Positions 1 to 64,000 of a stretch of DNA of 64,000 bases are shown here, one piece after another; the first letter of the stretch is position 1, and each line of letters starts with the position of its first letter. Made by a program: the position numbers and the translations under genes. The stretch comes from Pseudooceanicola onchidii (GTDB lineage: Bacteria; Pseudomonadota; Alphaproteobacteria; Rhodobacterales; Rhodobacteraceae): assembly GCF_004959925.1 (NCBI RefSeq), contig NZ_SPUW01000001.1, positions 496,001 through 560,000 of the forward strand, given 5' to 3'. Below the pieces are notes generated by a model, which had not been told where the DNA came from, made no database searches, and saw nothing but the letters and a program-made list of their open reading frames with translations.

Positions 1-490
1 GGATCTCGACCTCCTGCAGCGAGGCCATGATCGTGGCCGAGACCTGCACGACCCGCGGGTCCAGACCGCGGGAAAAGGCGTCGATCTCGCGCAGGGTCTC
101 GACCTTGACGGGAAACTCGGCCCCCGCGATCGGGTCGGCGTCGGTGTAGAGCCGTGCGTTGGTCGCACGCGGGGCAGGGGCCATGGTGCCGCCGCCGTCG
201 CCGACGGCCAGCCGGGCCGTTTCGGCCGCCCGCTTCAGCGCGGCCTCGGTCATGTCGGTGCCATGGGCATAACCCGACACGTCCCCGCGCACGGCCCGAA
301 GCCCGAACCCTTCCGAGGCATCGTAGCTTGCGGTCTTCACCCGCCCGTCATCGTAGTGCAGCATTTCCGACCGCTTGCGTTCGAGAAACAGCTCTCCGTC
401 ATCACCGCCCGCGACGGCTTCGCGCAGGATCGACAGGGCCTGGGCCTCGTCCAGATGGGTCTCGAAAGGGCGGAAAGGGGTGTCTGACAT
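1..490 (-). CDS. tldD: TldD metalloprotease, N-terminal part (cut by window edge)
   Basis: The minus strand reads an open frame from an ATG at 490 to the window edge, about 163 codons without a stop, beginning MSDTPFRPFETHLDEAQ. The text matches the N-terminal domain of TldD of the TldD/PmbA family: the LFLERKRSE stretch is followed by the DDGRVKTASYDASEGFGLRAV segment found early in TldD proteins. TldD is a cytosolic zinc-dependent peptidase partner of TldE. The catalytic zinc motif lies in the part outside this window. Placement divergent from ctaC is familiar in Rhodobacterales. Identification rests on recognition of the N-terminal domain, not on the active site. Confidence 0.8.
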   Translation of the reverse strand, partial: MSDTPFRPFETHLDEAQALSILREAVAGGDDGELFLERKRSEMLHYDDGRVKTASYDASEGFGLRAVRGDVSGYAHGTDMTEAALKRAAETARLAVGDGGGTMAPAPRATNARLYTDADPIAGAEFPVKVETLREIDAFSRGLDPRVVQVSATIMASLQEVEI

Positions 491-533
491 GGCTCGGGCC
501 TCCTGCGGTTGCGGCGTCTGCAAACCAATTTTT

Positions 534-547
534 CTGATCTAGATCAA
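534..547. promoter_or_regulatory. Candidate FNR/FnrL box between tldD and ctaC
   Basis: The sequence CTGATCTAGATCAA matches the FNR-family consensus TTGAT-N4-ATCAA at nine of ten fixed positions. It lies in the 199-base divergent gap, 142 bases before the ctaC start and 43 bases before tldD. FNR-family proteins sense oxygen in Rhodobacterales, so control of an aa3 oxidase operon is plausible. Binding is inferred. Confidence 0.5.
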
Positions 548-689
548 AAAAAGCGTCCGTTTGCCACATGCGCGATTATTGTGCTGCGGGAAAGAATATG
601 GTTTTAGACTGCGTCAAACAACGGGAGGTGCGCGGGATTCCGCAAATCTTCCGTCGACCGGACAAGTGCCTTCTAGATCAGGGTGTCAC

Positions 690-1595
690 ATGCGCAAAAT
701 CACCAGCCTCTCGGCCCTTCTGGCCACCGCCGCAGCCTTTCCCGCCATGGCGCAGGACCTGGAGGTGATCGGCAAGCCACACCCCAAGGGTATCGCGTTC
801 CAGGAAGCCGTGACCTCGGTCGCACGTGACCTGCAGTGGCTGGATCACATGATCCTCTACATCATCACGGCGATCGTGATCCTGGTCAGCGGCCTGCTGC
901 TGTTCGCGGTCTTCCGGTTCAACCGCAAGGCCAACCCGGTTCCCGGCACCTTCACCCACAACTCGCCGCTGGAAATCGCCTGGACGATCGTGCCGATCCT
1001 GATCCTCGTGTTCATCGGGGCCTTCTCGCTCCCGACGCTGTTCAAGCAGCAGACCTTCCCCGAGGGTGACGTGAACATCAAGGTGACCGGCTACCAGTGG
1101 TACTGGGGCTACGAATACACCGACACCGAATCCGGCCTGGCCTTCGACAGCTACATGATCGGTCAGCCCGCGACGATGACCGCCGAGGACGAAGAAGCCG
1201 GCGCCGTGGCCTATGTCCGGTCCGACGCGATGACCGCCAAGCTGGCCGCCAGCGGCTACAACGCGGATGAATTCCTGCTGGCCACCGACACCGCCGTTGT
1301 CGTGCCCGTCGGCGCCACCGTCGTCATGACCGTGACCGGCGCAGACGTGATCCATTCCTGGGCGATGCCGGCCTTCGGCGTGAAACAGGACGCCGTGCCG
1401 GGCCGCCTGGCGCAGCTGTGGTTCGCCGCCGAGAAGGAAGGCATCTACTTTGGCCAGTGTTCCGAACTGTGCGGCAAGGACCACGCCTACATGCCGATCA
1501 CCGTCAAGGTGGTCAGCCAGGCAACCTATGACGCCTGGCTCGCGGCCTGCGAAGAAGCCGGCGAATACGTTGATCCGGAAAAGCTGAACAGCTGA
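690..1595 (+). CDS. ctaC: Cytochrome c oxidase subunit II (CuA subunit)
   Basis: 301 residues. It carries the binuclear CuA centre that takes electrons from cytochrome c in the aa3-type oxidase. A signal peptide (residues 1-22, ending AMA-Q) is followed by two membrane spans near 50-76 and 90-112 and a periplasmic cupredoxin domain. The CuA ligands are visible: H222 in VIHSW, then C257, E259, C261, H265 and M268 in [14 protein letters not shown]. The ATG at 690 is chosen because it gives a proper signal peptide; an in-frame ATG at 561 would add 43 residues with no family resemblance. It heads the cta cluster. Subunit I (ctaD) is not in the window, which is common in this order. Confidence 0.96.
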
Positions 1596-1681
1596 TCCGA
1601 CGGGCTCGGGACGATCGTCGCCCCGGGCAATCCCGCCAGGGCCGGGCATCCTGCCCGCCAGCCAGATAGACGGAACCCAGA

Positions 1682-2620
1682 ATGACCGACGCGAGCTTTG
1701 AGACGCAGACCGAGACGGGCGAGGCGCAGTTTGGCGACTATGTCGCCCTGCTCAAGCCGCGCGTCATGTCGCTGGTCGTCTTTACCGCCGCCGTCGGCCT
1801 TCTGGCCGCGCCGGGTGGCGTGCACCCCTTCATCGCCTTCTTTGCGGTGCTGTGCATCGCCATCGGCGGCGGGGCATCCGGCGCACTGAACATGTGGTAT
1901 GACGCGGACATCGACCGCGTGATGAAACGCACCTCGGGCCGTCCGATCCCGTCGGGTCGCGTCCAGCCCGAAGAGGCGCTGGCGATCGGCCTGACGCTGT
2001 CGGGCTTCTCGGTCATCATGCTGGGGCTTGCGACCAACTGGGTCGCCGCCGCGCTGCTGGCCTTCACGATCTTCTTCTACGCCGTCGTCTACACGATGTG
2101 GCTCAAGCGCTGGACGCCGCAGAACATCGTCATCGGCGGTGCCGCGGGCGCCTTCCCTCCGATGATCGGCTGGGCGGCCGTCACGGGCGACATCACGCTC
2201 GCCTCGATCCTGATGTTCGGCCTGACCTTCCTGTGGACTCCGCCGCACTTCTGGGCGCTGGCGCTGTTCATGAACTCGGACTACGAAAAGGCCGGTGTGC
2301 CGATGCTGACCGTGACCCACGGCCGTCGCACCACCCGCCGTCACATCTTTGCCTACACCTTCCCGCTGGCCGCGCTGGCCATCGGCCTGGCCTTCACGCA
2401 GGTCGGCGGCCCGATCTACCTGGCCGTCGCCGTGGTGATGAACCTGGCCTTCGTGAAGGGCGCCTGGGACATACTGCGCCGCGACGAACCCACGGCCGAG
2501 GCGGACAAGTACAAGGTCGAGAAGCGCTATTTCGCCTTCTCGCTTCTCTATCTCTTCGTGCATTTCGGCGCGATCCTGGCAGAGGCCACGCTGCGCCCCT
2601 GGGGCATGGGGGGATGGTGA
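1682..2620 (+). CDS. ctaB: Protoheme IX farnesyltransferase (heme O synthase)
   Basis: 312 residues, the usual length for CtaB/CyoE. This integral membrane prenyltransferase adds a farnesyl group to heme b to make heme O, the precursor of heme A for the oxidase. The UbiA-superfamily aspartate-rich motif is seen at residues 70-78 (NMWYDADID), followed by the family signature [12 protein letters not shown] second conserved stretch holds [12 protein letters not shown]. Several hydrophobic spans cover the rest. It follows ctaC by 86 bases, and its stop codon overlaps the next start (TGATG), indicating translational coupling within the cta operon. Confidence 0.96.
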
Positions 2621-2811
2621 TGGCATTCCGTGAACCGCACGAGCTGCACAAGCGCCGCTGGAGCCGGAACCTCGGGCTCGGCATCGTGCTGGCCGTCTTC
2701 GTCGCACTGGTCTTCGGCCTGACCGTGGTGAAGGTGACCAACGATCCGCTGCGGCTGGACAATGGCCAGCTCAAACCCAGCTCTGCGGTACAGCAGCAGG
2801 GGGGGAACTGA
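2620..2811 (+). CDS. Small single-span protein of the cta operon (CoxF-like)
   Basis: 63 residues. A basic N-terminus ([11 protein letters not shown]) is followed by one membrane span at about residues 20-38 and a short polar tail ending VQQQGGN. The start ATG overlaps the ctaB stop and its own stop overlaps the ctaG start, so it is locked into the operon. Small proteins of this shape sit at this place in other alphaproteobacterial cta clusters and are annotated CoxF or as oxidase assembly proteins. Its exact role is not known from sequence; an in-frame ATG two codons upstream (2614) is an alternative start. Confidence 0.8.
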
Positions 2812-3386
2812 TGGCACTTTCCGGACCGCAACGCACCGTGGCGACCACCCTTGGCGTGGTCTTCGTGATGGGATCGCTCGGCTTCGCGTCGGTCCCGCTG
2901 TATGACCTGTTCTGCCGCGTCACCGGCTTTGGTGGCGTGACGCAAGAGGCCGAGGCCGGATCTGACACCATCCTGGACCGCACCATCAAGATCCGCTTCG
3001 ACGCCACCGTCGACAGCGGCATGGCCTGGTCCTTCAAGCCCGTGCAGCGCCAGATGGAGGTCCAGATCGGCGAAACCGGCCTGGCCTTCTACGAGGCGCA
3101 CAACCCGACCGACCGGGTGATCGCGGGCACCGCCAGCTACAACGTCTTCCCCTATGAGGCAGGCGGCTATTTCACCAAGATCGAATGCTTCTGCTTTACC
3201 GAACAGGTTCTCCAGCCCGGGGAAACTGTGCAGATGCCCGTCACCTTCTACGTGGACCCCGAGATGGTCGAGGACCGCGACGCGAAACACGTGCAGACGA
3301 TCACGCTCGGCTACACGTTCTATGAAACCGACCTTCCCGTTGAGCAGGCCCAGCTTGCGACGGAAGGGTCGAAGGATGTAAACTAA
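2811..3386 (+). CDS. ctaG: Cytochrome c oxidase assembly factor CtaG/Cox11
   Basis: 191 residues. Cox11-type proteins deliver copper to the CuB site of subunit I. One N-terminal membrane span (about 10-30) anchors a periplasmic domain. The copper-binding Cys pair is seen at C126 and C128 (ECFCF), with a further conserved Cys at 35 (DLFCRVTGFGG). The domain also shows the SMAWSF-type and YNVFP signatures of the family. Start and stop codons are coupled to the preceding small gene (TGATG). Placed before ctaE as in Paracoccus and Rhodobacter. Confidence 0.96.
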   Translation: MALSGPQRTVATTLGVVFVMGSLGFASVPLYDLFCRVTGFGGVTQEAEAGSDTILDRTIKIRFDATVDSGMAWSFKPVQRQMEVQIGETGLAFYEAHNPTDRVIAGTASYNVFPYEAGGYFTKIECFCFTEQVLQPGETVQMPVTFYVDPEMVEDRDAKHVQTITLGYTFYETDLPVEQAQLATEGSKDVN

Positions 3387-3416
3387 GACCTCAGGCGAGG
3401 GAACGAGGGCACCGAT

Positions 3417-4217
3417 ATGGCGCATGAAAAGAATCACGACTACCACATCCTTGCACCGTCGATTTACCCCTTCCTCGGGTCGATCGGTGCCTTCATCATG
3501 CTGTTCGGCGCCGTGCTGTGGATGCACGACAGCGGCCCCTGGGCCTTCCTGATCGGCCTGGCCGCCGTGCTGTACGTCATGTTCGGCTGGTGGTCCGAAA
3601 CCGTGAAGGAAAACAAGGTCGGCGATCACACCCCGGTGGTGGAAATCGGCCTGCGCTACGGCTTCATCCTGTTCATCATGTCCGAGGTCATGTTCTTCTC
3701 GGCCTGGTTCTGGACGTTCTTCAAGCACGCGCTTTACCCCATGGGCGAAATGTCCCCGATCAAGGACGGCGTCTGGCCGCCCGCGGGCATCGAAACCTTC
3801 GACCCCTGGCACCTGCCGCTGATCAACACGCTGATCCTGCTGTGTTCCGGCGCGGCGCTGACCTGGTCGCACCACGCGCTGGTGCATGAAAACAACCGTC
3901 AGGACATGAAGTGGGGCCTGATGCTGGCCATCGCGCTTGGTGCTCTGTTCACCGTGTTCCAGGTCTATGAATACGGCCATGCGGCTTTCGGCTTCTCCGG
4001 CAACATCTACGGCGCGACCTTCTTCATGGCGACCGGCTTCCACGGCTTCCACGTGCTGATCGGGACGATCTTCATGATCGTGTGCCTGTTCCGCGTCTAC
4101 GCCGGGCATTTCACCCCGGCGCATCACGTCGGCTTCGAAATGTCCGCCTGGTACTGGCACTTCGTCGACGTCGTGTGGCTCTTCCTCTTCGCGGCTGTCT
4201 ACATCTGGGGCGGCTAA
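3417..4217 (+). CDS. ctaE: Cytochrome c oxidase subunit III
   Basis: 266 residues, a polytopic membrane protein with about seven hydrophobic spans. Subunit III stabilises the catalytic core and helps proton uptake. Family text is clear throughout: [13 protein letters not shown] at the N-terminus, the central [14 protein letters not shown] span, and the C-terminal [18 protein letters not shown]. It starts 30 bases after ctaG, with a GAGGGAACGAGG ribosome-binding region ahead of the ATG. Confidence 0.97.
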
Positions 4218-4296
4218 GCGGGGCGGGCTTCCCGCACCACGATCTAGGAAAGGCGCGGGGCGGGGCTCCGCGCCTTTGACATTCAAGGCGGAACTT

Positions 4297-4983
4297 ATGC
4301 TCAGGAAACTTATCGGACCGCTGATCTTCGGCGTGGGCGGCGTGGCCATTCTTGTCTCGCTCGGCAACTGGCAGGTGCGCCGGATCGCCGAAAAAGAGGC
4401 CTATATCGCCAGCATCGAAGCCCGGATCGCCGACAACCCGGGTCCGCTGCCCGTCGTCCCGATTGAGGACACGGATCAGTTCCTGCCGGTGACCGTCAAC
4501 GGGCACTACGGCGAAACCGGGTTGCGCGTGTTGTCCAGCCGCAAGCTGATCGGCGCGGGTCACCGCCTGATCCAGCGGTTCGAGGTCGGCGATCGGTCGA
4601 TCCTTGTCGACCGTGGTTTCCTGCGCGACGGCATCGCCGCACCCGAGGTGCCAAGCGGCGATGTCACGATCCGCGGCAACCTGATGTGGCCGGACGAAAC
4701 CGACAGCTTCACCCCCGCCCCGGATATCACCGGCGGCCTGTGGTTCGCCCGCGATGTCGCCGCCATGGCCTCTGCGCTTGGAACCGAACCGGTGCTGATC
4801 GTCGCCTCGGACGTCAGTTATGATCCGGGCACGGTCGATCCCTTTGCCGTGACGACCGAAGGCATCCCGAACGATCACCGCAATTATGCCATCACCTGGT
4901 ACGCTCTGGCGGTGATCTGGCTGGCAATGACCGGCTATCTGATTTATCGCACGCTTAGACCGAAAGAAGGCGACGCGACGTGA
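4297..4983 (+). CDS. SURF1-family cytochrome oxidase assembly protein
   Basis: 228 residues. SURF1 proteins assist heme A insertion into subunit I. The architecture is typical: an N-terminal membrane span (about 6-24, ending LGNWQVRR), a periplasmic domain with the VDRGFLRDG motif, and a C-terminal span (YAITWYALAVIWLAMTGYLIY region). ATG 4297 is preferred over an in-frame TTG at 4276 because AAGGCGG lies just ahead of it. The stop overlaps the GTG of thrC, continuing the coupled operon. Confidence 0.92.
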   Translation: MLRKLIGPLIFGVGGVAILVSLGNWQVRRIAEKEAYIASIEARIADNPGPLPVVPIEDTDQFLPVTVNGHYGETGLRVLSSRKLIGAGHRLIQRFEVGDRSILVDRGFLRDGIAAPEVPSGDVTIRGNLMWPDETDSFTPAPDITGGLWFARDVAAMASALGTEPVLIVASDVSYDPGTVDPFAVTTEGIPNDHRNYAITWYALAVIWLAMTGYLIYRTLRPKEGDAT

Positions 4984-6368
4984 AATACATCTCGACCCGG
5001 GGTGCGGCCCCTGACCTGACCTTCGAAGAGGCGATGCTGACGGGCCTGGCCCGGGACGGTGGCCTTTACGTGCCCGCCGAGGTGCCCGCGATGTCCCACG
5101 CCGACATCGCCGCGCTGGCGGGCCTTCCTTACGAAGAGGTCGCCTTTCGCGTGATGCGCCCCTACCTGGGCGACACCTTCACCGACGACGAATTCCGCGA
5201 GATCATCGCCAAGGCCTATGCGGGCTTCGGCCATGCCGCCCGCGCGCCCATGGTGCAGCTGGCCCCCGGTCATTTCCTGCTGGAACTGTTCCACGGGCCC
5301 ACGCTGGCCTTCAAGGATTTCGCGATGCAGCTGATCGGCCAGCTGTTCCAGGCGTCGCTGTCCCGCTCCGGCGACCGGGTGACCATCGTCGGCGCGACCT
5401 CTGGCGACACCGGGTCCGCCGCGATCGAGGCCTTCAAGGGGCTGGATGCGGTCGACGTGTTCATCCTTTTCCCGCACGGCCGCGTGTCCGAGGTGCAGCG
5501 CCGCCAGATGACCACCCCGTCCGAGGCGAACGTGCACGCCCTGTCGCTCACCGGGCATTTCGACGATTGCCAGGCGCGCGTAAAGGACATGTTCAACGAC
5601 CACGACTTCCGCGACGGCGTGAAGCTGGCGGGCGTGAATTCGATCAACTGGGCGCGGGTTCTGGCTCAGGTCGTCTATTACTTCACCTCTGCCGTCGCCC
5701 TGGGCGCCCCGCACCGCAAGGTCAGCTTCACCGTGCCCACGGGCAACTTCGGCGACATCTTCGCGGGCTATATCGCACGCAAGATGGGCCTGCCGATCGA
5801 CAAGCTGGTGGTCGCCACCAACCAGAACGACATCCTGCACCGCTGCCTGTCGACGGGGGATTACATCCCCGACGGCGTGATCCCCTCGATCAGCCCGTCG
5901 ATGGATATCCAGGTGTCCTCGAACTTTGAACGCGTGCTGTTCGATGCCTACGGGCGCGATGGCAAGGCGGTCAGCCAGCTGATGGACGAATTGAAAGCCG
6001 GCGGCTTCACCGTCAGCCAGGGCGCGTTGCAGCACCTGCAGGATCTGTTCGTCTCGGGCCGCGCGTCCGAAGAGGAAACCACGGCCACCATCAAGGCCCT
6101 GCGCGCCACCACCGGAGAGATCCTGTGCCCGCACAGCGCAGTGGGTGTGAAAGTCGCGCAGGAGAACCTTGATCCTGCCGTGCCGATGATTACCTTGGCG
6201 ACCGCCCATCCGGCCAAGTTCCCCGACGCGGTCGAAGCCGCCACAGGGATCCGCCCGGGCCTTCCGCCCCGCATGGCCGATCTGTTCGACCGGGACGAAA
6301 GAGTCACGCGGGTGGAAAACGACCTCGCTGAAATCGAACATCTGATCCGGGAAAAGATCGCGAATTGA
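4980..6368 (+). CDS. thrC: Threonine synthase
   Basis: 462 residues, PLP enzyme converting O-phosphohomoserine to threonine. The N-terminus MKYISTRG with FEEAMLTGLARDGGLYVP is diagnostic of the long-form enzyme. The PLP lysine is K112 in GPTLAFKDF; the phosphate-binding loop appears as GATSGDTGSAA, and PTGNFGDIFAG is another conserved block. It starts with GTG, overlapping the SURF1 stop by GTGA. The link between oxidase assembly genes and thrC is a recurring Rhodobacterales arrangement rather than a functional pathway link. Confidence 0.96.
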   Translation: MKYISTRGAAPDLTFEEAMLTGLARDGGLYVPAEVPAMSHADIAALAGLPYEEVAFRVMRPYLGDTFTDDEFREIIAKAYAGFGHAARAPMVQLAPGHFLLELFHGPTLAFKDFAMQLIGQLFQASLSRSGDRVTIVGATSGDTGSAAIEAFKGLDAVDVFILFPHGRVSEVQRRQMTTPSEANVHALSLTGHFDDCQARVKDMFNDHDFRDGVKLAGVNSINWARVLAQVVYYFTSAVALGAPHRKVSFTVPTGNFGDIFAGYIARKMGLPIDKLVVATNQNDILHRCLSTGDYIPDGVIPSISPSMDIQVSSNFERVLFDAYGRDGKAVSQLMDELKAGGFTVSQGALQHLQDLFVSGRASEEETTATIKALRATTGEILCPHSAVGVKVAQENLDPAVPMITLATAHPAKFPDAVEAATGIRPGLPPRMADLFDRDERVTRVENDLAEIEHLIREKIAN

Positions 6369-7627
6369 CACCAAAGCTTCACACCCTGCCGAACGGGTTC
6401 CGCATCGTCACCGAACGGATGCCCGGCCTTCAGTCCGCCACCATCGGTGTCTGGGTCGGGGCAGGCGGGCGCGACGAACGGCCTGAACAGAACGGCATCG
6501 CGCATTTCCTTGAACACATGGCGTTCAAGGGAACCAAGACACGCAGCCCCATCCAGATCGCCGAGGCGATCGAGGACGTGGGCGGCTACATGAACGCCTA
6601 TACCTCGCGCGAGGTGACAGCCTATTACGCCCGCGTTCTGGGCGCCGACGTACCGCTGGCGCTGGACGTGATCGCGGACATCCTGCTGAACGCCACCTTC
6701 GACGAGAAGGAGCTTGAGGTTGAGCGCGGGGTGATTTTGTCGGAAATCGGTCAGGCTCTCGACACGCCAGACGATATTATCTTCGACTGGTTGCAGGAAA
6801 AAGCCTATCCCGGCCAAGCGCTCGGCCGCACGATCCTCGGCCCCGAGGACCGCATCCGCGCCTTCCAACGTGCTGATCTGGCGACCTTTGTCGCCGAAAA
6901 CTACGGCCCGGGCCAGATGATCCTGTCGGCTGCGGGCGACGTCGATCACGACGCCATCGTGGCCATGGCCGAAGATCTCTTCGGTCACATGAAGCCCGTG
7001 GCGCAAGTGCCTGCAGGCGCGGCAAAATTCATAGGCGGCGAAAGCCGGACCGAAAAGGCGCTGGAACAGGCGCATATCGCCATCGGCTTTGAAAGCCCCG
7101 ACTACACCCATGCCGACGCCTATGTCGCGCAGGTCTATGCCTCGGCGCTCGGCGGCGGGATGGCGTCGCGGCTGTTCCAGGAAATCCGTGAAAAACGGGG
7201 CCTTTGCTACACGATCTTCGCGCAGGCCGGGGCCTATACCGACACTGGTATGACGACGGTCTACGCTGGCACCTCGGGCGATCAGGTGGCCGATCTGGCC
7301 GCCATCACCATCGACGAGATGAAGCGCGCCGCCGAGGATTTCAGCGACGAGGAAACCGCCCGCGCCAAGGCGCAGATGAAGGCGGGGCTTCTGATGGGGC
7401 TGGAAGGCCCGTCGTCCCGCGCCGAACGCATGGCGCGGATGGTGCAGATCTGGGGGCATGTGCCGCCGCTGGATACGGTGGTGTCCAAGATCGACGCGGT
7501 CACCCGCGACGACCTGCGCCGCTATGCCGTCGCCATGGCCACCGCCGCGCCGATGGCGCTGGCATACTACGGTCCGGTCAAGGACGCGCCGGATCACGCG
7601 GCACTGACCCTGAAACGCGCGGCCTGA
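6365..7627 (+). CDS. M16-family zinc peptidase (mitochondrial-processing-peptidase-like)
   Basis: 420 residues. The inverted zinc motif HxxEH is present as H47-F-L-E50-H51, with the distal glutamate E127 (LSEIGQ) 76 residues later, so the N-terminal M16 domain looks active. The second half (from about 230) is the non-catalytic M16 repeat. This protein is close in type to the mitochondrial processing peptidase beta subunit. It starts with TTG inside the thrC stop (TTGA) and ends overlapping the next gene (TGATG). The likely role is processing of small peptides; the substrate is unknown. Confidence 0.92.
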   Translation: MTPKLHTLPNGFRIVTERMPGLQSATIGVWVGAGGRDERPEQNGIAHFLEHMAFKGTKTRSPIQIAEAIEDVGGYMNAYTSREVTAYYARVLGADVPLALDVIADILLNATFDEKELEVERGVILSEIGQALDTPDDIIFDWLQEKAYPGQALGRTILGPEDRIRAFQRADLATFVAENYGPGQMILSAAGDVDHDAIVAMAEDLFGHMKPVAQVPAGAAKFIGGESRTEKALEQAHIAIGFESPDYTHADAYVAQVYASALGGGMASRLFQEIREKRGLCYTIFAQAGAYTDTGMTTVYAGTSGDQVADLAAITIDEMKRAAEDFSDEETARAKAQMKAGLLMGLEGPSSRAERMARMVQIWGHVPPLDTVVSKIDAVTRDDLRRYAVAMATAAPMALAYYGPVKDAPDHAALTLKRAA

Positions 7628-8211
7628 TGCTTCTGAACCGGCGGAAAGTGAAGATCGAGACCGAGCGTCTGACGCTTCGTCCGCCGGTGCACGGAGATCA
7701 CAGAAGCTGGGCGGCCCTGCGGTCGGAAAGCCAGGACTATCTGACCAAGTGGGAACCCGCCTGGGCAGCGGACCACCTGACCCGCCGGTCCTTCACCAAC
7801 CGCGTCTACTGGGCGCAGCGGTCGATCGCCAATTCCTCGGCCGTGCCGCTGTTCCTGTTCCGCCGCGAGGATGACGACCTTGTCGGCGCCATCACGCTGG
7901 ACAACATTCGCCGGGGCCCCGCGCAGGCGGGCACCATCGGATACTGGACCGGTGAACGCCATGCCCGGCAGGGTTACATGCGCGAGGCGATCAATGCCGT
8001 CGTGCACCACGCCTTCCACCGCATGGACCTGAGCCGGATCGAAGCCGCCTGCCTGCCCGAGAACACGCCCTCGCGCCGCCTGCTGGAAAGCTGCGGGTTC
8101 AAGTACGAGGGCGTCGCGCAGAGTTACCTGCAGATCGACGGTCGGTGGCGGACCCATGTGCTCTATGCCTCGCTGCGGATGGACCGGCGCGGGCGGACGG
8201 ACGCGGGCTAG
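7627..8211 (+). CDS. GNAT N-acetyltransferase, RimJ/RimL type
   Basis: 194 residues. The start MLLNRRKVKIETERLTLRPP is typical of RimJ/RimL-like acetyltransferases, which modify N-terminal amino groups. Acetyl-CoA binding is suggested by the region GYWTGERHARQGYMREA (about 114-130), and NTPSRRLLESCGFKYEG near 155-170 is the conserved late GNAT segment. The ATG overlaps the stop of the M16 gene, making it the last gene of the coupled run. The acceptor protein cannot be told from sequence. Confidence 0.9.
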   Translation: MLLNRRKVKIETERLTLRPPVHGDHRSWAALRSESQDYLTKWEPAWAADHLTRRSFTNRVYWAQRSIANSSAVPLFLFRREDDDLVGAITLDNIRRGPAQAGTIGYWTGERHARQGYMREAINAVVHHAFHRMDLSRIEAACLPENTPSRRLLESCGFKYEGVAQSYLQIDGRWRTHVLYASLRMDRRGRTDAG

Positions 8212-8268
8212 GGGGCGCTGCCCCCGGCGCTGGCGCGCCTCCCCCGAGGTATTTGCGACCAGAAGAAG
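8211..8268 (+). repeat. REP-like intergenic repeat, copy 1
   Basis: A palindromic GGGGGCGCTGCCCCC unit is followed by a C-rich spacer and by CCCGAGGTATTTGCGACC and AGAAGAAG. It directly abuts the acetyltransferase stop codon. The same modules recur at 16139-16181. Intergenic repeats with this core are, to my recollection, frequent in Rhodobacteraceae genomes; the function is unknown and may be transcription termination or mRNA end protection. Confidence 0.65.
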
Positions 8269-8343
8269 CATGCCGGGCCTTTCCGGTCGGCCTTACGGGA
8301 ATGTGATCGCCGCGGCCGGAAAACCGCGTGCTAGGCTTTGGCC

Positions 8344-9162
8344 ATGCGCACCGCCCTGCTTGCCCTTGGCCTCAGTCTGCTGTCCTTGCCCGCCGCCGCG
8401 CAGGGCCGGATGAGCCACTGCATCGCCATTGCCGATGCCGCGCCGGGGATCGAATACATCCACAAGGCCGGGTTCCGCGATCCGGTGCCGGACTATTCGG
8501 TGCGGCTCAGCTATGTCACGCACAGTTCCTACCTGATCCAGCCGCCGGACGGGCCGACGATCATCACCGATTACAACGGGTTTCACGGCAACGTGGATTT
8601 CATCCCCGATGTCATCACCATGAACCACGCCCATTCCAGCCACTTTACCCCGGCCCCCGATCCCGCGATCCCGCATGTGCTGCGTGGCTGGTCCGACACC
8701 TTCGGAGAGGCCGCCGACCATCACCTGGAAATCGGCGCGGTGTTGATCCGCAATGTCTCGACCGACATCCGGTCCATGGGCGGGGTCGAGGAGAACGGCA
8801 ATTCGATCTTCATCTTCGAGGTCGAGGGGTTGTGCATCGGTCACCTGGGCCACCTGCATCACGAACCGAACGAGGAGCAATATGCGGCTATCGGGCGGCT
8901 GGACGTCGTGATGGTGCCGGTCGATGGCGGCATGACGCTGGATACCGCGACGATGGTGCGGGTGGTCGAACGGCTCAAGGCCTCGATCGTGCTGCCGATG
9001 CACTGGTTTTCCGACGCCTCGCTGCGGTGGTTCCTGGAAGGCGTGCAGGACGAGTTCGACATCGACCTGCGCCGCACATCCGAGCTGACGGTGTCCCTGC
9101 GCGACCTGCCGCAGCGGCGAAAGGTGGTGGTGCTGCAACCCAACTGGCTGCGCGACGAATAG
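8344..9162 (+). CDS. Exported MBL-fold metallo-hydrolase, divergent metal motif
   Basis: 272 residues. A signal peptide (about 1-20, ending PAAAQG) predicts export. The fold resembles the L-ascorbate-6-phosphate-lactonase-like/UPF0173 branch of metallo-beta-lactamase proteins: TMNHAHSSHFTP stands where HxHxDH is expected, then GHLGHLHH and LPMHWFSDAS supply later histidines. The motif has serine in place of the usual aspartate, so metal ligation may differ. ATG 8344 is preferred to an in-frame TTG six bases upstream because it opens a clean signal peptide. Substrate unknown. Confidence 0.85.
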   Translation: MRTALLALGLSLLSLPAAAQGRMSHCIAIADAAPGIEYIHKAGFRDPVPDYSVRLSYVTHSSYLIQPPDGPTIITDYNGFHGNVDFIPDVITMNHAHSSHFTPAPDPAIPHVLRGWSDTFGEAADHHLEIGAVLIRNVSTDIRSMGGVEENGNSIFIFEVEGLCIGHLGHLHHEPNEEQYAAIGRLDVVMVPVDGGMTLDTATMVRVVERLKASIVLPMHWFSDASLRWFLEGVQDEFDIDLRRTSELTVSLRDLPQRRKVVVLQPNWLRDE

Positions 9163-9210
9163 CGACGAAGGGGCTGGGCGATCACCGCGCTTTGGTGCTA
9201 GCAGATCAGC

Positions 9211-10629
9211 ATGACGCTGAACCCCGCCGATCCCGCCTTTGCCGACAGCCTGCGCGACACTCTGGACGCGCGCGCCTTTCGCGATCTTGAACCCCGCTAC
9301 CTGGAAGAACCGCGTGGCACCTGGGCCGGGACGGGGGGCCTCGTGCTGGCCCCGGCGGATGTGCACGGCGTCTCGGCGATCCTGAAGGCCGCCCATGCGG
9401 CGCGTGTTCCGGTGGTGCCCTACGGCGGCGGCACCGGTCTGGTCGGCGGTCAGATCATGCCCGACGGCCCGGACCCGGTGATCCTGTCGCTGGAGCGCAT
9501 GACGGCGATCCGCAAGGTCGACCCGGTGGAGAACGTCGCGGTGGTCGAGGCCGGCGCGATCCTGGAAGACGTGCATCGCGCGGCCAACGCGCAGGGGCGC
9601 ATGTTCCCGCTGTCGCTGGCGGCCAAGGGATCGGCCCGGATTGGCGGCAACCTGGCGACCAACGCGGGCGGGGTGAACGTGCTGCGCTATGGCAACACGC
9701 GCGATCTGTGCCTCGGGATCGAGGCGGTGCTGCCGGACGGGCGCATCTGGAACGGGCTGAGCCGCCTGCGCAAGGACAACACCGGCTATGACCTGCGCAA
9801 CCTGATGATCGGGTCCGAAGGCACGCTTGGCGTCATCACCGCCGCCGCGCTGAAGCTGTTCCCGATCCCTGCCGCGCAGGGCACCGCGCTGGCGGTGGTG
9901 CCGTCGCCGCGCGCCGCGCTGGACCTGCTGGCGCTCGTGCGCGACCGCGTGGGCGAGGCAGTATCGAGCTTTGAGCTGATCGCGGGCATGGGGTTGGAGT
10001 TCCTGAAGGAGCACCTGCCGCAGATCCGCCGCCCCTTCGATCCCGCGCCGGAATGGATGGTGCTGATCGACCTGGGCCTTCCCGCCGGGCTTGACCCGCA
10101 GGAGGCCTTCGAGGCGATCTTCGAACAGGCCTGGGAGGCCGAACTGGTCACCGATGCGCTGATCGCCCAGAACCAGGCGCAGGCGACAGAGTTCTGGGAG
10201 GTGCGCGAACAGATCCCCGAGGCGAACCGCCTGGTCGGATCTGTGTCCTCGCATGACATCAGCCTGCCGCTGTCGAACCTGCCCGGCTATATCGAACGGG
10301 CCTCGGACGAGGTTGCGAAGATGGGGCCCTTCCGCATCAACTGCTTCGGCCACTTGGGCGACGGCAACCTGCACTTCAACGTCTTCCCGCCCAAGGGCGC
10401 ACCGGTGGCCGACTGGCGCCAGCACACCAAGGCGGTCAAGACGATGCTGCATGACCTGGTGCACGAGATGGAGGGGTCGGTCAGCGCGGAACATGGCCTC
10501 GGCCGGCTCAAGACCGGTGACCTGGCCCGCTATGGCGATCCGGTGAAGATCGAGATGATGCGCGCCATCAAGCAGGTCTTCGACCCGCATGGCATCATGA
10601 ACCCCGGCGCGGTGCTGCCTCAGGCCTGA
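9211..10629 (+). CDS. FAD-linked 2-hydroxyacid dehydrogenase (GlcD/D-lactate dehydrogenase family)
   Basis: 472 residues. The N-terminal FAD-binding PCMH domain (about 35-215) contains the FAD loop PYGGGTGLVGGQ and the segment NLATNAGGVNVLRYGNTRDL. The C-terminal FAD-oxidase domain has CFGHLGDGNLHFNVFPP, where the histidines serve catalysis and metal binding, and SAEHGLGRLK near the end. Such enzymes oxidise D-lactate, glycolate or D-2-hydroxyglutarate. No glcE/glcF partners are adjacent, which favours a stand-alone D-2-hydroxyglutarate or D-lactate dehydrogenase. Its stop overlaps the stop region of the opposing EcsC-like gene by ten bases. Confidence 0.93.
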   Translation: MTLNPADPAFADSLRDTLDARAFRDLEPRYLEEPRGTWAGTGGLVLAPADVHGVSAILKAAHAARVPVVPYGGGTGLVGGQIMPDGPDPVILSLERMTAIRKVDPVENVAVVEAGAILEDVHRAANAQGRMFPLSLAAKGSARIGGNLATNAGGVNVLRYGNTRDLCLGIEAVLPDGRIWNGLSRLRKDNTGYDLRNLMIGSEGTLGVITAAALKLFPIPAAQGTALAVVPSPRAALDLLALVRDRVGEAVSSFELIAGMGLEFLKEHLPQIRRPFDPAPEWMVLIDLGLPAGLDPQEAFEAIFEQAWEAELVTDALIAQNQAQATEFWEVREQIPEANRLVGSVSSHDISLPLSNLPGYIERASDEVAKMGPFRINCFGHLGDGNLHFNVFPPKGAPVADWRQHTKAVKTMLHDLVHEMEGSVSAEHGLGRLKTGDLARYGDPVKIEMMRAIKQVFDPHGIMNPGAVLPQA

Positions 10630-11423
10630 CGGATCTTGCGCTTGGACAGGCGGCGTTGCAGCCCGGCGACCAGGTCTTCGTGCGGCACGTCGGCCTCGAT
10701 CGCGATCTTGCGCAGGCGGAAATGCACGTGGGCCATTTCCTGGTAGTAGCTTGTGTAGGCATAGTTCGTCGCGGCCCCGGCCACCGCGCCCAGCACCGGC
10801 ACCGTCTGCGCGGCCAGTTTCTGTCCCAAGACGGTGGCAAAGCGCGGCGCGACCTTGGCGATCAGCCCCTTCACGGCGCCGCCCGTGACCGTCACGCGCG
10901 TGGCATAGAAGGCCAGATCTGTGCCGTCGTCTTCGGCCAGCGGCCCGGCTGCGGCGAAGACGCGGATACAGTCAAACTGCACGCTTTCGGATTCGGGATC
11001 AAAGCCATGGTCCCGCGCCACACCCTGGATCGCCCGCAACAGCACGGTCGTGGTGACCGGCAATTCGGCCATGGCGCTTGGCAGCCCGCCAAAGCCCCCG
11101 GCAGCCCCCATGGCGGTCGTGACCGCAAGGTTCAGCCAGTCGGGCTGGTCCTTCACCACCCGGCGCGATCCGTTGGCGGCGCGCATGGCCGTGCCAAGGG
11201 CCGCTTCGGTCGTGCGGTCCAGCCGGTTGCGGATGTCCTTGGGCAGGCGCTTGATCAGACCCTCGGCGCTGTCCCCGACCAGGTTGAGGATCTGAAGCCC
11301 GACACCGCCCGCGCCGCGATAGCGGCGGGCCAGGGCGTCCAGTTCGGCCTCGATGTCGATCGGGGTTGGATCGGCATCCTCGAGCAGCTGCGAGGGGATG
11401 GCCTTGGGTCTGCGGTCGGGCAC
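10620..11423 (-). CDS. EcsC-family protein
   Basis: 267 residues, EcsC family of unknown biochemical function. The sequence shows the family's amphipathic glycine-rich centre (VTTAMGAAGGFGGLPSAMAELPVTT region) and the block ATRVTVTGGAVKGLIAKVAPRFATVLGQK with a later hydrophobic stretch VPVLGAVAGAATNYAYTSYYQ. It is transcribed convergently with the hydroxyacid dehydrogenase and overlaps its end. A role at the membrane is suggested by the hydrophobic segments; nothing more specific can be said. Confidence 0.87.
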   Translation of the reverse strand: MPDRRPKAIPSQLLEDADPTPIDIEAELDALARRYRGAGGVGLQILNLVGDSAEGLIKRLPKDIRNRLDRTTEAALGTAMRAANGSRRVVKDQPDWLNLAVTTAMGAAGGFGGLPSAMAELPVTTTVLLRAIQGVARDHGFDPESESVQFDCIRVFAAAGPLAEDDGTDLAFYATRVTVTGGAVKGLIAKVAPRFATVLGQKLAAQTVPVLGAVAGAATNYAYTSYYQEMAHVHFRLRKIAIEADVPHEDLVAGLQRRLSKRKIRQA

Positions 11424-11474
11424 GTGGTCTTCCTCCGGTCTGTGAGGGTTAGATTTGGTCCCGCGCGCGCCGGA

Positions 11475-11972
11475 TCAAGGTGTCGCGGGAAGATCGCGGG
11501 TCACGTCGCCCGTCACACCGGCCCAGGATCCCTCCTGCAGCTCAAGCCCCAGGACCCGGTCGGGGTTGGTGGGCGGCGGCATCATCACGCCGGTCAGCCG
11601 GTCGAAGCCGAAGCGGCTGTAGTAGGGCGCGTCCCCCACCAGCATCACCCGCGCCCAGCCCTCGGCCTGCGCCTTGTTCAGCGACTCGGCGATCAGCAGG
11701 GCGCCCAGCCCTTCGCCCTGGTGGGTCGGGTGCACCGCGACCGGCCCCAGCAACAGCACGCGTGTACCGCCGACCAGGACCGGCCAGTACCGGATCGCAC
11801 CTGCCACGGTGCCGGCGGCATCCCGCGCCACAAGGCACAGGGCGGCAACCTTGGGCACCTCGTCACGCAGACGATAGGACGACAGCGCCTCGCGGCCCGG
11901 CGCGAAACAGAGGTCATACAGCGCCTCGACCTCCCACCAGTCCTGGGTGGATTCTTCCGATAGGGTGAACAC
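11475..11972 (-). CDS. GNAT N-acetyltransferase
   Basis: 165 residues from the GTG at 11972, chosen because GAGGGAGG lies eight bases ahead and because it leaves promoter room opposite the divergent flavin reductase; an ATG at 12029 would add 19 unconserved residues. The acetyl-CoA loop is seen in VHPTHQGEGLGALLIAES, followed by YYSRFGFDRLTG, a pattern of the YhbS-like branch of GNAT enzymes. These often have unknown small-molecule or protein substrates. Confidence 0.88.
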   Translation of the reverse strand: MFTLSEESTQDWWEVEALYDLCFAPGREALSSYRLRDEVPKVAALCLVARDAAGTVAGAIRYWPVLVGGTRVLLLGPVAVHPTHQGEGLGALLIAESLNKAQAEGWARVMLVGDAPYYSRFGFDRLTGVMMPPPTNPDRVLGLELQEGSWAGVTGDVTRDLPATP

Positions 11973-12046
11973 CCGGGCCGCCTCCCTCGTCTTTTCGGGG
12001 TTTCTTGCGGAGTAACATGGGGATACCAACAGGGCAAACAGGAGGA

Positions 12047-12658
12047 ATGCCAGTGTTCTACGAACCCAAGGACGGCCACGGCCTGCCGCACAACCCGTTC
12101 AACGCCATAGTCACGCCGCGCCCGATCGGCTGGATCTCCTCGCGCGGGGCGGATGGGGTCGACAACCTGGCGCCCTACAGCTTCTTCAACGCCGTGGCCT
12201 ATGTGCCGCCGCAGGTGATGTTCGCCTCGACCTCGTCGAAGGACGACCGCGAGTTTGGCAAGGACAGCACCGAGAACATCCGCGACACCGGATACTTCTG
12301 CGTCAACATCGTCGAATTCGACGCCCGCGACGTGATGAACAAGACCTCGGCCACGCTGCCTGCGGGCACCGACGAATTTGCCCACGCCGGGATCGAAAAG
12401 ACCGACTGCACCCTGATCCCCTGTTCGCGCGTCGCCAATGCGCCGGCGTCGCTGGAATGCCGACTGACCCAGATCGTCACGCTGGAAGGCGAGACCAACA
12501 AGCTGGTGCTGGGCGAAGTCATCGGCATCCACATGCGCGACGACTGCATGACCGACGGGATCTTTGACGTGACCAAGTTCAGCCCGCTGACCCGTCTGGG
12601 CTACCGTGACTATTCGGTCATCCGCGAGGTCTTTTCGCTGGCCCGCCCCGACGACTGA
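12047..12658 (+). CDS. Flavin reductase-like FMN-binding protein
   Basis: 203 residues. The split-barrel flavin reductase-like domain is evident: NAIVTPRPIGWISSRGADGVDNLAPYSFFNAV holds the FMN-phosphate region, and FCVNIVEFDARDVMN follows. Members bind FMN and either reduce flavin for a partner oxygenase or act as FMN-binding oxidoreductases; no partner oxygenase is adjacent. ATG 12047 is supported by AGGAGG directly upstream. The opposing acetyltransferase is divergent. Confidence 0.92.
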   Translation: MPVFYEPKDGHGLPHNPFNAIVTPRPIGWISSRGADGVDNLAPYSFFNAVAYVPPQVMFASTSSKDDREFGKDSTENIRDTGYFCVNIVEFDARDVMNKTSATLPAGTDEFAHAGIEKTDCTLIPCSRVANAPASLECRLTQIVTLEGETNKLVLGEVIGIHMRDDCMTDGIFDVTKFSPLTRLGYRDYSVIREVFSLARPDD

Positions 12659-12713
12659 GCCAAGGGTTAACGTGGCCTAAATCGAGGGGCGCTATATCCG
12701 CATCATACAACGT

Positions 12714-13505
12714 ATGGGGCAGGGTATGGATCGTCACCTTCTGATCGCAGGGCAGGGCCGCGCCGGCAGCACCCTGTTCTACAGCATGATGCAACACGCG
12801 CTTTCGGGGTTTACGATGCCCGAGACCGAGGTGCGGGCAGGCGGCTTCCTGTCGCTGCCCGGCAATGTCTGCACCAAGCGGCCCTATGACATCTTTGATT
12901 TCGCCAAGTTGGCCGAAGCCGCCGAGGGCCGCAAGCAGCTGGACCTGATCGTCACGCTGCGCGACCCGCGCGATGTCCTGACCTCGATGCACAAGGCCGT
13001 GCCGGACGACTATTTCTATTCGGCGGACCTGACCTACAACATCCACACCCCCGGCGGCCCGAAGAAGACCATGCCGGGGCTGATCCTGGTGCACATGGCG
13101 ATCCTCGAGGCGCTGAAGTCCGGCCTTCTGCCGCGCGGGGCCTTCCTGTTGAAATACGAACACCTCGTCGCGGACCCGGACCGGATCCAGGCCATGCTGG
13201 CCGAAGGCATGGGCCTCGACTTCCACGCCCGCTTCTCGGATTTCCACAAGCGCGACGTGGATGCCTCGATGGACCGGGCGATGAACGGGCTGCGGCCGGT
13301 GGACGGCAAACAGATCGAAAAGTGGCGCGCGCCCAAGCATCGCACCCGGATCATCGACCAGTTCACCCGCTTCCCGACCCTTCATGATATCGTCATCGAC
13401 CTGGGCTACGAACCCGACACCAGCTGGTTTGATGCCTTGCGCGAGGAAACGGCCGACTTGGACACGCAAAACGTGTCCCGGGTGCAACGCCGCGCCGGAC
13501 TTTAA
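12714..13505 (+). CDS. PAPS-dependent sulfotransferase family protein, paralogue 1
   Basis: 263 residues. The 5'-phosphosulfate-binding loop is GQGRAGST (about 13-20) and the 3'-phosphate-binding motif is LRDPRDVLTS (about 82-91), together a sulfotransferase-type fold. KYEHLVADP and HRTRIIDQFTRFPTLHDIV are shared with the next gene. Sulfotransferases move sulfate from PAPS to a hydroxyl or amine, for example on a surface glycan. No signal peptide is seen, so it is probably cytosolic. The ATG at 12726 is an alternative start. Forms a tandem duplicate with the following gene; the acceptor is unknown. Confidence 0.83.
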   Translation: MGQGMDRHLLIAGQGRAGSTLFYSMMQHALSGFTMPETEVRAGGFLSLPGNVCTKRPYDIFDFAKLAEAAEGRKQLDLIVTLRDPRDVLTSMHKAVPDDYFYSADLTYNIHTPGGPKKTMPGLILVHMAILEALKSGLLPRGAFLLKYEHLVADPDRIQAMLAEGMGLDFHARFSDFHKRDVDASMDRAMNGLRPVDGKQIEKWRAPKHRTRIIDQFTRFPTLHDIVIDLGYEPDTSWFDALREETADLDTQNVSRVQRRAGL

Positions 13506-13551
13506 CCGGGCCGAAATCCCTGCCGCCAACCTATGTCGAAAGACAAAAATA

Positions 13552-14310
13552 ATGGTGGCGGGAATGCACAGGCATCTTTTGGTTACAGGACAGTCGCAGG
13601 CGGGCAGTTCGCTGCTGTACAGCATGCTGCAAAGGGCGTTGCGGGATTTCAACATCCCGGGGCCGGAGTTCCCGGCGCGGGCGGTGATCCACATGCCCGG
13701 CAACACCTGTTCGCGGCGCGGTCACGACCTGTTCGATTTCGACCGGATCGTTGCGGCGGCCGAGGGGCGCAAGCGGCTGGACGCGATCGTCATGCTGCGC
13801 GATCCGCGCGACATCCTGACCAGCTATGACGCGCGCCTGCCGGACGACTACGTCTGTGCCGCGGATCGCAGTTACTTCGTCAACGCCCAGGGTGGCCCGC
13901 AGCAGATCCTGCCCGGCGTGCTGGAAATCCATGCGCAGATCGCCGCGCTGGCCGCGTCCGACAGTCTTCCGCAGGGGGTCATCCTGCTGAAATACGAACA
14001 CCTCGTCGATGAACCGCGCCGGGTGCAGAACCTGCTGGCCGATTGTCTTGAACTGACCTTCGACGGCGATTTCAGCCAGTACCACCCCCGAGAGATCGCC
14101 ACGCACGGGCCCGAGCTGACGGGCGTGCGCCCGGCCGACGCCCCGCGCGAGGCACGCTGGCGGCTGGCCTATCACCGCGACCGGATCATCGACCAGTTCA
14201 CCCGTTTCCCGGCGCTGCACCAGATCGTCGAGGATCTGGGATACGAAGAGGACAGAAGCTGGTTCGATCGTTTCGTTGCGGAAGAGGGCGTGGCCGCGGT
14301 CAGCGCCTGA
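13552..14310 (+). CDS. PAPS-dependent sulfotransferase family protein, paralogue 2
   Basis: 252 residues and collinear with the preceding gene: RHLLVTGQSQAGSS aligns with its phosphosulfate loop, LRDPRDILTS with its 3'-phosphate motif, LLKYEHLVDEP and IIDQFTRFPALHQIVEDLGYE with its C-terminal half. The P-loop has Gln-Ser-Gln-Ala in place of Gln-Gly-Arg-Ala, so the basic residue of that loop is lost. The gap of 46 bases to paralogue 1 and a strong terminator after it suggest one transcript. ATG 13564 is an alternative start with a GGCGGG ahead. Acceptor unknown. Confidence 0.82.
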   Translation: MVAGMHRHLLVTGQSQAGSSLLYSMLQRALRDFNIPGPEFPARAVIHMPGNTCSRRGHDLFDFDRIVAAAEGRKRLDAIVMLRDPRDILTSYDARLPDDYVCAADRSYFVNAQGGPQQILPGVLEIHAQIAALAASDSLPQGVILLKYEHLVDEPRRVQNLLADCLELTFDGDFSQYHPREIATHGPELTGVRPADAPREARWRLAYHRDRIIDQFTRFPALHQIVEDLGYEEDRSWFDRFVAEEGVAAVSA

Positions 14311-14330
14311 TCCCACCAGTCTAGAAAAAG

Positions 14331-14366
14331 AAACCCCCGCCCGGCTTCACACCGGGCGGGGGTTTT
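14331..14366. terminator. Bidirectional rho-independent terminator
   Basis: A 14-base perfect stem (AAACCCCCGCCCGG / CCGGGCGGGGGTTT) with a seven-base loop, flanked by A and T runs. It lies between the converging sulfotransferase 2 and SulP genes and can serve both strands. Confidence 0.9.
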
Positions 14367-14384
14367 CGTGTCAGAGCCCCGGGG

Positions 14385-16013
14385 TCAGTGACCGCCCAGG
14401 ATCCCGGTCCGCACGTCGTAATCGACCGCCAGCCCATAGTCCGGGTCATCGGCGCTGTCGACCATCAGGTGCCCGGCCTTCTTGAGCAGCCGGTGACAGT
14501 CGCGGCTCAGGTGGCGCAACTGAATCTTCTTGCCTGCCGCCTCGTACTTGATCGCCACGGCTTCGATCGCCTGCAGGGCGGACTGATCGACCACCCGGCT
14601 GTCGGCGAAGTCGACGATCACGAGGCCCGGGTCGGTCTTCACGTCGAAAAGCTCCACGAACCCGTCGGACGACCCGAAGAAAAGCGGCCCCTGCACCTGG
14701 TAGACCTTGGCGCCCTCGGGCGTGGCATAGGTCTTGGCGTGGATGCGCCGGGCGTTGTTCCAGGCATAGGCGAGGGCCGAGACGATGACCCCCACGACCA
14801 CCGCCACCGCGAGGTCGGCATAAACCGTCACACCCGTCACCAGAACGATCACCACCGCATCCGTCAGCGGCACCCGCGCCAGGATGCGCAGCGAATTCCA
14901 CGCGAAGGTGCCGATCACCACCATGAACATCACGCCGACCAGCGCCGCCAGCGGGATCTGTTCGATCAGCGGTGAGGCGAAGAGGATGAACGCAAGCAGG
15001 AACAGCGCCGCCGCGATCCCCGCGATCCGCGTCCGTCCGCCGGATTTCACGTTGATCATCGACTGTCCGATCATGGCGCAGCCGCCCATGCCGCCGAAGA
15101 AGCCGGTCACGATGTTCGCCGCGCCCTGCGCCACGCATTCCTGGCTGGCGCCGCCGCGCTGGTTGGTCATCTCTCCGACCAGGTTGAGCGTCAGCAGCGA
15201 TTCAATCAGACCGATCGCGGCCAGGATCACGGCGTAGGGCAGGATGATCTCGAAGGTCTCCCAGGTCAGCGGCACCATGGGGATGTGGAAGGGGGGCAGG
15301 CCGCCTTCGATCGAGGCCATGTCGCCCACGCGCGGCACGTCCAGCCCGAAGGCGATGACGATGGCAGCGATGATGCCGATGCCCGCCAGGGGCGCGGGGA
15401 TGACCTTGGTGATCCGGGGCATGACCCATATGATCGCCATGGTCGCCGCGACCAGCGCCAGCATCAGCGCCAGGGGGCCGCCCGACAGCCAGGCCCCTCC
15501 GCCCGCGCCGTGGCCGGTGTTTTCGACCGTGCCTGGCACCTTGAACTGGGTCAGCTGCGCCAGGAAGATCACGATGGCCAGCCCGTTGACGAAGCCCAGC
15601 ATGACCGGGTGCGGCACCAGCCGGATGAACTTGCCCCATCTCATCACGCCCGCGAAAACCTGCAGGATGCCCATCAGCACCACGGTCGCGAAGAGGTATT
15701 CCACGCCGTGTTCCGCCACCAGCGCCACCATCACGACCGCCAGCGCCCCCGTCGCGCCCGAGATCATGCCCGGACGTCCGCCGAAGACCGCGGTGATCAG
15801 GCCCACCATGAAGGCCGCGTAGAGGCCGACCAGCGGGTGCACCCCCGCCACGAAGGCAAAGGCCACCGCCTCGGGCACCAGGGCGAGCGCGACGGTCAGG
15901 CCCGACAGCAGCTCGATCCGGATGCGCGAAGGGGTCATGGGTTCGCCCGGCGAGAGGCGCAGGTCGGGCAGGGTGATGCGGTCGGTGAACGCGGCCAGGG
16001 GGGATCGGGACAT
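14385..16013 (-). CDS. SulP-family inorganic anion transporter with STAS domain
   Basis: 542 residues. SulP proteins carry sulfate, bicarbonate or related anions across the inner membrane. Ten or more membrane spans occupy about residues 25-400; family signatures include LVPEAVAFAFVAGVHPLVGLYA and GGMGGCAMIGQSMINVKSGG. A C-terminal STAS domain (about 430-530) contains VIVDFADSRVVDQSALQAI. ATG 16013 with AAAAGG ahead is preferred to a longer reading that starts at 16076. Convergent to two sulfotransferase genes, which makes sulfate a natural guess, but bicarbonate transport is equally compatible. Confidence 0.93.
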   Translation of the reverse strand: MSRSPLAAFTDRITLPDLRLSPGEPMTPSRIRIELLSGLTVALALVPEAVAFAFVAGVHPLVGLYAAFMVGLITAVFGGRPGMISGATGALAVVMVALVAEHGVEYLFATVVLMGILQVFAGVMRWGKFIRLVPHPVMLGFVNGLAIVIFLAQLTQFKVPGTVENTGHGAGGGAWLSGGPLALMLALVAATMAIIWVMPRITKVIPAPLAGIGIIAAIVIAFGLDVPRVGDMASIEGGLPPFHIPMVPLTWETFEIILPYAVILAAIGLIESLLTLNLVGEMTNQRGGASQECVAQGAANIVTGFFGGMGGCAMIGQSMINVKSGGRTRIAGIAAALFLLAFILFASPLIEQIPLAALVGVMFMVVIGTFAWNSLRILARVPLTDAVVIVLVTGVTVYADLAVAVVVGVIVSALAYAWNNARRIHAKTYATPEGAKVYQVQGPLFFGSSDGFVELFDVKTDPGLVIVDFADSRVVDQSALQAIEAVAIKYEAAGKKIQLRHLSRDCHRLLKKAGHLMVDSADDPDYGLAVDYDVRTGILGGH

Positions 16014-16138
16014 CGGAAGCCTTTTGGGGGATCTTGGGGTTGAGCGCGGGATAGCGGATGGGCCGCAGTGCAGCAACCCCGGCGGGGGGCATGGGGCGCT
16101 GGCAGGCCAAGCCGATGCGCATATGGCACGCCGCGACC

Positions 16139-16181
16139 GGGGCGCTGCCCCGGACCCCGAGGAATTTCCGACCAGAAGAAG
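16139..16181 (+). repeat. REP-like intergenic repeat, copy 2
   Basis: Shares GGGGCGCTGCCCC, the CCCCGAGG block and the end CGACCAGAAGAAG with the copy at 8211-8268, lacking the middle spacer of that copy. It lies in the divergent gap between the SulP and mtnP genes. Confidence 0.6.
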
Positions 16182-16255
16182 GCGGCGGCGGTGGCTTGTC
16201 CTTGGCGCCGGGGCGGGTCACAACGGGGCATCGGGTGGAGCCGAGGGAGCGCACC

Positions 16256-17125
<870 letters not shown>

Positions 17126-17126
17126 G

Positions 17127-17660
17127 ATGAGCAAGACCGTCAAGGATTACATCCGCACCATCCCGGATTTCCCGCACGAGGGCATCATGTTCCGCGATGT
17201 CACGACGCTTTTTGCCGACCCGCGCGGGTTTCGCATGGCGATCGACCAGCTGGTCGCGCCCTTTGCCGGACAGCGCATCGACAAGGTCGTGGGGCTGGAG
17301 GCGCGGGGCTTCATCCTGGGCGGCGCGGTCGCCCACCAGCTGTCGACCGGGTTCGTTCCGGTGCGCAAGGCGGGCAAACTGCCGGGGCGCGTGATCGCGC
17401 AGGATTACACGCTGGAATACGGTCAGGCGCGGGTCGAGATCCACGATGACGCCATCCGCCCCGGCGAACGCATCCTGATCGTCGACGACCTTCTGGCGAC
17501 CGGCGGCACGGCCGAGGCCGGGATCAAGCTGATCCGTCAGCTGGGCGGAGAGATCATGGGCTGCGCCTTCATCGTCGACCTGCCCGAGCTGGGCGGCCGC
17601 AAGCGGCTTGAGGCCATGGGCCTGCCACTGATCACCCTGTGTGACTTCGACGGGGCCTGA
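17127..17660 (+). CDS. apt: Adenine phosphoribosyltransferase
   Basis: 177 residues. It joins adenine to PRPP to form AMP. The PRPP-binding motif is [17 protein letters not shown] (about 112-128), and [19 protein letters not shown] (about 55-73) is the conserved adenine-enzyme block. Start ATG lies two bases after the mtnP stop, so the two genes are surely co-transcribed, and adenine released by MtnP feeds this enzyme directly. Confidence 0.96.
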
Positions 17661-17666
17661 CCGGCG

Positions 17667-19910
17667 CTAGCCGTCGGCGCGCAGGAAATCCATCACCGGG
17701 CCGCGCACCGATTGCAGACCGTCCTCGCGCGCCTTGTCGATCACGCCGCGCAGGGCGGTCAGATCCGTCCGCATCAGAAGCGACTTGACCGGCCCGATCG
17801 ACGCGGGGCGCATCGACAGGGTGCGCAGGCCGATGGCGGCCAGGCAGAGCGCCTCGACCGGGCGGCCGGCATCTTCGCCGCAGAAGCTGAGCGTCGTGCC
17901 GGTGTCGGCGCAGCGGTCGACGATGCCCTGCAGGAAGGTCAGGAACGACACGTTCAGCGTGTCGTAGCGCCGCCGGACACGTTCGTTTTCGCGGTCGGCG
18001 GCAAAGAAGAACTGCTTGAGGTCATTGCCGCCGATCGACAGGAAATCGACCTCTTCGAAGAACCGCCGGGGGGCATAGGCGAGGCTGGGGGTTTCCAGCA
18101 TGGCGCCGATTTCCAGCGAAGCGGGCAGGGGGTGGCCAAGGATGCGCTCGCGCTCCATCGCCTTGTCCATCTCGGCCCGCGCGGCGCGGTATTCGTCGTA
18201 TTGCGCCACGAAGGGGAACATGACCGACAGCGCGCGCCCGTTGGCGGCCCGGATCAGCGCCTGAAGCTGCATCCGCATGACGCCGGGCTTGTCCAGCCCG
18301 ACCCGGATCGCGCGCCAGCCAAGCGCCGGGTTGGGTTCGTCCGTCGGCTTCATGTAGGACAGCACCTTGTCCGACCCGATGTCGAGCGTACGGAAGACCA
18401 CCTTGCGCCCCGCAGCCGAATCCATGACCCGGGCATAGAGCGCCGAAAGCTCGGACCGGCGCGGCATCTGGTTGCGGATCAGGAACTGCAGTTCGGTCCG
18501 GAACAGGCCCACGCCCTCGGCCCCTGATCCCGCCAGCGACGGCAGGTCGGCCATCAGGCCCGCGTTCATCATCAGGTGCACGCGTTCGCCGCACATGGTC
18601 ACGGCGGGCAGGTCGCGGATCGACCCGTACCGTTCCTGCGCCTTGGCCTGCATCGCCATCTTGTCGCGGAAGGCCGTGACGACGGTATCCTCGGGGCGCA
18701 GGTGGGCGACGCCGTTGTCCCCGTCCAGCACGATGTGATCGCCGTTCAGCGCTTCGGTCGTGACGCGGTCGGCGTGGATGATCAGCGGGATCGCCAGCGA
18801 CCGCGCCACGATCGCTGCATGGGACCCGACCGACCCTTCCTCGAGCACGATGCCGCGCAGGCTCCGGCCATAGTCCAGCAGTTCGGCCGGGCCGATGTTG
18901 CGCGCGACGAGGATCGGATCGGCGGGCATGTCGGCGCCGGTTTCCTTGCCCTGGCCCGACAGGATCCGCAGCAGGCGGTTCGACAGGTCGTCGAGGTCAT
19001 GCAGGCGGCCGCGCAGGTAGGGATCGGTGATCGATTCCATCCGGGCCCGGGCCGTCGATTGTTCCTTTTCGACCGCCGCCTCGGCAGACAGGCCCCGCGC
19101 GACGTCTTCCTCCATCCGGCGCATCCAGCCCTTGGAGTTCGCGAACATCCGGTAGGCTTCCAGAACCTCGAGCTGTTCCTTGTCGTCCTCGGCGATGCCC
19201 GAGACCATCCGGTCCACCGCATCGCGCAGCTGTTCCGTCGCCTCTTGCAGGCGTTCGCGTTCGCGGTGCGGGTCTTCGGCGATCGGGTTGGTGATGACCA
19301 CGCGCGGCTCGTGCAGCCAGACATGGCCTTCGGCGGTGCCTTCCTGGCCCGTGGTGCCCCGGAAGACGACCGGCTTGGTGTGCAGCGCCGACAGGGCCGC
19401 GCCCTCGCCGACAAAGACGCCCAGTTCGGCCATTTCGGCCAGCACCATGGCAACGACTTCCAGCAGCGTGATCTCGTCTTCGGAAAACCGCCGCGCGATC
19501 TTGGACTGCACGACCAGGACGCCCAGCTTTTCACCAAGCCGCTGGATCGGCACGCCCGCAAAGGACGAATAGATCTCCTCGCCCGTCTCGGCCATGTAGC
19601 GAAAGCCCGGTTCCGACGGCGCATCGGGCGTGTTGATCAGGCGGCCGGTGCGCGCCACGCGACCGACCAGGCCTTCGCCCAGCCGCATCCGGGTCTGGTG
19701 GACGGCTTCAGCCTTCAGGCCCTCGGTCGCGCAGAGTTCAAGCGTTTCGGAATCGCGGAACAGATAGACCGAACACACCTCGGTCCGCATCGAATCGGCG
19801 ATCAGGTGGGTGATCTTGTCGAGCCTTGCCTGACCGGCCGCCTCTTCGGCCATCGCCGTGCGGAGCCGGGCCAGCATGGAGCGGCTGTCGGTCTGGAAGT
19901 CATGCGTCAT
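17667..19910 (-). CDS. ptsP: PTS enzyme I-Ntr (phosphoenolpyruvate-protein phosphotransferase PtsP)
   Basis: 747 residues. A GAF domain occupies about 20-165, followed by the EI N-domain, the phospho-histidine domain with H364 in VGSHAAIVARS, and the C-terminal PEP-binding TIM barrel with SIGGNDLKQFFFAADR and the late SFCGEDAGRP region. EI-Ntr passes phosphate from PEP to NPr and EIIA-Ntr, a regulatory chain sensitive to nitrogen through the GAF domain. It is a single gene converging on apt with six bases between them. ATG 19910 is chosen; 89 further upstream codons read open but carry no family similarity. Confidence 0.94.
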   Translation of the reverse strand: MTHDFQTDSRSMLARLRTAMAEEAAGQARLDKITHLIADSMRTEVCSVYLFRDSETLELCATEGLKAEAVHQTRMRLGEGLVGRVARTGRLINTPDAPSEPGFRYMAETGEEIYSSFAGVPIQRLGEKLGVLVVQSKIARRFSEDEITLLEVVAMVLAEMAELGVFVGEGAALSALHTKPVVFRGTTGQEGTAEGHVWLHEPRVVITNPIAEDPHRERERLQEATEQLRDAVDRMVSGIAEDDKEQLEVLEAYRMFANSKGWMRRMEEDVARGLSAEAAVEKEQSTARARMESITDPYLRGRLHDLDDLSNRLLRILSGQGKETGADMPADPILVARNIGPAELLDYGRSLRGIVLEEGSVGSHAAIVARSLAIPLIIHADRVTTEALNGDHIVLDGDNGVAHLRPEDTVVTAFRDKMAMQAKAQERYGSIRDLPAVTMCGERVHLMMNAGLMADLPSLAGSGAEGVGLFRTELQFLIRNQMPRRSELSALYARVMDSAAGRKVVFRTLDIGSDKVLSYMKPTDEPNPALGWRAIRVGLDKPGVMRMQLQALIRAANGRALSVMFPFVAQYDEYRAARAEMDKAMERERILGHPLPASLEIGAMLETPSLAYAPRRFFEEVDFLSIGGNDLKQFFFAADRENERVRRRYDTLNVSFLTFLQGIVDRCADTGTTLSFCGEDAGRPVEALCLAAIGLRTLSMRPASIGPVKSLLMRTDLTALRGVIDKAREDGLQSVRGPVMDFLRADG

Positions 19911-20050
19911 GTCGCGGATCAGCGTCCCTTTCCTCTGGTGTTGCTTAGACCAGAAGAGGCGGCAATGCCAAATGGTTCTGACCTTGCGCCGCCCGGTTGG
20001 GCGCGAGTGTCGCGGGCTTGGGCATGTCCTGACCGATCGGCGGGCGATCC

Positions 20051-20431
20051 CTAGCCGATGTCCAGCACCTTGACCCAGTTTCCGTGAACCCAGCCCTTGA
20101 ACGTGTAGGGCAGGGCGCGCGGCGTGGTGGAACAGCCAAAGTCCTCGCCGTTCGACCGGTAGACAACGCCGTACCAATCCCCGCGCTTCTCGTAGATCTC
20201 AAGCCGGTCACCGTTGTGCACTTCGTCCAGCTTGCGGAAATTCGACCCCGGCCCGGACCGCACCGACAGGAACCCGTCGCCGCCGGCCTTGAGGCCGTGG
20301 ACCTGTCCGATCTGGTACCAGGCGGCTTCGCAGTCGCGATAGGGGTTTTCGGTGATCGGCACGTCCAACTGGTTGGCATGGGCCATCAGCGGCGTCAGGG
20401 CGATCAGGGTGGACAGGGCAAACCGGCGCAT
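20051..20431 (-). CDS. Exported SH3-like domain protein
   Basis: 126 residues. A signal peptide (about 1-19, ending MAHA-N) precedes a mature domain with SVRSGPGSNFRKLDEVHNGDRLEIYEKRGDWYGVVY, the bacterial SH3 (SH3b) signature. Such proteins bind peptidoglycan or act as periplasmic scaffolds. Two cysteines (DCEAAW and FGCSTTP) could form a disulfide. ATG 20431 gives the signal peptide; nine extra upstream codons are open. Function beyond the fold is unknown. Confidence 0.85.
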   Translation of the reverse strand: MRRFALSTLIALTPLMAHANQLDVPITENPYRDCEAAWYQIGQVHGLKAGGDGFLSVRSGPGSNFRKLDEVHNGDRLEIYEKRGDWYGVVYRSNGEDFGCSTTPRALPYTFKGWVHGNWVKVLDIG

Positions 20432-20514
20432 CGGGACCTCACAAGGAAAAGGGGGCAATCAATGCCCCCATCCTAGATCCGATTCTGCGAATGCCCCAAG
20501 GACAGACTGGCCGG

Positions 20515-21750
20515 TCAGGCCTTTTCCAGCTCGAAGGTGTCGTGAAGCGCCTGAACGGCCAGCTCCATGTACTTCCGGTCGATCAGGACCGAGATCTTGA
20601 TCTCGGAGGTGGCGATGACCTTGATGTTGACGCCTTCGTCCGACAGCGTCTTGAACATCTGCGCTGCGACGCCCGACTGCGACCGCATGCCGATGCCCAC
20701 GGCCGAGACCTTGGCGACGTTGGTGTCCGCGATGAGATCATGGAAGTTGATCTGATCGGCATCCTTTGCCGCGTTCAGCGCCTTTTCGGCCCGCGCGACC
20801 TGATCGACAGGGCACGAGAAGGTCATGTCGGTGCGACCTTCCTCGGCGATGTTCTGGATGATCATGTCGACGTTGATGCCGGCCTCGGCCAGCGGGCCGA
20901 AGATCGCGGCGGCAATGCCGGGGCGGTCGGCGACCGAGATGAGGGTCATCTTCGCCTCGTCGCGCGAATAGGCGATACCCGAAACCGGACGGTTTTCCAT
21001 GATTTCCTCCTCGGCACAGACCAGCGTGCCGGCTTCATCAGATTGTTCCTCGAAGGACGACAGCACCCGCAGCCGTACCCCGAACCGCATGGCAAGTTCG
21101 ACCGACCGGGTCTGCAGGACCTTGGCGCCAAGCGAGGCCAGTTCCAGCATTTCCTCGAAGGCGATCTTGTCGAGCTTGCGGGCCTTGTCGGTGATCCGCG
21201 GGTCGGTGGTATAGACCCCGTCCACGTCGGTGTAGATGTCGCAGCGTTCCGCACCGAAGGCCGCGGCAAAGGCGACGGCGGTCGTGTCGGACCCGCCCCG
21301 GCCAAGCGTGGTGATCCGGCCTTCGGGGCTGATGCCCTGGAAGCCCGCGACCACGGCCACCTTCATGCCTTCTGCGAATTTCGCATTGATGTTGTCAGTC
21401 GGGATCTCTTCGATCCGGGCCGAGCTGTGCGCGTTGTTCGTCTTCAGCGGCACCTGCCAGCCCTGCCAGGACCGCGCGGGCACGTCCATTTCCTGCAAAG
21501 TCAGCGCCATCAGGCCTGCGGTGACATTCTCGCCCGAGGACACCACCGCATCGTATTCGCGTGCATCGTAGAATTTCGAGGTCTCGTTGACCCAGCCGAC
21601 CAGTTCGTTGGTCTTGCCGGACATGGCCGAGACGATGACGATCACGTCATAGCCCTTCGCGACCTCGACACCGACGCGCTTGGCGGCGCGCTTGATGCGG
21701 TCCAGCGTGGCGACTGACGTGCCGCCAAATTTCATCACGAGAACGGGCAT
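20515..21750 (-). CDS. lysC: Aspartate kinase
   Basis: 411 residues, first enzyme of lysine, threonine and methionine synthesis. The N-terminal catalytic region starts MPVLVMKFGGTSVA with KFGGTS as nucleotide/aspartate binding signature, and GRGGSDTTAVAFAAA lies at about 170-185. Two ACT domains from about 265 onward (region starting SGIAYSRDEAKMTLISVAD, then VSAVGIGMRSQSGVAAQMF) provide feedback control by lysine and threonine. Transcribed alone here, upstream of the SH3-like gene on the same strand. Confidence 0.96.
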   Translation of the reverse strand: MPVLVMKFGGTSVATLDRIKRAAKRVGVEVAKGYDVIVIVSAMSGKTNELVGWVNETSKFYDAREYDAVVSSGENVTAGLMALTLQEMDVPARSWQGWQVPLKTNNAHSSARIEEIPTDNINAKFAEGMKVAVVAGFQGISPEGRITTLGRGGSDTTAVAFAAAFGAERCDIYTDVDGVYTTDPRITDKARKLDKIAFEEMLELASLGAKVLQTRSVELAMRFGVRLRVLSSFEEQSDEAGTLVCAEEEIMENRPVSGIAYSRDEAKMTLISVADRPGIAAAIFGPLAEAGINVDMIIQNIAEEGRTDMTFSCPVDQVARAEKALNAAKDADQINFHDLIADTNVAKVSAVGIGMRSQSGVAAQMFKTLSDEGVNIKVIATSEIKISVLIDRKYMELAVQALHDTFELEKA

Positions 21751-21835
21751 GAACGCTCCCCAACCTTGTTCCGCGGCGGTTTAGTGAGGTCGGCGGGAAA
21801 GCGCAAGACTGCCAATTGCCGTCACGGCACGGGTA

Positions 21836-22480
21836 TCAGAAGGGGACGGGGGTGCCGTCGTAGGATTCGAAACAGCCCGAGGTTGCGGGCGACAGGGCGT
21901 CAAACCGCGCCATGAGGCCCTGGGCCGAAGCCTCGACGCTGATGTCGGCGCCCGATCCGCCCATGTCGGTGCGGACCCAGCCCGGGTGATAGGCGCCGAC
22001 CGCGACCGCGCCCTTAAGGTCCTGCGCCAGGTTGCGCGCGACGTTGACCGCCGCCGCCTTGGACGCGCGATAGGTATAGGACCCGCCGGGCGCCCTCGCC
22101 TGGCTGCCCATGGCCGAGGCGATGACCGCAACCCTGGCCGATTGCGATTGCCGCAGCGCGGGTAGCAGCGCCTGAACCGTCAGGAAGGGCCCCGCCACGT
22201 TCACCGCCATCGACCGCGCCCAGAGATCCGCGCCGAAGCCGTCTTCAAGGCCATGCCCCTTGTCGAGGTAGACGCCCGCATTGCAGATCAGCAGGTCGAC
22301 GGGCCCACCTGCGACGGCCGTCAGAAGCGGGGCGAAATCCGGTGCCGCCTGGCTTAGGTCCAGCGGCAGAAGGGTGCCGCCCCGGGTCGAGGTTCCGATG
22401 ACCTCGTCGCCGCGCGCCGCATAGCGCGCCGCCAGTTCCGCGCCGATACCCCGGCTGGCGCCGGTGATCACGATCCGCAT
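21836..22480 (-). CDS. SDR-family NAD(P)-dependent oxidoreductase
   Basis: 214 residues. The cofactor motif TGASRGIG lies at residues 6-13, the NAG stretch at 67-69 (ICNAG), the catalytic serine at S122 (IASAMGS) and the active-site pair at Y137 and K141 (YRASK). It is a classical short-chain dehydrogenase of unknown substrate. It lies three bases downstream of the DUF1178 gene on the same strand and is likely co-transcribed with it. Confidence 0.92.
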   Translation of the reverse strand: MRIVITGASRGIGAELAARYAARGDEVIGTSTRGGTLLPLDLSQAAPDFAPLLTAVAGGPVDLLICNAGVYLDKGHGLEDGFGADLWARSMAVNVAGPFLTVQALLPALRQSQSARVAVIASAMGSQARAPGGSYTYRASKAAAVNVARNLAQDLKGAVAVGAYHPGWVRTDMGGSGADISVEASAQGLMARFDALSPATSGCFESYDGTPVPF

Positions 22481-22483
22481 GTC

Positions 22484-22918
22484 TCAGTTCGCCTTTCTGT
22501 TCGTCGCGAAGGGCAGCGGCATGACGGGCACGCCGTCTTCCAGAAGCTGCCTGGCATCCTCCAGCCGGGCCTCGCCATGGATCTGGCGCGCCTCGGCCTC
22601 TCCGTCGTGGATGCGCCGCGCCTCGCGGACGAAATCCTTGCCGACGTAATCCGACTCGGCCTCGATCTTCTTGCGCAGCTCGCGCAGCGCCTGTTCGGCG
22701 GGCGAGGCAGGCTCGGACAGCGGGCGGGGTGTGTCGGGGGTGGCCTTCTTGCGGCCAGTCGTGACACGCGGGGCCATCACGGCCTTTTCCACGCTGTCCG
22801 ACCCGCATATCGCGCAGGTCACCATGCCCTGGGCCTTCAGCGTGTCGAAGGCCGAGGCGGACTGAAACCAGCTGTCGAACCGGTGGTCCCGGTCACATCT
22901 GAGGCTGAACTGGATCAT
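22484..22918 (-). CDS. DUF1178 family protein
   Basis: 144 residues. N-terminal MIQFSLRCDRDHRFDSWFQSASAFD with C8, H12 and the CAIC pair C35/C38 gives a small zinc-ribbon-like module, followed by an acidic, charged helical region ending MPLPFATNRKAN. This matches the widespread alphaproteobacterial DUF1178 family, whose function is not known. It is followed closely by the SDR gene. Confidence 0.9.
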   Translation of the reverse strand: MIQFSLRCDRDHRFDSWFQSASAFDTLKAQGMVTCAICGSDSVEKAVMAPRVTTGRKKATPDTPRPLSEPASPAEQALRELRKKIEAESDYVGKDFVREARRIHDGEAEARQIHGEARLEDARQLLEDGVPVMPLPFATNRKAN

Positions 22919-22981
22919 CGATAACCTGTTCGCAAGACTGACACATTACATAGTCGCGATACGAGCCGATGCAAGCCGATG

Positions 22982-23455
22982 TCAGTCCAGCCCACGCGGA
23001 TCGAAGGTGCGGATCAGCGCCGCCAGCTCGGGCTCGTCCACCTTCTTGGCGGCCTTCTTGCGGCTGAACCATTTCCGGTCGCGTTCGTTCGCCTCGGGAT
23101 ATTCGGCGCGCAGAAGCCGGACGTGCACGGGAAACAGGGTGCCCACGCAAGGGATCTGGTGCCCGTCGTCCAGCAGCTTGAAATAGGTGTAATGCCCGAT
23201 CGGATCTTTCTGGACGCGCCCGATCACACCGGCCTCTTCCGCGGCCTCGGTCAGCGCGGCCTCATGCGGGTGCTTGCCCGCCATCGGCCAGCCCTTGGGC
23301 ACGATCCACCGCTTGGTGCCGCGGCTGGTGATCAGCAGGATGCGGATCTTGTCGTTGACGACCCGGTAGCACAGCGCCGCGTATTGTTCGCGGATCGAGG
23401 ACTCGTCCAGCTTGCGGAATTCCCGTGGGGTGGATGTGCGGTTCAGAAAGCTCAA
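22982..23455 (-). CDS. NUDIX hydrolase, diphosphoinositol-polyphosphate-phosphohydrolase type
   Basis: 157 residues. The core segment RWIVPKGWPMAGKHPHEA and ALTEAAEEAGVIG carries a divergent Nudix box: the downstream EEAG helix is intact, while the first glutamate of Gx5E is replaced by lysine. The KGWP lead-in is typical of DIPP-like NUDIX enzymes, which cut diphosphate bonds in dinucleoside polyphosphates or inositol pyrophosphates. The bacterial substrate is unknown. Likely transcribed with DUF1178 and SDR genes downstream. Confidence 0.88.
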   Translation of the reverse strand: MSFLNRTSTPREFRKLDESSIREQYAALCYRVVNDKIRILLITSRGTKRWIVPKGWPMAGKHPHEAALTEAAEEAGVIGRVQKDPIGHYTYFKLLDDGHQIPCVGTLFPVHVRLLRAEYPEANERDRKWFSRKKAAKKVDEPELAALIRTFDPRGLD

Positions 23456-23675
23456 GCAGGACCTCGCAGGGCGGGGCAGGGACGTCGGGACCGGACAGGG
23501 GCAGGGCCCGAGTGTCGGTCACCCTTGTAAATATATTGCAAACGCCGATCCGCACAAATGAAACCGCAGATCAACCGTGGCACGACTGGCGTTGCAGCCC
23601 GTCGCGGCGGCGCGAAACGCCGCCCCGCGCACCGCTTGCCCTTCCATTTCGGCCCGAATGCGGTAAGACGGATTA

Positions 23676-24374
23676 ATGTCGTCTTCCGTCATCAGGGCCT
23701 TCTCGGTCCATCTTCTGACGGCCACCGGTGCCGTTTTCGCCATGCTCGCCCTGCTTGCCGCGGTGGACGGGCGTTGGGGAAACATGTTCCTGTGGCTGGT
23801 CGTCGCCTTCGCCGTTGATGGCATCGACGGGCCGCTGGCGCGAAAGTACGACGTGCGGACCCACGCGCCGCATATCGACGGCGCGCTGCTGGACCTGATC
23901 ATCGACTACCTGACCTACGTGTTCATCCCGGCCTACGCGCTGTTCCAGTCCGGCATCCTGCCCGGCATCTGGGCCTGGGGTGCGCTGTTCTGGATCACCC
24001 TGACCAGCGGGCTGTATTTCGCCGGCAACTGGATGAAGATGACCGACAACAGTTTCCAGGGCTTCCCCGGCTGTTGGAACATGATGATCCTTGTGCTTTT
24101 TGCGACCGAACCGCCGACCTGGACGATCATGACGCTGATCCTCGTGCTGTCGGTGGCGATGTTCCTGCCTCTCAAGTTCATCCATCCGACACGCACCGTC
24201 CGCTGGCGGCGCCTGTCGCTGCCGATCGCCGTGCTCTGGACCGTCTTCGGGGCCTGGGCTTCGGTCGCGCATTTCGATCCCGGGCACGTCGTCCAGGTCG
24301 GCCTTTTCGCCACCAGCCTTTACCTTCTGGGCGCCGGGATCGCGCAGCAGATCCTGGACAGACTCGCCCGCTGA
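23676..24374 (+). CDS. pcs: Phosphatidylcholine synthase
   Basis: 232 residues, a CDP-alcohol phosphotransferase of the inner membrane with several spans. The modified motif described for Pcs, DGx2ARx12Gx3Dx3D, is met exactly: D51, G52, A55, R56, then G69, D73 and D77. Normal CDP-alcohol transferases have eight rather than twelve residues after AR, so the spacing identifies phosphatidylcholine synthase, which condenses choline with CDP-diacylglycerol. Host-like choline lipid in bacterial membranes is common in this order. It is transcribed alone, 133 bases before the polyamine importer. Confidence 0.95.
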   Translation: MSSSVIRAFSVHLLTATGAVFAMLALLAAVDGRWGNMFLWLVVAFAVDGIDGPLARKYDVRTHAPHIDGALLDLIIDYLTYVFIPAYALFQSGILPGIWAWGALFWITLTSGLYFAGNWMKMTDNSFQGFPGCWNMMILVLFATEPPTWTIMTLILVLSVAMFLPLKFIHPTRTVRWRRLSLPIAVLWTVFGAWASVAHFDPGHVVQVGLFATSLYLLGAGIAQQILDRLAR

Positions 24375-24507
24375 TCCGGGGCCGTACCCCGCAAGTGCCC
24401 GACATTTTTGCACAATCGGCGATGACCCCTGGCGCGACACCCAGGGCAAAACGACAGGCTTGAAGTAAATCCCGCCCTGCGCTCTAGTAGGTCGGCGGGG
24501 GTGTGCA

Positions 24508-25569
24508 TTGACAGATCAAGCAGCTGTAGAAGCCAGGAACGCGGCGCGACATTACGGGTCGGGCCAGTCCGTCGTGAAGGCGCTGGACGACGTGTCGCTG
24601 ACCATCCGGAAGGGCGAATTCTTCACCCTCCTCGGGCCATCGGGCTGCGGCAAGACCACGCTGTTGCGCCTGATCGCCGGGTTTGAAACCCCGACGTCCG
24701 GTCAGATCCTGCTGTCCGGGCAGGACATCACCGACATTCCGCCGAACAAGCGCAAGGTGAACACCGTCTTTCAGAGCTATGCGCTGTTCCCGCACCTGTC
24801 GGTCGCCGCCAATATCGCCTTCGGGCTTGAGATGCTGGGCCGACCCAAGGCCGAAACCGCCGCCCGGGTCGAAGAGATGCTGGCCCTTGTCCGGCTGGAC
24901 CAGATGGCCGACCGCAAGCCCGCGATGCTGTCGGGCGGGCAGCAGCAGCGGGTGGCGCTGGCCCGTGCGCTGGCCCCGGGGCCAGAGGTGTTGCTGCTGG
25001 ACGAACCGCTGTCGGCGCTTGATCTGAAGCTGCGCAAGGAGATGCAGCTGGAACTCAAGCGGTTGCAGACCGAAACCGGCATCACCTTCGTCTTCGTCAC
25101 CCACGACCAGGAAGAGGCGCTGACCATGTCCGACCGCATCGGCGTGATGCGGGCAGGCAAGCTTCAGCAGGTCGGCGGACCGCGCGAAATCTACAACGGC
25201 CCCGTGAACCGCTTTGTCGCCGATTTCATCGGAGAGACGAACTTTCTGACCGGCACGCTTGAGGCGGGTCGGGTGCGGCTGCCGTCGGGCGAAATGCTCG
25301 ACGTGCCGGAGGCCACGGGGCAGGGTGAGGTGACGCTGGCCATCCGGCCCGAACAGATCCGGATCGACCCGGAGGGCGCACTTGAGGCGCGGCTGACCCA
25401 GACGGTCTATTTCGGCACCGACACGCACTGCCATCTGCAGCTGAAGGACGGGACCGAGATCGTGGCGCGCCTGCAGTCTCCGCCCTCGGGCGATGTCGGG
25501 CTGAGCATCGGAGAGACGCTGCGCCTGTCACCCGTACCCGGATCGGTGCAGGTGCTGGAGGGGGACTGA
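24508..25569 (+). CDS. potA: Spermidine/putrescine-type ABC transporter ATP-binding protein
   Basis: 353 residues. Walker A is GPSGCGKTT (about 45-53), the signature is [15 protein letters not shown], and Walker B is [11 protein letters not shown]; a C-terminal TOBE domain follows (about 265-350). It couples ATP hydrolysis to polyamine uptake. The start is TTG at 24508, preceded by GGCGGGGG. It leads potA-potB-potC-potD; potB begins two bases after its stop. Confidence 0.94.
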
Positions 25570-25570
25570 C

Positions 25571-26464
25571 ATGGCCCTGTCGCAATCCGCCAGGAACGGA
25601 TGGCTGCTGTCTGCCCCGGCGCTGATCCTTCTGGCCGTCGGGGCGGCGGGCCCGCTGCTGATCGTGGTGATCTATTCCTTTCTCACACCCGGCGATTTCT
25701 CGGGCGTGGAATGGACCTTCACCACCGAAGCCTGGTTCCGCGTCTTCTTTGAACGCGACATCTTCGACGACACGGTGTCGGCCGCCGATGCGCATCTGAC
25801 GATCTTCTGGCGGTCGCTGAAACTGTCGCTGCTGACCACGCTCGCGACCTTCGTGGTCGGCTTCCCGATGGCCTGGTTCATCGCCACGCAACCGCCGAAC
25901 CGCCGCGCGGCCTGGCTGTTTCTGATCACCATTCCCTTCTGGACGAACCTGCTGATCCGGACCTTCGCGATTCTTGAGATCATCCGCAATCAGGGCCTGC
26001 TGAATTCTTTCCTGCTCTGGCTCGGGGTGATCAACGACCCTCTGCAGATCCTTTATACCGACACGGCGGTGCTGATCGGCATGGCCTATGTCTACCTGCC
26101 GCTGATGGTGCTGCCGCTGTTCGCCGCCATCGACCGGTTCGATTTCAAGCTGATCGAGGCGGGCTATGACCTCTATGCCTCGCGCTGGCAGGTGCTGCGC
26201 CGGATCGTCGTGCCGATCGTGCGGCCGGGGATCGTGGCGGGCTCGATCCTGGTCTTTGTCCCGTCGCTTGGCGCCTATGTGACCCCGCGTATCCTGGGCG
26301 GCGGCAAGAACATGATGTTGGGCAACTTTATTGAGCTACAGTTCGGCCAGGGGCGCAACTGGCCGCTTGGCGCGGCCTTGTCGATGCTGCTGCTGGTGAT
26401 CGTGCTGACCGCGCTTCTGGCCTATGTCCGCGTGACCTCGTCCGAGGGTCGCCAGAATGTCTAG
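25571..26464 (+). CDS. potB: Polyamine ABC transporter permease B
   Basis: 297 residues with about six membrane spans, the binding-protein-dependent transport permease fold. The EAA-type coupling loop is seen in EAGYDLYASRWQVLRRIVVPIVRPGIVAG near 195-225. It forms half the membrane channel with PotC. The coding region overlaps potC by eight bases, and it follows potA without a gap. Confidence 0.92.
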   Translation: MALSQSARNGWLLSAPALILLAVGAAGPLLIVVIYSFLTPGDFSGVEWTFTTEAWFRVFFERDIFDDTVSAADAHLTIFWRSLKLSLLTTLATFVVGFPMAWFIATQPPNRRAAWLFLITIPFWTNLLIRTFAILEIIRNQGLLNSFLLWLGVINDPLQILYTDTAVLIGMAYVYLPLMVLPLFAAIDRFDFKLIEAGYDLYASRWQVLRRIVVPIVRPGIVAGSILVFVPSLGAYVTPRILGGGKNMMLGNFIELQFGQGRNWPLGAALSMLLLVIVLTALLAYVRVTSSEGRQNV

Positions 26465-27260
26465 GCGCGACTTCAATATCGCCGCCATGCCCGGCTTTGC
26501 CACCATCGCGATCGCGGCCTTTGTGCTGCTGTATATGCCGATCGTGACCATGGTGATCTACAGCTTCAACGCGTCGGATTCGGTCGCGCTCTGGGGTGGG
26601 TTTTCGCTGCGGTGGTACGCCATCGCCTGGGAAAACGACTTCGTCAAAGAGGCAACCGTGCGGTCGCTGGTCCTGGCCGCCTCGGCCGCCGTCATCGCGT
26701 CCGCCCTGGCCACGCTGGCCGCGCTTGGCACCACGCGGCGCAAGCGGTTCAAGGGACAGACCTTCATCTACGTGATGATCAACCAGCCGCTGATGGTGCC
26801 CGAAATCGTCACCGCCGTGGCGCTGCTGATCTTCTTCGCCGCGATCAAGAAGGCGACGGGCTATACTGGCCTGGGCTACCTGATCCTGGCGCATTCCGCC
26901 TTTTGCGTGCCCTTCGCCTACCTGCCGATCCGGGCGCGGCTTGAAGGCATGGACCTGACGCTGGAACGGGCAGCCGCCGACCTTTATGCCACGCCGTTCC
27001 AGACCTTCCGCCGTATTACCCTGCCGCTCATGGCGCCGGGGATCGCGGCGGGCGCGATGCTGAGCTTCGTGATTTCGCTTGATGACGTTATCATCACCGA
27101 GTTCGTCAAATCCGCCGGACAGGATACGCTGCCGACCTACATGCTGGGTCAGCTGCGCCGCGCGGTCACGCCCGAGGTCAACGCGATCTCGACGGCGCTG
27201 CTGGTGCTGACAGTTCTGATGCTGACGGCCTTTTTCCTGCTGACAAGAAAACGGGGCTGA
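26457..27260 (+). CDS. potC: Polyamine ABC transporter permease C
   Basis: 267 residues, six hydrophobic spans. The N-terminal span is preceded by a short basic region (MSRRDFN), and the coupling loop appears as ERAAADLYATPFQTFRRITLPLMAPGIAAG near 165-200. The conserved block SLDDVIITEFV is typical of PotC and absent from PotB. Its start lies inside potB, which implies translational coupling. Confidence 0.92.
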   Translation: MSRRDFNIAAMPGFATIAIAAFVLLYMPIVTMVIYSFNASDSVALWGGFSLRWYAIAWENDFVKEATVRSLVLAASAAVIASALATLAALGTTRRKRFKGQTFIYVMINQPLMVPEIVTAVALLIFFAAIKKATGYTGLGYLILAHSAFCVPFAYLPIRARLEGMDLTLERAAADLYATPFQTFRRITLPLMAPGIAAGAMLSFVISLDDVIITEFVKSAGQDTLPTYMLGQLRRAVTPEVNAISTALLVLTVLMLTAFFLLTRKRG

Positions 27261-27289
27261 ACCCCGGATTGACCAACAAGGAGTAACTC

Positions 27290-28315
27290 ATGAAACGCCT
27301 AATGACCTCTGCCCTGGCCCTGGCCGCGCTGACCGGCGCCGCCCAGGCCGAAGGTGCCCTGAACATCTACAACTGGGGCAACTACACCAACCCCGAGCTG
27401 ATCGAGAAGTTCGAAAAGGAATATGACGTCGACGTCACCATCACGGACTTTGACAGCAACACCACCGCGCTGGCCAAGATCGAGGCAGGCGGCCACGGCT
27501 TCGACATCGTGGTCCCGACGCACAGCTACGTGCAGATCTATGTCGGCAAGGATCTTCTGATGAAGCCCGGCATCCCCGAGATGGAAAACTACGGCAACAT
27601 CTCGGACGTGTGGAAGAACGTCGACTGGGATCCGGGCCGCGAATACACGGTGCCGTGGCAGTGGGGGACCACCGGCGTTGCGGTCAACAAGACGGCCTAT
27701 TCCGGCGACATCAACACCTCGGCCATCTGGCTCGACACGCCGGATGAGCTGAAGGGCAAGGTCAACGTCGTGCCCGAAATGCAGGACGTGATGAACCTGG
27801 CGGTGATGTACATGGGCGGTGAGCCCTGCACCAACGACAAGGCCAAGCTGAAAGAGGTCCGCGACAAGCTGGTCGAGGCCAAGAAGAACTGGATGTCAAT
27901 GGACTACGGCATGACCGAAAAGCTGTCGAACGGCGATGTCATGGCGACCGTGAACTGGAACGGATCGACCTTCCGCGCGCGGGTCAACAATTCGGACGTG
28001 GTGTACGGCTATCCCAAGGAAGGCTACATCGTCTGGATGGACAACGTCGCCGTGCTGAAGGACGCGCAGAACGTCGAGAACGCCAAGCTCTTCGTCAACT
28101 TCATCATGGATCCGGAAAATGCCGCGATGATCTCGTCTTTCGCGCGCTATGCCAACGGCATCGACGGGTCCGAGGAATTCATGCCCGACGACATGAAATC
28201 CGCGCCCGAGATCGTCGTGCCGGAAGAGCTGAAGGCGGCGGGCAAGTTCACCTCCTCCTGCTCCAAGGAAGTTCAGGATCTGTATTCGGCCATCTGGACC
28301 GACCTGCAGAAGTAA
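27290..28315 (+). CDS. potD: Periplasmic spermidine/putrescine-binding protein
   Basis: 341 residues. A signal peptide (about 1-20, ending AQA-E) precedes [25 protein letters not shown], the start of PotD/PotF-type solute-binding proteins. The acidic and aromatic ligand region includes [13 protein letters not shown] and [15 protein letters not shown]. It presents polyamine to PotBC. AAGGAG lies seven bases ahead of the ATG. Ligand specificity between putrescine and spermidine cannot be assigned by eye. Confidence 0.94.
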
Positions 28316-28324
28316 CCCGACACT

Positions 28325-28352
28325 GGCATCTCCGGGATCGTCCGGGGGTGCC
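28325..28352. terminator. Candidate terminator hairpin after potD
   Basis: GGCATCTCCGG pairs with CCGGGGGTGCC (eleven pairs, some G-T) around a six-base loop, in the 47-base convergent gap. No T-run follows, so termination may need Rho. Confidence 0.4.
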
Positions 28353-28362
28353 GACCTGACAC

Positions 28363-29091
28363 TCAGGCCGTGATCTTGGCCGTCACGGCGTGATGGAACA
28401 GCCGCTCTTCCAGGTCCTCCAGCGTGGCGCTATCGGGGTCAGGATCGTCCCCCAGATCAAGCCGCCACGTGCCGTTGTCACCTTCGGCCAGCCACCATTG
28501 CCCCGCGTAGATCCGCAGAACCGTCCCGGCCGGCAGGTCGATGTCGTTGGTGCGCGTGCGCGACCGGAATTCGGCAACTGTCATCACCTCTGCCGTGCGG
28601 CGGAACGCCTCGAGCGCATTGGCCGGGCGCGGTTCCCGAGCCGGGGCAGGGGGCGGGGCCATGAAGGGCCCCTCGATCTCGTCGTCGCCCATGGACGGAA
28701 ACAGACCGGCGCCGAAGCTCATGATCTCGGACACGGCATAGCCCAGAAGCAGACGGTGACGCGCGGGCGGGTCCAGATCGCGCCAGCCGGGACCGGGGGC
28801 GTCCTTGTCGCGCAGATAGTCGAAGTGCAGGGGCGCCAGCCCGTCGCCGTCGATGCCAAGGATGTCCTGAACCTGACGGCAGGCCACGTCGAGGTCATCT
28901 GTATGGCAAGCCGCAACGATGGCACCGCGCAGGTCGGCGGGTGGCGCCGCAGCGGCGCGTCGTCGTGGTGCGCCGGTTGCCTGATCGGGGTCTCGCCCGG
29001 TGACGGCCCTTGGGCCTTTTTCGCGTGGTGCCTGAAGTGTCTGGACAGCTTTTTCTAGCAGTCCGGTGCCGATTGTCGGCCAAACCGTCAT
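28363..29091 (-). CDS. Hypothetical protein, soluble, unknown family
   Basis: 242 residues from ATG 29091, which follows GGGGGA; an in-frame ATG eight codons upstream (29115) is also possible. I do not recognise a family. The N-terminal quarter is low in complexity (Arg/Ala/Pro-rich); the centre has ADLRGAIVAACHTDDLDVACRQVQDILGI with helical character, and the C-terminal part contains AGTVLRIYAGQWWLAEGDNGTWRLDLGDD, which looks like beta-strands. No signal peptide or membrane span. Converges on potD. Confidence 0.72.
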   Translation of the reverse strand: MTVWPTIGTGLLEKAVQTLQAPREKGPRAVTGRDPDQATGAPRRRAAAAPPADLRGAIVAACHTDDLDVACRQVQDILGIDGDGLAPLHFDYLRDKDAPGPGWRDLDPPARHRLLLGYAVSEIMSFGAGLFPSMGDDEIEGPFMAPPPAPAREPRPANALEAFRRTAEVMTVAEFRSRTRTNDIDLPAGTVLRIYAGQWWLAEGDNGTWRLDLGDDPDPDSATLEDLEERLFHHAVTAKITA

Positions 29092-29628
29092 GTCTGATCC
29101 CCCAAAATCAGTCATCTCGGTCCCTGCGAATGAAACCTGCGGGCGGGCTGTCCATCCCTCGGCAGCGGCCCGGACTTCAGGTCTTCGGTGTTCAGCAGAT
29201 CGTCTTGCGGCTACGGCGCAGGAACAGAAAAATACTGGTATAACAAAAGAGTAGTTCTATCTTCTTCCTCGTTTTCAACAGGCGCAACCCTGCCGCATGT
29301 CGTGAATTCGCACGGTCCGCTGCCAGTCAATTCGCAAGCGTACCGCCGGGCCGCAGGATATCGTGCGGCCGGAAACAGGTCCGTTCAATGCCTTAAGGTT
29401 AACGTACGGTAAAAACTCGATTCTCGCCATAGCAAAGACGCGTGAAAGCGTCAGGCCCCGTCGCTTTGCACGTATCGGTGCAGTCTCTCGGCGTGGGTGC
29501 GCGCCCTGCGATTGTGCACCGGATGGCGCTCCCCCTGCCGCCTATGCGTCGCCGAGATTCCGGGTCGCAATCCCGTGACCTGATCAACGGGCTTTACAAC
29601 TATCGACTTTCAAACATACGTTTCAAAC
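29092..29628. other. 537-base non-coding divergent gap, AT-richer
   Basis: No convincing gene is seen on either strand. Base composition drops to A/T-rich around 29220-29275 (AAAATACTGG, TATAACAAAAGAG), unlike the flanking genes. The gap must hold promoters for the hypothetical gene on the minus strand and the TetR gene on the plus strand. The last 21 bases contain the direct repeat listed separately. Confidence 0.6.
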
Positions 29629-29630
29629 AT
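29608..29630. promoter_or_regulatory. Tandem direct repeat at the TetR start, possible operator
   Basis: TTTCAAACAT occurs at 29608-29617 and again at 29621-29630, spaced 13 bases apart and running into the TetR start codon. The centre GTTTCAAAC is itself a short palindrome. The position suits an autoregulatory site. No ribosome-binding site is visible before this ATG, so the transcript may be leaderless. Confidence 0.4.
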
Positions 29631-30306
29631 GCGCTTGAATGATTCTGACAAAAGCTCTTCTGCAACCCGTGGCGCCATCCGCGCCGTGGCCGAGGAAATG
29701 TATGCCGAGAACGGAATCGACGGCGTGACGACCCGCGCACTGGCCGAACGGGCGGGCGTGAATATGGCTGCGGTGAACTATCACTACGGCAACAAGGACA
29801 ACCTCACGATGGCGGTCTTCCGCGACGTGGCGCATCGCACGGTCCAGCGCAGGTTGAAGAACCTTGCCCGGATTGACGCCACGGCGCAGGCCGAGGGCCG
29901 CGAACCCACGCTGCCCGAGATCGTCGAGGCCTTCGTCGACGCCTATGTCAACGAAGATACGCCGCGCACCGGGGTGCTTCTGGCGCATCTGGTGCTGCAA
30001 CACCGCGTGCGGCCAAGCGCATGGACCCGCGCCATCGTCCGGGAAGAACTGGACGATTTCGCGATCACCTACATGGGGTTCATGCGCCGTGCCGCACCGC
30101 ATCTGACCGAACCCGAGATCCACTGGCGCTATCACCTGATGGTCGGCGCCGTGATGATGAGCCTGTCGGACCAGGCGCGCGACGGACGGATGGCCAACCT
30201 GTCGAAAGGGCTGGTCCATCCCGAGGACCGTCGTGAATTCAAGGACCAACTGGTTGCCTTCCTGGTCGACAGCCTCGGCCATCGGCGGGCACCCGGGGGG
30301 GGATGA
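29629..30306 (+). CDS. TetR-family transcriptional regulator
   Basis: 225 residues. The N-terminal helix-turn-helix is clear: IRAVAEEMYAENGIDGVTTRALAERAGVNMAAVNYHYGNKDNL (about 16-58), with the late YHYGNKDNL typical of TetR. The C-terminal ligand domain has no recognisable ligand class, although HLVLQHRVRPSAWTRAI resembles the CerR/YbiH-like branch. It lies 79 bases before the TRAP transporter genes on the same strand and is the natural candidate regulator for them. Confidence 0.9.
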   Translation: MRLNDSDKSSSATRGAIRAVAEEMYAENGIDGVTTRALAERAGVNMAAVNYHYGNKDNLTMAVFRDVAHRTVQRRLKNLARIDATAQAEGREPTLPEIVEAFVDAYVNEDTPRTGVLLAHLVLQHRVRPSAWTRAIVREELDDFAITYMGFMRRAAPHLTEPEIHWRYHLMVGAVMMSLSDQARDGRMANLSKGLVHPEDRREFKDQLVAFLVDSLGHRRAPGGG

Positions 30307-30385
30307 TCACAAGGCTGCCCTGAAGGAGACAAGGCGGCAAAGGCGGCCGGACAACCGGCCAAGCATACCTCAGGGAGGAGGACAC

Positions 30386-31444
30386 ATGACCAAGTACACC
30401 ACGACCGCCCTTGCGGGCGCACTGCTTCTTTGCGCGGGCCTGCCCGCCACGGCAGAGACCTGGAATTTCACCGTGATCGCGGGCCACCCGCCGCTGACCA
30501 AGGGCGTCTCGGCCATTTCGACCCATTTCGTGCCCGAAGTCAGCCGTCGCGTGGCCGAACTGGGCCACACGATCAACTGGACCGAGGCCTATGCCGGCGC
30601 CGTCGCCCCGCCGACCGGCGTGCTTGAGGCCGTGGAAAGCGGTGTCGCGGAATTCGGCTATGTGCCGCAGCTGTTCGAAGGCGACAAGCTGCCGCTGGAC
30701 CAGATCACCTATATCACCCCCTTCGGCTCGGCCGACCTGATCAAGGTGATGGGCGTGATCGACAAGCTGTATGCCGAGATCCCGGCGATGGATCAGGCCT
30801 GGGCCGACAATGGCCAGAAGGTGCTGGCCCCCGTCGGCATCGACACCTACCACTTCGTCACCAAGTTCCCGATCGAGAAGGTCGAGGATCTGAACGGGCA
30901 CAAGATCGGCACCGCCGGTCTGGCGCTCAACTGGCTCAAGGGGGTGGACGCAACGCCGGTGGCGGGCGCATTGCCGGATTTCTACAACTCGATGTCGACG
31001 GGCCTTTACGACGGGATCATGACCTTTGAATCGGTCGTGGCGCCCTACAAGTTCTACGAGGTCGCGCCGTATATCACCAAGATCAACTTCGGCGCGCAGT
31101 ATGCCTCGGCGCTGACGGTGAACCTGGATACCTGGAATTCGCTGCCCGAGGACGTGCAGCAGATCATCCAGGAGGTCGCGGACGAATATCGTGACATCGC
31201 GGCTGAATCCTATCGCGAGGGCGGCGAGGCCTCGCTGGCCAAGGCGGTCGAAGGGGGCGCGAAAGTCAGCGAACTGTCGGACGAACAGCGCGCGGCCTAT
31301 GCGGCCAAGCTGCCCAACATTGCCCGCGAATGGGCGGCCAAACTGGACAGCGAAGGCAAGCCGGGCACCGAGGTGCTTGAGACCTACATGCGCCTGTCCA
31401 AGGAAGCCGGGATCAACCACGCACGGGACTGGGCAGCCGAGTGA
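30386..31444 (+). CDS. TRAP transporter substrate-binding protein (DctP family)
   Basis: 352 residues. A signal peptide (about 1-24, ending ATAET) precedes WNFTVIAGHPPLTKGV, and the DctP fold is seen in VEDLNGHKIGTAGLALNWLKGVDATPV and FYNSMSTGLYDGIMTFESVVAPYKFYE. TRAP binding proteins deliver organic acids to DctQM. ATG 30386 follows GGGAGGAGGA. The stop overlaps the DctQ start (GTGA). The ligand is not evident; breakdown genes downstream suggest an organic acid that yields a hydrolysable diketone or similar. Confidence 0.92.
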   Translation: MTKYTTTALAGALLLCAGLPATAETWNFTVIAGHPPLTKGVSAISTHFVPEVSRRVAELGHTINWTEAYAGAVAPPTGVLEAVESGVAEFGYVPQLFEGDKLPLDQITYITPFGSADLIKVMGVIDKLYAEIPAMDQAWADNGQKVLAPVGIDTYHFVTKFPIEKVEDLNGHKIGTAGLALNWLKGVDATPVAGALPDFYNSMSTGLYDGIMTFESVVAPYKFYEVAPYITKINFGAQYASALTVNLDTWNSLPEDVQQIIQEVADEYRDIAAESYREGGEASLAKAVEGGAKVSELSDEQRAAYAAKLPNIAREWAAKLDSEGKPGTEVLETYMRLSKEAGINHARDWAAE

Positions 31445-32001
31445 CGGACGCGACCGACACGACACAGCCGCCCGGATTTCCGGGCGGCCCTGTGGCCCTG
31501 TGGCTGAACCGCGTGACGCTGGCGCTGGCGGCGATCGGCGGGATCGGGACCCTGGGCATCATGGCGATCATCAATGCCGACGTGATCGGGCGGGGCGCCT
31601 TCGGCACCCCCGTGCCCGCCACGGCCGAAATCGTCAGCGCCGCCATCGTGGCGATCGTTTTTCTGCAACTGCCCCAGGCGACCGCCGCAGGCCGCAACGT
31701 GCGATCCGACATGCTTCTGAACCGGCTGGGCCGCGATCACGGACGGGCGGGCTACATGCTGGATACCGTCCACCACGCGGTCGGCACGCTGATGCTGGGC
31801 ATCCTGATCTACTACGTCGCGCCGGGCATCCTCGAGTCGATCGAGGGCAATGAAACGGTCGGGCTTTATGGCATCTTCACCATGCCCCGCTGGCCCTTCG
31901 TGGTCTGCGTCCTGGCCGGCTGCATCCTGACGCTGGCGCAATACGCGATGCTGACGCTTGGGTTCGCGATCAAGGCTTTCGGACGGGAGGCTACGGCATG
32001 A
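31441..32001 (+). CDS. TRAP transporter small permease (DctQ family)
   Basis: 186 residues with four membrane spans: about 17-40, 60-77, 103-122 and 142-165. This is the small membrane subunit that pairs with DctM. It starts with GTG inside the stop of the binding protein gene and its stop overlaps the DctM start by ATGA, so the three subunits are translationally coupled. Confidence 0.9.
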   Translation: MTDATDTTQPPGFPGGPVALWLNRVTLALAAIGGIGTLGIMAIINADVIGRGAFGTPVPATAEIVSAAIVAIVFLQLPQATAAGRNVRSDMLLNRLGRDHGRAGYMLDTVHHAVGTLMLGILIYYVAPGILESIEGNETVGLYGIFTMPRWPFVVCVLAGCILTLAQYAMLTLGFAIKAFGREATA

Positions 32002-33302
32002 CCGGGGTTGAAATCGGCATCTGGTCGATCGTCGCGATCCTCGTGCTGATCCAGCTGGGGATGCATGTCGCCATCGCGCTGATGGCCGTGTCGTTCTTCG
32101 GGGTCTACCTCGTGAAGGGCAAGCTGGTGGTCGCAGGCGCGCTTCTGTCCCACGCCGCGCTGGACGGGGTCGAGCGCTATTCCTTCGGGGTCATCCCGCT
32201 TTTCGTACTGATGGGCGTGCTGGTCGGGGCCTGCGGGCTGGGTCGCGACGTGTTCGATGTGGCGGGCCAGATGTTCCGGCGGTTCCGGGGCGGCCTTGGC
32301 ATTGCCACGGTCTTTGCCAACGCGGTCTTCGCGGCCGTCAACGGCACCTCGATCGCCTCGGCGTCGGTCTTCACCAAGGTCGCGGTGCCCGAACTGATCC
32401 GCCAGGGCTACACGCCGCGCTTTTCCGTCGGTGTCGTCGCCGGGTCGTCGGTGCTGGGGATGCTGATCCCGCCGTCGCTTCTGCTGATCCTCTTCGGGAT
32501 CATCGCCGAGGTGTCGATCGGCGATCTCTTCACCGCCGGGATCGTGCCGGGCGTGATCCTGGCGCTGTTCTTCTGCGCCGCGATCCTGCTGATGGCCAAG
32601 TTCTTTCCGCGCTTCACCGGAAATCCCGGCGCGTCGGACCTGCCCGAGATGAGCCGGGGCACCATGATCCTGAAGTCCGCCCCGATCATCCTGCTGGTCG
32701 TGCTGGTCCTGGGTGGCATCTACGGCGGGTTCTTCACCCCGACCGAAGCGGGTGGCGTCGGCGCCCTGGGCGCGCTGGTTATCGCGATGATCAAGGGCCG
32801 TCTGGGCGGGCGCGAGATCTGGAACATCATGCTCGAGGTGGGGCAGGTCACGGCCTCGATCACCTTCCTGATCATCGCCGCGCACATGTATTCGCGCCTG
32901 CTGGCCCTGACCGGCCTGCCGAATGCGATGACCGGGCTGCTGGCCAGCTATGATCTGGGTCTCTACGGCGTGCTGGTCCTGTACCTGATCGCCATCGTCC
33001 TGCTGGGCACGATCCTCGACAGTTCTTCGATCCTGCTGATCCTGCTGCCGCTGATCCTGCCCGTGATCCAGCCCTTTGGCGTCGATCTGGTCTGGTTCGG
33101 TATCCTGACCATCATCGCGGTCGAGGTCGGCCTGCTGACCCCGCCACTGGGCGTCGCCTGTTTCGTCATCAAGGCGAACCTCGACGACAAGCGGATCACC
33201 CTGAATGACATCTTTGCCGGCGCGGCCCCCTTCGCGCTGATCATGGTCGTGCTCGTGGCGTTGATCGTCGCGATGCCCTGGCTGGCCATCGGCCTGCTTT
33301 AA
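31998..33302 (+). CDS. TRAP transporter large permease (DctM family)
   Basis: 434 residues, about twelve membrane spans. Family signatures include GTSIASASVFTKVAVPELIRQGY (about 114-136), SVLGMLIPPSLLLILFGI and FFTPTEAGGVGALGALV. It forms the sodium-coupled channel of the importer. The start is coupled to DctQ by ATGA. It is followed within 14 bases by the MBL hydrolase gene, preceded by CCGGAGG, which joins transport and catabolism in one operon. Confidence 0.93.
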   Translation: MTGVEIGIWSIVAILVLIQLGMHVAIALMAVSFFGVYLVKGKLVVAGALLSHAALDGVERYSFGVIPLFVLMGVLVGACGLGRDVFDVAGQMFRRFRGGLGIATVFANAVFAAVNGTSIASASVFTKVAVPELIRQGYTPRFSVGVVAGSSVLGMLIPPSLLLILFGIIAEVSIGDLFTAGIVPGVILALFFCAAILLMAKFFPRFTGNPGASDLPEMSRGTMILKSAPIILLVVLVLGGIYGGFFTPTEAGGVGALGALVIAMIKGRLGGREIWNIMLEVGQVTASITFLIIAAHMYSRLLALTGLPNAMTGLLASYDLGLYGVLVLYLIAIVLLGTILDSSSILLILLPLILPVIQPFGVDLVWFGILTIIAVEVGLLTPPLGVACFVIKANLDDKRITLNDIFAGAAPFALIMVVLVALIVAMPWLAIGLL

Positions 33303-33316
33303 CCGGAGGAAATCAC

Positions 33317-34306
33317 ATGTATTCCGATACGCACCGCGAGCTCGAAAATCTTGGCAACGGACTTTACGCCTGGGTTCAGGGCGACGGGTCCTGGGGGTGG
33401 AGCAACTCCGGCCTCATCGTCGGCGAAGACAACCAGACCGTCGTGATCGACACCCTGTTTACCGGGCGGCTGACGCAGGACATGCTGGAGGCCTATGCCC
33501 GTGCCGAACCGGCGGCCAAAACCGTCGACGTTCTGGTGAACACCCACCACAACGGCGACCACACCTTCGGCAACCACCTTGTCGGCGGCGCCCGCATCAT
33601 CGGGTCGGCCGAGTGTGTCGAGGAGATGGAGGAGCGCCCGGCCAGCTTCTTCAAGGCGGCCGCCGCCGATCCCAAGGCCTATGGCATCTTCGGGGAATTC
33701 CTGGATCACTACATGGGCAAGTTCGACTTTTCCGACATCGAACACGTCCCGCCGAACGAAACCTTCAAGGGGCACAAGACCCTCACCGTCGGCGGCCGCA
33801 CGATCGAACTGACGGAACTTGGCCCCGCGCACACCCGCGGCGACATCATCGTGCACGTGCCGGACGCCCGCGTCTGCTATACCGGCGATCTGGTCTTCCA
33901 CGGCGGGCATCCGATCATGTGGGCCGGGCCGGTCGGCAACTGGATCGCCGCCTGCGACCATATCCTCGGGCTCGACGTGGATGTGATCGTGCCGGGCCAC
34001 GGCCCCGTCAGCGACAAGAGCTGCGTAAAGGGTCTGCGCGACTACTTCACCCACATCCTGGCCGAGACGACCAAGTGCTACGAGGCCGGGCTGGGCTGGG
34101 AAGAGGCGGCCTTCGAGGTCGGCTATGCCAATTTCGACAGCTGGCTCGACCGGGAACGGGTGGTTGCCAACGTCGCCACGATCTACCGTGACCTGTCGGG
34201 CGGCAAGATCAACCCGGCGCAGGAAGACGTGCTGCGTCACATGATGCGCTATTCCGCCGGGGCCAAGTGCCCGCATGACGACGCCTGCAGCTGCGGCCAT
34301 CACTGA
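33317..34306 (+). CDS. MBL-fold metallo-hydrolase with variant metal site and Cys/His tail
   Basis: 329 residues. The metal motif reads H77-H-N79-G-D81-H82, so the second histidine of HxHxDH is asparagine, while later ligands look intact (GPAHTRGDI, YTGDLVF, VPGHGPV). The C-terminus ends CPHDDACSCGHH, a short tail with three Cys and three His that could bind a metal. Related proteins include glyoxalase II-type and quinoprotein-associated hydrolases. It lies between TRAP and GST genes; its stop overlaps the GST start (TGATG). Possibly a thioester or lactone hydrolase; function not established. Confidence 0.85.
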   Translation: MYSDTHRELENLGNGLYAWVQGDGSWGWSNSGLIVGEDNQTVVIDTLFTGRLTQDMLEAYARAEPAAKTVDVLVNTHHNGDHTFGNHLVGGARIIGSAECVEEMEERPASFFKAAAADPKAYGIFGEFLDHYMGKFDFSDIEHVPPNETFKGHKTLTVGGRTIELTELGPAHTRGDIIVHVPDARVCYTGDLVFHGGHPIMWAGPVGNWIAACDHILGLDVDVIVPGHGPVSDKSCVKGLRDYFTHILAETTKCYEAGLGWEEAAFEVGYANFDSWLDRERVVANVATIYRDLSGGKINPAQEDVLRHMMRYSAGAKCPHDDACSCGHH

Positions 34307-35049
34307 TGCTGGAACTGCTGAACAACCCGATCTCGACCTGTTCGCAGAAGGTCCGCCTTGTGCTGCATGAAAAGGGCATCGACTTTACTGACACCCGCAT
34401 CGATTTCCGCGCCAAGGAACACCTGACGCCCGAATACCTGGCGATCAACCCCGACGGGGTGGTGCCGTCGCTGCTGCATGACGGCCAGCCGATCCTCGAT
34501 AGTTCGGTCATCATGGAATACCTGGATGAGGTCTTTCCGGATGTTCCCCTGTCACCGCGCGATCCGGTCGGGCGGGCCAAGATGCGGAAATGGCTGCGCT
34601 TCATCGAAGAGGTGCCGACCGTCGCAATCCGTATCCCGTCCTTCAACCAGGTCTTCGTCCGTCACCGGGCCGACCTGAGCGACGCGGATCTGGAGGACGA
34701 CACCAACGCCCGCACCCTGCGCCGCACCTTCTATCGCGAGATGGGGCGCACCGGGTTTTCCGACGCCCGCCTGCAGGAAAGCTATGACCGCCTGCGCGAA
34801 ACCGTCACCCGGATGGACGATGCGCTGGCCGATCGCGACTGGCTGTGCGTGGATCTGACGCTTGCGGATTTCTGCGTCGTGCCGACCATCGACCGGATGC
34901 GCGACCTGGGCTTGTCCGAGGCCTGGTCCGACAAGCCCCACATGAAACGCTGGTGGGAGGCCATGCAGGCCCGCCCCGCCTATCGCGCGACCTACTATCC
35001 CGGCACGCGCGTCACCGACATCTACGACGAGATTGGAGAGCCCGCATGA
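34306..35049 (+). CDS. Glutathione S-transferase family protein
   Basis: 247 residues. The N-terminal thioredoxin fold begins LELLNNPISTCSQKVRLVLHEKGID, where Ser-Thr-Cys is the active-site region; PDGVVPSLL has the cis-proline and DSSVIMEYLDE the glutathione gamma-glutamyl contacts. The helical C-terminal domain spans about 90-230. Coupled by overlap to both neighbours (TGATG before, ATGA after). Next to an FAH-family hydrolase it may act as a cis-trans isomerase or glutathione-dependent lyase, as GST-zeta does with maleylacetoacetate; that link is inference. Confidence 0.9.
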   Translation: MLELLNNPISTCSQKVRLVLHEKGIDFTDTRIDFRAKEHLTPEYLAINPDGVVPSLLHDGQPILDSSVIMEYLDEVFPDVPLSPRDPVGRAKMRKWLRFIEEVPTVAIRIPSFNQVFVRHRADLSDADLEDDTNARTLRRTFYREMGRTGFSDARLQESYDRLRETVTRMDDALADRDWLCVDLTLADFCVVPTIDRMRDLGLSEAWSDKPHMKRWWEAMQARPAYRATYYPGTRVTDIYDEIGEPA

Positions 35050-35972
35050 AACTCGTGACATTCCAGAACGACACCGGGGCCGAGGCCATCGGCATCCTCG
35101 ACGGCGACCGGATCGCCCTGCTGGACGCCGCCGCCAACCCCGCCTTCGGATCGATGCTGGCGCTGATCCACGGCGGGGACGAGGCGCTTGAGGCCGCGCG
35201 CGCGGCGCAGGCCACGGCCACCAAGCTGGACCTCGGATCGGTCCGCCTGCGCGCCCCGGTGCCCGAGCCGGTGCAGATGCGCGACAGCCTGACCTTCGAG
35301 ATGCACCTGCGCAACGCGCGCTCGACCATGTCCAAGCTGACCCCCGGCGTGCCGGATCTTGAACCGCAGGACGTGGCCCTGCCGCAGGTCTGGTACGATC
35401 AGCCGATCTACTACAAGGGCAACCGGTTCTCGGTCTCGGGCCCCGAGGACCAGATCCTCTGGCCGACCGGGGAAACCCGGCTGGATTACGAGCTTGAGCT
35501 GGGCATGATCACCGGCAAGGGCGGCCAGGACATCCGCGAAGCCGACGGGCAGGACCATGTCTTCGGCTTCCTGATCTTCAACGATTTCTCGGCCCGCGAT
35601 CACCAGATGCTCGAAATGGCCGGGGGTCTGGGCCCGGCGAAGGGCAAGGACTGGAAGACCGCCAACGCCATGGGCCCCTGCCTTGTCACCAAGGACGAGA
35701 TCGGCGACGGCTCGGGGCTCGAGATGATCGCGCGCATCAACGGCGAGGAATGGAGTCGGGGCAATTCGTCCTCAATGCACCATTCGTTCGGCCGTATCCT
35801 GGAACACGTCAGCCGCGACGAGGAAGTGCGCGCGGGCGAATTCTTCGGCTCGGGCACGGTCGGCGGCGGCTGCGGGCTTGAGCTGAACAAGTACCTGTCG
35901 CCCGGCGACGTGGTCGAGCTTGAGATCGAGGGCATCGGCATCCTGCGCAACACCGTCGGTCCGCGCCAGTAG
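35046..35972 (+). CDS. Fumarylacetoacetate hydrolase (FAH) family protein
   Basis: 308 residues. The family's metal site is visible: LDYELELGMITGKGGQDI (about 141-158) with glutamates, then FGFLIFNDFSARDHQ and GPAKGKDWKTANAMGPCLVTKDEI. FAH proteins hydrolyse C-C bonds of acylpyruvates or hydrate and isomerise 2-oxo acids using a divalent metal. The C-terminal GSGTVGGGCGLELNKYLSPGDVVELEIEGIG is typical. It starts within the GST stop. Substrate unknown; the operon context suggests the last hydrolytic step of the imported compound's breakdown. Confidence 0.91.
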   Translation: MKLVTFQNDTGAEAIGILDGDRIALLDAAANPAFGSMLALIHGGDEALEAARAAQATATKLDLGSVRLRAPVPEPVQMRDSLTFEMHLRNARSTMSKLTPGVPDLEPQDVALPQVWYDQPIYYKGNRFSVSGPEDQILWPTGETRLDYELELGMITGKGGQDIREADGQDHVFGFLIFNDFSARDHQMLEMAGGLGPAKGKDWKTANAMGPCLVTKDEIGDGSGLEMIARINGEEWSRGNSSSMHHSFGRILEHVSRDEEVRAGEFFGSGTVGGGCGLELNKYLSPGDVVELEIEGIGILRNTVGPRQ

Positions 35973-36086
35973 GGGCAGGGCGGTCGACCCCCGGGTCGGC
36001 CGCGCATTCACCCGCCCTTGCGCGATGGCCCCGGGCGGGCCATCAAGGCGTCCTGCGCACAGGGCCGGACGCCCGGAAAGGCCGCC

Positions 36087-37061
36087 ATGAAAGTTCACAT
36101 CCTCGACGACTGGTTCGACACGCTGCGGGGGCTGCCCTGCTTTGATCTGCTGAAGGATCACGACGTCACGGTCTGGACCGACCACGAACCCGACGAGGCC
36201 AAGCTGGCCGCGCGGCTGGCGGACGCCGATTGCGTCGTGCTGTTTCGCGAACGCACAAAGGTGACGCGCACCCTGCTGGACCAGTTGCCAACGCTGCGTC
36301 TGATCTCGCAGCGCGGGGCCTATCCGCACGTCGATGTTGCCGCCTGTACCGACCACGGGGTTCTGCTGTGTTCCAACACCGGCGCGGACGGGGCGAACTA
36401 TGCCGCCGCCGAGCTGACCTTCGGGCTGATCCTGTCGGCCATGCGCCAGCTGCCGCAGCAGATGGCCAGCGCCAAGGCCGGGGGCTGGCAGATGGGTGTC
36501 GGGCGCACCCTGCGCGGTCGCACGCTCGGGCTCTATGGCTATGGCAAGATCGGGCGCGCGGTGGCCGACTATGCCCGGGCTTTCGGGATGAAGGTGCTCT
36601 GGTGGGCCTCTGACGCCGGGTTGGAGCGTGCCCGCGCCGATGGAGAGCCGGTGGCCGAGAGCCGCGAAGCCTTCTTTGCCGGATCCGATGTTGTGTCGCT
36701 TCACCTGCGCCTGACCGACACGACGCGCGGCATCGTCACGGGCGCGGACTTGGCGCAGATGTCACCCCGGTCGGTTCTGGTGAACACCTCGCGGGCCGGG
36801 CTGATCGCGCCGGGCGCCTTGTTGGCGGGGCTGAACGCCGGCCGCCCCGGCATGGCGGCCGTGGATGTCTTCGACACCGAACCGCTGACCGACGCGGCCG
36901 ACCCGCTGTTGTCGCACCCCAACCTGATCGCCACCCCGCACATCGGCTTTGTCACGGAAGACGAATTCGACAAGCAGTTCGCGGATATCTTCGACCAGGT
37001 GAACGCCTATGCGGCAGGCGCGCCGATCCACATGATCAACCCCGACGCCGCCGGGCAATGA
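36087..37061 (+). CDS. D-2-hydroxyacid dehydrogenase (NAD-dependent)
   Basis: 324 residues. The NAD-binding motif is GLYGYGKIGRAVADYARAFG (about 148-167). Catalytic residues of the family are recognisable: Arg in VNTSRAGLI, Glu in DVFDTEPL and His in ATPHIGFV. The enzyme class includes phosphoglycerate and hydroxypyruvate dehydrogenases. ATG 36087 follows GGAAAGG. It lies 114 bases after the FAH gene and its 3' end overlaps the opposing AbrB-type gene by 26 bases. Likely part of the same catabolic operon. Confidence 0.92.
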   Translation: MKVHILDDWFDTLRGLPCFDLLKDHDVTVWTDHEPDEAKLAARLADADCVVLFRERTKVTRTLLDQLPTLRLISQRGAYPHVDVAACTDHGVLLCSNTGADGANYAAAELTFGLILSAMRQLPQQMASAKAGGWQMGVGRTLRGRTLGLYGYGKIGRAVADYARAFGMKVLWWASDAGLERARADGEPVAESREAFFAGSDVVSLHLRLTDTTRGIVTGADLAQMSPRSVLVNTSRAGLIAPGALLAGLNAGRPGMAAVDVFDTEPLTDAADPLLSHPNLIATPHIGFVTEDEFDKQFADIFDQVNAYAAGAPIHMINPDAAGQ

Positions 37062-38091
37062 TCCCGGCCACCACCGGCGCGCCGACGATCACCAGAACGA
37101 TGCGCGTCAGGTGGTGGGTGATGACAAAGCCCAGATCGGCGCCTGTGACGATGGCCAGCACCGTCATCTCGGCCTGTCCGCCGGGGGCGAAGGCCATGAA
37201 GGCCGCCACCGGATCGCCCAGGCCAAGCGCGGTGACGACCCAGGCAAACCCCGCCGCCAGCACCGCCAGCACCAGCACATAGGCCACGCCGGCCGCGACC
37301 ACGCGCGTCAGCTCGGCCCAGGTCACGCCCAGGAACTGCACGCCGATGCCGCAGCCGATCAGGAACTGCGCTACCAGGATCGCCTCGGCCGGGGGGCGGA
37401 AGTGGACGATGCCCGACAGCGACAGCGCCGCCGTCACGATCATCGGCCCCAGGATCGCCGCCCCGAACAGCCCGACACGTTGGCCCCCCTTCCAGCCGAT
37501 GATGGCGGCCAGCGCCATGATGACCAGCTCGTGCCACGGCAGGTCTGATGCCGGGGCGCCGATCGGGTTCGACAGCGCGGCGCCGTAGAAATGCGTCAGG
37601 ATGAAGGGGGCCAGCGTCACGATGATCAGCACCCGCGTCGCGTGGATCAGCGACAGGGCGCGGGGGTCTCCTCCGGCCTCGGTGCCGAAGATGACCATGT
37701 CCTGCAGCCCGCCGGGCATCGCCGAATAATAGGCCGTGGGCGCGTCGAACCCCCAGAGCCTGCGGAAGAACGGCACGCCGACCAGCGCGATCAGCGCGAT
37801 GAAGACCGGCACCAGCGCCACCGACAGCGCCATGCGCGGCAGCTCGGCCACCACGTCGGGCGTGATCGACGCCCCGACCGCCACACCCAGGATGGTCCGC
37901 GCTGCGACCGACACTTCTCCGAACCCCTTGAGCGGCATGTGGGCCAGCGCGCCCGCCAGGCAGAAGGTCATCGGTCCGAAGAGGAACGGCAGCGGCAGTT
38001 CCAGCGCGGCGAAAAGCGCCGTACCCACGGCGGCCAGCAGGAAGGTCAGGGTCCGGCGGCCCGTGGCAGAGTGGAAGAAAGATGCGCGCAA
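37036..38091 (-). CDS. AbrB-family membrane protein (AbrB duplication domain)
   Basis: 351 residues, about ten hydrophobic spans arranged as two similar halves: LELPLPFLFGPMTFCLAGALAHMP in the first and the duplicated region starting GWKGGQRVGLFGAAILGPMIV in the second. These proteins are annotated AbrB or putative ammonia monooxygenase; their transport function is not proven. Start TTG 38091 is preferred because CAGGAGG sits five bases before it; two upstream ATGs (38139, 38118) lie in the shared control region. Divergent from the GntR-tcuAB genes, so it may be the membrane component of that system. Confidence 0.85.
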   Translation of the reverse strand: MRASFFHSATGRRTLTFLLAAVGTALFAALELPLPFLFGPMTFCLAGALAHMPLKGFGEVSVAARTILGVAVGASITPDVVAELPRMALSVALVPVFIALIALVGVPFFRRLWGFDAPTAYYSAMPGGLQDMVIFGTEAGGDPRALSLIHATRVLIIVTLAPFILTHFYGAALSNPIGAPASDLPWHELVIMALAAIIGWKGGQRVGLFGAAILGPMIVTAALSLSGIVHFRPPAEAILVAQFLIGCGIGVQFLGVTWAELTRVVAAGVAYVLVLAVLAAGFAWVVTALGLGDPVAAFMAFAPGGQAEMTVLAIVTGADLGFVITHHLTRIVLVIVGAPVVAGIIARRRRG

Positions 38092-38128
38092 ACGGGCCTC
38101 CTGCCTGTCTTGACGCATTCTGTGTACG

Positions 38129-38150
38129 CTTGTACTCATTTGGATACAAG
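38129..38150. promoter_or_regulatory. Inverted repeat in the GntR/AbrB divergent region, probable operator
   Basis: CTTGTA and TACAAG form a perfect six-base inverted repeat with a ten-base spacer, in the 77-base gap between the two divergent genes. The half-sites resemble GntR/FadR-type TTGTA-TACAA operators. A direct repeat of the type TTGTAC / TGTACG lies just upstream. Regulation of both directions by the GntR protein is likely but inferred. Confidence 0.6.
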
Positions 38151-38168
38151 ATGGATGCGGAGGAGCAT

Positions 38169-38852
38169 ATGGCCATCGACGACGACAGCACCCCGCAGGG
38201 CAACGCGGCCTATGCGCGCCTGCTGGCCGAGCTGCGCGAAGGGCGGTTGAACCCCGGGGACCGGTTGCGGGAAACCGACCTGGCCGACCGTCTGGGCGTG
38301 TCGCGCACACCCGTCCGCGAGGCGATACGCCAGCTCGAGGCGGACGGCATCGTCACCCATGTGCCGCGTCAGGGCGCCAGCATCCGCACGTTGGATTACG
38401 CCGAGGTGATGGAGCTTTACGAGATGCGCGCCGTGCTGGAGGGCACCGCCGCCCGGCTTGCGGCCCGCGCCGCATCGGATATCGAGCTTGAAGAGCTTTA
38501 TGACATGAACCGGCAGCTTGCGGCCCTTGGCAATGTGCCAGAGGCCTTCGTCCTGAACCGGCAGCTTCACGCGGCCCTGCTGGACGCGGCCAAGAACCGC
38601 TTTCTGACCCGGTCGATCCATTCGCTGCAGAAGGCGATGATGATCCTTGGCCCCACCACGCTGACCCAGCCCGACCGTGCCGAACGGGCGGTCGAGGAGC
38701 ATCGCGCCGTGCTGGACGCCATCCGTGCCCGCAACGGCGAAGAGGCCGAGGCCGCGATGCGGGCGCATATCGAGGCCGCGCAGCGTGTCCGGGTCCGCGC
38801 CCTGCGGACCCGCGCCGAACCGGCCGCCAGCTTTGACGGAGACCTGCTGTGA
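38169..38852 (+). CDS. GntR-family transcriptional regulator (FCD domain)
   Basis: 227 residues. The winged helix-turn-helix spans about residues 8-70 with RETDLADRLGVSRTPVREAIRQLEADGIV, and the FCD ligand-binding domain covers about 75-210. ATG 38169 is chosen because GCGGAGGAG lies just before it; ATG 38151 is in frame but overlaps the operator edge. The stop overlaps the tcuA start (GTGA). It is placed to regulate tcuA-tcuB and the divergent membrane gene; in Salmonella this role is filled by a LysR protein, TcuR. Confidence 0.9.
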   Translation: MAIDDDSTPQGNAAYARLLAELREGRLNPGDRLRETDLADRLGVSRTPVREAIRQLEADGIVTHVPRQGASIRTLDYAEVMELYEMRAVLEGTAARLAARAASDIELEELYDMNRQLAALGNVPEAFVLNRQLHAALLDAAKNRFLTRSIHSLQKAMMILGPTTLTQPDRAERAVEEHRAVLDAIRARNGEEAEAAMRAHIEAAQRVRVRALRTRAEPAASFDGDLL

Positions 38853-40231
38853 CCGACCCCGACATCCTTGTCATCGGCGGCGGCAATGCCGCGCTTTGTG
38901 CGGCCATGACGGCGGCCGAGGCCGGGGCGCGGGTGCTGATCCTCGAAGCCGCGCCCAAGCCCTATCGTGGCGGCAATTCGCGCCACACCCGCAACTTTCG
39001 CTGCATGCATCACGGGCCACTTGGCCCTCTGGTCGACAGCTATACCGAGGATGAATACCTCGCCGACCTGATGAAGGTCACCGATGGCAAGACCGACGAG
39101 GCACTGGCGCGTCTGGCGATCCGCACCTCTGAGGAATGCCTGCCCTGGATGCAGGAGCGCGGCGTGCGCTTCCAGCCCTCGCTGTCGGGTACGCTGTCGC
39201 TGGCCCGCACCAACGCCTTCTTCCTGGGCGGGGGCAAGGGGCTGGTGAACGCCTATTACCGCACCGCCGAAAAGCTGGGCGTCGCGGTGGAATACGACGC
39301 GGCCGTCACGCATCTGGAACGCGAGGACGACCGGATTGTCCGGGTCGATTACACCAAGGACGGCACCACCCGCAGCCTGACGCCCCGCGCGGTGGTCGTC
39401 GCCTCGGGCGGGTTCCAGGCCGACACCGATTGGCTGGCCCGCGCCTGGGGACCTGCGGCAAAGAACTTCCTGATCCGGGGCACGCCCTACAATCGCGGGG
39501 TGGTGCTGGCGGACCTGCTGGATCAGGGTGTCGAACAGGTCGGCGATCCGACCCAGTGCCACGCGGTCGCGATCGACGGCCGCGCGCCCAAGTTCGACGG
39601 CGGCATCGTCACCCGGCTGGACTGCGTGCCATTCTCCATCGTCGTGAACAAGGATGCGCAGCGTTTCTATGACGAGGGCGAGGACGTCTGGCCCAAACGC
39701 TATGCGATCTGGGGCCGACTGGTCGCCGCGCAGCCCGACCAGGTGGGATATGTGATCATCGACGCCAAGTCGCTTGACCTGTTCATGCCCTCGGTCTTTC
39801 CGCCCATCAAGGCCGAGACCTTGCCCGAGCTTGCCGACAAGATGGGCCTGCCCGCCGAGGCGCTGGTGCAGACCGTCGAGAGGTTCAACGCGGCCTGCGG
39901 CGACACCTCGGGTTTTCATCCCACGGAACTGGACGGCGTCGCCACCACCGGGCTGACCCCGCCCAAGACCAACTGGGCGCGACCCATAACCGAACCGCCG
40001 TTCTATGGCTATTCGCTGCGCACCGGCGTGACCTTCACCTACCTCGGGCTCAAGGTCGACGCGCGCGCCCAGTGTTCCATCGGCAACCGCCCGGTCGCGA
40101 ACCTTTGGGCCGCGGGGGAAACCATGGCCGGATCGATCCTGGGGCAGGGGTACCTGGCCGGCTTCGGCATGACCATCGGCACCGTCTTCGGACGCATCGC
40201 GGGCCAGGAGGCCGCCGCCTATGCAAACTGA
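38849..40231 (+). CDS. tcuA: FAD-dependent tricarballylate dehydrogenase TcuA
   Basis: 460 residues. The N-terminal Rossmann motif is VIGGGNAALCAAMTAAEAGARVLILE (about 7-32), followed by the fumarate reductase/succinate dehydrogenase flavoprotein fold. PYRGGNSRHTRN and GQGYLAGFGMTIGTVFGRIAGQEAA are characteristic of TcuA. It oxidises tricarballylate to cis-aconitate, passing electrons to TcuB. Start is GTG, coupled to the GntR stop. The sequence overlaps tcuB by eleven bases. A CobZ-like role (cobalamin ring synthesis) is a less likely alternative, since the related R. capsulatus protein fuses TcuA- and TcuB-like parts. Confidence 0.9.
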   Translation: MTDPDILVIGGGNAALCAAMTAAEAGARVLILEAAPKPYRGGNSRHTRNFRCMHHGPLGPLVDSYTEDEYLADLMKVTDGKTDEALARLAIRTSEECLPWMQERGVRFQPSLSGTLSLARTNAFFLGGGKGLVNAYYRTAEKLGVAVEYDAAVTHLEREDDRIVRVDYTKDGTTRSLTPRAVVVASGGFQADTDWLARAWGPAAKNFLIRGTPYNRGVVLADLLDQGVEQVGDPTQCHAVAIDGRAPKFDGGIVTRLDCVPFSIVVNKDAQRFYDEGEDVWPKRYAIWGRLVAAQPDQVGYVIIDAKSLDLFMPSVFPPIKAETLPELADKMGLPAEALVQTVERFNAACGDTSGFHPTELDGVATTGLTPPKTNWARPITEPPFYGYSLRTGVTFTYLGLKVDARAQCSIGNRPVANLWAAGETMAGSILGQGYLAGFGMTIGTVFGRIAGQEAAAYAN

Positions 40232-41276
40232 CCTGCTGCAAGAGGCCCGCAGACAGGCCGAGATCTGCAATGCCTGCCGCTATTGCGAAGGCTATTGTTC
40301 GGTCTTTCCGGCCCTTCATGCCGAACGCGCGTTTTCGGACGGCAACCTGACCCAGCTGGCCAACCTCTGCCACAACTGCCGGGGCTGCTATTACGCCTGC
40401 CAGTACACCGCCCCGCATGAGTTTGACCTGAACCTGCCACAGGCGCTGGCCAATGTCCGGCAGGACAGCTGGGAAGACCTGGCCTTTCCCCGGGCTGCCG
40501 GGCGCGCCTTTCAGAAGAACGGCGTGCTGATCGCCGTGGCTACCGTGATCGGCTTTGCGCTGCTGTTCTGGGCGGCACGGGCGCTGGCCGCCTCGGGCGG
40601 CGACGGGTTCTATGCAGTGCTGTCGCACAACGCGATGGTGGCGATCTTCCTGCCGGCCTTCCTGTTCCCATTGCTCAGCATCGCGATCAGCCTGCGCCGC
40701 TACTGGCGCCGGATCGGGGCCGGGCCGCTGCGCCTGGCGCATTTGCACGCGGCACTGAAAAGCGCTTCGTCGATGCGCAATCTCAGCGGCGGTCACGGGG
40801 ATGGCTGCAATTTTGAGGACGAGGACCGCTTTACCCACGCCCGTCGTGCGGTGCACCAGGCGGTGATGTACGGGTTCCTGCTGTGTTTCGCATCGACCAG
40901 CGTGGCGACCGTGATGCACTATGTCTTCGACATGCCCGCGCCCTACGGCCTGCTGTCGCTGCCGAAACTGCTTGGCCTTTCGGGCGGCGTGCTGCTGACC
41001 CTCGGCTGTGTCGAGATGATCCGCCTCAAGCTGAAATCCGACATGGCCTTGGGGGCGCAGGGCGCCCGGGGCGGAGAGATGGGCTTTGTCGGATTGCTGG
41101 GGTTCGTGGGCTTTAGCGGGCTGCTGCTTTATGCCCTGGGACAGACCGCGGTCATGCCGACGCTGCTGGTGATCCACCTGGGCGCAGTGCTGGCCTTTTT
41201 CCTGCTGACCCCCTTCACCAAGATGGCGCACGGCTTCTATCGTCTCGCGGCGCTGGCCGCGGACGCGCAACGCTGA
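40221..41276 (+). CDS. tcuB: Tricarballylate utilisation 4Fe-4S membrane protein TcuB
   Basis: 351 residues. Two cysteine clusters near the N-terminus, CNACRYCEGYC (13-23) and CHNCRGCYYAC (50-60), should bind two 4Fe-4S centres. The C-terminal half contains about six hydrophobic spans with possible heme histidines, for example HNAMVAIFLPAF and SVATVMHYVFDM. TcuB reoxidises TcuA and passes electrons to the quinone pool. Its start lies inside tcuA. No MFS transporter gene (tcuC) follows; the next gene is an antiporter. Confidence 0.9.
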   Translation: MQTDLLQEARRQAEICNACRYCEGYCSVFPALHAERAFSDGNLTQLANLCHNCRGCYYACQYTAPHEFDLNLPQALANVRQDSWEDLAFPRAAGRAFQKNGVLIAVATVIGFALLFWAARALAASGGDGFYAVLSHNAMVAIFLPAFLFPLLSIAISLRRYWRRIGAGPLRLAHLHAALKSASSMRNLSGGHGDGCNFEDEDRFTHARRAVHQAVMYGFLLCFASTSVATVMHYVFDMPAPYGLLSLPKLLGLSGGVLLTLGCVEMIRLKLKSDMALGAQGARGGEMGFVGLLGFVGFSGLLLYALGQTAVMPTLLVIHLGAVLAFFLLTPFTKMAHGFYRLAALAADAQR

Positions 41277-41450
41277 GGATTTCGGCAGGACGCGACGCCC
41301 TCGGTACAGGCCGCCGGCAAAGCCCTGCTGCGGCAAAAGGTGCGGCTGGCGAAGGCTTCTCGGCGTGACTACATAGACGGCACGTGACGCTTCGGGCCCA
41401 GGCCGCGAGAACGCGGATGCGTCTCAGGCAACTTCTGGTATTCCCGTGAT

Positions 41451-43952
41451 ATGGACATCATCCTCGTCACCACTGTCATCGCGTCCCTGTTCGTGGTCAT
41501 CGGCATCGCAGAGCCCTTCGCGGCCCGGGTGAAACTGCCCTACAGCGTGATCCTCGCCGTGCTGGGCATCCTCATCGGGGCGGGGGCGACGTTTTTCCTG
41601 CGCACCGATCTGACCGACGCGCTGAACCCCGTGGCCGAGGCGATCCTGGGCCTGCCGATCCGGTCGAACGTGTTCCTGTATGTCTTCCTGCCGACGCTGC
41701 TGTTCCAGGCGACCCTTGGCATGAACCTGCGGCGGATGCTGGACGACTGGGTGCCGATCCTGACGCTGGCGGTGGTCGCGGTCGTGGTCGCGACGATCTC
41801 GGTCGGATACGCGCTTTATTGGGTCAGCCCGCTGCCGCTGGCGGCCTGCCTTCTGATCGGGTCCATCGTGTCCACCACCGACCCTTCGGCGGTCGTGTCG
41901 ATCTTCCGCTCGATCTCGGCCCCGCGCCGGTTGGCCCGGATCATCGAGGGCGAAAGCCTGCTGAATGACGCCGCCGCCATCGCGCTCTTTGGCCTTTTCA
42001 TGGGCTTCGTGATGCTGGGCTTCCCGGATCCGGAGCTGGGTGACGCCCTCGCGCGCTTTCCCTTCCTGATCGCCGGCGGCGCGCTGACCGGCTGGCTGGC
42101 CGCGCGGATCGGCCTGTGGGTCATGGCGATGTTCGGGCGGCACGAACTGGCGCAGATCTCGATCTCGGTCGCGCTGCCTTATCTGGCCTATATCGTCGCG
42201 GAACAGGGCGTAGGTGCCTCGGGCGTGATCGCGGTCGTGGCGGCCGGCCTGACGCTGAACCTGACCGCCCCCGGACGCCTGCCGCCGCAATCCTGGCTCA
42301 ACCTCCGAGAGCTCTGGGACGTGCTGGCGCATTGGGCCGGGGCGCTCATCTTCATCCTGGCGGCCTTGCTGATCCCCCGCCTGCTTGAAGAGGTCCGGCT
42401 AAGTGATTTCGGTCTTGTCGGCGTGGTCGTGGTGGCCGCGATCGCGGCACGCAGTGCCATCCTGTTCGGCCTGATGCCGGTCCTGACGCGGTTGAAGCTG
42501 TCGCCGACCGTGGAACGCCCCTACCGGGTCGCGATCCTCTGGGGTGGGTTGCGGGGGGCCGTCACGCTGGCGCTGGCGCTGGCGGTGACCGAAAGCGTCC
42601 GGGTGCCCGACGATATCCAGCGGGTCGTCGGCATCCTGGCCACCGGGTTCACGCTGTTCACGCTGCTGGTGCAGGGGACGACGCTGCGCTGGATCATCAG
42701 CAGGCTCGGTCTTGATCGCCTGTCCCCGATCGACGAGGCGCTGTCGCGTCAGGTGGTCGCCGTCGCCCTGCAGACCGTGCGCGAAGACGTGGCCCGCACG
42801 ACCGAAAACTATGACCTGAACCGCGATACCGTCCGGTCCGAGGCGAAACGGTTCGGCGAACGGCTCGACGTGGCGGTCAAGACAGCCGAGGACAACGCCG
42901 ACATCCTCGATCGAGACCGGATCGCCCTGGGCCTGATCGCCCTGGCCGGGCACGAACGCGACACCATCCTGTCCCGCGTCCGCGAGCGCACGATATCCGC
43001 CCGCATGGCCGAAGTTGTCCTGTCCGATGCCGACCGGCTGATCGAAGGTGCGCGCACCATGGGCCGCAGCGGTTATCAGCGCGCGGCGCGGCGCAGCGTC
43101 GACTATGCCCGGGGCCTGCGTGCCGCCGTGCTGCTGCATGGTCGCCTGGGCATATCCGCCCCGCTGGCCCGGATGACCGCCGACCGGTTCGAGCTGCTGT
43201 TGTCGCAACGCCTGATCCTGCGGGATCTGGGCGGCTTCATCGATGGCCGCATCCGCCGCATTCACGGCCGCCGGGTGGCCGAACTGCTGCACGATCTTCT
43301 GGCCCGCCGGGTCGAAGCGGTCGAAACCGCGCTGGACGGCCTGCGCCTGCAATATCCGGGCTACGCCGAAGAGCTTGAGCGCCGCTTCATCCGCCGCACC
43401 GCGCTGCGACTGGAAGAACGCGAATATGTCGCCATGCGCGAAGACGGCCTGATCGGCGCCGAGGTCTACACCTCGCTCATGCAGGACCTGTCCCTGCGTC
43501 GCGCCGCGGCCGAGGAACGCCCAGGGCTGGACGTGGCCATCCAGCGCGCCGACTTCATCCGCAACCTGCCGCCGTTCGAAGGGCTGGACGACGCGGTCCT
43601 CAAGCAGCTGGTCCGCGTGCTGAAGACCCGCTACGTCGACGCGGGCGAGGTCATCATCCGTAAGGACAGCACGGCGCGCCGGGTGTTCTTCATCGCCTCG
43701 GGGGCGGTCGAACTGACCACGGCCGGCCAGACCTGGCGTCTTGGCCTGGGCGAGATGTTCGGCCAGATGGCGATCCTGACCAACAAGGCCCGCCGCGCCG
43801 ACGTCCGCGCCATCACCCCCACGACCCTTCTGGTGCTGGACGAGGACCGCTTCCGCAAGCTGCTAGACCGAAGCCGCGCCCTGCGCGAAGCGGTGCGGGC
43901 CAGCGCCGCCAAACGCGGCATCGACCCGGCGGAGTTGCTGCCCGAGGAGTGA
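41451..43952 (+). CDS. Cation/proton antiporter with C-terminal cyclic-nucleotide-binding domain
   Basis: 833 residues. The N-terminal part (about 1-410) is a CPA1/NhaP-type antiporter with a dozen spans; STTDPSAVVSIFRS and EGESLLNDAAAIALFGLF are the ion-binding signatures with their key aspartates. A long helical cytoplasmic region (about 440-690) is followed by a cyclic-nucleotide-binding fold (about 700-820) with GEVIIRKDSTARRVFFIASGAVEL and the glycine-rich GLGEMFGQMAIL. Exchange of Na+ or K+ for H+ may thus be regulated by a nucleotide. Start ATG 41451. Preceded by 174 bases without a gene. Confidence 0.92.
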   Translation: MDIILVTTVIASLFVVIGIAEPFAARVKLPYSVILAVLGILIGAGATFFLRTDLTDALNPVAEAILGLPIRSNVFLYVFLPTLLFQATLGMNLRRMLDDWVPILTLAVVAVVVATISVGYALYWVSPLPLAACLLIGSIVSTTDPSAVVSIFRSISAPRRLARIIEGESLLNDAAAIALFGLFMGFVMLGFPDPELGDALARFPFLIAGGALTGWLAARIGLWVMAMFGRHELAQISISVALPYLAYIVAEQGVGASGVIAVVAAGLTLNLTAPGRLPPQSWLNLRELWDVLAHWAGALIFILAALLIPRLLEEVRLSDFGLVGVVVVAAIAARSAILFGLMPVLTRLKLSPTVERPYRVAILWGGLRGAVTLALALAVTESVRVPDDIQRVVGILATGFTLFTLLVQGTTLRWIISRLGLDRLSPIDEALSRQVVAVALQTVREDVARTTENYDLNRDTVRSEAKRFGERLDVAVKTAEDNADILDRDRIALGLIALAGHERDTILSRVRERTISARMAEVVLSDADRLIEGARTMGRSGYQRAARRSVDYARGLRAAVLLHGRLGISAPLARMTADRFELLLSQRLILRDLGGFIDGRIRRIHGRRVAELLHDLLARRVEAVETALDGLRLQYPGYAEELERRFIRRTALRLEEREYVAMREDGLIGAEVYTSLMQDLSLRRAAAEERPGLDVAIQRADFIRNLPPFEGLDDAVLKQLVRVLKTRYVDAGEVIIRKDSTARRVFFIASGAVELTTAGQTWRLGLGEMFGQMAILTNKARRADVRAITPTTLLVLDEDRFRKLLDRSRALREAVRASAAKRGIDPAELLPEE

Positions 43953-44081
43953 TGCATCGACGGGCGGCCCTGCGCCATTGACCTGTGTTTGGATCTGATG
44001 CGGCGGTTCGCGGCGCTGGCCCCAAGACGGACAGGGCGTGCCACCTGCGACGCCCCAGGGCTGCCGGCCCATGATGGCGGT

Positions 44082-44960
44082 TCAGAACCGCGCCAGGAAC
44101 GCGGTCAGCGCCCCGGTCCGCGCCCGCCGGGGATCCGTGAGGGCAAGGAAGGGGCGTCGCGGCCTGGGCGCCCAGGTGACGCGGCGCAGAGCAAGCCCGC
44201 TGGACCGGGCCAGCCGGGCCGAACGCCACGACAGCATTGCCAGCCCCTCTTCGTCACGCACCCCGGCCAGGATCGCCTCGTTCGTTGGCAGCTGCAGAAG
44301 CACCGGAAGATCCGCCACGGTCAGCGCCATCGAGGCCAGATGCTGTTCGGTCACCCGCCGCGTCCCCGATCCGGGTTCGCGCAGAAGCCAGGGCGTCCGG
44401 CGATAATCTCCCGCATCCAGCACGGGCTTGCGCGCCAGCGCATGGCGCCGCGACATCACCAGGCACAGCTCGTCATGGCCGACCACCTGCCGCACCAGCC
44501 CCTCTGCGGGCACGTCATCCTCGACCAGCCCCAGGTCCGCCGTTCCGTCCAGCACGGCCGTCGACACCTCAAGCGAGTTTCCCGCGTGCAGGGACATCTC
44601 GACCTTCGGCCAGGCCCGCTGCATCCCGATCATCCGGGGCGTGATCCAGTAACTGGCGATGGTCTGGCTGGCCCAGATCCGCAGCCGCCCCCTGGGTTCA
44701 TCGGTCAGCGTGCTGAGAAGGGACTGCGCCGCGTCGGCCTCGGCATGCACCCGGCGCGCGGCCTGCACGAACTGCACCCCCGCCTCGGTCAGCACGATGC
44801 CGCGCCCCACCCGGTCGAAAAGCCGAACATCGTAGCGCCGTTCCAGCGCGGAAATGGCGGCCGACACCGCCGATTGCGTCATGTTCAGCCGTTCGGCCGC
44901 GCGGGTGACATGGCATAGTTCGGCCACGGTCAGGAATATGCGGATCTGGTCGAGCGTCAT
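44082..44960 (-). CDS. LysR-family transcriptional regulator
   Basis: 292 residues. The N-terminal helix-turn-helix starts MTLDQIRIFLTVAELCHVTRAAERLNMTQSAVSAAISALE, and the C-terminal periplasmic-binding-like effector domain covers about 90-290. It resembles the YeiE/CysB-side branch of LysR regulators that lie opposite YeiH-type transporters. ATG 44960 is the natural start. Divergent from the YeiH gene with 100 bases between; it likely activates that gene. Converges on the antiporter. Confidence 0.91.
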   Translation of the reverse strand: MTLDQIRIFLTVAELCHVTRAAERLNMTQSAVSAAISALERRYDVRLFDRVGRGIVLTEAGVQFVQAARRVHAEADAAQSLLSTLTDEPRGRLRIWASQTIASYWITPRMIGMQRAWPKVEMSLHAGNSLEVSTAVLDGTADLGLVEDDVPAEGLVRQVVGHDELCLVMSRRHALARKPVLDAGDYRRTPWLLREPGSGTRRVTEQHLASMALTVADLPVLLQLPTNEAILAGVRDEEGLAMLSWRSARLARSSGLALRRVTWAPRPRRPFLALTDPRRARTGALTAFLARF

Positions 44961-44978
44961 GGAGAAATCATAAACGTA

Positions 44979-45007
44979 ATCGAACGAAAGAACAAAAACT
45001 ATTCGAT
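44979..45007. promoter_or_regulatory. Inverted repeat in the LysR/YeiH divergent region, possible operator
   Basis: ATCGAA and TTCGAT form an inverted repeat with a 17-base spacer. It lies in the A/T-rich gap between divergent genes, where LysR regulators commonly bind. CTATTCGATAG overlaps the right arm and is near-palindromic. Inferred site. Confidence 0.45.
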
Positions 45008-45060
45008 AGACTGAACGATGGCATCGCGGCCATTCCTGCAGGCAACAGGAGGATCCGATC

Positions 45061-46095
45061 ATGCCCCCGTCAGACCCTGGCACCATGCCCCACCCGGGAC
45101 GCAGCCCTTGGGCCGTCACCGCAGCGCTTCCCGGCCTGGCTGCATCGGTCGCGCTGGCCACCCTGGGTTTCGCGGTCTGGGCCATGGCGGGATTTGCACC
45201 GTCGGTCAGCCCGATGATCGTCGCCTTGCTCGGTGGCCTGTTACTGGGCAACGTCACGCCGGTGCGCAGCCGCCTTGCCGCAGGTTCGTCGATCGCGATG
45301 CGCCCCGTTCTGCGCGCAGGGATCGTTCTGCTGGGCTTCCGCCTGACACTGGCCGATCTGGGCGCGCTCGGCCTGTCGGGATTGGCCGCGATCGGTCTGG
45401 TGGTGACGGTCACTTTCTTTATCATCCGTCGCGCGGGCCGTGCGCTTGGCGTGTCCGGGCCGCTTTCCGATCTCATCGCGGCGGGAACGTCGATCTGTGG
45501 CGCCTCGGCCATCATGGGCATGAAGACCGTGACCCGCGCCCGCGACGAAGAGGTCGCCTATGCCATCGCCTGCGTCACCGTTTTCGGCACCCTGTCGATG
45601 CTGATCTTTCCGATGATCATGCCGGTTCTGGAGGTAGACGCGCGGGCCTACGGCATGTGGGCGGGCATCAGCATCCACGAGGTGGCGCAGGCCGTTGGCG
45701 CAGGATGGGCCGCCGGACCCGTCGCCGGAGAGGCCGCGACCATCACGAAACTCGGCCGCGTCCTGCTTCTGGCGCCCATGATCCTCGGGATGGGCCTGAT
45801 CGGCAGGGGCGGCGGCGAGACCCGGCCCGGCACGGCGCCGCCGTATTTCGTCATGTTGTTCCTCGTGGCTATCGTCGTCAACACCTTGGTCGGCCTGCCA
45901 GACAGTCTGCAGAGCGTCATCACGCTGGCCTCGACCTTCATGCTGGCGATGGCGCTTGGCGCCATGGGGGTCGAGACGCGCATGGCCTCCATCCGAAAAG
46001 AGGGCCTGGCGCCGCTCCTTCTCGGCGCATTCGGCTGGCTCTTCATCAGCAGCTTCGGCGCGGTTCTGGTTTTTCTGATCAGCGGCACGGGCTGA
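45061..46095 (+). CDS. YeiH-family putative sulfate/sulfite exporter
   Basis: 344 residues with ten or so membrane spans. LLGGLLLGNVTPVRS and AAGTSICGASAIMGMKTV are the family blocks, and the second half has ISIHEVAQAVGAGWAAG. The family (UPF0324, YeiH) is considered a putative sulfate exporter; function is not established. An AACAGGAGGATC ribosome-binding region precedes the ATG. It is divergent from a LysR regulator, the usual arrangement for YeiH. Confidence 0.9.
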   Translation: MPPSDPGTMPHPGRSPWAVTAALPGLAASVALATLGFAVWAMAGFAPSVSPMIVALLGGLLLGNVTPVRSRLAAGSSIAMRPVLRAGIVLLGFRLTLADLGALGLSGLAAIGLVVTVTFFIIRRAGRALGVSGPLSDLIAAGTSICGASAIMGMKTVTRARDEEVAYAIACVTVFGTLSMLIFPMIMPVLEVDARAYGMWAGISIHEVAQAVGAGWAAGPVAGEAATITKLGRVLLLAPMILGMGLIGRGGGETRPGTAPPYFVMLFLVAIVVNTLVGLPDSLQSVITLASTFMLAMALGAMGVETRMASIRKEGLAPLLLGAFGWLFISSFGAVLVFLISGTG

Positions 46096-46336
46096 GCCGT
46101 TTCATCGAGTTAGCTTGGGTTTCGAACAGATTTCTCGACCGATGCGCCAAGCGGTCGCGACGACTGGTTGCGATCCAAATGCGGCAGGCAAGGGATTGTG
46201 GCCCATGGGCGGACGTCCACGTTAATAAGCATCCACTTCGCCAATGCGTTCGCGTCCCGACGCTCCGCAAGACGCATCGGCCCGAGCCGCGCGGATCGCC
46301 TGGAGCCGAGCCGATGTCGCGGCGTAGCGACCGCAG
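46096..46336. other. Gap of 241 bases, nothing recognised
   Basis: No credible gene is seen on either strand. Open frames exist but have no ribosome-binding site and no recognisable composition. The sequence could be degraded remnants; nothing supports a specific identity. Confidence 0.4.
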
Positions 46337-46591
46337 TCAATGACGCGCGGCTGTCGGCCTTTTCGCGAGAAAGAACGCGAGCAACCCGAGCGCAATGCCC
46401 AGACCACAAAACACTATGCCCTGATCAATCGCGTCCCCGGTCGTGCCCGAGCCGATGTAACGCCGTGTCGCGGCTTCGTAGTCTGCTGGGGCCGTAAAGG
46501 TCCGGGCCACATATAGCCCCAAGCCCACTTTTATCGCACCAAGGGCTATCAGAGCCGCTGCCAAAATGCGGCTGAGCCACACGAAAATCAT
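46337..46591 (-). CDS. Small two-span membrane protein, unknown
   Basis: 84 residues. Hydrophobic spans at about 2-27 (IFVWLSRILAAALIALGAI) and 57-75 (IVFCGLGIALGLLAFFL), with a charged loop and a basic C-terminus (KRPTAARH). AGGAGG lies ten bases ahead of the ATG. No family is recognised; small proteins of this shape are common and poorly studied. Confidence 0.8.
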   Translation of the reverse strand: MIFVWLSRILAAALIALGAIKVGLGLYVARTFTAPADYEAATRRYIGSGTTGDAIDQGIVFCGLGIALGLLAFFLAKRPTAARH

Positions 46592-46779
46592 CCAATTACC
46601 TCCTGCCGAGCGGGCACCTTAAGCATGGGGTCTGTGAGTGCAATCGCATTTGAGGCACCCGGCTTATTGAGCCATCGGCGTCGCGTAAAGTGACGTTGCA
46701 CGTGAGCGGAGCGTCCGCACAACGTCTGGACCTGCATGTCCGGGCCAGATCCGGATCTGATAAGTCATTGAAAAGATTG

Positions 46780-46853
46780 TGGAGGCGAGTACCGGAATCG
46801 AACCGGTGTACACGGATTTGCAATCCGCTGCGTCACCACTCCGCCAACTCGCC
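46780..46853 (-). tRNA. tRNA-Cys (anticodon GCA)
   Basis: The minus strand folds as a complete cloverleaf: a seven-base acceptor stem GGCGAGT/ACTCGCC, a D-arm beginning TGGCGGAGT, an anticodon stem around GCA (46819-46821) and a T-arm with GGTTCGATTCC. An encoded CCA follows the discriminator base T. Cysteine is read from the GCA anticodon. Lies alone, with no integrase nearby. Confidence 0.95.
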
Positions 46854-47029
46854 TCGGAACGGTTTGCGTGGCCTAGCCTATCTGCGGGCGGGCTGCAAGC
46901 CTCTACGCGCAGGGGAGGGGATGGGCAAATGGTCATCCAGCCGCGCGGGACTGTGCGCGGGACGTTGCCGGGGCGGGCAAGATATGTCAGAACCCCGATA
47001 GACACAGTTGCCGACGGACCCCAGCACCG

Positions 47030-47683
47030 ATGACAGACTTCGCAGAGCGCCGCACGATGATGGTCGACACGCAGATCCGGCCCTCGGACGTGACCAAGTT
47101 TCCGATCATCGAAGCCATGCTGTCCGTCCCGCGCGAGGTCTTCGTGCCAGCCGATCGCCAGGAAGCCGCATATCTCGGCGACAATATCGAGCTTGGCCAG
47201 GGGCGCGTGCTGCTCGAACCGCGGACTTTTGCGAAGATCCTCGACGCCATCGACATCCAGCCGGATGAGCTGGTGCTCGATCTCGGTGCGGGCACGGGCT
47301 ATTCTGCGGCGGTGCTGGCCCGGCTGGCCGAAGCGGTGATCGCGCAGGAGGAAGACGCGTCGCTGATAGCCGAGGCGCAGACCGCGCTGTCGGACGTGGG
47401 GGCCGACAACGTCGTGCTGCACGAAGCGCCGCTGATCGAAGGCGCGCCGGACATGGGGCCCTATGATGCCATTGTCGTCGAGGGCGCGGTGGAACACCTG
47501 CCCGAGACCATCACCGATCAGCTGAAGGAAGGCGGGCGGATCGCCGCTTTGTTCCTGGAAGGCCGGCTCGGCACCGTCCGGATCGGGTATCGTATCGACG
47601 GCCGGATCAACTGGCGGTTTTCGTTCAATGCTGGCGCGCCGGTGTTGCCGGGGTTCCGGCGGCACCAGGCCTTCAGCCTGTAG
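47030..47683 (+). CDS. Protein-L-isoaspartate O-methyltransferase family protein
   Basis: 217 residues. SAM-binding motif I is [14 protein letters not shown] (about 84-97), and the family sequence includes [25 protein letters not shown] (about 50-74). The N-terminus starts [23 protein letters not shown], typical of the alphaproteobacterial branch. The canonical enzyme repairs isoaspartyl residues; this branch is slightly shorter and divergent. It lies 20 bases before TolC and is probably co-transcribed with it, as in related genomes. Confidence 0.9.
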
Positions 47684-47703
47684 GCAAGGCCGAAGAACAG
47701 GGC

Positions 47704-49140
47704 ATGGAAAAGAAGATGAGCAGAATGACCTTCTCGATGAAATCCGCAGCCATGGCCCTGGGCCTCGCCATCACCACGACATTCGCGGCCGGGGCCGTAA
47801 AGGCCGAAACGCTGGCAGATGCGCTGGCCTCGGCCTATGAACATTCCGGGTTGCTTGACCAGAACCGCGCGCTTCTTCGGGCGGCGGACGAAGGGGTGGC
47901 GCAGGCGCTGGCCGCGCTTCGCCCCGTCATCAGCTGGAGCGCGAACATGTCGCGCGACTTCGGCCGCAATGCGACGGCGGCCACGGCCTTCGTGCCCACG
48001 AATTCGGCCAGCAGCTCGGCTTCGCTCAGCCTGTCGGCCAGCCTTGTGGTCTATGACGGCGGGCAATCGGCGCTTGGGGTCGAGATCGCCAAGGAATCGG
48101 TGCTTGCCACCCGCGAAGGCCTGACCTCGATCGAACAGCAGGTGCTGCTGCGCGCCGCCAACGCCTATCTCAACGTCCGTCGTACGTCCGAATTCGTGGC
48201 GCTGCGGCAAAGCAACATGCGCCTGATCACCCAGGAACTGCGCGCGGCCCGCGACCGGTTCGAGGTGGGCGAGGTGACCCGCACCGATGTCTCGCTGGCC
48301 GAGGCGCGGCTGGCGGCCGCCCGGTCGAACCTGGCCGCGGCCCAGGGTGACCTGGCGCGGGCGCAGCTGGAATACCTTGCGGCGGTCGGTCACAAGCCCG
48401 GGCGCCTGTCGCCGTCGGGCGGGTTGAAGCGCCTGCCCAGCTCGCTTGAGGCGGCGGCCAACGCAGCCCTGCGGCAGCACCCGGACATGGCACAGGCGCG
48501 TCGCCAGGCCACCGTGGCCGACCTGCGGGTCGACCTGGCGGATCGGGCCCTTTATCCGACGGTTTCGCTGAACGGCCAGCTGACCAGGAACAATACGCTG
48601 AACAACCAGGCCTATGGCACCAACGGATCGATCGGGCTGTCCGGCCAGCAGACGATCTATGCGGGGGGGCGGCTCAGCTCTCTGCAGCGGCAGGCGATGC
48701 AGAATCGCGATGCCGCCCGGGCCAACCTGCACGTCGTGTCGCACACGATCCGTCAGAATGTTGGCAATGCGCTGGCCAACTGGCAGGTCGCCCGGTCTTC
48801 GATCCAGGCCTCGCAGGAACAGATCCGTGCCGCCCAGGTCGCCTTCCGCGGGGTGCGTGAAGAAGCCCAGCTGGGCGCCCGCACGACCCTGGATGTCCTG
48901 AACGCCGAACAGGAACTGCTCGACGCGCGGGCCAATCTGATTTCGGCACAGGTTGACGAAATCTCCGCAGGGTATACCCTGCTCGCCGCGATGGGAGAAC
49001 TCACCGCACAGAAGCTGAAGCTCAAGGTCAGAATCTACGACCCCGCGGGCTATTACAATATGGTCAAGGATGCTCCGGCTGGCCTGAGCGAACAGGGCGC
49101 GAAACTGGATCGCGTGCTGCGTCGCATCGGGAATGATTAA
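47704..49140 (+). CDS. tolC: TolC-family outer membrane channel protein
   Basis: 478 residues. A signal peptide (about 1-36, ending VKA-E) precedes the two-repeat outer membrane efflux domain. Family stretches include LADALASAYEHSGLLDQNRALLRAADEGVAQALAALRP and RDRFEVGEVTRTDVSLAEARLAAARS, with VLNAEQELLDARANLISAQVDE in the second repeat. TolC exports proteins or drugs with an inner membrane partner not in this window. An in-frame ATG at 47716 is an alternative start. Confidence 0.94.
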   Translation: MEKKMSRMTFSMKSAAMALGLAITTTFAAGAVKAETLADALASAYEHSGLLDQNRALLRAADEGVAQALAALRPVISWSANMSRDFGRNATAATAFVPTNSASSSASLSLSASLVVYDGGQSALGVEIAKESVLATREGLTSIEQQVLLRAANAYLNVRRTSEFVALRQSNMRLITQELRAARDRFEVGEVTRTDVSLAEARLAAARSNLAAAQGDLARAQLEYLAAVGHKPGRLSPSGGLKRLPSSLEAAANAALRQHPDMAQARRQATVADLRVDLADRALYPTVSLNGQLTRNNTLNNQAYGTNGSIGLSGQQTIYAGGRLSSLQRQAMQNRDAARANLHVVSHTIRQNVGNALANWQVARSSIQASQEQIRAAQVAFRGVREEAQLGARTTLDVLNAEQELLDARANLISAQVDEISAGYTLLAAMGELTAQKLKLKVRIYDPAGYYNMVKDAPAGLSEQGAKLDRVLRRIGND

Positions 49141-49212
49141 AATCAGCCCTATCCATTGAGAAATTCCGCCCTTCGCGTTACCCTGCCGCGGAGGCAAGAT
49201 CGGCTGGAACCT

Positions 49213-50721
49213 ATGTCAGATTCTGTAACTAACGTGCAGATCGAAGATGTCCTGTCTTCTATCCGCAAACTCGTATCCGAAGAGGTGCGGGCCCAGACCC
49301 GTGAGGTCCCCGCGCCAGCGGTGCGGCCGGACCGTGCACAGGCCCGTGGCACGCAGGATCCTGCGCCGGACGACCGGCTGCTGCTGACGCCCGCACTGCG
49401 GGTCCAGCCTGACGCCGAGACCGGGCAGGATGACGCCGACGAAGCCCCGTTCACCCATGCCGAAGCCGAAACGGAAGAGGCCGATCTACTGGATCTGATG
49501 GCCCGCGTCCGCGCCGCCGGCGCCCGCCAGGCCGAGGTCGAGGCGCGCCGCCCCAAGGGCATCGCCGCCGTGGAACGCCCCAAGCCCAAGGAAGAGATGG
49601 GCCCGGCGACCGAGGCCGCGATCCGGTCCGCGCTCGTGGCGCTTGGGGGCGGAGACCGCGATGCCTTCGATCCGAAGGACGACACAGCCGACAGCCTTGC
49701 CGATGATCTCGCGCGGCTCGAAGCGGAAGACACGCTGGACTTCGCGGGCCGTGACGATCGCCTGAAACACGCACCGGACGACCATCACGACGACGCCGAC
49801 GCAGACGCTTCGGACGACGCGACCGTGGCCGATGTGCCGCGCTTCCTGCACCGCAACGGCATCACCTCGCTCGGACAGCGCATCGCCGAGGTGGAATCCG
49901 TCGTCTCGACCAGCGGCGGCGAATGGGAACCCGAAGTCGGCGAGGAGGCAGAGGCCTCTCCGGTGCCGCAGGCCGGGGGTCTGCCCTGGGATGAGGCCGC
50001 GCCCGAAGAAGAAGCGCCGATGGCGTCCTTCGACGACTCGGCCTTTGACGAGGATGGATCGGACAGTGACGCAATGGCCGACGACGTTCTGGCCGAAGAC
50101 GTGACGGCTGGCGACGACGACTGGTCGGTTGCGCCTGATCCCGTCGAACGTGACTTCCAGGAACGCCCCACGCCACGCCTGCACCTGACAGAGCCGCGTC
50201 GTGTCCCAGAGCCTGAAGATATCGTAAGCGCGGACGAGGACGAGGAAGAGGCCGTTGTCCTGGCGGTCGCCGACACGGATGCGGCAGAGGATATGACCTC
50301 TTTCGACGACGAAGACTTCGAAGAGGCCCCCTTCGCCGATCATACGGCCGACGAGGACGACCTGCCCGAGCTTGGCGCATACGGCGAGCTTCGGGTCGAG
50401 ACGGACATCGCAGCCTTCCGCAAGGAACCGCCGCTGCGCGCCGCCCCCGACCCCAAGCCCGAACCTGTCGCAGCGGCGCCCGTCGAAGACATCGTGGACG
50501 AGGCCGAGGTAGGGTCGGACGTGGAAAGCTATGTCTACGAAGACCAGACGGCGCTGACCGAAGACACGACGCTCTTCGACGAAGAGATGCTGCGCGATCT
50601 GGTGTCGGAAATCGTCCGGCAAGAGCTTCAGGGCGCCCTGGGGGAACGCATCACCCGCAACGTCCGCAAGCTGGTGCGCCGCGAAATCCATCGCGCGCTG
50701 TCTGCGCAGGATCTGCACTAG
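49213..50721 (+). CDS. Long acidic PopZ-like protein (DUF2497-type ends)
   Basis: 502 residues. The N-terminus MSDSVTNVQIEDVLSSIRKLVSEEV forms a short helix resembling the PopZ start, and the C-terminus (about 455-498; DLVSEIVRQELQGALGERITRNVRKLV) is a basic helical repeat. The centre is long, strongly acidic and proline/alanine-rich with many Asp/Glu clusters, consistent with disorder. PopZ proteins organise the cell pole and anchor chromosome-partition proteins in alphaproteobacteria. Assignment rests on the shape of both ends and is not certain. ATG 49213 is chosen because an upstream start at 49156 adds an unconserved leader. Confidence 0.7.
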   Translation: MSDSVTNVQIEDVLSSIRKLVSEEVRAQTREVPAPAVRPDRAQARGTQDPAPDDRLLLTPALRVQPDAETGQDDADEAPFTHAEAETEEADLLDLMARVRAAGARQAEVEARRPKGIAAVERPKPKEEMGPATEAAIRSALVALGGGDRDAFDPKDDTADSLADDLARLEAEDTLDFAGRDDRLKHAPDDHHDDADADASDDATVADVPRFLHRNGITSLGQRIAEVESVVSTSGGEWEPEVGEEAEASPVPQAGGLPWDEAAPEEEAPMASFDDSAFDEDGSDSDAMADDVLAEDVTAGDDDWSVAPDPVERDFQERPTPRLHLTEPRRVPEPEDIVSADEDEEEAVVLAVADTDAAEDMTSFDDEDFEEAPFADHTADEDDLPELGAYGELRVETDIAAFRKEPPLRAAPDPKPEPVAAAPVEDIVDEAEVGSDVESYVYEDQTALTEDTTLFDEEMLRDLVSEIVRQELQGALGERITRNVRKLVRREIHRALSAQDLH

Positions 50722-50750
50722 GCGGGCGCTGCAACGGTTACGGAAAATGA

Positions 50751-50784
50751 GCAAACCCCGGGCATCTGGTCGGGGTTTTGCTTT
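50751..50784. terminator. Bidirectional terminator
   Basis: GCAAACCCCG pairs with CGGGGTTTTGC (one extra T) around a ten-base loop, in the convergent gap between the PopZ-like gene and cobQ. A/T flanks serve both strands. Confidence 0.8.
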
Positions 50785-50794
50785 ACGTGATGCT

Positions 50795-52252
50795 TTAGTC
50801 GCGCACGACCTCGGCCAGATCCCATAGCCGATCCAGGTCGATGTGCGCCGTGACATGCGCGGCCAGCCGGTCCAGAACGGCATCGACATCGGCCTCGTAA
50901 CTCAGCCCCGACGCGCCCCCCATGGCCGCAAGATCCACCGCCCGGAACGCGTCCGAGGCGTAGAGCCCATGCAGATAGCAGCCCCGCACCCGACCGTCGG
51001 CGCTGGCCGCGCCCTCTAGGCGGTCGCCGATCCGCAGCCAGGCGCGGTCGCAATCGGGCCCCGAGGTACGGCCTAGGTGGATCTCGTACCCGGTGACGTC
51101 CGTGCCGCTGTCGACATGCACCGCCTGCGTCTGCCGCACCGTCTTGGCGGCCTGCATCACGGTCTCGATCCGCAGCAGGCCCAGCCCGGGCGACCGCCCC
51201 GGTCGGCCCTCGATCCCGTCGGGATCGTCGATCCAGTCGCCCAGCATCTGGTATCCGCCACACAGGCCCAGCACGTGCCCGCCCCGCCGCACATGCGCCG
51301 CAAGATCCACGTCCCAGCCCTGCGCCCGGAAATGCGCCAGATCGGCGATGGTCGACTTGGACCCGGGGATCAGGACAAGGTTCGCGTCGCCGCACAGGGG
51401 GCGCCCGGCCTCGATGATCTCGACCGTCACGCCCGGTTCGGACGACAGAGGGTCAAGATCGTCGAAGTTCGCGATCCGGTTCAGCCGGGGCACCGCCACC
51501 TTGAAGGCGCCATTGCCTGGCCCGGACGCCAGATCCAGCACATCTTCCGCCGGCAGCCGCCAGGCGTCGTTGAACCACGGCACCAGTCCAAGCGGCTCCC
51601 ACCCGGTGCGGTCCGCGATCGCGGTCATGCCGTCATCGAACAGCGACGGATCGCCCCGGAAGCGGTTGACCAGAAACCCCTTGATCCGTGCGGCATCGCC
51701 CGCGTCCAGCACCGCCTTGGTGCCGACCAGCTGCGCGATCACGCCGCCCCGGTCGATGTCACCCGCCAGCACAACCGGGACGCCTGCGGCTTCGGCAAAG
51801 CCCATGTTGGCCAGGTCGCCCGCGCGCAGGTTGATCTCGGCCGGGCTGCCCGCACCTTCGACGATGACCAGATCCGAGTCGGCGGCAAGGGTCCGAAAGC
51901 TGTCCACGATCGCCGCCATCAGCAGCGGCTTTTCCCGGGCGTAGTCACGGGCAGACAGGGTGGCGTGCCGCTGCCCCCGCAGGATCACCTGCGCGCCGAC
52001 ATCCGTTTCGGGCTTCAGCAACACCGGGTTCATATCGACCCGGGGCGCCACGCGGGCGGCGCGGGCCTGCAACGCCTGGGCGCGCCCGATCTCTCCGCCG
52101 TCCTCGGTCACCGCGGCGTTGTTCGACATGTTCTGCGGCTTGAAGGGGCGTACCCGCAGCCCGCGATCGGCAAAGGCGCGCGCCAGTCCGGCAACCAGCA
52201 GCGATTTCCCGACGTTCGACCCGGTCCCCTGAATCATGATTGCGCGTGCCAT
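50795..52252 (-). CDS. cobQ: Cobyric acid synthase (adenosylcobyrinate amide synthase)
   Basis: 485 residues. It amidates four side chains of adenosylcobyrinic a,c-diamide in aerobic or anaerobic cobalamin synthesis. The N-terminal nucleotide loop is [22 protein letters not shown] (about 6-27) with [14 protein letters not shown]; the C-terminal glutaminase domain has the nucleophile Cys in [10 protein letters not shown] (about 324-333) and catalytic His near the end. GGAGG precedes ATG 52252. No other cob genes are adjacent. No cobalamin riboswitch was seen upstream. Confidence 0.94.
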
Positions 52253-52297
52253 GTCGCCTCCGATGTCGCCTTCCTGACGTTCGCCGCACCCGAACAC

Positions 52298-52330
52298 AAA
52301 AAAGCGCGCCCCGGAAGGGCGCGCTTTTTT
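52298..52330. terminator. Strong rho-independent terminator
   Basis: A 14-base perfect stem (AAAAAAGCGCGCCC / GGGCGCGCTTTTTT) with loop CGGAA. On the minus strand it ends the small gene at 52349-52669 before cobQ. Confidence 0.9.
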
Positions 52331-52348
52331 AAAGTCCGTGGGACCAGA

Positions 52349-52669
52349 TCAGGCGGCGTCGGCCTGTTCGGCGGCATGACGGCGCTCGCTCTCTTCACGC
52401 GACAGCGCGACAGAGGTGCGGACACCGCGACCAACGAATTCCATCAAACCATTCACGACCCGTTCGTTCGGGTCGATACCGGCACAGCTCAGCACTTCGC
52501 GGCCATCGCGCGAGCGAGCCCAACGTGCGATCTGTTCCGGGCCATTGCCGTACTTCTTGTCGTCGGCGATGGCATCGTCGAGGGCAGCAAGCACCACGGC
52601 GGCAAACAGTTTACGCGAGCGGTTTCCCTGCTCGTTATTGTATGCCGTTCCGTCAACGAAATCTTTCAT
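52349..52669 (-). CDS. Small conserved Rhodobacterales protein (DUF6280-like)
   Basis: 106 residues. The sequence begins MKDFVDGTAYNNEQGNRSRKLFAAVVLAALDDAIAD, then KKYGNGPEQIARWARSRDGREVLSCAGIDPNERVVNGL. I recall this pattern from highly conserved small proteins of Rhodobacterales annotated DUF6280; the domain number is from memory and may be wrong. The single conserved Cys lies in LSCAGID. It has no signal peptide or membrane span. It is transcribed divergently from efp and followed by a strong terminator. Function unknown. Confidence 0.8.
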   Translation of the reverse strand: MKDFVDGTAYNNEQGNRSRKLFAAVVLAALDDAIADDKKYGNGPEQIARWARSRDGREVLSCAGIDPNERVVNGLMEFVGRGVRTSVALSREESERRHAAEQADAA

Positions 52670-52882
52670 AGTGCGACCTTTGTTATTGCTCTTGCAGTTC
52701 GGGCGTGTCGCCGTTTATGGCGAAATTGTGTCGATTCGGGTCCTCAACTTTTTCAACCCTGCCATGCGCGTGGTGCATGGCTCTGCAGTGCGATCCCCTT
52801 CGTTCCCATCCCTTGTCAGGAACAGGAGGTGCAGATATAGCACCGCCTTGATTACGATCAACCCGGATAGGCGGAAACTGGC

Positions 52883-53446
52883 ATGCCAAAGATTAACGGA
52901 AACGAAATTCGACCCGGAAATGTTCTTGAGCACGACGGCGGCCTCTGGGCTGCGGTCAAGGTCGATCATGTGAAACCCGGCAAGGGCGGCGCCTTTGCCC
53001 AGGTCGAGATGAAGAACCTGCGCACCGGGTCCAAACTGAACGAACGCTTCCGGTCCGCCGACAAGGTCGAACGCGTGCGGCTGGAACAGAAGGACATGCA
53101 GTTCCTGTATGAAACCGACGGCATGCTGACCTTCATGGACACCGAAACCTTCGATCAGGTCGAACTGCCCGCCGACATCCTGGGCGAACGTCGTCCCTTC
53201 CTGCAGGACGGCATGACCATCCTTGTCGAATTCCACGAGGAAGAGGCGCTGAACGCGACCCTGCCGCAGAAGGTCACCTGCAAGATCGTCGAGACCGAGC
53301 CGGTCGTGAAGGGCCAGACGGCCGCCAACAGCTTCAAGCCCGCCGTGCTCGACAACGGTGTGCGCGTCATGGTGCCGCCCTTCGTCGGATCGGACGAGGA
53401 CATCATCGTGAACACCGAGACGATGGAATATTCGGAACGCGCCTGA
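52883..53446 (+). CDS. efp: Translation elongation factor P
   Basis: 187 residues, the usual EF-P length. It relieves ribosome stalling at polyproline stretches. The N-terminal KOW-like domain carries the loop KPGKGGAF with the modified lysine at position 34, followed by two OB-fold domains. The C-terminal [24 protein letters not shown] is typical. K34 implies lysylation if the modifying enzyme EpmA exists elsewhere. Divergent from the DUF6280-like gene. Confidence 0.97.
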
Positions 53447-53465
53447 GCCGTTCCGCAAAGATCAG

Positions 53466-53497
53466 GGAAAAGCCGGGCCGATGGTTCGGCTTTTTCC
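53466..53497. terminator. Bidirectional terminator after efp
   Basis: GCCGGGCC pairs with GGTTCGGC (two G-T pairs) with loop GAT, flanked by AAAA and TTTTT. It lies between the convergent efp and ygfZ genes. Confidence 0.8.
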
Positions 53498-53523
53498 GTT
53501 TCATGTCCGGCAAGACCGCAGGA

Positions 53524-54276
53524 TCACCCCCGATCGATGACCTTTGCCGACCCGGCCACCATGCCGTCGCCCAGCCGATCGAACCGGACATAGGCCAGCG
53601 CCTTGTCCCCGGACTGGGTGAAAAGCGTGCCCACGGGCTTTCCGTCGCGCAGAATCTCGGTTCCCACGGGGGCCGTGCCGTCCAGACCCATCACGCGCAA
53701 CCCCTTCCGCAGCTCGGTCTTGTGCTTCATCCGGGCGGCGATCTCCTGCCCGACATAGCAGCCCTTGCGGAAATCCACACCGTTCAGCCGTTCGAACCCG
53801 ACCTCGAGGATATAGCTCTCGGGCCCCAGCTCGATGCCCGAGGCCGGAACCCCGGCCTGAACCCGAACCGCGTCCCAATCGGTGCCGTCATCGCCCCCCT
53901 CGGCACCATAAAGCCGCCAGCCAAGCGCGGGATGGCGGGGGTCAGCGACGGCACCCTCGGGCGCCTCGCCGGTGCCGCGCCGCACCTGCAGGTCGGTTTC
54001 GTCGATCTGCACGGCCGCGCGCAGGCGGTACATGGTCAGGCGCTGCAAAAGCCCCTTGGCCCAGATCGTGGCCACGTCGATCAGAATGGCGTCGCCCTCG
54101 GCCACCATGATGAAATCGGCGATCAGCTTGCCCTGCGGCGTCAAAAGCGCGGCATAGACCGGCCCCCGGTCCAGCCGCCCCACGTCGTTCGTGACGAGGT
54201 TCTGAAGGAAATCGCCCGCATCGGCTCCGGTGACGCGCAGCACGGTCCGGTCGGTTTCGGGATTAGGACTTGTCAT
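53524..54276 (-). CDS. ygfZ: Folate-binding Fe-S assembly factor YgfZ
   Basis: 250 residues. The signature KGCYVGQE lies at 171-178, diagnostic of YgfZ, with the GcvT-like folate-binding fold ahead of it (NLVTNDVGRL, AALLTPQGKLIADF). YgfZ uses tetrahydrofolate to help maturation or repair of iron-sulfur enzymes. ATG 54276 follows GGGGAGAG; an earlier start at 54318 would overlap the divergent glycosyltransferase leader. Length is shorter than in E. coli but normal for alphaproteobacteria. Confidence 0.93.
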   Translation of the reverse strand: MTSPNPETDRTVLRVTGADAGDFLQNLVTNDVGRLDRGPVYAALLTPQGKLIADFIMVAEGDAILIDVATIWAKGLLQRLTMYRLRAAVQIDETDLQVRRGTGEAPEGAVADPRHPALGWRLYGAEGGDDGTDWDAVRVQAGVPASGIELGPESYILEVGFERLNGVDFRKGCYVGQEIAARMKHKTELRKGLRVMGLDGTAPVGTEILRDGKPVGTLFTQSGDKALAYVRFDRLGDGMVAGSAKVIDRG

Positions 54277-54344
54277 GGCTCTGCTCTCCCCGCATGGGTT
54301 GTGGGCCAGATATAACACCGCAATCGCCCGACAAAACCCCGACC

Positions 54345-55034
54345 ATGCGCGCCCCCGTCTCTGTCATCATCCCGACGCTGAACGCCGCGACCACATTGCC
54401 CGGCTGCGCCGCCGCGCTGATGGAGGGGTTGGACGCGGGCCTGATCCGCGAGGTCATCGTCAGCGACGGCGGATCGACCGACGCGACCCTGTCCGTCGCC
54501 GAAAGCATCGGGGCCGAGATCGTGACCGGCCCTGCGTCGCGCGGTGGCCAGCTGCGCCGCGGCTGTGCGGCGGGGCAGGGGGCCTGGTTGCTGATCCTGC
54601 ATGCCGATACCCAGCTGGAACCCGGCTGGTCCGATGCGGTCGCCGACCACCTGTCGCACGGCACGCCCGCCACCTTCCGGCTCGCCTACGACGCCCGTGG
54701 CATGGGTCCGCGCGTTACGGCCGCCTGGGCGAACCTGCGCACGCGGATCCTCCGCTTGCCCTATGGCGATCAGGGGATGCTGATCCGGTCGGATATGCTC
54801 AAGGATCTCGGCGGTTATCCCGACATCGCGTTGATGGAGGACGTGGCCCTGGCGCGTCGCCTGCCGGCGCTGAACGTGCTGGACGCTACCGCCCGAACAA
54901 GCTTTGCCAGATACGCCGCGGAAGGCTGGCTGCGCCGAGGGGCACGGAACCTGATCCTTCTGCTGCGCTACCTGACCGGGTCCGACCCGCACGTTCTAGC
55001 GCAAGCTTATCGGCGGTCATCCCGTCGGTCTTGA
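54345..55034 (+). CDS. Glycosyltransferase family 2, TIGR04283 type
   Basis: 229 residues. The GT-A fold starts VSVIIPTLNAATTLPGC and continues EVIVSDGGSTDAT (aspartates near 45-50); HADTQLEPGW holds the DxD-like metal motif, and RLPYGDQGMLIRSDM and GGYPDIALMEDVALARRL are typical of the TIGR04283 branch. These enzymes are often linked to sugar transfer in arsenosugar or hopanoid pathways, but the acceptor here is unknown. ATG 54345 begins the conserved domain. The last 149 bases overlap the opposing ABC exporter gene. Confidence 0.88.
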   Translation: MRAPVSVIIPTLNAATTLPGCAAALMEGLDAGLIREVIVSDGGSTDATLSVAESIGAEIVTGPASRGGQLRRGCAAGQGAWLLILHADTQLEPGWSDAVADHLSHGTPATFRLAYDARGMGPRVTAAWANLRTRILRLPYGDQGMLIRSDMLKDLGGYPDIALMEDVALARRLPALNVLDATARTSFARYAAEGWLRRGARNLILLLRYLTGSDPHVLAQAYRRSSRRS

Positions 55035-56781
55035 ACTGCAGGTCATGCAGCCGGGCGTAGAGCCCGCCGCGCGCCAGCAGATCCTCGTGCGGGCCTTCGT
55101 CGACGACCCGGCCGCGATCCATCACCACGATCTTGTCGGCCTCGCGCACAGTGGACAGGCGGTGCGCAATGACCACCACGGTGCGGCCATGCGACAGCCG
55201 GTCCAGCGCGTTCTGCACGACTTTCTCGGATTCCGCATCGAGGGCCGAGGTCGCTTCGTCCAGCAGCAGGATGGGCGTGTCACGCAGCAGCGCCCGCGCG
55301 ATCGCCACCCGCTGTCGCTGACCGCCGGACAGGGCGGACCCGCGCGGACCGACAGGCGTGTCGAGGCCCGCGGGCAGCTTGTCGAGGAAATCGGCCACAT
55401 GCGCGGCCTTCAACACCTCGTCCAGCTTTTCCTCGGACACATCCGTGCGCCCCAGCAGGATGTTCTCGCGCAGCGTTTCGTCAAACAGTGCCGCGTCCTG
55501 GCTGACGACCGAAATCAGCCCGCGCAGGTCTTCAAGCGCCATCTCGCGCACCGACACGCCGCCGATCTCGACCCGGCCCGCCTGCGGATCGACCAGACGC
55601 GCCAGCAGGTTGAACACCGTCGACTTGCCCGCCCCCGAGGCACCGACCAGCGCCGTCGTCTCGCCCGCCTTCGCTTCAAGCGTCAGACCGTGCAGCACCT
55701 GGGTGTCACCATAGCTCAGGTCCACGTCGCGCAACGCCACGCCGGGCATGCCCCGGGGCCCGGCGACCGGGTTGGCCGGGGACAGGATGGTGGGCTTCGC
55801 ATCCATCAGCTCGCGCACCCGCTCCATCGCGGCGGCTGCGATCTGCCAGACGCCCGACACGGCGCCCAGACGGCGCAGCGGTTCAAAGGCAAAGCCGATG
55901 GCGGTGAAGAAGGCCATGAATTCGCCCACGGTCTTCTCGCCCGAGATGATTTCCTGCCCGCCGAAGATCAGGACGCCCAGGAACCCGATGCCCGCCATCG
56001 CGTCGATCAGCGCCGGGATCGCGGCGGTGCCGGTGATCGCACGGATTTCGGCCCGGACCAGATCCTGGGTCAGCGCGCCATAGCGGTCGGCCTGATAGCG
56101 TTCCAGCCGGTTCAGCTTGACCGGGACGATGCCGTGGAACACCTCGTCCAGCCGGGTGGCAAGCTTCGCCCCCAGATCCCGCGCCTCGCGCGACCGGCGG
56201 CGCACGAACCGCTGTACCACGACCGAAGGCAGCACCAGAAGCGGCGCACCGATCAGCGCCACCAGCGTCCAGCGCCAATCGACGGACACGGCCACGCTCA
56301 TCAGGATCACAAGCGCGACGGCATCGCGCCCGGCGCCCGTCAGCACAGCGTTCCAGACATCGTTGATCGAACTGACGTCGCCCTGCACTCGCTGGATCAG
56401 GAAGCCCGGCGGATGGGTCTGGTGAAAGACCCCGTCCTGCCGCATCAGCCGCGACAGCAGATCGATCCGCATATCGGCCGAGGACCGCTGCGAAATCCGC
56501 GCCAGGATGACCTTTTGCATGATCGAGGCCAGCGCCCGGCCAAAGAAGATCCCCAGGATCGCGCCGCCGACCCAGCCAAGGGCACCGGTGTTGCCCTGGA
56601 TGAAGACCTCGTCGAACATCGGCTTCATGATCCACGACAGCGCACCCAGCATCGAGCCTTCCAGCGCCATGAAGAACAGCGCCGCCAGCAGCAGCCAGAT
56701 GTGCTTGTGCAGATAGCCGCGCCAGAGCCAGCGGATCAGGCTCAGCCCCTCGTCCGAGCGCGGAGAGGGCGCGCCGCTCAT
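54886..56781 (-). CDS. MsbA-like ABC exporter (permease-ATPase fusion)
   Basis: 631 residues. The N-terminal membrane domain has six spans (about 20-330), and the C-terminal nucleotide-binding domain has Walker A GASGAGKST, signature LSGGQRQRVAIARAL and Walker B ILLLDEATSALD, followed by the switch His in AHRLSTV. Related half-transporters export lipids, glycans or peptides as dimers. The last 40 residues or so after LHDLQFKTDG extend beyond the usual end and overlap the glycosyltransferase on the opposite strand. It starts two codons inside the stop region of the phosphatase gene. Confidence 0.93.
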   Translation of the reverse strand: MSGAPSPRSDEGLSLIRWLWRGYLHKHIWLLLAALFFMALEGSMLGALSWIMKPMFDEVFIQGNTGALGWVGGAILGIFFGRALASIMQKVILARISQRSSADMRIDLLSRLMRQDGVFHQTHPPGFLIQRVQGDVSSINDVWNAVLTGAGRDAVALVILMSVAVSVDWRWTLVALIGAPLLVLPSVVVQRFVRRRSREARDLGAKLATRLDEVFHGIVPVKLNRLERYQADRYGALTQDLVRAEIRAITGTAAIPALIDAMAGIGFLGVLIFGGQEIISGEKTVGEFMAFFTAIGFAFEPLRRLGAVSGVWQIAAAAMERVRELMDAKPTILSPANPVAGPRGMPGVALRDVDLSYGDTQVLHGLTLEAKAGETTALVGASGAGKSTVFNLLARLVDPQAGRVEIGGVSVREMALEDLRGLISVVSQDAALFDETLRENILLGRTDVSEEKLDEVLKAAHVADFLDKLPAGLDTPVGPRGSALSGGQRQRVAIARALLRDTPILLLDEATSALDAESEKVVQNALDRLSHGRTVVVIAHRLSTVREADKIVVMDRGRVVDEGPHEDLLARGGLYARLHDLQFKTDGMTADKLALERAGRTRSGSAAEGSGSVPLGAASLPRRIWQSLFGR

Positions 56782-57458
56782 CGCCGCCCCCGCTGCGCTT
56801 CATAGGCGCGCTGAAGCTCCATGTGGTCGTATTCGGTGGCGATCCAGTCCTCGAACCCGATGCCGGTTTCGGCCTGCCGGGCGGCATAGACGTCGAGGAT
56901 GTAGTCAAGGATGCCGGTCTTGCTCCACTTCAGGTGGACGTATTTGACCGACAGCATCCGGCGCGCCTCGGCCACGGGGCGGCCTTCGATCACCATCAGG
57001 TAGATCGCGCTGGCAAACCCGGCGCGGTCGGCGCCCGATTTGCAGTGCATGACAAAGGGTTTCTCGATCGTCCGGAAGGCCGTGATCACATCGAGGATAT
57101 CCTGACGCGGCGCCGCGTGACGGGCCTGCAGGTTGCAGTCCACCAGCGTCAGGCCCAGTGCCGCACAGCTTTCCTGTTCGACAAGGTAATGCGCCGCCCC
57201 GCCGGCCCCCCGCAGGTTGAGGACCGATTTGATCCCCATGGCCTTCATCTTTTCGAACCGTTCGTGCGTCGGATGGTTCGATCTGTAGACGCCCGGCGCG
57301 ATCGGGTAGAAGTTCGTCCAGATCTTGCGCAGCACGGCGTGGTCGAACCAGAGGTTGTAGATATGCGCCCGCCGCCGGTTTTCCGGCGTCGACAGATCGA
57401 CATTGTAGGAGGCCCGCAGGTTGCGTTCCCATTCCTGTATCCGTGCGATCAGGCTCAT
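56778..57458 (-). CDS. Dual-specificity/tyrosine phosphatase family protein
   Basis: 226 residues. The P-loop CX5R appears as C139-KSGADR-R145 in VMHCKSGADRAGFAS, and NLRGAGG precedes it as the general-acid region. The N-terminus is SLIARIQEWERNLRASYNVD, a roseobacter-type leader. Likely a cytosolic phosphatase, possibly for lipid or protein phosphates in envelope biogenesis, given the ABC exporter behind it. ATG 57458 follows GAGGTGAC; a longer start at 57491 is open. It overlaps the exporter by four bases. Confidence 0.88.
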   Translation of the reverse strand: MSLIARIQEWERNLRASYNVDLSTPENRRRAHIYNLWFDHAVLRKIWTNFYPIAPGVYRSNHPTHERFEKMKAMGIKSVLNLRGAGGAAHYLVEQESCAALGLTLVDCNLQARHAAPRQDILDVITAFRTIEKPFVMHCKSGADRAGFASAIYLMVIEGRPVAEARRMLSVKYVHLKWSKTGILDYILDVYAARQAETGIGFEDWIATEYDHMELQRAYEAQRGRR

Positions 57459-57540
57459 GTCACCTCGGGTCAGTGTTACGGTTCGCCCCATTTAGGCGAC
57501 CGGGCGGGGGCAGGCAAGCAAGCGTGGCGGAAACGACACG

Positions 57541-58656
57541 TCACGCCGGCACCCTTTGCGCCACATCGGCGGCGATGGCCTGCGCCTCAAGCCCGCTGGT
57601 GCGCAGCTGGCCGTCCGCGGTGGCGCGGAAGGAACAGAAGTAGAGGCCCGGCACCGACGTGGGCACGCCGCTGACCTTGGGTCGCCCCAGATGGTCCAGC
57701 GCCGCGCACGTGTCGCCCAGGATCGGCCGCAGGTCGACCGCATAGCCGGTGGCGGCGATCACCGCGTCGAACTCGGCCACCGTGCCGTCGCTGAAACAGA
57801 CCTCGCGGCCCTCGACGGCGGCGACACCGGGCCGCGTCGCGATCAGCCCGTCGCGGATCGCGCCAAGGGTGCCGACGTCGATCAGCGGGATGCGCCCGTC
57901 CTCGGCCACCATGGTGGCGGGGCCTTTCGCGTAAGGGGTCAGACCGTAATCACCGGGCCGCCCGACGTACATCCGCAGGACTGGCGCGGTCAGCCGGTCG
58001 GCCATGCGGGGCCCCAGCACTTTCGACAACGTCCCGAACGAGGTGATGGGCTGTCCCAGGATTTCCTTCGGCAGGATCTGCACCGGCCCGCGCACCGACA
58101 GCGCCACCGTCACCCCCGCCCGCGCCAGATCAAGCGATATGTCGCCCCCCGAATTGCCGAAGCCCACGACCAGGACGCGCTGTCCGGCGAAGGCCGCGGG
58201 GTTGCGGTAGTCCGACGAATGCAGCACCGGTCCGTCAAAGGCCCCGGCCCAGTCCGGCAGGCGCGGGGTGCCGTTCAACCCGGTGCAGACGACCAGCGCC
58301 TCGGCCTCCTCCTCGCCGCCGGTGTGGCTGACGCGCCAGATCGCGCCGTCGTGCCGGGCGCCGGTCACCTCGCAGCCCAATTTCGGGGCAAGTCCCTTGG
58401 CGCGGGCATAGTCTTCGAGATAAGTGATCACCTCGGCCCGGTCGGGGTACCGGCTGGCCGTCGCGGGAAAGGGCATCCCCGGCAGGCCCGACCGCCCCCG
58501 TACGGTGTGCAGCCGCAGGCAATCGTAATGCCCCCTCCAGGACGCCCCGATACTGTCTGCACGCTCAAGTATGATGGGCGTGACGCCCGCATCCTTCAGG
58601 CAGGCGGCTACGGCCAGCCCGGTCGGACCGGCGCCGATCACGATGGTTCTTGTCAC
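57541..58656 (-). CDS. Flavin-containing monooxygenase-like oxidoreductase
   Basis: 371 residues. The FAD motif is IVIGAGPTGLAVAACLKDAG (about 5-24), the NADPH motif is LVVGFGNSGGDISLDLARAG (about 160-180), and ATGY appears near the end (VIAATGYAVDL). Architecture matches class B flavin monooxygenases or YUC-like oxidoreductases, which hydroxylate amines or sulfides using NADPH; the substrate is unknown. GTG 58656 follows GAGGAG; an ATG at 58689 would add eleven residues. Divergent from the next aminotransferase. Confidence 0.88.
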   Translation of the reverse strand: MTRTIVIGAGPTGLAVAACLKDAGVTPIILERADSIGASWRGHYDCLRLHTVRGRSGLPGMPFPATASRYPDRAEVITYLEDYARAKGLAPKLGCEVTGARHDGAIWRVSHTGGEEEAEALVVCTGLNGTPRLPDWAGAFDGPVLHSSDYRNPAAFAGQRVLVVGFGNSGGDISLDLARAGVTVALSVRGPVQILPKEILGQPITSFGTLSKVLGPRMADRLTAPVLRMYVGRPGDYGLTPYAKGPATMVAEDGRIPLIDVGTLGAIRDGLIATRPGVAAVEGREVCFSDGTVAEFDAVIAATGYAVDLRPILGDTCAALDHLGRPKVSGVPTSVPGLYFCSFRATADGQLRTSGLEAQAIAADVAQRVPA

Positions 58657-58810
58657 TGCTCGATCTCCTCTTCCCGGACAAAGAGTCACATCCGCCGCCC
58701 GATCATGTCAATCCGTGCACAAAGCCGTAACGAGAATTCATGAGACCCCGGATTGACCCCGCCGGTACCGCCGCTAACACTTTGCCAATTCACGATCCGA
58801 CAGGTGCCAG

Positions 58811-60010
58811 ATGACCCTAGCCGCAGGCCGCCCCTACCTTGCCATTCCCGGACCTTCCGTCATGCCCGACGCCGTGCTGGCGGCCATGCACCAGCCCGCG
58901 CCGAACATCTACGAAGGTGACATCGTCGCGATGATGCAGGGCATGGTGCCCGACCTGAAGAAGGTCGCGATGACCGAGGCCAAGGTTGCGATCTACATCG
59001 CCAACGGCCACGGCGCATGGGAGGCATCGCTGTCCAACATCGCGGCCGAGGGCGACAAGGTCCTGGTCTGCGTCACCGGGCGCTTTGGCCACGGCTGGGC
59101 AGACATGGCCGAAGGGCTGGGGATCATCGCCGACAAGATCGACTTCGGCACCAAGGACGGCATCGACGCCGCGCGGCTGGAAGAGGCCCTGCGCGCCGAC
59201 ACCGCACATGAATACAAGGCGGTCCTGTTCAGCCACGTCGACACCGCGACCTCGCTTCTGAACGATCCGCGCCCGCTGCGCGCCGCGATGGATGCCGCCG
59301 GGCATCCCGCACTGCTGATGGCCGATTGCATCGCCTCCATGGGGTGCGAGGAATTTCGCATGGATGCCTGGGGCGTCGACATCGCCGTGACCGGCAGCCA
59401 GAAGGGCCTGATGGTGCCGCCGGGCCTGTCGTTCGTCTTTGTCAGCCCCAAGGCCGAAGCGGCCCGCAAGGCCATGACCCGCGTGTCGCGCTACTGGGAC
59501 TGGACCAACCGGATCGATCCGGCTGCCTTCTACCAGTTCTTCGGCGGCACCGCCCCGACGCATCACCTGTTCGGGCTGCGGGCCTCGCTCGACATCCTGC
59601 ACGCCGAGGGGATGGAGCAGGTCTGGAAACGCCACGACACGCTGGCCCGCGCGATCTGGGCCGCCTGCGAGGCCTGGGGCGCCGACAACGGCGCGCTGCG
59701 GATGAACGTGGCGGACCCTGCTAAGCGCAGCCATGCGGTCACCGCACTTGGCCTTGGCCAGCGCAACGGCGCGGCGCTGCGGCAGTGGGTGGCGCAAAGC
59801 GCCGGCGTGACGCTTGGCATCGGGCTGGGCATGGAAACCAAGGAAGATCCCAAGGGCGAAGGCTTTTTCCGGATCGGTCACATGGGCCACCTGAACGCGC
59901 ACATGGTGCTGGGGATGCTTGGCACGCTCGAAGCAGGGATGCAGGCGATCGGCGTCCATCATGGCCCCGGCGCGCTGGAAGCGGCGGCCCGCATCATCGC
60001 CAAGGCCTAA
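58811..60010 (+). CDS. PLP aminotransferase (serine-glyoxylate/alanine-glyoxylate type)
   Basis: 399 residues, class V aminotransferase fold. The N-terminal IPGPSVMPDAVLAAM is typical of alanine-glyoxylate aminotransferases, and the PLP lysine lies in VTGSQKGLMVPPGL (about 194-207). It resembles the SgaA group of the serine cycle and photorespiration-like glycine/serine metabolism. The start ATG is preceded by GACAGGTG. Stands alone on the plus strand, converging on a small membrane gene whose stop it overlaps by four bases. Confidence 0.9.
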   Translation: MTLAAGRPYLAIPGPSVMPDAVLAAMHQPAPNIYEGDIVAMMQGMVPDLKKVAMTEAKVAIYIANGHGAWEASLSNIAAEGDKVLVCVTGRFGHGWADMAEGLGIIADKIDFGTKDGIDAARLEEALRADTAHEYKAVLFSHVDTATSLLNDPRPLRAAMDAAGHPALLMADCIASMGCEEFRMDAWGVDIAVTGSQKGLMVPPGLSFVFVSPKAEAARKAMTRVSRYWDWTNRIDPAAFYQFFGGTAPTHHLFGLRASLDILHAEGMEQVWKRHDTLARAIWAACEAWGADNGALRMNVADPAKRSHAVTALGLGQRNGAALRQWVAQSAGVTLGIGLGMETKEDPKGEGFFRIGHMGHLNAHMVLGMLGTLEAGMQAIGVHHGPGALEAAARIIAKA

Positions 60011-60174
60011 CGTCGCAGCCGGTCGATCCCGAGGTTCAGAAGCCAGCCGGTGGCCATCACCGCCGGCAGGCCGAACAGCGCCCAGATCACGCCGAAGATC
60101 CACAGCAGGTTCACCAGCCCCATGACAAGCGCGGGGGTGGTGTAATCGGGGGCAGCGGGGCGGGTGTCTCTCAT
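60007..60174 (-). CDS. Small membrane protein, unknown
   Basis: 55 residues. A polar N-terminus (MRDTRPAAPDYTTP) precedes a hydrophobic segment ALVMGLVNLLWIFGVIWALFGLPAVMATGWLLNLGIDRL, one or two membrane spans. No family is recognised; small proteins of similar pattern occur in Rhodobacterales. In-frame ATGs at 60177 and upstream (60210) are alternatives. Its end overlaps the end of the aminotransferase gene. Confidence 0.65.
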   Translation of the reverse strand: MRDTRPAAPDYTTPALVMGLVNLLWIFGVIWALFGLPAVMATGWLLNLGIDRLRR

Positions 60175-60276
60175 CATGCGGTCCGGGCAGGTCTTCCGGA
60201 AAGATAGCATGACACCTGCGCCGGCCCACTGCCGGGCGGTCGAATTTTTCCGGGCCGCGCGTCCGGCGCCGCCGGG

Positions 60277-61386
60277 CTAGACCGCCGTGCGTGCCTCTGC
60301 CAACGCGGCGGGCAGCTCTGCCTCAAGCACCGCCAGATCCTCGGCCCGGCCACAGCTGATCCGGATGCAGCGATCCTCGGGCGCGACGAAGGGCATCCGC
60401 ACGAAGACGCCGCGCGCACCAAGCGCCTTGACCACCGCCCGCGCCAGATCGCCGGTGCCGCCGCAGTCGACCGTCACGAAATTCGTGGCCGAGGGCAGGG
60501 CGGTCAACCCGTTGGCCGCCGCGATCCGGGTGATCCCGGCCCGTGCGGTTTCGACCTGCGCCAGCACTTGGGCGAGGTAATCCTGATCCTCCAGCGCCGC
60601 CAGCGCGGCGATCTGTGCCGACCGGTTCATGCCGAAGTGGTTGCGGATCTTCTCGAACGACCGGATCAGCGGCGCGGCCCCGATGGCATAGCCGACCCGC
60701 GCGCCGGCCAGCCCGTAGGCCTTTGAAAAGGTGCGCATCCGGATCACCCGGTCGTCGGTCACGTCCAGCGGCAGCACCGCGTCGTCGGGTGCGAATTCGC
60801 CGTAGGCCTCGTCCAGCACCATCAGCGTGCCGTCGCCCAGGGCGTCCAGCGCCGCCGCGATCTCGGCCCCGGACCAGTAGCTGCCCATGGGGTTGTCCGG
60901 GTTCGCCAGGTAGACCAGCTTGGCGCCGGCCTCCGTCGCCCGTGCGACCAGCGCAGGCAGATCCTCGCGATCGTCGCGAAACGGCAGCATGTCCAGCACG
61001 CCGCCATGGCCGACCACGTGATAGTTGAACGTCGGATAGGCCCCGGCCGAGGTCACGACCGTATCGCCCGGCTCGACCACCAACCGCACCAGATAGCCCA
61101 GCAGGCCGTCGATGCCTTCGCCGACCACGATGTTGTCCGGCCCGACCCCGTGATGTGCCGCCAGCGCATGGCGCAGGTCATGGCTGGTGCTGTCGCCGTA
61201 TTTCCAGATCTCGGCATCCGCGTCGCGCATCGCCGCCAACGCCTTCGGGCTGGGACCAAACACGGATTCATTCGCGCCAAGCCGCGCGGCAAAGGGCGCC
61301 CCACGGTCGCGTTCCTGCGTCTCGGGCCCGACGAAGGGCACGGTCGCGGGCAGGCTGTCGACAAGCTTGGTGTAACGCGGCGGCAT
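60277..61386 (-). CDS. PLP aminotransferase, histidinol-phosphate-aminotransferase-like
   Basis: 369 residues, fold type I class II. ANESVFGPSPKALAAM lies near the N-terminus, followed by GEGIDGLLGYLVR and LANPDNPMGSYW; the PLP lysine is in RTFSKAYGLAGARVGYAIG (about 218-236), and RISCGRAEDL lies near the C-terminus. These enzymes use histidinol phosphate or aromatic/2-oxo acids. Absence of other his genes suggests a general aminotransferase rather than the main HisC. ATG 61386 follows GGGAGATG. Divergent from the crotonase. Confidence 0.89.
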   Translation of the reverse strand: MPPRYTKLVDSLPATVPFVGPETQERDRGAPFAARLGANESVFGPSPKALAAMRDADAEIWKYGDSTSHDLRHALAAHHGVGPDNIVVGEGIDGLLGYLVRLVVEPGDTVVTSAGAYPTFNYHVVGHGGVLDMLPFRDDREDLPALVARATEAGAKLVYLANPDNPMGSYWSGAEIAAALDALGDGTLMVLDEAYGEFAPDDAVLPLDVTDDRVIRMRTFSKAYGLAGARVGYAIGAAPLIRSFEKIRNHFGMNRSAQIAALAALEDQDYLAQVLAQVETARAGITRIAAANGLTALPSATNFVTVDCGGTGDLARAVVKALGARGVFVRMPFVAPEDRCIRISCGRAEDLAVLEAELPAALAEARTAV

Positions 61387-61504
61387 GATGCATCTCCCTA
61401 TCCTCGGGCGGAGATAACCTTGCCGCAGGTCGCGACGCAAGGTCGGGTCTGGTCAGGGCCGCAGGGGCGATGCACACTCCGCCCGAACCCGAGGGAGGAC
61501 CGAA

Positions 61505-62293
61505 ATGAGCCGAGTAACCACCGAAATCCGCGACCACGTCGCCCATGTCACGCTGACCCGCGCCGACAAGATGAACGCCGTCGACCCCGACATGGCCGAG
61601 GCCATCGTCGCGGCGGGCGAAGCGCTGATCGGCAATGATGACATCCGCGCCGTGCTTCTCTCGGCCGAGGGCCGGGCCTTCTGCGCGGGGCTTGATGTGG
61701 CGTCCTTCGGCAAGCACGCCTCGGGCGGGGATCAGACCGACCGCATCGTCGCCCGGACCCACGGCAACGCCAACCTCATGCAGCAGGTCGCCATGGTCTG
61801 GCGCCGCGTGCCGGTGCCGGTGATCGCCGCCGTTCAGGGCGTGGCCTTCGGCGCGGGCTTCCAGCTGGCGCTTGGCGCGGACGTGCGCATCGCCGCGCCC
61901 GGCACCAAGTTCGCGGTGATGGAGGCCAAGTGGGGCCTTGTGCCCGACATGGGCGGCATGGTCCTGATGCCGACGCTGATGCGGTCCGACGTGATCCGCC
62001 TGATGACCTACACTGCCGAACCGGTCAGCGCCGAAAAGGGCCTCGACTGGGGCTTCGTAACCGAGATCGCCGAAGACCCGCATGCCCGCGCGCTCGAGAT
62101 CGTGACGAACATCGCCGACAAGTCGCCCTCGGGCACACGGCTGGCCAAGGCACTGATCGAGGTCGCGGAAAGCGGCGCGTCCGAAGATGACGTGCTGATG
62201 GCGGAATCGGTCGAACAGGCCAAGCTGATCGGCGGTGCGCACCAGATCGAGATCGTGTCGGCCAACATGGCCGGTCGCAAACCCGCATTCTGA
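61505..62293 (+). CDS. Enoyl-CoA hydratase/isomerase (crotonase family)
   Basis: 262 residues. The oxyanion-hole segments are seen in AEGRAFCAGLDVASFG (about 56-71) and AAVQGVAFGAGFQLALGADVRIAAPGTKFAVMEAKWGLVPDMGG (about 111-155). The catalytic glutamates are those of VMEAKWG; the second is not obvious, so isomerase or hydratase activity remains open. Upstream GGGAGGACC is a good ribosome-binding site. No acyl-CoA dehydrogenase or thiolase is adjacent. A terminator follows. Confidence 0.9.
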   Translation: MSRVTTEIRDHVAHVTLTRADKMNAVDPDMAEAIVAAGEALIGNDDIRAVLLSAEGRAFCAGLDVASFGKHASGGDQTDRIVARTHGNANLMQQVAMVWRRVPVPVIAAVQGVAFGAGFQLALGADVRIAAPGTKFAVMEAKWGLVPDMGGMVLMPTLMRSDVIRLMTYTAEPVSAEKGLDWGFVTEIAEDPHARALEIVTNIADKSPSGTRLAKALIEVAESGASEDDVLMAESVEQAKLIGGAHQIEIVSANMAGRKPAF

Positions 62294-62348
62294 CCGCGGC
62301 GCCGAGGGCGGATCGTGAGGTCAGCTGACGGCACCGGACGTAATTACC

Positions 62349-62376
62349 AAAGGGCCGCCCGGACGGAGCGGCCCTT
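62349..62376. terminator. Terminator after the crotonase gene, GGCCGC stem
   Basis: AAAGGGCCGC pairs with GCGGCCCTT around a nine-base loop. Shares its stem core with hairpins at 63158 and 63653. Confidence 0.75.
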
Positions 62377-62509
62377 CCGCTTTGGGCCAAGTGAAACGGG
62401 CCGCCAACGGGGCGGACCGCAGCCCCGGGCCCCTCTCCGAATAATCGCTTTACTTGACCTGCGATCTATAGCTGGCTCGACGGACGCGACATTTCCGAAA
62501 GGTATTATC

Positions 62510-63136
62510 TTGGAATTTCACGTCTGGCTTGCCTTCGCCTCCGCCTCCATTGCCCTTCTGCTGATACCGGGGCCGACCGTTCTTCTGGTGCTGAGCTATG
62601 CCATCAGTCAGGGCCGACGGGTCGCACTTGCGACAGTTGCTGGCGTCGCGCTTGGTGATCTTGTCGCCATGTCGGCGTCGCTGGCCGGGCTTGGTGCCTT
62701 GGTCCTTGCGTCGTCCAAGCTGTTCATCCTGTTGAAATGGATCGGCGCCGTCTACCTCGTCTATCTCGGGATCAAGCTGTTTCGAAGCGCGCCCAGTGCG
62801 TCCCTCGGGGCGCTGGACGACGCGCCCGTGACCTCGCCCCGCAAGGTTTTCGCGCATTCCGCGGCGGTCACGGCGCTCAACCCCAAGTCCATCGTGTTTT
62901 TCATCGCCTTTGTCCCGCAGTTCATCAATCCGGACGCCGCGTTGGCGCCGCAGTTCGCGGTGCTGGTCGCAACCTTCGTCGGCTTTGCCGCGATCAACGC
63001 GCTGGCCTTTGCCCTGCTGGCCGACAAGTTGCGCCAGAAGATCGCGCGGCCGTCGGTGCTGCCCTTTCTGACACGGATGGGCGGCGGTGCCCTTGTGGCC
63101 ATGGGGGTCGCGACCGCCACGCTCCGCCGGTCCTGA
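62510..63136 (+). CDS. LysE-family amino acid exporter
   Basis: 208 residues, six membrane spans. N-terminal PGPTVLLVLSYAISQGRR (about 19-36) is diagnostic of the LysE/RhtB superfamily, and ALNPKSIVFFIAFVPQFI lies at about 124-141. It exports amino acids or related compounds. TTG 62510 is chosen as start because AAAGG lies eight bases before it, and the upstream frame reads into non-family text. The region before it contains only the crotonase terminator. Confidence 0.9.
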   Translation: MEFHVWLAFASASIALLLIPGPTVLLVLSYAISQGRRVALATVAGVALGDLVAMSASLAGLGALVLASSKLFILLKWIGAVYLVYLGIKLFRSAPSASLGALDDAPVTSPRKVFAHSAAVTALNPKSIVFFIAFVPQFINPDAALAPQFAVLVATFVGFAAINALAFALLADKLRQKIARPSVLPFLTRMGGGALVAMGVATATLRRS

Positions 63137-63157
63137 ACGCCCGCGCACCACAAAAGC

Positions 63158-63186
63158 AAAAAGCCGCCCCGGATAGAGCGGCCTTT
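63158..63186. terminator. Terminator-like hairpin after the LysE gene
   Basis: AAAAAGCCGC pairs in its GC part with GCGGC followed by CTTT. Related in sequence to the hairpins at 62349 and 63653. Confidence 0.65.
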
Positions 63187-63287
63187 CGTTGTTGTGCACA
63201 GTTGGCAAAAAAACGTGCCGATCTTGCCGAGGTATGTCGGCTTCGAGCCCTTTTTTGCCTTCAAGAACTAATCTACACACTGGAAGA

Positions 63288-63551
63288 ATGAAGCGCTTGC
63301 AGTACCAGATTAGTTCGAATGCCTTTCGCGACAGTTTGTCGGTAGAGTTGATCGACGCTGATGGAGATATCCTTGCCGAGATTTCGCGCCTCGACGGACT
63401 TAATCAATTGAAATTAAATACATTTAACAACGATATCGATCTGGCTGTCCTTGAGGAGTTCATTCTTTACGCGCGGGAAAATTTAGAGTGTTTCGAAGAC
63501 GGTTCGCCGCTGTCGGAGGCGCGGACTACTCAGTATATCTCGCATCGCTGA
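63288..63551 (+). CDS. AT-rich orphan small protein, unknown
   Basis: 87 residues from ATG 63288, beginning MKRLQYQISSNAFRDSLSVEL and containing GDILAEISRLDGLNQLKLNTFNNDIDLAVLEEFILYA. No family is recognised. Codons are clearly AT-richer than in neighbours (many AAT, TTA, ATA), and no good ribosome-binding site is visible. It lies between two terminator-like hairpins. It could be a recently acquired gene or an orphan; coding status is moderately supported by its length without interruption. Confidence 0.55.
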   Translation: MKRLQYQISSNAFRDSLSVELIDADGDILAEISRLDGLNQLKLNTFNNDIDLAVLEEFILYARENLECFEDGSPLSEARTTQYISHR

Positions 63552-63652
63552 GCGGCAGCGTTGTCCGCGGACCCGCCTCTCCCAATACGCACGATCGGAA
63601 ACTCCGACTGATTTCTGAGAAGCCGCCCGAAAGAACATACATCAATTCATGC

Positions 63653-63682
63653 AAAAGGCCGCCCCGGAAGGAGCGGCCTTTT
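63653..63682. terminator. Terminator, GGCCGC stem
   Basis: AAAAGGCCGC pairs perfectly with GCGGCCTTTT around a ten-base loop (CCCGGAAGGA). Placed between the small orphan gene and the partial minus-strand gene; usable in either direction. Confidence 0.85.
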
Positions 63683-63702
63683 CGATTTGATGAACGGAGG
63701 CC

Positions 63703-64000
63703 TCAGCCGACCGCGCGTTCCTCGGGGCGGAAGTTGATGCGGTCGGATACGGCGAACTGACCGGCGGCAACCTTGCGCAGCTTGCCTTCGCGCAGCAGGC
63801 GGCCGAAGTGGCGCAGACCGTCCTCGCGGGAGAACTCGTCTTCCAGTGCCTGACGCGCTTTCACCATCAGCTGCGGACGCGTGAACTGTTCCCGGCCCTC
63901 GACGAAGGCGAGGTAGGAGGCAGCAGCTTCCAGCAGGTCGGGCAGGCTGGCGGCACCGACGCGTTCGGCGAATTCGTTGAACGACGCGGCATTGGCAGCG
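63703..64000 (-). CDS. Unidentified conserved-looking protein, C-terminal part (cut by window edge)
   Basis: 98 residues of the C-terminal end are visible, reading toward 63703 from the window edge. The text is helical and charged: NEFAERVGAASLPDLLEAAASYL, then VEGREQFTRPQLMVKARQALEDEFSREDGLRHFGRLLREGKLRKV and a C-terminal FAVSDRINFRPEERAVG. This pattern suggests a small winged-helix or coiled regulatory protein, but I do not recognise a family. The start lies outside the window. Confidence 0.75.
   Translation of the reverse strand, partial: AANAASFNEFAERVGAASLPDLLEAAASYLAFVEGREQFTRPQLMVKARQALEDEFSREDGLRHFGRLLREGKLRKVAAGQFAVSDRINFRPEERAVG

Follow-up and report, generated by a model that had tools for sequence, protein, structure and literature searches.

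With regard to their cargo, TRAP transporters are seen as importers of organic acids because of a single arginine in their solute-binding protein, the equivalent of which (Arg147 in SiaP) is missing in 3% (199/6142) of the DctPs, with phenylalanine as the commonest replacement, according to the accessible part of PMC4646407. Proteins without this arginine include Csal_0678 (ethanolamine) and Tp0957 (hydrophobic pocket), as given in the same part of that source. Among catabolic gene sets, the maleylpyruvate/maleylacetoacetate branch shares with the locus described here a glutathione S-transferase (GST) and a FAH-family protein near a TRAP transporter. In the available sections of PMC11705938, the transporter genes of Sagittula sp. 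MA-2 lie beside NagK/NagL, although that transporter is of the TAXI type, whereas the one considered here is of the DctP type. Closer in gene order are TRAP-cyclase-FAH operons, such as those of Thalassospira marina (pCSC3H3) and Pseudosulfitobacter pseudonitzschiae (pSMR1-1), for which no described function was found. Their order (DctP/DctQ/DctM/hydrolase/FAH) is identical to that of our locus, the TRAP and FAH proteins are related, and the DctP likewise lacks the arginine, but a cyclase of family PF04199 replaces the metallo-beta-lactamase (MBL)-fold hydrolase and there is no GST; in the Thalassospira operon the TetR gene is divergent.

The locus lies in a stretch of 64,000 nucleotides from the marine-type bacterium Pseudooceanicola onchidii, referred to as the window (Table 1). 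Every protein encoded between 29629 and 37061 matches a Pfam family above its cut-off, and the DctP, DctQ and DctM domains of a TRAP transporter are all present. On the basis of their close packing, the genes for TetR, DctP/Q/M, MBL, GST and FAH (29629-35972) are predicted to constitute an operon. Their junctions comprise gaps of 79 bp (TetR/DctP) and 14 bp (DctM/MBL), four-base overlaps at DctP/DctQ, DctQ/DctM and GST/FAH, and a one-base overlap at MBL/GST, which bears out the tight packing with repeated overlaps up to the FAH gene reported in the initial annotation. In comparison with the maleylpyruvate/maleylacetoacetate branch, the operon has an extra metal hydrolase, its GST is optional and it has no dioxygenase: as noted earlier, no ring-cleaving dioxygenase is found among the proteins of 29629-37061 (NCBIfam and Pfam). 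The proposal that the pathway is not yet described agrees with the literature searched, which includes few subscription papers and in which no description of the operon was found; neither is it described in the accessible part of PMC4103551.

Table 1. Features of the locus in window coordinates.
Feature	Coordinates	Strand	Basis or remark
Putative TetR operator, palindrome AAAC-N4-GTTT	29612..29623	.	Starts 17 bases before TetR start; proposed function
TetR-family regulator (TetR_N + TetR_C_30)	29629..30306	+	Pfam PF00440, PF17939 above cut-off
DctP-type TRAP solute-binding protein	30386 (ATG)..31444	+	PF03480, NF037995 above cut-off
DctQ, TRAP small permease	31441..32001	+	PF04290 above cut-off
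DctM, TRAP large permease	31998..33302	+	PF06808, TIGR00786 above cut-off
MBL-fold hydrolase	33317..34306	+	PF00753
Glutathione S-transferase-like protein, optional member	34306..35049	+	GST_N, GST_C domains
FAH-family protein (putative C-C hydrolase)	35046 (ATG)..35972	+	PF01557, 171 bits, cut-off 23.9
2-hydroxyacid dehydrogenase, neighbour outside the module	36087..37061	+	114 bp past FAH

The gene list first given for the operon stands from TetR through FAH, but it had also included the 2-hydroxyacid dehydrogenase, which is a neighbour. This gene occurs in 61 of 295 genomes of the family (own genome included), but in only two of the 11 other genomes carrying this MBL, where it is on other contigs, and no relative of the operon has it, whether in the set of 91 or in that of 39. 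Its orthologues accompany downstream genes of tricarballylate type, and at 15 of 19 further loci retrieved AbrB, GntR or Tcu genes lie within 1.5 kb of the orthologue. These results exclude the dehydrogenase as the last step of the pathway, so the reductive end once proposed is unsupported, and leaving the gene out spares a wrong pathway model.

The solute-binding protein departs from the canonical pattern. Alignments to solved DctPs place glycine at residue 175, where canonical DctPs have the carboxylate-binding arginine, and none of the 38 relatives scored, from both MBL and cyclase operons, has the arginine, yet 14 of the 15 other DctPs of the same genome, used as a control, do. The "imported acid" of the initial annotation is therefore doubtful, and we favour a substrate that is neutral or masked, namely a lactone, lactam, imide or ester, even though a binding protein of this kind could still hold an acid through other residues. 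The selectivity position in this group is mostly Gly, Ala or Asn, unlike the phenylalanine that the accessible part of PMC4646407 gives as commonest; the likeness to Csal_0678 and Tp0957 consists in the missing arginine.

Regarding the enzymes, the two-metal site of MBL-fold proteins has the motif HxHxDH...H...D...H, against which the window protein reads H77-x-N79-x-D81-H82...H172...D191...H228. The residues H77, D81, H82, H172, D191 and H228 are present in 91/91 MBL loci, and the remaining ligand position, 79, is Asn in 87 of them and Asp in four. The AlphaFold2 model of the protein (pLDDT 91.6) has as its nearest solved folds 8d2z, from Burkholderia cenocepacia, and the chlorothalonil hydrolytic dehalogenase 6uxu, at 22-24% identity; the metal motif of the latter reads N-T-S-Y-H-G-D-H versus N-T-H-H-N-G-D-H here. 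A broad scan, of which the best 80 of at least 517 relatives were kept, draws in a much larger MBL family with FAH or TRAP genes nearby in part of it alone. In the FAH-family protein, a putative C-C hydrolase, a lid His aligns with a fumarylacetoacetase-like protein, as do the presumed catalytic positions ExE, D, R, Q and K. Its scores against the fumarylacetoacetase equivalog TIGR01266 (45.4 bits, cut-off 375) and the LRA6-type L-rhamnonate diketo hydrolase NF053535 (103 bits, cut-off 500) are both far below threshold. The same applies to the GST, which carries an S10-T11-C12-S13 motif invariant in nine sequences and scores 69.4 bits against the maiA equivalog TIGR01262 (cut-off 171); LigF (4xt0) is its best solved match, with only 28.2 bits against the beta-etherase model NF042997 (cut-off 440).

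The gene set is conserved. The neighbourhood search recovers the gene order MBL-GST-FAH outside the own genome, and all 11 further family genomes that carry this MBL have TRAP-MBL with FAH alongside (TRAP-MBL-(GST)-FAH on the same strand in seven, FAH divergent in four), as anticipated for one conserved, catabolic-looking unit. Viewed from the 40 FAH matches in the 295 family genomes, the hydrolase partner is MBL with TRAP in 12 cases, a PF04199 cyclase in 23, neither in five and never both. Of the cyclase loci, 19 of 23 have a related TRAP and four do not; over these 19, the window DctM is 48-60% identical to its counterpart, and the window DctP 39-46% identical in the 18 where a DctP is present. 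By comparison, the best-scoring paralogues of DctM and DctP in the own genome show 26% and 36% identity, and we consider the TRAPs of both kinds of operon to be specific relatives, judging from these alignments. All locus counts rest on tblastn, since simple codon-score gene calls fell on the wrong strand in two loci (L096 and L097). The exclusivity of MBL and cyclase holds at the FAH locus and not genome-wide, because a cyclase of the same kind occurs elsewhere in the own genome and in four of the 11 further genomes with this MBL. Single loci deviate in other ways: TRAP-MBL with no FAH found alongside (L018 and L036), TRAP-cyclase without FAH (L195), and both hydrolases about 3 kb apart in Pigmentiphaga (L040). 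In an FAH tree restricted to MBL and cyclase rows, the best topology takes two changes of partner, but a single exchange is compatible with the data (AU p 0.114), and the claim that repeated exchange is certain was withdrawn.

Taken together, these features suggest an import-and-hydrolysis module. Its TetR protein would control the genes, and the TRAP transporter, through its unusual DctP, would import one small molecule bound otherwise than in the usual carboxylate mode. In the cytoplasm the MBL enzyme would hydrolyse this molecule, for which a lactone, lactam, imide or ester is the likeliest identity. The product would be an acid whose 1,3-dicarbonyl arrangement resembles that of acylpyruvates, and the FAH-family enzyme would cut one of its C-C bonds, leaving two ordinary acids. 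If that product carries a cis double bond, the optional GST may isomerise it to trans, like maleylpyruvate and maleylacetoacetate isomerases. At about twice as many family FAH loci a cyclase-type hydrolase occupies the position of the MBL. Since FAH is partnered by MBL or by a PF04199 cyclase and never by both, hydrolysis is the most likely reaction of the MBL ahead of the C-C split, and one that an enzyme of the isatin hydrolase type can carry out as well. According to the accessible part of PMC5341072, the PF04199 family comprises metal-dependent enzymes that hydrolyse isatin, formylkynurenine and esters, and a variant of the family motif also occurs in trans-dienelactone hydrolase. To this explanation as a whole we give an even chance; against it, the exchange rests on a shared partner and not on a reaction. 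More tentative, and in our view less likely than not, is the wider proposal that the module is a widespread catabolic one, not described so far: its TRAP, lacking the arginine, would import a compound other than a carboxylate, probably an unsaturated neutral lactone, lactam or imide, and unrelated MBL and PF04199 hydrolases would have been interchanged at least once for ring opening before FAH. The substrate did not emerge from NCBIfam, Pfam, sequences of solved structures, MBL and DctP fold searches or clusters in at least three of 50 loci. What the locus offers is a conserved operon family without the TRAP hallmark residue, in which the following two enzymes hint at the type of chemistry, so that the cargo of such DctPs becomes testable with few purified proteins. 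If true, the proposal would provide a catabolic substrate for this DctP class and a function for hydrolases annotated merely as MBL-fold or cyclase-family.

Several other readings must be weighed against this module. The cyclase shows no more than distant similarity to isatin hydrolase (E 3e-7) and to the arylformamidase model (41.8 bits, cut-off 223), which makes ring opening a conjecture among the reactions of a hydrolase family. Both hydrolases might instead act, arylformamidase-like, on an open-chain amide, formamide or ester, FAH then cleaving the freed acylpyruvate; this would not conflict with the missing arginine and draws on the inclusion of kynurenine formamidase and esterases in PF04199 (same part of PMC5341072) and on the cyclase's match to the arylformamidase model, but that match is weak and no operon gene obviously deals with a released amine or alcohol, and we regard it as unlikely. 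Distinctly unlikely is a lower aromatic pathway, in which TRAP would import an aromatic compound, hydroxylation and cleavage would be encoded elsewhere, and MBL or cyclase with FAH would process the cleavage product. Extradiol-type VOC, FAD monooxygenase, Rieske or FAH genes do lie near MBL/cyclase in Novosphingobium L125 and, as named by eye, in L101 and L196, a VOC protein in L014 reaches 290 bits to a BphC model (under its cut-off of 366), and the structural neighbours of the DctP model include binding proteins solved with cinnamate and coumarate. Nevertheless, the window operon has no gene for ring hydroxylation or cleavage, none appears among the gene clusters recurring in at least three of 50 loci, and aromatic acids would need the DctP arginine.

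The remaining readings concern glutathione and the dehydrogenase. As the MBL fold includes hydroxyacylglutathione hydrolase and the GST gene adjoins MBL here, the MBL could be a glyoxalase-II-like thioesterase that cleaves a GST-made glutathione adduct. This is very improbable: of the 12 family loci in which TRAP-MBL and FAH are retained, three have the GST and nine do not, L096 lacks it despite being the tree sister of the GST-bearing L016, and MBL scores 21.7 bits against the GloB model (cut-off 200.8). Use of glutathione by the MBL enzyme, as initially suggested, is unsupported because of those nine loci, and as a main reading it was dropped. Hardly credible is the route of the initial annotation, from an imported acid through MBL and FAH to the 2-hydroxyacid dehydrogenase; it fits the shared strand and short spacing of the genes, but runs against a DctP without the acid-binding arginine and a dehydrogenase that travels with AbrB/GntR/Tcu genes.

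At the level of regulation, the palindrome preceding the TetR gene is a candidate operator. The whole window contains it a single time, where a first-order Markov model predicts 0.2 occurrences per 64 kb, and among 16 MBL loci of the same orientation, own locus counted, 10 have the pattern near the start of TetR/DctP. It resembles the PsrA box, although the regulator is not PsrA itself, as it scores 69.7 bits against the PsrA equivalog NF053516 (cut-off 300). The gene clusters found in at least three of 50 loci were mostly antisense frames of core genes; the others include an OsmC-like gene in eight loci and ABC ATPases in nine, both named by eye.

Viewed by its composition, the operon is a conserved import-and-hydrolysis module built from known protein families (all its proteins match a Pfam family above cut-off), and a literature search for it found no description of the module. 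Two of its features are most worth specialist attention, namely a TRAP binding protein without Arg at the usual position and two unrelated hydrolases that replace each other before the same FAH (fumarylacetoacetate-hydrolase-family protein). Seven genes lie head to tail, encoding TetR, the TRAP subunits DctP, DctQ and DctM, an MBL-fold hydrolase (MBL), GST and FAH. The successive junctions are 79 bp, two 4-base overlaps, 14 bp, a 1-base overlap and a 4-base overlap, which bears out the tight packing with repeated overlaps up to FAH described in the initial annotation; the mechanical ORFs of DctP and FAH start too early. The coordinates are collected below.

Positions of the features discussed (L-numbers are fetched gene loci, C1 is the contig of the window, which spans C1:496001-560000 of a 3.67 Mb genome, and other positions are those of the window)
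Feature	Position	Remarks
250-aa ORF	28363-29115	minus strand
AAAC-N4-GTTT palindrome	29612-29623	
Operon, TetR to FAH	29629-35972	plus strand
DctP start (likely)	30386	ATG
MBL tail, residues 317-329	34265-34303	KCPHDDACSCGHH
FAH start (likely)	35046	ATG
Dehydrogenase neighbourhood	36087-41276	2-hydroxyacid dehydrogenase, AbrB-family membrane protein, GntR, TcuA, TcuB
AbrB-family membrane protein	37036-38310	minus strand
Own-genome cyclase	L193:7322-8137 (C1:124824-125585)	PF04199
DctM piece and gap, Pseudosulfitobacter DSM 107133	L126:16636-17953	
UbiD-family gene	L060:786-2330	
Two MBL-FAH pairs	L060:6850-12009	Bug-type binding protein between, by eye
L125 genes		Rieske, TonB receptor, VOC dioxygenase, FAD monooxygenase, FAH, TetR, MBL, fumarylacetoacetase-like, amidohydrolase, MFS
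OsmC-like genes	L167:7085, L168:6874, L171:58, L173:6471, L182:6544, L185:5327, L186:2286, L189:6312	by eye

At E 1e-60, MBL is found in 12 of the 295 family genomes (own included). TRAP-MBL with FAH is kept in all of them: DctM immediately precedes MBL in the 12, and FAH lies 3' of MBL on the same strand in eight and nearby on the opposite strand in four (L101-L104, MBL 40-43% identical). Loci L018 and L036 hold TRAP-MBL with no FAH found beside it. Close MBL relatives with names are mostly Pseudooceanicola proteins, and the closest operons in named genomes, among the matches listed, are those of Sulfitobacter sp. EhC04 and Pseudooceanicola, which makes a marine member of the Rhodobacterales the likely host. 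In the operon of Pseudosulfitobacter DSM 107133, DctM is annotated as a short piece adjoining an unannotated gap. Before the window's operon, a 250-aa ORF adjoins, by eye, polyamine-type ABC transporter genes; it is not known to belong to any family.

The initial annotation extended the set to the 2-hydroxyacid dehydrogenase, which starts 114 bp past FAH. This membership is rejected, since the dehydrogenase is absent from all operon-related loci, in sets of 91 and 39, and 15 of 19 orthologue loci (the best 19, fetched from 60 other genomes) have, within 1.5 kb, the AbrB-family gene of the window and/or TcuA, TcuB or GntR. The other four (L110, L116, L120 and L123) lack these genes within that distance, and in L116 a 35% identical DctM adjoins the dehydrogenase. 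Orthologues occur in 61 of the 295 genomes (E 1e-70, own included), and apart from the own genome, G144 and G162 are the only ones with both dehydrogenase and MBL, on different contigs. With TcuA (NF006130) and TcuB (TIGR02484) above cut-off after it, the dehydrogenase is best assigned, by gene neighbourhood, to the downstream tricarballylate-type genes.

On plasmids of Thalassospira marina and Pseudosulfitobacter pseudonitzschiae, the TRAP genes are followed by a PF04199 cyclase-family protein, at the place held by MBL in the window, and then by FAH. At E 1e-55, FAH has 40 matches in 38 of the 295 genomes, and the flanks of all of them were inspected: 12 matches are accompanied by MBL and TRAP, 23 by a cyclase, five by neither (L170, L183, L185, L188, with an unrelated TRAP, and L192) and none by both. 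Related TRAP genes adjoin 19 of the 23 cyclases, the exceptions being L165 (whose 26% DctM match was not counted), L172, L180 and L187. Identity to the window DctM is 48-60% across these 19 loci, and to the window DctP 39-46% in 18, L169 containing only a DctP fragment; against these 39-60% across operon kinds, the best-scoring own-genome DctP and DctM paralogues reach 26-36%. By sequence, the TRAPs of the two kinds are specifically related. The FAH tree, built from 59 proteins, shows strong clustering of the labels MBL, cyclase and neither (7 changes versus 23.8 in shuffles); restricted to MBL and cyclase rows it requires two changes, but the test of a single exchange does not reject it (AU p 0.114). 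The DctM tree, which covers 36 of the 59 loci (those with short or weak DctMs, including the window's own clipped locus, were omitted), is likewise compatible with either label having arisen once. In Pigmentiphaga L040, assigned to no group, the two hydrolases occur together, about 3 kb from each other. The exclusion is local only, because the own genome and 4 of the 11 other MBL genomes also encode cyclases of this kind outside the module; the own-genome copy, which shares 76% identity with the cyclase of the Thalassospira operon, lacks FAH beside it, its neighbours by eye being a divergent MFS-like gene and CoA-transferase-like genes. OsmC-like genes lie near FAH in eight loci, seven of them cyclase-type.

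The initial annotation took the imported compound to be an acid, which the binding protein does not support: Gly175 of the window DctP aligns with the acid-selecting Arg of the solved DctPs 4n6d, 3gyy/2vpn (TeaA) and 4nap/4pgn. Of 49 loci looked at, 39 yielded a DctP match in tblastn at E 1e-15, of which 38 were scorable (19 of each kind), with Gly in 22, Ala in 9, Asn in 5, Ser and Val in 1 each and Arg in none, while 14 of the 15 other own-genome DctPs have Arg and one Tyr. PMC4646407 gives Arg as absent from about 3% of DctPs (199/6142) and mentions among these an ethanolamine binder and one with a hydrophobic pocket. Since Arg is absent in both operon kinds, these sequences argue for a shared, atypical ligand. 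The closest folds to the DctP model (pLDDT 86.2) are DctPs with varied ligands, including ectoine and cinnamate/coumarate binders, at 14-24% identity among the 50 matches listed, and thus give no indication of the ligand.

The initial annotation also had MBL perhaps using glutathione, which is not supported, as GST stands between MBL and FAH in only 3 of the 12 MBL genomes (own, L094 and L100). A whole-genome GST search of the other nine at E 1e-20 found nothing except one 32% identical match, in G162. Among named or plasmid-borne examples of this operon, L014, L015, L016, L017, L022 and L126 carry GST, and in the FAH tree L016, with GST, and L096, without it, are sisters (100/99); GST is thus optional. 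If MBL performs the same step as the cyclase, it would hydrolyse an amide, ester or lactone and not a glutathione thioester, because GST lies between hydrolase and FAH in none of the 23 cyclase loci. PMC5341072 describes PF04199 members as metal-dependent hydrolases of esters, formylkynurenine and the cyclic amide isatin, with a motif variant in trans-dienelactone hydrolase; isatin hydrolase also appears in PMC6117287.

In MBL, six metal-ligand positions are kept in 91 of 91 loci, and the seventh is Asn in 87 and Asp in 4, a position that is His in the classical HxHxDH. The closest folds to its AlphaFold2 model (pLDDT 91.6) are an uncharacterised Burkholderia protein and chlorothalonil dehalogenase. 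Its Cys/His-rich tail, mostly kept in close relatives and modelled with low confidence towards its end, is perhaps a metal site. Novosphingobium EMRT-2 encodes a related MBL (46% identical) followed by a fumarylacetoacetase-like protein (343.6 bits to TIGR01266, slightly under the cut-off of 375), in a cluster that includes a second FAH besides a VOC dioxygenase and an FAD monooxygenase, a context that links MBLs of this kind with the production of FAH substrates. In the window's FAH, residues with a part in C-C hydrolysis are kept at positions aligned to this fumarylacetoacetase-like protein, which fits such a reaction. The cluster, on plasmid pABRDHK22 (L125), looks aromatic. In L060, ABC transporter genes precede two consecutive MBL-FAH pairs with, by eye, a Bug-type binding protein between them.

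As regards regulation, the palindrome AAAC-N4-GTTT, which is similar to the PsrA box, begins 17 bases 5' of the TetR start and is the single copy in the window (0.2 expected). Of 16 same-orientation MBL loci, 10, among them the own one, have it close to the start of TetR or DctP, and those without it there are L016, L018, L036, L094, L095 and L098; it was found at this place in none of four divergent MBL loci and none of 30 cyclase-type or other loci. The top NCBIfam match of TetR is PsrA, below threshold.
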